A DNA stretch of 12,930 nt from Candidatus Parcubacteria bacterium (GTDB lineage Bacteria > Patescibacteriota > Patescibacteriia > Patescibacteriales > UBA12075). How positions within the stretch are numbered: the stretch's first letter is position 1; each line of letters begins with the position of its first letter. The stretch lies in NCBI GenBank assembly GCA_023139655.1, contig JAGLNE010000059.1, positions 1 to 12,930 on the forward strand, given 5' to 3'. Position numbers and translations under genes: made by a program. Below, one piece after another: positions 1-12,930 of this stretch. Below the pieces are notes generated by a model, which did not search any database, was not told the origin of the DNA, and saw only the letters and a list, made by a program, of their open reading frames with translations.

Positions 1-199
1 CCCCGGCCGCCTTTTCCGTAAAAGTAAGCGCCAGAATCTCATCGGACTTAGCCTTGCCTTGCTCGATCAAATAAGCGATCCGCTGAGTAATAACCGTGGT
101 TTTCCCTGTTCCGGCGCCGGCAATAATAAGCAAAGGGCCGTCTTTATGCATAACGGCCTTCATCTGCTCAGGATTCAATTTTTCAAGAAGATTCTGCAT
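1..199 (-). CDS. UvrD/PcrA/Rep-family ATP-dependent DNA helicase, N-terminal 66 codons (3' end off window)
   Basis: The visible N-terminus is that of a superfamily 1A DNA helicase, which unwinds duplex DNA 3'-5' using ATP in repair or replication restart. In order it shows a Q-motif-like LNPEQMKAV (residues 8-16), a Walker A motif GAGTGKT (about 28-34) in the context PLLIIAGAGTGKTTVITQRI, and motif Ia ALTFTEKAAG at the window edge. The ATG at 197-199 is chosen because the Q motif normally starts within about ten residues of the N-terminus. No convincing Shine-Dalgarno lies next to the start; an AAAGGA lies more than 20 nt upstream. Only about a tenth of a usual 650-750-residue protein is present, so UvrD, PcrA and Rep cannot be told apart. 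This is the only clearly housekeeping-type gene in the window and it contains no repeat insert. Confidence 0.93.
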   Translation of the reverse strand, partial: MQNLLEKLNPEQMKAVMHKDGPLLIIAGAGTGKTTVITQRIAYLIEQGKAKSDEILALTFTEKAAG

Positions 200-239
200 T
201 ATAATAGAATAAAAAAATGATTCCTTTTTAAAACTTTAT

Positions 240-327
240 CCGCGGATTTTACGCAGATATCTACGCAGATATTACGCGGATTCACACTCTGCGTTAAATC
301 CGCGTAGTGTCCGCGTAGCATCCGCGG
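240..327. repeat. Inverted pair of CGCGGA-heptamer arrays (4 + 4 units), gene-less
   Basis: The left half has four heptamers in one orientation: CCGCGGA (240-246), ACGCAGA (251-257), ACGCAGA (263-269) and ACGCGGA (274-280), with 4-5-nt spacers. After a 7-nt loop the right half has four in the opposite orientation: TCTGCGT (288-294), TCCGCGT (299-305), TCCGCGT (310-316) and TCCGCGG (321-327). The period is about 11 bp and the outermost unit on each side is the CCGCGGA form. The block ends 2 nt before the stop codon of the 330-950 gene, and the RNA could fold into a long imperfect hairpin that may help terminate transcription. It has the same architecture as the arrays around the GxxExxY gene at 2122-2529, with no gene between the halves. 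Confidence 0.9.
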
Positions 328-329
328 CC

Positions 330-950
330 TTAATTCTCATAATTAAGTATCGCCTTCAACACCTTAGAGTCCTCAGTAAGCGGCTCCATGAATACCACTT
401 GCGCCCGAACCACGCTAAGCGTACCGTCCGGACCATGCATTTCTTTACCCCGCTTTACCAAACGCAGATTCCCGGAGCTTGGCTGGCTTGATTCTTCGGA
501 GTTTAACTGGTCGTAATTATAATATACACTCTTAATAATTATTGGGTCAGCCGTGGTGTCGCCTATCAAGCCATAATAAGTTTCCTCGTTCATCAGCTTA
601 ACCATATACCAATTCGGTTCCTGATCAACTTTTATATCATTTCTATTTGGGAAAAAGAAAAGAAAATAAGAAATTGTCACTACTAAAAGCACCATCAATA
701 TCATGGATAAACGCTTATACATTGGCTCATAAGCCATCCGGGGAACAACCGATTCAAACTGCTTTAGCTCCGGCTTGGGTTCAATGTTTAATCCATCAGC
801 CTGATAAACCTCATCAATCGCTTCCGCCCCATTAGGTCGCTGTTTTCTAATGACCTTCTTCCTCTTAATCGGTCTTTCTTCTGGCGCAGGCGTTTCTTCC
901 GGCTTTTCGGCCGATTCTTTTAAATTTACAGTCTGTTGGAAATTACTCAT
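330..950 (-). CDS. Single-pass membrane protein of unknown function, Patescibacteria-type
   Basis: A 206-residue protein. Residues 1-80 are hydrophilic and probably cytoplasmic, with Pro/Glu-rich stretches and a strongly basic patch (IKRKKVIRKQ, 28-37). A single transmembrane segment spans about 81-100. The C-terminal 105 residues, probably extracytoplasmic, contain 'YMVKLMNEETYYG' and later 'LVKRGKEMHGPDG', then a conserved-looking tail (VVFMEPLTEDSKVLKAI). From memory this pattern (a substrate-free 'xxG-x-YYG' beta module and an 'LVK.G.ElHGP' strand) recurs in uncharacterised Parcubacterial membrane proteins; I cannot confirm it here. No enzyme motif is visible. The ATG at 948-950 has no clear Shine-Dalgarno upstream. 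The gene is flanked downstream by the heptamer array and upstream by the 983-1062 repeat. Confidence 0.85.
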   Translation of the reverse strand: MSNFQQTVNLKESAEKPEETPAPEERPIKRKKVIRKQRPNGAEAIDEVYQADGLNIEPKPELKQFESVVPRMAYEPMYKRLSMILMVLLVVTISYFLFFFPNRNDIKVDQEPNWYMVKLMNEETYYGLIGDTTADPIIIKSVYYNYDQLNSEESSQPSSGNLRLVKRGKEMHGPDGTLSVVRAQVVFMEPLTEDSKVLKAILNYEN

Positions 951-982
951 TGAATTTTTGTTATTTTAATGACGTTAACAAT

Positions 983-1062
983 TGTCATCCTGAGTCCCGC
1001 TTCTGCGGGGCGAAGGATCTCGTGGTATATCCACGGGATTCTTCGCTTCGCTCAGAATGACA
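983..1062. repeat. 80-bp structured inverted repeat with a nested hairpin
   Basis: The outer arms TGTCATCCTGAG (983-994) and CTCAGAATGACA (1051-1062) are inverted copies differing at one base. The inner arms continue as GCGAAGGATCTCGTGG (about 1010-1025) against CCACGGGATTCTTCGC (1031-1046), around a TATAT loop. The left arm carries an extra small hairpin, CCCGC-TTCT-GCGGG (996-1009), where the right arm has only a few bases. The 'GTCATtCTGAGCGAAGCGAAG' type of repeat is widespread in bacterial intergenic DNA, as far as I recall. It fills most of the 126-bp gap between two minus-strand genes and may also act as a transcript end for the 1077-2027 gene, although no clear U-tract follows. Confidence 0.8.
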
Positions 1063-1076
1063 GATGGTTTATATGA

Positions 1077-2027
1077 TTATTCTGTGCTAGTGGCATTTTC
1101 CACTGGCAATTCTATCACCTCCACATCGGGCTCTCCATCCGCTTGCGTCTCACTACTCGTTGCCGTACTGTTTTCTGTTTTCTGTTCACTGTTTTCTAAA
1201 CTATCTTCGCTGCTCGTAGCCGTCTCATTCGTAGTAGTTGAAACATCCTCCTCCTCCGGAATCAAAGTATAATACGGATCACACACATCACCGATATCAT
1301 CACCATCCTTATCCTCCTGACCAGGGTTAAAATCATCCGGGCAATTATCCAAAACACCAAACACATCATCACGGTCCGGATCGTTGGCATTAATATATTC
1401 ATTATAAATATCGGTCAAATCATCAGCCACGGCTGATTCATCCACGCTACTGGCTAAAACGCTGGGCGGAATGCTGGGGCTGGGTATCTCTCGTATTTTA
1501 ATTGGCTCATAATCATTGAAAAATCGGCCTGCCAGATCCAAAGTCGTGCCAATCAGCCCGCTATACTCGCTTACTTCTACGCGCGTACTTTCAACACCCA
1601 GTTCACTGGCCTGTGACTGCTCGGCGCTCAGTTCCTTAATGCGCTGTTCATATTCTTCTTGCAATTCTTCGGCTAAATAAATTCCCAGATCTTTTTTCAA
1701 ACTCTTGCTGACTTTTCTAATTGCTTCCTGTATTTGATACTGCCAGGCATCATCAATTAACGCTAAATCCATATAAGTATAGGTTACATAAAAATAATTA
1801 TCGTCCCCTTCAACTTGTTCAATCCGAAATTCCATATCAAAATTATCCAAATCAGCTTCCAAAAGCAAAATATTATCCACGCCCTCATTGGAAATCTGTT
1901 GTTCACCAATAAACTCCTGCCCCGCCTCGGTCTGAGCCCAAACGCCAGAACCCATAATAAAAATAACTACTAATATTAGCACTGCAGCGTTGTTGTATTT
2001 TATGAAATGAATGGCTTTTTTAAACAT
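1077..2027 (-). CDS. Secreted thrombospondin type 3 repeat (calcium-binding) protein
   Basis: A 316-residue exported protein. It starts with a basic n-region and a hydrophobic segment (about 14-29) ending GVWA-Q, a plausible signal-peptide cleavage site near residue 31. Residues 50-95 look beta-rich and 97-140 are helical and charged. Residues 216-251 form a thrombospondin type 3-like Ca2+-binding module: the 'DPDRDDVFGVLDNCPDDFNP' pattern, then 'DKDGDDIGDVCD', with two cysteines. The tail (258-316) is Thr/Ser/Glu-rich low complexity and shows no sorting signal. The start is taken at the ATG at 2025-2027. The frame stays open to 2162, but that extension only translates the CGCGGA array and would bury the signal peptide. 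A consensus-like promoter at 2053-2081 fits this start. A role in cell-surface or extracellular structure is inferred. Confidence 0.85.
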   Translation of the reverse strand: MFKKAIHFIKYNNAAVLILVVIFIMGSGVWAQTEAGQEFIGEQQISNEGVDNILLLEADLDNFDMEFRIEQVEGDDNYFYVTYTYMDLALIDDAWQYQIQEAIRKVSKSLKKDLGIYLAEELQEEYEQRIKELSAEQSQASELGVESTRVEVSEYSGLIGTTLDLAGRFFNDYEPIKIREIPSPSIPPSVLASSVDESAVADDLTDIYNEYINANDPDRDDVFGVLDNCPDDFNPGQEDKDGDDIGDVCDPYYTLIPEEEDVSTTTNETATSSEDSLENSEQKTENSTATSSETQADGEPDVEVIELPVENATSTE

Positions 2028-2052
2028 ACAGTTGGTGTCTAAACCTTTGGTT

Positions 2053-2081
2053 ATTATACTAAATATTATAATAATTTTCAA
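2053..2081 (-). promoter_or_regulatory. Sigma70-like promoter for the thrombospondin-type gene
   Basis: On the minus strand a -35 box TTGAAA (plus 2076-2081) and a perfect -10 box TATAAT (plus 2053-2058) are separated by exactly 17 nt. Initiation would be near 2046, giving a leader of about 19 nt before the ATG at 2027. The -35 box lies only 5 bp from the outer edge of the inverted heptamer array at 2087, so the neighbouring unit sits just upstream of the promoter without breaking it. Confidence 0.7.
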
Positions 2082-2086
2082 TTGTT

Positions 2087-2131
2087 TATACCGCGGAATT
2101 AACGCGGACCCTACGCGGACCCTACGCGGAT
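2087..2131. repeat. Left inverted terminal array of GxxExxY unit 1 (4 heptamers, 11-bp period)
   Basis: From its outer end the array reads TATA, then CCGCGGA (2091-2097 region) and three ACGCGGA heptamers separated by exactly 4 nt each, ending in T. It matches the reverse complement of 2541-2585 at 37 of 45 positions by my count. All eight differences fall in the 4-nt spacers, and all four heptamers are identical. The array also supplies the last codons and the TAG stop of the GxxExxY gene. Confidence 0.92.
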
Positions 2132-2529
2132 GTGTTTTTTTCACGCGCGGTATCATACACAATGCGTTTTATTATTAGGCCTTTTGGTGAAAAGTTTATT
2201 AAGAAACCTAATTTATACTGCGAGCCTCTTAAATATTTCCAAAACTGGTCTATATCCCCCTTTGACATAAGGGGCTTGCATTTTAATTCTATGATTATTT
2301 TCTTTTCTACAATTATATCCGGGATATAAATGCCCACTTTTTCATTTTTAAAATAAATATTAATTCTTTTTTGGGTTTCAATATTTAGCTTCTTACTTCT
2401 TAATGCGATCTGAACCGCCCGATCTATTACCTTTTCTTTAAACGCGCCGCCAAATTCATTCCATACCTCAAAACAAGCACCTCTTATTAGATATGATTCT
2501 TGCTCATATAATAATTTACCCTCCTTCAT
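2122..2529 (-). CDS. GxxExxY family protein (PD-(D/E)XK nuclease-like fold), variant motif
   Basis: A 135-residue protein of the GxxExxY / PDDEXK_3 type, whose function is unestablished; the fold is nuclease-like. The family's name motif is degenerate here: residues 29-35 read A-F-K-E-K-V-I, keeping only the Glu. The putative PD-(D/E)XK core is intact: PD at 70-71 (IYIPDIIVEKK), then E81-x-K83 in IIIELKCK, followed by the usual 'YKLGFLINFS' strand near 105-114. The ATG at 2527-2529 gives the expected N-terminus (MKEGKLLYEQ). A GGAGG lies inside the first codons rather than upstream. The final residues and TAG stop are encoded by the left heptamer array, and the right array starts 12 nt before the start codon. 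Distribution probably reflects mobility. This looks like a different subfamily from the copy at 7140-7550. Confidence 0.88.
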   Translation of the reverse strand: MKEGKLLYEQESYLIRGACFEVWNEFGGAFKEKVIDRAVQIALRSKKLNIETQKRINIYFKNEKVGIYIPDIIVEKKIIIELKCKPLMSKGDIDQFWKYLRGSQYKLGFLINFSPKGLIIKRIVYDTAREKNTSA

Positions 2530-2540
2530 GTATTTAAACT

Positions 2541-2585
2541 ATCCGCGTTAAATCCGCGTAGTGTCCGCGTACAATCCGCGGTATA
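2541..2585. repeat. Right inverted terminal array of GxxExxY unit 1
   Basis: Four heptamers in plus orientation (three TCCGCGT-type and an outermost TCCGCGG) with 4-nt spacers, ending in TATA at 2582-2585. It is the inverted partner of 2087-2131. It lies 11 bp from the stop codon of the LamG gene and 12 bp from the GxxExxY start, so it serves as both the 3' UTR of one gene and the leader of the other. Confidence 0.92.
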
Positions 2586-2596
2586 GGGTGAATACC

Positions 2597-5500
2597 CTAC
2601 TGCCCAAAACGTACAGCTCCCCCATTAAACTCCGTCTTAACTTGTTCACTAGTAAGCGCGTAATTAAATATTTTCACTTCATCAATCAAACCGCCAAATT
2701 CATAAGCGCCGTTTGTGGCCGCGCCAATAAATATTGGTTCACTTGGATTTGATCTAATCGTTCCCGAATATGAATTTGAATTGCCAGCTTCACCATTAAT
2801 ATAGGCTTTAAGCTCAGAGCCATCAAATACTCCCAACACATGCTGCCACTCACCGGCTACTAAGCCAATTTTTTCACCCGCTTCCGCGGTATTAATATCT
2901 GTTCTTATATGAAATTCTAGCTCGTCATTATTAGCGCTAAAAATAAATGAATCATCACCATCAAAACCGCCATCATACTTTGCAATTATTACACGTTGAG
3001 CGGCTAAAGAGCTGGGTTTTATCCAGGCTGATACTGTCATTTCATCAGTAATATCCAGCTCACTTGGACTCCCAAGATCAATCCAATCATCCTCGCCGTC
3101 ACCACCAAAACTCCCCGCACTATTTATTTTCCCGTCTTTACCATTATACCAAAAAGAGTTAGACGAGCTAGCGCAGGTACCGGTAGCTGTTACGCCAGCC
3201 GTACCAAGATGAAGTGTTCCATGTTCTTTGTTCTGTGTTGCGTCGTGTATTGTCCCGCCCGAGCATTCATCAAACTTCCAATGCCCGATCGGCTTACCTT
3301 TATTATAATCCCAAGCTATTTGCGCCGGGGTGCGGGCGTAATCGTAGATGTGAACTTGATCAATCAAGCCGTCAAATTTCCGAAGATCAAGATGACCTGC
3401 TCTTCCAACAGCCATAATATTATTATAGTCGCAATCACCTGAGGGCATGCTTAAATCACTATCCACTGAATTATCAACATATATATATGCTTCTGTACCA
3501 TTTCTAACTGCTGCTATATGATGCCATTCTCCATCATTCGCGGTATTAGTTGAGCCAACAGAGTCATTAGTACTGCCATCTGAAATGTGGAACTCTAATA
3601 TACCGCCAGCCTGTATGTGCAATCTTACCCCGCTGTCTCCTCCGGCAAAACTATCACCGGCTCTGTAGACTATAGCCCCTATAGAGGTTTGAGTGGTTTT
3701 TATCCAGGCGGAAAGAGTATAGTTGCCAGAGGCAAAATTAAAATTACCCACGTCCACATAATCACTACTCCCATCAAAACTCAAACCACTGCCATATTTC
3801 CCCCTGGTCCAGGTTGGAGAAGAAGCCGTGTTCACAAACACGCCGTCATTGCCTTGCCCGCTGGTGTCATAGGTCGTAGTGCCGGTTTTTTCATCAAACT
3901 TCAACTCCAAAACCGGCGGCGAGCAAGTGGCTGTGTCCCCCGGGATGCAGTATTCTGTGCCAGCCCCCGTCACAGTCGTGCCATCATCATCAGCGCTTGA
4001 CGCTTGACCCATTACCGCGGCCTGACCACTATTATAAAGCGTCTTAACCTCATCAACACTCAAAGCATAATTATAAATCTTTACTTCGTCTATTAAAACA
4101 TTACTATATTGCGCTAAATCAATATCTCCGCCAATCTCCAGATTTTCCGAGGAATCAGGAAAAGTCGCCGGAATAGTGCCAGTAAATGACAATGTCTGCT
4201 GTTTGCCGTTAATATATAATTTTAACCGATTGCTATTGCCGGTTTTATCGCCATCATAAATTACCTGCAGATTATACCAGGTGCTAGCTGACAAATCCGC
4301 GCCAACAGTAGCGCCGTAATTCGTGCAATCATCAGTCAGCCCGCTGGCCACGCATATCCGCAGTTCATCACTATTCGTATTATCTGATTTTATCAACACC
4401 GCGTTTTGATTGCCGCCCCATTGCGCGATAATCGGTTCGCTTGTCGCCAGTGTTTGCCAATTAATAAATTTAGAAATTGAAAATTGTTTGAAAATTGAAA
4501 ATTGAAAATTGAAAATTGAGTAGTCATCCACCCCATCAAACTCAATCGCCTGGCCAAACTTCCCATTCTTAGTCCACATCGCGCTAGTGGCTGTATTAGT
4601 CCCACCCGAACCGGGGTAAAGTGTACCAGTAAGGGCCTGTCCTGAGCCTGCCGAATGGACGGTTTCACCATAACCCTCATCAAAATGTAAATCCAAAACC
4701 GGGGATTTAATCGCCGGCGCACCGGCATTCATATCTTCTAGTATTTGTTTCTGGGTCCGGGCATAATTATAAATACGGACATCATCAATAAGTCCGTCAA
4801 AATACCGTTGGTCAGAATGACCCGCTCTTCCAACAGCCATTATATTATTATAGTCGCAATCACCTGAAGGCATGCTTAAATCACTGTCCACTGAATTATC
4901 AACATAGATATACGCTTCTGAACCATTTCTAACTGCCGCCACATGATGCCACTCCCCATTATTTACAGTGTCTGTTGATGCGATAAGATCATTAGTACTT
5001 CCGTCTGAAATATGTAAATGTACTTGTCCGTCAGCTTCTAATTCAAATCTAACTCCAGTATCTCCACCTGCGAAATTTATACCACCTCTCGCTAAGATAC
5101 TACTTATTGAAGTTTGAGTGGTTTTTATCCATGCTGAAAGAGTATAGTCGCCAGAGGCAAAATTAAAATTACCAGCATCCACATAATCACTACCCCCATC
5201 AAAACTCAAAGCACTGCCATATTTCCCCCTCGCCCAGGTCGCCCCGCTAATCGTCCCATCATTCCCACCCGCAAAAGATGAACTGGCAATAGAATCATAA
5301 GCCGTCGTCCCGCTTTTTTCATCAAACTTCCAATGCGCCACCGGCCCGGGCGCCCATTCATATAATCTCCTGACCTCTGTTGGATTAAGCGCGCGATTGT
5401 AAATGCGGACTTCATCTATTTGGCCGTCCCAGGATAAATTTGAATCCGAATTTGCGCCAATATTAATATCAAAAGTTGAACTTCTGGTCATCCCCGTAAG

Positions 5501-7168
5501 GTCAACAACAGTATCGCCAAGCACTCCGTCAACATAAACACGAGCATCTACACCATTATAAACCCCGACGATATGATACCATTTATCAGGATGCCCAAAC
5601 GGAATACCGTCTGTAAAAGAGGCTGTGGCGGTTAAATCTGTCGTATAAGCAACAAAACTAATATCCTCGGTCGTAGTCCAATATAGCTCGAAGGTGTCAA
5701 TTCCACTTCCTTTTTTTGAAACTATCGTGCCTTGCTGGGTACTATCAGCATCATCAGCTTTAACCCAAGCACTGACTGAAAGTCCACTTTGCCCTTCTGT
5801 CATATTATCCAGATCGCCAAGATCTACATAGTCCGCGTCCTGATCAAACACCCCACCATTGCCATACTTCCCAGCCGTAGTAGAGGCGTCGCCATAATAA
5901 GTGCCGTCATTGCCATTACCGCTCGCGTCAACTGCTCCAGACGTGGTCGCGCTCTCATCCATCTGCCAATAGCCAACCAATCCGTCGCTCATCCATTTAT
6001 CCGAAGTTCCCCCAAACGAAGCCGACACGCCATGCGTTGAACCCATTCCGGCCAACCCGGCATTATAATCCTGTCTTATCTGATCCGCGGTGCGGGCATA
6101 AGGATAAATTTTCACTTCGTCTATGAAGCCGTTAAAGTATTCAGTGTCTCCTTGCCTAGCGCCGATGCGATAATCATCTGTATTAGTAACTGACCCGTGG
6201 ACAATGTATGATTGCGTACCCTCTTGATTTCCATCAATATAAAGTGTAAACGCGCCAGCATCATCCTGATTGACTGATATATAATGCCACTTATTATCAT
6301 TAAGAAAAGAATCACTGTAAATATCCCCGCCGTCGGCATATGACTGGAAACGTATTTTCCCTGTACTTTTTCTTTCTATGTACCAACGATTTCCTGTATT
6401 CGCGGTTCTATATATTACTTGATCTGAATCAGTACCAACAAATTTTACCCAGGTAGATATAGAAAACTCTTCTTCGTCGCCAAAATTAAGGCTGGCGTCA
6501 TTAGTAATTTCCACATAATCTCCGCTCCCATCAAAATACAAACACTTACCGGAAATACACATACTTTCATCCTGCCAAGTCGCACCGGTGATGGTGCCGT
6601 CATTATTGTTCGCGCTAGAGTCTTGGGCGGTTGTTCCGTAGCCGGAGTCAAACGACCAGTAGCCGACCGGGCCAGGGCCGGTTTCTTCGGTTTGGATGGC
6701 GCCAATAGTATAATCACTGGCAACAGTGGTAAAATCCGTAGCGCTAAAACCATTTTCCGCGCTTGGATTACCATAATAAAAATAAACAGTTTGCGCGCCC
6801 GTGGGAAAAATATCAAAATTAATATGAATAATATTAGTATCAGTCTGGCAGCCAGAAACAATATAATATGGCAAAGCCTGACCATTTTCTTTAATAAAAC
6901 GAAAATCCCCGCAGTCAGACTGCATGCTGGTGCTGGCAGTGTCTGTATCAAGCGTTACAATAATATAAACATCAGTTTCCTCACTGGTATTATTGGTAAC
7001 CGGAATTACCTGGCGATAATTCCAGGAATCGTTCCACCAGGTGGCTTTTATTTCTTTTGGATTATTTAAAAATATAAAACCAAATAACAAAACAATAATA
7101 AATAAAATCATATAAATCTTATGAATCCCTGCCAAAAATTTACATTGTAATATTTTTTTCAATCTCAT
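2597..7168 (-). CDS. Giant secreted DUF2341 / six-LamG-domain protein
   Basis: A 1523-residue exported protein, probably a surface adhesin or glycan-binding protein; LamG domains are concanavalin-like beta-sandwiches. Order by position: signal/transmembrane segment (MILFIIVLLFGF, near 7075-7111); DUF2341 starting TWWNDSWNYRQ (about 6720-7050); then six LamG units at about 6060-6680, 5355-5990, 4725-5350, 4015-4710, 3300-3930 and 2597-3300. Each opens with a 'GHWKFDE'-like strand and ends with '(F)DGLIDEVKIYNYAR'. Units 3 and 5 are nearly identical in long stretches. The C-terminus (GGAVRFGQ) has no anchor. The ATG at 7166-7168 (MRLKKIL) is chosen because it gives a basic n-region. The frame is open to a TTG at 7210, inside the GxxExxY gene, and an ATG at 7111 is also possible. 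The start overlaps GxxExxY unit 2 by 29 nt. Two dispersed repeats are in frame inside unit 4. Confidence 0.88.
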   Translation of the reverse strand: MRLKKILQCKFLAGIHKIYMILFIIVLLFGFIFLNNPKEIKATWWNDSWNYRQVIPVTNNTSEETDVYIIVTLDTDTASTSMQSDCGDFRFIKENGQALPYYIVSGCQTDTNIIHINFDIFPTGAQTVYFYYGNPSAENGFSATDFTTVASDYTIGAIQTEETGPGPVGYWSFDSGYGTTAQDSSANNNDGTITGATWQDESMCISGKCLYFDGSGDYVEITNDASLNFGDEEEFSISTWVKFVGTDSDQVIYRTANTGNRWYIERKSTGKIRFQSYADGGDIYSDSFLNDNKWHYISVNQDDAGAFTLYIDGNQEGTQSYIVHGSVTNTDDYRIGARQGDTEYFNGFIDEVKIYPYARTADQIRQDYNAGLAGMGSTHGVSASFGGTSDKWMSDGLVGYWQMDESATTSGAVDASGNGNDGTYYGDASTTAGKYGNGGVFDQDADYVDLGDLDNMTEGQSGLSVSAWVKADDADSTQQGTIVSKKGSGIDTFELYWTTTEDISFVAYTTDLTATASFTDGIPFGHPDKWYHIVGVYNGVDARVYVDGVLGDTVVDLTGMTRSSTFDINIGANSDSNLSWDGQIDEVRIYNRALNPTEVRRLYEWAPGPVAHWKFDEKSGTTAYDSIASSSFAGGNDGTISGATWARGKYGSALSFDGGSDYVDAGNFNFASGDYTLSAWIKTTQTSISSILARGGINFAGGDTGVRFELEADGQVHLHISDGSTNDLIASTDTVNNGEWHHVAAVRNGSEAYIYVDNSVDSDLSMPSGDCDYNNIMAVGRAGHSDQRYFDGLIDDVRIYNYARTQKQILEDMNAGAPAIKSPVLDLHFDEGYGETVHSAGSGQALTGTLYPGSGGTNTATSAMWTKNGKFGQAIEFDGVDDYSIFNFQFSIFKQFSISKFINWQTLATSEPIIAQWGGNQNAVLIKSDNTNSDELRICVASGLTDDCTNYGATVGADLSASTWYNLQVIYDGDKTGNSNRLKLYINGKQQTLSFTGTIPATFPDSSENLEIGGDIDLAQYSNVLIDEVKIYNYALSVDEVKTLYNSGQAAVMGQASSADDDGTTVTGAGTEYCIPGDTATCSPPVLELKFDEKTGTTTYDTSGQGNDGVFVNTASSPTWTRGKYGSGLSFDGSSDYVDVGNFNFASGNYTLSAWIKTTQTSIGAIVYRAGDSFAGGDSGVRLHIQAGGILEFHISDGSTNDSVGSTNTANDGEWHHIAAVRNGTEAYIYVDNSVDSDLSMPSGDCDYNNIMAVGRAGHLDLRKFDGLIDQVHIYDYARTPAQIAWDYNKGKPIGHWKFDECSGGTIHDATQNKEHGTLHLGTAGVTATGTCASSSNSFWYNGKDGKINSAGSFGGDGEDDWIDLGSPSELDITDEMTVSAWIKPSSLAAQRVIIAKYDGGFDGDDSFIFSANNDELEFHIRTDINTAEAGEKIGLVAGEWQHVLGVFDGSELKAYINGEAGNSNSYSGTIRSNPSEPIFIGAATNGAYEFGGLIDEVKIFNYALTSEQVKTEFNGGAVRFGQ
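4473..4519. repeat. AAAATTG heptamer array inside the LamG gene
   Basis: On the plus strand: two AAATTG-type units, a TTTG spacer and four AAAATTG units in tandem. On the coding strand it is in frame and reads SIFNFQFSIFKQFSI. The same layout with only a few base differences occurs at 9863-9907 in the other giant gene. It falls in LamG unit 4 just after 'EFDGVDDY', where the other units continue directly into a beta strand, so it is most likely an insertion. Confidence 0.9.
4634..4655. repeat. Dispersed GCAGGCT/GGACAGGC-type repeat, in frame
   Basis: The plus strand reads GGCCTGTCCTGAGCCTGCCG and on. It is translated as part of 'HSAGSGQALTG' in LamG unit 4, at a point where the sister LamG units have a short 'DSSGNGNDG' turn. 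A related but broken version occurs at about 8618-8661. I recall such sequences as common intergenic repeats; the match is by memory only. Confidence 0.6.
7107..7132. repeat. Left inverted terminal repeat of GxxExxY unit 2
   Basis: A 26-bp sequence (ATCATATAAATC... ...CCCTGC) that matches the reverse complement of 7561-7586 at 24 of 26 positions. It lies just after the GxxExxY stop codon and is simultaneously translated as 'AGIHKIYMI' at the start of the giant LamG protein. Confidence 0.9.
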
Positions 7169-7550
7169 ACTTATTTTGTAATCTTCTAATCTCAACCTCG
7201 TCATTCCCAAAATTTATTAATAACCCAACTAAAATTTTAGTTAACCTTAAATATGATACTACTTGAGCTACATAAACACCCGGCATAATGCCCTTGACGG
7301 CTTTTAATTCAATAATTACCTTATCTTCTACTAATATATCCAGACGATGTTCGCCGATCAATTGATCATCAAACATTATCCGATATAATTTCTGCGCTTC
7401 AACTTTCAATCCTCTTTTTCTTAAAGCAATAACTAAAGCTTTCTCATAAACGCTTTCTATAAACCCCGGTCCAAGGCGATTATATACTTCATAAACCGCA
7501 CTGATTATTTTTTCGGTTATATCAGAGTGGGGATATTGTTCATTATCCAT
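7140..7550 (-). CDS. GxxExxY family protein (PD-(D/E)XK nuclease-like fold), canonical motif
   Basis: A 136-residue protein with the canonical motif G29-F-I-E32-S-V-Y35 in 'RLGPGFIESVYEKAL'. The nuclease-like core is D71 (RLDILVEDK) and E81-x-K83 (IIELKAV), followed by the 'ILVGLLINFG' strand (about 106-115). Key residues sit at exactly the same positions as in the 2122-2529 protein, although the rest differs widely. The biochemical role of this family is not established to my knowledge. The ATG at 7548-7550 overlaps the end of the truncated DUF2341 frame, and there is no Shine-Dalgarno; the AT-rich right terminal repeat (7561-7586) lies 10 nt upstream and may contribute promoter elements. 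The 3' end overlaps the chosen start of the LamG gene by 29 nt. Confidence 0.92.
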   Translation of the reverse strand: MDNEQYPHSDITEKIISAVYEVYNRLGPGFIESVYEKALVIALRKRGLKVEAQKLYRIMFDDQLIGEHRLDILVEDKVIIELKAVKGIMPGVYVAQVVSYLRLTKILVGLLINFGNDEVEIRRLQNKYEIEKNITM

Positions 7551-7776
7551 ATTTTTTATAGCAGGGATTTATATGATTTATATGATCCAAAACCGGAAAA
7601 TTCTCCAAATCCCCGGCCACTTGCGCGTGGTTGATGACTAGGGCTTTGCGGTAATTCCACGCGTCATTATACCAACCGGCTACTGCTATTTGCGGATTAT
7701 TAAATATCAAAAAACCAATACCGATTATCAGTATCATTAATAGCGCTAATAAAATTATTTTAAATTTTTTTGACAT
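7543..7776 (-). pseudogene. Truncated DUF2341 gene (signal peptide and first ~30 residues only)
   Basis: A 77-codon stump. It has a basic start (MSKKFK), a hydrophobic segment (about 7-25), then 'AGWYNDAWNYRKALVINH' and 'GDLENFPVL', the normal beginning of a secreted DUF2341 protein. The family sequence stops at codon 63, exactly where the right terminal repeat of GxxExxY unit 2 begins. The last 14 codons (DHINHINPCYKKYG) come from that repeat and leader. The stump is homologous to the N-terminus of the LamG protein downstream (TWWNDSWNYRQ), so two similar exported genes probably stood in tandem, or one was rearranged. The ATG at 7774-7776 is chosen over an upstream TTG at 7857 because it puts the basic n-region first. 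It is unlikely to make a functional product. Confidence 0.75.
7561..7586. repeat. Right inverted terminal repeat of GxxExxY unit 2
   Basis: The inverted partner of 7107-7132 (24 of 26 matches), built from two 9-bp ATCATATAA units and an ATCCCTGC end on the minus strand. It is the precise point where homology of the DUF2341 stump to its family ends. Confidence 0.9.
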
Positions 7777-7803
7777 TTTGATTTTTTCATTTAATTCGCA
7801 TGT

Positions 7804-7842
7804 GCCGCATTCGTAGTGCGGCTTTTTTCCGTTAGGAAAAAA
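7804..7842. repeat. Two adjacent hairpins 3' of the transposase gene
   Basis: The first is a GC-rich stem GCCGCA (7804-7809) / TGCGGC (7817-7822) with loop TTCGTAG, followed on the plus strand by six T's. The second is a perfect 8-bp stem TTTTTTCC (7823-7830) / GGAAAAAA (7835-7842) with loop GTTA. Read on the plus strand, the first looks like an intrinsic terminator, but no plus-strand gene leads into it. Placed 6 bp after the Y1 transposase stop codon, the GC hairpin could instead be a REP-like sequence of the kind these transposases act on. This is inference. Confidence 0.5.
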
Positions 7843-8159
7843 TAACGTTACATCCAAATATCATTCCTATTATTCCTATCCCTATCCCATTTTTTGGGAT
7901 TATTTTTTATATACGCCCGAATATTATTTAATGATTTTTCATTGCGGATTATATGGTCATAAAATCGGATTTGCCAGGTAAAAACGCCCTGCCAGGGCGT
8001 ATCCACATCCCGGCGAATCATAATTGTACATTGACGTTTAAATTGATTAATTATTACCCCCAATGTACCTGGTTTCCATTGGGGGTTATGTCCGCCGGAT
8101 TTTTTGGTTGTTTTATTTGTGTTCATGGTATTTTTGTATTTTGTTTGGTTACCCACCAC

Positions 8160-8202
8160 GTCCGCGGTAGAGACGCCCAAATTGGGCGTCTCTACCGCGG
8201 AC
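8160..8202. repeat. 43-bp perfect palindrome inside the transposase gene
   Basis: Two 21-bp arms (GTCCGCGGTAGAGACGCCCAA and its exact inverse) around a single central A. It is in frame on the minus strand (ASAVETPNLGVSTAD) and falls in the variable loop between the HUH motif and 'LGVIINQFK'. The opposite strand reads almost the same peptide in an open frame, which explains the plus-strand ORF there. In single-stranded DNA or RNA it would form a very stable hairpin. Confidence 0.93.
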
Positions 8203-8371
8203 GCGTCATTCCCCACGGACGCGACAAAATCATTTTTTATAAATTTACCACCGTTCGTGGCATTTTCCCCGGTACCATTATCAATTTTCAATATCCCATG
8301 TACATGATTTGGCATCACAATATATTCGTCCAATTTAACAAATGAAAAATGTTTCGGAATTTCCTGCCAAT

Positions 8372-8378
8372 ATTTTTT
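8372..8378 (-). other. Possible -1 slippery heptamer (A AAA AAT)
   Basis: In the zero frame of the transposase the codons are AAA (8377-8375) and AAT (8374-8372), preceded by A. This is an X XXY YYZ heptamer, and slipping one base back continues directly into TAT-TGG-CAG, the family sequence. The geometry is exact, but an A6 run is also a common site of real or sequencing indels. I saw no clear downstream pseudoknot. Confidence 0.35.
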
Positions 8379-8554
8379 GCCAATTTACCAATATCATTTA
8401 AAATCATTTTCCCATTTTTCACATTACCAAAAAACATTTCCTTGTTATGCGTGCAAATCGTTATAAAATACAATCCATCACCCGAATAATCATATCCTAC
8501 CAAACGCGCCGATTTAATACGATATTTATTTTTAAATAATCCATTATTATTCAT

Positions 8555-8689
8555 ACCCTCCTTGTATTTTTCATAATTATTTTGAATTTGTTATTTGTTT
8601 TTGTTGATTATCCGCGCCTGTCCTGCCTGTCCCGAATCGGATTGAGGGGAGCCTGCCGAAGGGTAATATCCGTGGCACAGCGTTTCGCG
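8555..8689. other. Gap between transposase and giant surface gene, with degenerate repeat
   Basis: The AT-rich part (8555-8610) holds only the ribosome-binding site and leader of the transposase. Positions 8618-8661 are a GC-rich remnant of the CCTGTCCTG/GAGCCTGCCGAAGG repeat family, broken by other sequence. The last 28 bases lead to the stop codon of the upstream surface gene. No terminator with a U-tract is evident, so transcripts may run from the surface gene into the transposase. Confidence 0.55.
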
Positions 8690-11600
8690 CTATCTCGCGC
8701 AACGGAATCCTATAGTTGACGTCGCCTCTATCGGCGAATATGAAAGATCAAGGTCAAACAGGGCTGACTGACCGCGGACAAAACCGGATAAATAACTGGC
8801 AGTAGAAGAAGCCGTGATTGTTTTAATCCGACCAATACCATTTTCACTATTATAATAATACGGCGGATTTATATTAAAGCCTTTATAATCCAATACTTCG
8901 TAATATTCATACCAAAGTCCGCAATTACCACTATTTTCCTCCCCTTGCCAAGGGGAGGTGCCGCAGGCGGAGGGGTCAACCGCAATCGCTCCGGCCCGGG
9001 TAATGATCTGATCCGTCCATTCAGCAACCCCGCCCACAAAATCATATATTACATTATCATTACTTAACACAAACGCAACCCCGGTACTTGCTACTCCCTC
9101 TCCTTGCGAAGGAGAGGGTTGGGGTGAGGTAGCCAACTGTAATCCATCGCTAATATCATCACTATCATTATCACTAACCCTGATAATATTCTCCGCGATA
9201 GTCAACCATTCATTCTCACTAACCAAATGATATCCATCGCCCAATTCCTGGCAGGCCAACATCGCCTCCCCTTGTGATATGTTAGTCCACACCAAAGACG
9301 AAGAACCGATCCGCGTACCATCCGCGTAGTCATCCGCGTCAATTTCCGCGTGGAGGCTCGCCTCGCGAGCTGACACACAGAAACCAGGTAGTGTACCATA
9401 TTTAGATGACCCAGGTACCCACATGTAGCCGACTGCACAATACCCTTCAAATGCCCCAGCCACAACTTTACCCTCTATACCCATATCACCCATTGTTTCA
9501 TCAACCGCATCGTCTAAAGCAGATCCGCAAGCCCCGCCGGAGCAAACCAGGAGCCGTCCATCTACCTGCATCTCACCAACTACCGAGACCCGGCCCGTAT
9601 CCGCTATATTTACGATTGATACACCGCCGGCCTGGAAGTCAGCCACATCTCCACTACCGATCTGATTTACTACAAAGGCGGCGATCTCGGTCGTAGTTGC
9701 CGTAACGATCTCCACCACTGCCACGTCCGGTGTAGAAGTAGCCGTAGTAGTGCTAATCTCCGCAACACTTACTCGTCCTAATTTAAGATTACCATCATCC
9801 GTAATAATTATTGACGTAGAAGAAGCCGAATCACTGCCCAGAATTACTAATTGATCATTGATAATTGATAATTGTTTGGAAATTGAAAATTGAAAATTGA
9901 AAATTGAATCTATATTATTTTCCATGGCTGTCATCCGCGCCAGCACATCATCCACGCTAGCTGCTAAAGTAATGAGCTGAGCATCAACCGCGTCAAATCC
10001 AACTGTCAGCCGTTCGTCAACTGCGGCGTTCAATAAAGCGATCTCCTCATCCACGATCGGCTGGATTTCCTCGTCCAGATCCAGATTATCCACGGCTTGA
10101 GCGATTAGAATTTGCACTTCATCTTCTATTTCCATAGACGCTATTCTGTCTGTAATTCTACTCTCTACCATGTCTACGGTCAGGCTCTTGTTCCGCCGTG
10201 AAATTAACACGTTTATTATGTCTTTACCGCTGGCCAGAGATTCAAGCGCTACGCCCACGGTAGAGTCGCCCGGGTCAGCGCGCATTACATATCCCATAGA
10301 GCTGGAAGCGCTGGTTAGAGAATCACCCGGCCGGATCGGCCCGTTCTCGGCCGAAACCTTGGCCGGAACCTGGCCCAGCATACCGATTATCTTATAATGC
10401 TCATTATCCCTATATCCCTCTTTATTATTACCGATTATTGCCGGTCGGGTGGAAACTATGCCCATTACATTGCTGTCCGCGCCTCGCTCGCACCGCGCCA
10501 CCGCGCTGTCGCGGGTAATATCTACACAGACCACGTCGCCGGCTTCCAAGCCGGTATTGTCTGTATAAAAATACTCGGCATAATCAGCGCCAGCGGTTAG
10601 CCAACCCATACTGGCATTACCCTGCCCACCAATATCCAAAGCATAGCTAGGGCTGGTAGTAGTGCCAATACCGATATTACCGCTGGAAAGCATAGTAAAG
10701 GCCGTGGATGAGCCGATCGTAGAACTGGTTCCTATTTGGAAAGCATCATTAGTGTCGTCAATCGCCAAATGAAAATCTATCTGATTGCCGTCCAAAACTA
10801 TGCCCGCGTCTGATTCTGAAGTATCGCCAATGGATAGTATTGAATCGCCGGTACCGGAAGTGTCTATGGTCATTTCGCCATCCGCCGCGACTGTAAAATT
10901 AACATAATTATTTTCGTCATAAGCCAGCCGCAGTTGAGAATCAGTATCTGACATAACAGTCAAAGTAGTGGCTGGTGTAGTCGTGCCAATACCTAAGCGC
11001 GTATTGGTATTATCCCAGGTAAGTAGCGCCCCAGTCGTACCGGTAGCAGTCGTGCCGTCAGCCGCGTAATAGGTTAGCGAACCCTCGCCGCCCCAATTAA
11101 GCGTTCCATCACCACTGCCCGAACCAATCCCGGCCCAGGAACCGCCTGAATTTTTATATTCCATAGTTCCTGAATTATCCCGAATGCCATAGCCGTCTGC
11201 TGAAGTGGTGGCATAACCAAAATACATACTTCTGTCTGTTCCTGATAATAATAAATTGCCATATACACTAAGCTCTGCTACCGGGGTAGTAGTGCCAATG
11301 CCAACATAACCATTAGAATTTACAGTTAATTGATCATTACCGCCAGTACGCAAAGCAAGTTTATCAGCTGACACAAAACGTAAACCAGTGTCAGAATCGT
11401 CGGTAGAATAGAAAGCATCATTGGCATAAATATTACTAGAATCAAAAGCGTGTTGTAAAGCACCGGTAATGGCAACGCCAATAACATTATCCGCGTACCG
11501 ATAAAATCCCATGTCTGTATCTCCAGAAAAACTAATGCTAGGCGCTCCAGAAGTTCCGTCAGATATCAATATTTGACCGGCAGTATTTATTTGTAAACTA

Positions 11601-12930
11601 GAAGTCGCGGTTAAAGTATCACCATAACCGGCATAATATGGTATCCAGCCGGGAGTTCCGGACCCGACTGTGCCGGAGCCACCGTCGCCCAAACCAAGCG
11701 TGGAAGTCGCTACCAAATCGTATGAACCATCGGCTTGGCCTAATAACATCTGACCATAGCTTGGGGCTGTGCTGGTGCCGGTGCCACCGTAATATATTGC
11801 AAGTGTTGTGGTTGAATCATAGCTGCCAACACCGGAGCGGACCATTAGACCATCAGAAATGAAATCAGCGTCAACTATAAATGTACTTGTTGAAACCCAG
11901 TCCACGCCAGAACCGGTGGTCATTAGGATATTGCCCGCGTTGCCGGCTGAATAATTATTGTCATATATTCCACCGGTTAATATAATGTCGCCGGCTATAG
12001 TTAATTCGTAGGATGGGGTGGTAGTGCCGATGCCCACATTTCCGCTCTGCGCTACATGGAAAAGCGGTGCGCCGGTTGAAGAAGCAATGCTAAATGGCGA
12101 TTCGCCAGCTATGCCCTGTATAGATAATGTCGTGAGTGGAGAAGAAGTGCCGACCCCGACCCGGTCAGTGAAAGCATTAATGTAGAGTGTATCCGCTATC
12201 GTGGTTGTGCCCACCAGAACCGCCATGTCATCAATCACTACATCACCTGAATTAGCCGCGCTTAAGGTTAAGTCAAGATTTTCCCAGGCCGAGTCAGTGC
12301 GTACATAACCCGGACCCTCAAAATTAATACTCGCGGCCGTGTTATTGGTAAAGTTAAGGTCATAGGCCATGCTAACATCCCCGGCCGAGCCAAATGTAAC
12401 CGGGTTATTAAAAGTAGTGTTCGCGGCCGTGATCGTTACTACATCCGTACCATTATGATTTAGATTAAGTAGCTGTCCGTCCCCGTCCACGCGGATAGAC
12501 AAGCCGCCGCCGCTTGTTGCCGTGGATGAAGCATTATAAATATAAGCTAAATAATCATTAGTGTCATTATCATAAACGGTTAACTGATAATCCGGCGAGG
12601 TAGTGCCAATGCCGATTTTACCGCTGGTATCAATATAAATTGCTGAAGTGGCAGTTAAATTATTTGAATAATCACTATAGTACGGAATCCAACCGGTTGT
12701 ACCGGAAGCAATCGTACCGGTGTAAAGACCCAGGCTGGATGTTCCGGTTAAAGCATAAGTGCCGTCAGCCTGACCGAGCAATAATTGTCCGTAGTTAGGG
12801 GCAGTAGATAAACCGGTTCCGCCATAACTGATCATCAAGGTTGAAGTACTGGTATATGCTCCAGCCGCAGAGCGAACCATTAACCCGTCAGAAGTGAAAT
12901 CAGCATCAACTATAAATGTGCTGGTTGAGA
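8690..12930 (-). CDS. Giant surface protein: tail-fibre-like repeats, DYAEYF domain, C-terminal FGE/C-type-lectin-like module (5' end off window)
   Basis: The last 1412 codons of a larger protein; the frame is open to the window edge, so the ATG at 12880 is internal. The N-terminal two thirds (about 10620-12930) are beta-rich repeats with at least six 'GIGTTTP'-type motifs, including two copies of a 345-residue block (STFIVDADFxSDGLMVRS). About 10190-10610 is a 'GADYAEYFYTD...LEAGDVVCVD' domain resembling those after phage-tail-like repeats (Peptidase_G2-like, tentative). Then a helical stretch (9930-10190), a Thr/Val-rich linker, and at 8690-9450 an FGE-sulfatase-like module: 'YMWVPGSSKYGTLPGFC', 'YHLVSENEWLTIA', 'VIYDFVGGVAEWTD' and terminal GFRCAR. 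FGE catalytic cysteines are not evident, so a binding rather than enzymatic role is likely. Five repeat inserts lie in the C-terminal 420 residues. Confidence 0.88.
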   Translation of the reverse strand, partial: STSTFIVDADFTSDGLMVRSAAGAYTSTSTLMISYGGTGLSTAPNYGQLLLGQADGTYALTGTSSLGLYTGTIASGTTGWIPYYSDYSNNLTATSAIYIDTSGKIGIGTTSPDYQLTVYDNDTNDYLAYIYNASSTATSGGGLSIRVDGDGQLLNLNHNGTDVVTITAANTTFNNPVTFGSAGDVSMAYDLNFTNNTAASINFEGPGYVRTDSAWENLDLTLSAANSGDVVIDDMAVLVGTTTIADTLYINAFTDRVGVGTSSPLTTLSIQGIAGESPFSIASSTGAPLFHVAQSGNVGIGTTTPSYELTIAGDIILTGGIYDNNYSAGNAGNILMTTGSGVDWVSTSTFIVDADFISDGLMVRSGVGSYDSTTTLAIYYGGTGTSTAPSYGQMLLGQADGSYDLVATSTLGLGDGGSGTVGSGTPGWIPYYAGYGDTLTATSSLQINTAGQILISDGTSGAPSISFSGDTDMGFYRYADNVIGVAITGALQHAFDSSNIYANDAFYSTDDSDTGLRFVSADKLALRTGGNDQLTVNSNGYVGIGTTTPVAELSVYGNLLLSGTDRSMYFGYATTSADGYGIRDNSGTMEYKNSGGSWAGIGSGSGDGTLNWGGEGSLTYYAADGTTATGTTGALLTWDNTNTRLGIGTTTPATTLTVMSDTDSQLRLAYDENNYVNFTVAADGEMTIDTSGTGDSILSIGDTSESDAGIVLDGNQIDFHLAIDDTNDAFQIGTSSTIGSSTAFTMLSSGNIGIGTTTSPSYALDIGGQGNASMGWLTAGADYAEYFYTDNTGLEAGDVVCVDITRDSAVARCERGADSNVMGIVSTRPAIIGNNKEGYRDNEHYKIIGMLGQVPAKVSAENGPIRPGDSLTSASSSMGYVMRADPGDSTVGVALESLASGKDIINVLISRRNKSLTVDMVESRITDRIASMEIEDEVQILIAQAVDNLDLDEEIQPIVDEEIALLNAAVDERLTVGFDAVDAQLITLAASVDDVLARMTAMENNIDSIFNFQFSISKQLSIINDQLVILGSDSASSTSIIITDDGNLKLGRVSVAEISTTTATSTPDVAVVEIVTATTTEIAAFVVNQIGSGDVADFQAGGVSIVNIADTGRVSVVGEMQVDGRLLVCSGGACGSALDDAVDETMGDMGIEGKVVAGAFEGYCAVGYMWVPGSSKYGTLPGFCVSAREASLHAEIDADDYADGTRIGSSSLVWTNISQGEAMLACQELGDGYHLVSENEWLTIAENIIRVSDNDSDDISDGLQLATSPQPSPSQGEGVASTGVAFVLSNDNVIYDFVGGVAEWTDQIITRAGAIAVDPSACGTSPWQGEENSGNCGLWYEYYEVLDYKGFNINPPYYYNSENGIGRIKTITASSTASYLSGFVRGQSALFDLDLSYSPIEATSTIGFRCAR
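8938..8976. repeat. Palindromic insert CCTCCCCTT-GCC-AAGGGGAGG, in frame in the FGE module
   Basis: Nine-bp inverted arms (8938-8946 and 8950-8958) around GCC, followed by a purine-rich tail (GCGGAGGGGT). It is translated as 'DPSACGTSPWQGEE' between 'AIAV' and 'NSGNCGLWYE' of the FGE-like module, where a loop would be expected. It is similar in design to the repeat at 9094-9130. Confidence 0.82.
9094..9130. repeat. Palindromic insert CCCTCTCCTT-GCG-AAGGAGAGGG, in frame
   Basis: Ten-bp inverted arms (9096-9105, 9109-9118) around GCG, then TTGGGGTGAGGT. It reads as 'LATSPQPSPSQGEGVAST' in the surface protein, between 'DGLQ' and 'FVLSNDNVIYDF'. This type of repeat ('TSPQPSP.GEG' when translated) is familiar from bacterial intergenic DNA, from memory. 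Confidence 0.85.
9310..9351. repeat. Half-array of four TCCGCGT heptamers, in frame in the surface gene
   Basis: TCCGCGT at 9310-9316, 9321-9327, 9333-9339 and 9345-9351, with 4-, 5- and 5-nt spacers. It has the same heptamer and the same count as each arm of the arrays at 240-327 and around GxxExxY unit 1, but no inverted partner is nearby. It is translated as 'HAEIDADDYADGTRIG' in the FGE-like module, in a loop after 'GFCVSAREAS'. Confidence 0.9.
9356..9370. repeat. Short palindrome GCTCGC-CTC-GCGAGC next to the heptamer half-array
   Basis: Six-bp inverted arms around CTC, directly beside the TCCGCGT half-array, translated as part of 'SAREASL'. It may be a further repeat insert, although the family also has an 'EAS'-like sequence here, so part of it could be native. 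Confidence 0.5.
9863..9907. repeat. AAAATTG heptamer array inside the surface gene
   Basis: The same layout as 4473-4519: two ATAATTG-type units, TTTG, then GAAATTG and three AAAATTG units. On the coding strand it reads SIFNFQFSISKQLSI in the linker between the helical stretch and the Thr/Val-rich region. Orientation and reading phase match the LamG gene copy. Confidence 0.9.

Follow-up and report, generated by a model that had tools for sequence, protein, structure and literature searches.

Inverted heptamer arrays around GxxExxY genes: apparently a very small, so far undescribed kind of mobile element

The GxxExxY block and other features of the window

The window, that is, the whole 12,930-nt stretch of Candidatus Parcubacteria DNA analysed here, contains two GxxExxY genes, each between inverted arrays of short units, and one inverted pair of arrays without a gene (Table 1). 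For the block at 2087-2585, the first-pass annotation had described two 45-bp inverted arrays of four units each around a 135-codon GxxExxY gene, whose stop codon is supplied by the left array, and both points were confirmed. The inverted arms of 45 nt each (2087-2131 and 2541-2585) are 82% complementary with 409 nt between them, their four units start 11 bp apart in both arrays, and the TAG stop of the 135-aa gene (2124-2122) falls within the left array. A pattern of three YRCNRAY-N4 units with at most one mismatch had 6 matches in the window (0.05 expected), a number reached in 0 of 200 shuffles. The gene scored 93.6 bits against TIGR04256 (curated cut-off 35; 132.9 bits for the second GxxExxY gene of the window) and 95.9 bits against PF13366 (cut-off 22).

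The block had also been placed between a stop codon and a promoter. The first half of this statement stood, as the LamG gene has its stop codon (2597-2599) 11 nt beyond the end of the right array; the promoter was reduced to a sigma-70-like site directly by the left array (2081-2053, minus strand) with 11 of 12 consensus matches, such sites being no more frequent around the block than in shuffles (4 found vs. a mean of 3.2). A defence system was rejected as the identity of the locus because PADLOC gave no defence-system match for three window proteins.

Table 1. Array elements and neighbouring signals in the window
Position	Strand	Feature	Basis
239..327	.	Gene-less inverted pair (arms 241-280 and 288-326), unit kind as in the 2087-2585 block	Unit scan, fold
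2053..2081	-	Sigma-70-like site TTGAAA-17-TATAAT, adjoins left array	Consensus match only
2087..2131	-	Left arm, inverted: array of four TCCGCG units with a period of 11 bp	Unit scan and self-comparison
2122..2529	-	GxxExxY gene (TIGR04256 / PF13366 PDDEXK_3), 135 aa	Profile matches and conserved residues
2541..2585	+	Right inverted array, four TCCGCG units	Unit scan and self-comparison
7107..7138	-	Downstream arm of second element, units like ATCATATAAATC	Flank alignment
7140..7550	-	Second GxxExxY gene, different subfamily	Profile matches, tree
7555..7586	+	Upstream arm of second element	Flank alignment

The gene-less inverted pair (241-326) and the second GxxExxY gene (7140-7550) had both been missed by the first-pass annotation. 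The RNA fold of 236-331 has an energy of -49.3 kcal/mol (z -7.95), and in the orthologous gap of a genome of the same family (G004) the hairpin is absent, the gap measuring about 25 nt there and about 131 nt in the window. The same gap in another genome (G005; L308, G005:C16:163800-167500) holds a different inverted array with repeats of AATCAAT type by eye, as if such gaps were landing sites for repeats.

The inverted units that flank the second GxxExxY gene are of a kind other than TCCGCG. Matches resembling its arms number 12 in its own genome (itself included) and 4 in the sister genome, which does not imply the presence of the gene at each. This element lies between a short ORF and the LamG gene (7107-7857, minus strand); the short ORF, which has no Pfam match, resembles by eye the beginning of a surface protein of DUF2341 type, and the downstream arm provides a possible ATG start of the LamG gene. 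At 7848-8333 (minus strand) there is an ORF resembling a Y1/IS200-type transposase, with an MPNHVHGI motif and a Pfam score of 21.7 bits (cut-off 23), perhaps a RAYT remnant. A lone four-unit TCCGCG array, for which the unit scan gave no partner, was seen at 9310-9350 within the ORF 8690-12880.

The whole block has a second copy in its own genome (contig C73, 80% identity), where 26 further, shorter array-type matches, cross-matches of the window arms included, lie on 13 contigs. In a unit scan of fetched own-genome stretches, gene-less inverted pairs numbered nine, the window pair at 241-326 among them, and their loops measured about 7 to 62 bases; the scan also gave one irregularly ordered pair and six arrays for which it named no partner. 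A unit pattern search gave 23 matches, several of them overlapping in one array, and its reversed-pattern control 0. G034 (76%) and G016 (70%, with most of the left array missing), both from a different family of the same order, also contain most of the block. Repeated contig ends of G034 were discarded as candidate fresh copies because the common stretch extends into the flanking DNA. In G001, TCCGCG-type pairs are present, yet none of the three GxxExxY genes detected in this incomplete assembly carries that unit. Around 9500-12300 of the locus L036 (C73), intergenic gaps hold several different repeat families common to the sister genome.

Inverted arrays as a trait of GxxExxY genes and their match to the protein

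Most members of the GxxExxY family examined lie between inverted arrays. GxxExxY genes occurred, patchily, in 27 of the 59 genomes searched (own genome included). Arrays were scored as the best alignment of the 300 nt upstream with the reverse complement of the 300 nt downstream, with a threshold of 28. All matches above the cut-off were taken from the related genomes (63 rows, one without a flank, leaving 62 scorable), and 55 of the 62 reached 28 vs. 6 of the 345 intervals drawn at random from these loci. The seven rows below comprise a masked duplicate of the second window gene, a misplaced gene boundary (L114), two contig ends (L049 and L106) and three genes with scores of 22-25 (L071, L110 and L127). 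A control outlier of 556 in the first scoring of this set, for which masked bases were taken as the cause, was gone once N-containing intervals were dropped.

When named genomes were scanned with an alignment of 20 sequences, at least 510 relatives were found, and among the best 80 of these, 61 reached 28 and 19 fell below, vs. 2 of 280 control intervals; the 80 include members of Bacteroidota, Planctomycetota, Chloroflexota, Omnitrophota, Cloacimonadota, Spirochaetota, Nitrospirota and many Patescibacteria. Lack of enrichment over random genes had been named in the first-pass annotation as a ground for giving up its proposal, and enrichment was found in both sets. Two Vreelandella GxxExxY genes lacked arrays (scores 18 and 19). 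Flanks taken from different genes often match each other too, because their units are alike (95th percentile 31 in the related set and 28 in the cross-phylum set), and therefore the array score alone is no proof of a pair. A contig binned as Helarchaeota (Asgard archaeon; L139) encodes a GxxExxY protein 79% identical to that of the window, with arms of CGCGGAT/CGCTGAT type, through either lateral transfer or misbinning. Plasmid or phage cargo was rejected as an identity, since one GxxExxY protein (L163) matched just 5 plasmid records out of 72,556, and no phage record out of 50,697, in tblastn.

The units of the arms vary by gene (ACGCGGA, TGCGAAT, TACAAAT, TGCTAAT, CACAGAT, CACTGAT and others), and their general form, read toward the gene, is YRCNRAY. 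This form occurs 2.54 times per 120 nt of flank on the unit strand, 0.68 times on the opposite strand and 0.48 times in the background, and 106 of 140 rows (143 minus L114, L203 and one short-flank row, the second window gene being counted twice) have at least three units. The fourth position of the unit is variable even inside a single element in 71% of the 95 elements with at least four units. In nine arm pairs of the own genome, the third base of TCNGCG agrees between the arms in 12 of 36 cases vs. 15.4 expected, so that pairing alone is not what is kept; the unit sequence, rather than arm pairing, looks conserved, and the heptamer is a putative binding site.

A unit was found for 139 rows and was confident for 130 of them; over these 130, protein distance and unit distance are correlated (r 0.374, 0 of 2000 permutations; r 0.372 after GC correction). 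When units were permuted within genomes for 57 genes of the related genomes, the cross-genome r of 0.560 exceeded the maximum of 0.492 in 5000 permutations, and thus the arrays go with the gene and not with the host genome. Likewise, 47 genes have paralogues in their own genome, and in 37 of these cases the unit is more similar to that of the closest protein from a different genome than to the units of the paralogues. Gene and unit type are inherited together, and their common descent as a single unit would suffice to account for the match.

All of the 56 aligned proteins have the residues E32, D71, E81, K83, Q95 and Y99, which correspond to the PD-(D/E)XK set (D...ExK) plus QxxxY; this superfamily acts mostly on DNA. 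From these conserved catalytic residues and the unit-protein matching, we infer that the nuclease acts on the heptamers. Beyond PDDEXK_3, Pfam gave a weak similarity to phage endonuclease I in 17 of the 56 members (best E 5.3e-4; window protein 0.024), weak matches to Cas4 in 10 of 56 (best 0.006) and fewer matches to other nuclease families. A profile search of solved structures returned six matches, all insignificant (E 0.14 to 0.58), two of them to phage endonuclease I. Phage endonuclease I is a junction-cutting enzyme that cleaves branched DNA, an activity that would suit inverted arrays and that we take as a lead only. To our knowledge, the GxxExxY family is widespread and has no settled function; where GxxExxY is mentioned in the passages of PMC8934634, this is unrelated to such elements.

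Orthologous sites, movement and landing sites

In one related genus with three species, the flanks of 11 elements were joined without the element and searched in all three genomes. For seven of the 11 (L097, L098, L099, L102, L104, L109 and L113), at six sites, L102 and L109 having one in common, a sister-species alignment crosses the junction without the gene. Three of these six gene-less sites are not pristine: that of L113 keeps apparently part of one arm, and those of L097 and L099 contain 30-50 extra bases. The L071/L072 site is occupied in two species. At the L096 site, G035 has a four-helix-bundle gene, flanked by inverted arms as read from the alignment, and G045 an apparent remnant; L127 and L128 (query cut) were uninformative.

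The first-pass annotation had proposed that gene and arrays travel together, and had counted permanent occupancy of the locus in close relatives against this. The gene-less orthologous sites of the seven elements, in sister species of a related genus and not at the window block, support the proposal, and there is good evidence that gene and arrays move as one unit. None of the compared relatives offered an exact, fully alignable empty site for the block in the window; three genomes of the same family (G002, G004 and G005) retain the downstream gene with no adjacent GxxExxY gene, the LamG side not being conserved.

The L104 site exists in three states, with a full element in G045, an internal deletion of 408 bp that keeps both arrays and the start of the gene in G035, and no element in G017. 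The G035 allele is an internal-deletion derivative in place, and reads as a gene-less hairpin formed in this way. Some element sites are common to species or to an entire genus (L071/L072, Allomuricauda), and movement is therefore not frequent. Target-site duplications were not in excess across 71 elements (2.97 vs. 2.87, sd 0.11), the ends of which are uncertain by a few bases, and a suggestive 4-bp duplication at L102 was dropped for this reason.

Among the 77 well-bounded elements (arm score of at least 35 and enough clean flank), 76 occupy a gap between two ORFs, at median distances of 0 and 1 nt, and 67 of these 76 lie between co-oriented ORFs; the exception is L141, through which an ORF runs. 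In 8 of 140 rows the reading frame is open to either side, and these eight form a single clade (support 96/92). A single change on the tree accounts for them, and none of 500 shuffles needed so few; this tree of the 140 rows was built on few columns. Seven of the eight (L098, L140, L141, L142, L144, L149 and L151) are at one place in RecG, between DEQHRFG and PH-L-M-ATPIPR, a common position within a gene that is seen for these seven and not for most elements. Four of the seven hosts were run against family models and all are RecG, three above the curated cut-off and L142 just under it. The eighth member, L146, has a probable glycosyltransferase as host (Pfam 25.5 bits, cut-off 27). Within L146:876-3458, two GxxExxY domains of different subfamilies, each with arms, and a gene-less hairpin are all in frame, and the hairpin (about 2916-3018) has the unit kind of one of the two elements.

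L098 and L151 have 78% identity in GxxExxY and 43% in RecG, and in the genus to which L098 belongs, two species have an uninterrupted recG; lateral entry at a single recG site is for these reasons the simplest reading. Over all seven, the identity matrices of GxxExxY and RecG show some agreement (r 0.456; 336 of 5040 permutations do as well), and vertical descent may therefore also contribute to the clade. The in-frame clade brings to mind the Rickettsia palindromic elements.

A candidate minimal mobile element and its alternatives

We favour, with a probability of roughly 0.6, a minimal mobile element with a PD-(D/E)XK nuclease that recognises its own arrays, resembling RAYT-REPIN systems with an unrelated enzyme. 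Such an element of about 0.5 kb would consist of one GxxExxY gene between two inverted arrays of a gene-specific heptamer (YRCNRAY), and would insert mostly into the gap between adjacent genes, with one clade entering genes in frame, chiefly at one recG site. The nuclease may bind its own arrays as duplex or as an extruded cruciform or hairpin and may cut both the element and the target, whereupon host repair would copy the element. Internal deletion would yield gene-less hairpins, which would persist dispersed in the genome in the manner of MITEs and REPINs. We see about an even chance that GxxExxY proteins at large are nucleases that each recognise their own version of a YRCNRAY heptamer array, and that they belong to an undescribed class of minimal mobile elements extending across phyla, with gene-less hairpins as non-autonomous offspring, a clade with stop-free arms homing in frame to recG, and a place in a larger class of array hairpins that also holds four-helix-bundle IVS genes. 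The widespread GxxExxY family would thereby gain a concrete, testable function, with a predicted DNA target for the protein of each of about 100 genes examined, and the recG insertions would represent a mobile unit readable in frame with its host gene.

The layout is common to a second, unrelated small protein. Genes for four-helix-bundle proteins (TIGR02436, the IVS protein of 23S rRNA) are present in 43 of the 59 genomes, and 25 of 30 loci, the 30 being among the matches listed, have inverted arrays vs. 1 of 85 controls. By eye, the arrays at these loci are often contiguous 7-bp repeats (L250, G035:C44:17400-18800; L254-L283). Since two unrelated proteins share one gene-between-inverted-arrays layout, a role of the hairpin at the RNA or structural level remains the main rival: as in the 23S IVS, the RNA hairpin of the arrays would be processed by RNase III or by the protein itself, the insertion would be harmless and the protein would bind RNA. 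Besides the four-helix-bundle loci, the stable RNA fold in the window (z -7.95 at 236-331) and the position of 67 of 76 elements between co-oriented ORFs are in its favour, as is the 23S IVS itself, which passages of PMC4990558 describe as a stem-loop with an S23p ORF that is excised by RNase III. A match to rRNA, however, was found in none of the 70 loci scanned (of 80 named) and none in the window, the third base of the unit is unmatched between the arms, and the recG insertions can be read in frame without removal of RNA. The conserved nuclease set of a mostly DNA-acting superfamily also speaks against this account, which we consider unlikely.

Lower still we place the idea that the GxxExxY gene is a passive passenger of hairpins that owe their spread to a different enzyme, for instance a transposase of the IS200/RAYT type. 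The Y1-transposase-like ORF of the window (7848-8333), at 21.7 bits below the Pfam cut-off of 23, and the similar boxes occupied by four-helix-bundle genes instead of nucleases would agree with it, and REPIN hairpins, tied to RAYTs in passages of PMC3116915, offer a precedent. A third-party enzyme would leave unexplained, however, that the letters of the unit follow the GxxExxY protein within and across genomes, and the association is repeated over many phyla. An ordinary resident gene, with arrays serving as operators or terminators and patchiness arising from loss, is very improbable, since gene-less orthologous sites, many different sites per genome, gene-less copies and an in-frame insertion in a recG that is uninterrupted in two congeners weigh against it, even though certain sites are kept within a genus, as in Allomuricauda, and the left array contributes a stop codon.

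The mobile element favoured here differs from the closest known systems in that the enzyme of RAYT-REPIN systems, a location in rRNA, an excess of target-site duplications and an intron were all absent from what was scanned. With RAYT-REPIN systems it shares inverted short-unit doublets that are hairpin-capable and dispersed between genes, a cognate chromosomal gene and gene-less copies. The gene within the arrays, in contrast, is of the PD-(D/E)XK type (PF13366) and not a Y1/HUH transposase, the Y1-like ORF of the window lying outside the arrays, and the arms are heptamer arrays of YRCNRAY units. The 23S rRNA IVS is alike in its size of about 0.4-0.5 kb, one small ORF within inverted repeats, patchy occurrence and lateral movement, and relatives of its protein show the same layout outside rRNA in the genomes studied here; unlike it, the GxxExxY elements in the scanned loci are outside rRNA, encode a nuclease-like protein and have arms of repeated heptamers. 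In passages of PMC4990558 and PMC11270868, the IVS or four-helix-bundle proteins are known from rRNA insertions.

MITEs and other small non-autonomous elements are comparable in their short gene-less inverted-repeat copies, of which the L104 allele of G035 is one in-place internal-deletion derivative, whereas derivatives of classical IS differ from the 71 elements without a target-site duplication excess, and no known transposase family is present in the coding element. Homing endonuclease genes likewise place a nuclease gene in the element, and the recG clade at one in-frame site resembles them; most GxxExxY members, however, are intergenic and flanked by their own arrays, and no Rfam intron match was found in the window or in the 70 loci scanned. 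CRISPR-like and TIGR-Tas arrays were rejected as an identity, since TIGR arrays are described in passages of PMC12045711 as spacer-bearing guide arrays beside Nop-domain proteins.

A literature search that covered neither preprints nor most subscription journals found no description of such GxxExxY array elements. The TAACTGA heptamer repeats of Beggiatoaceae, Cyanobacteria and Bacteroidetes are dispersed and mostly intergenic, with lateral spread suspected, according to passages of PMC4679880; there they are direct repeats upstream of start codons, unlike inverted pairs round a gene, and these passages name no such cognate gene. Their author suggests that a repeat-binding protein is possibly the mobile part (passages of PMC4679880). 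The window also holds another dispersed repeat of about 80 bp (971-1076), which has many copies in its own and the sister genome and is apparently unrelated to the heptamer arrays.
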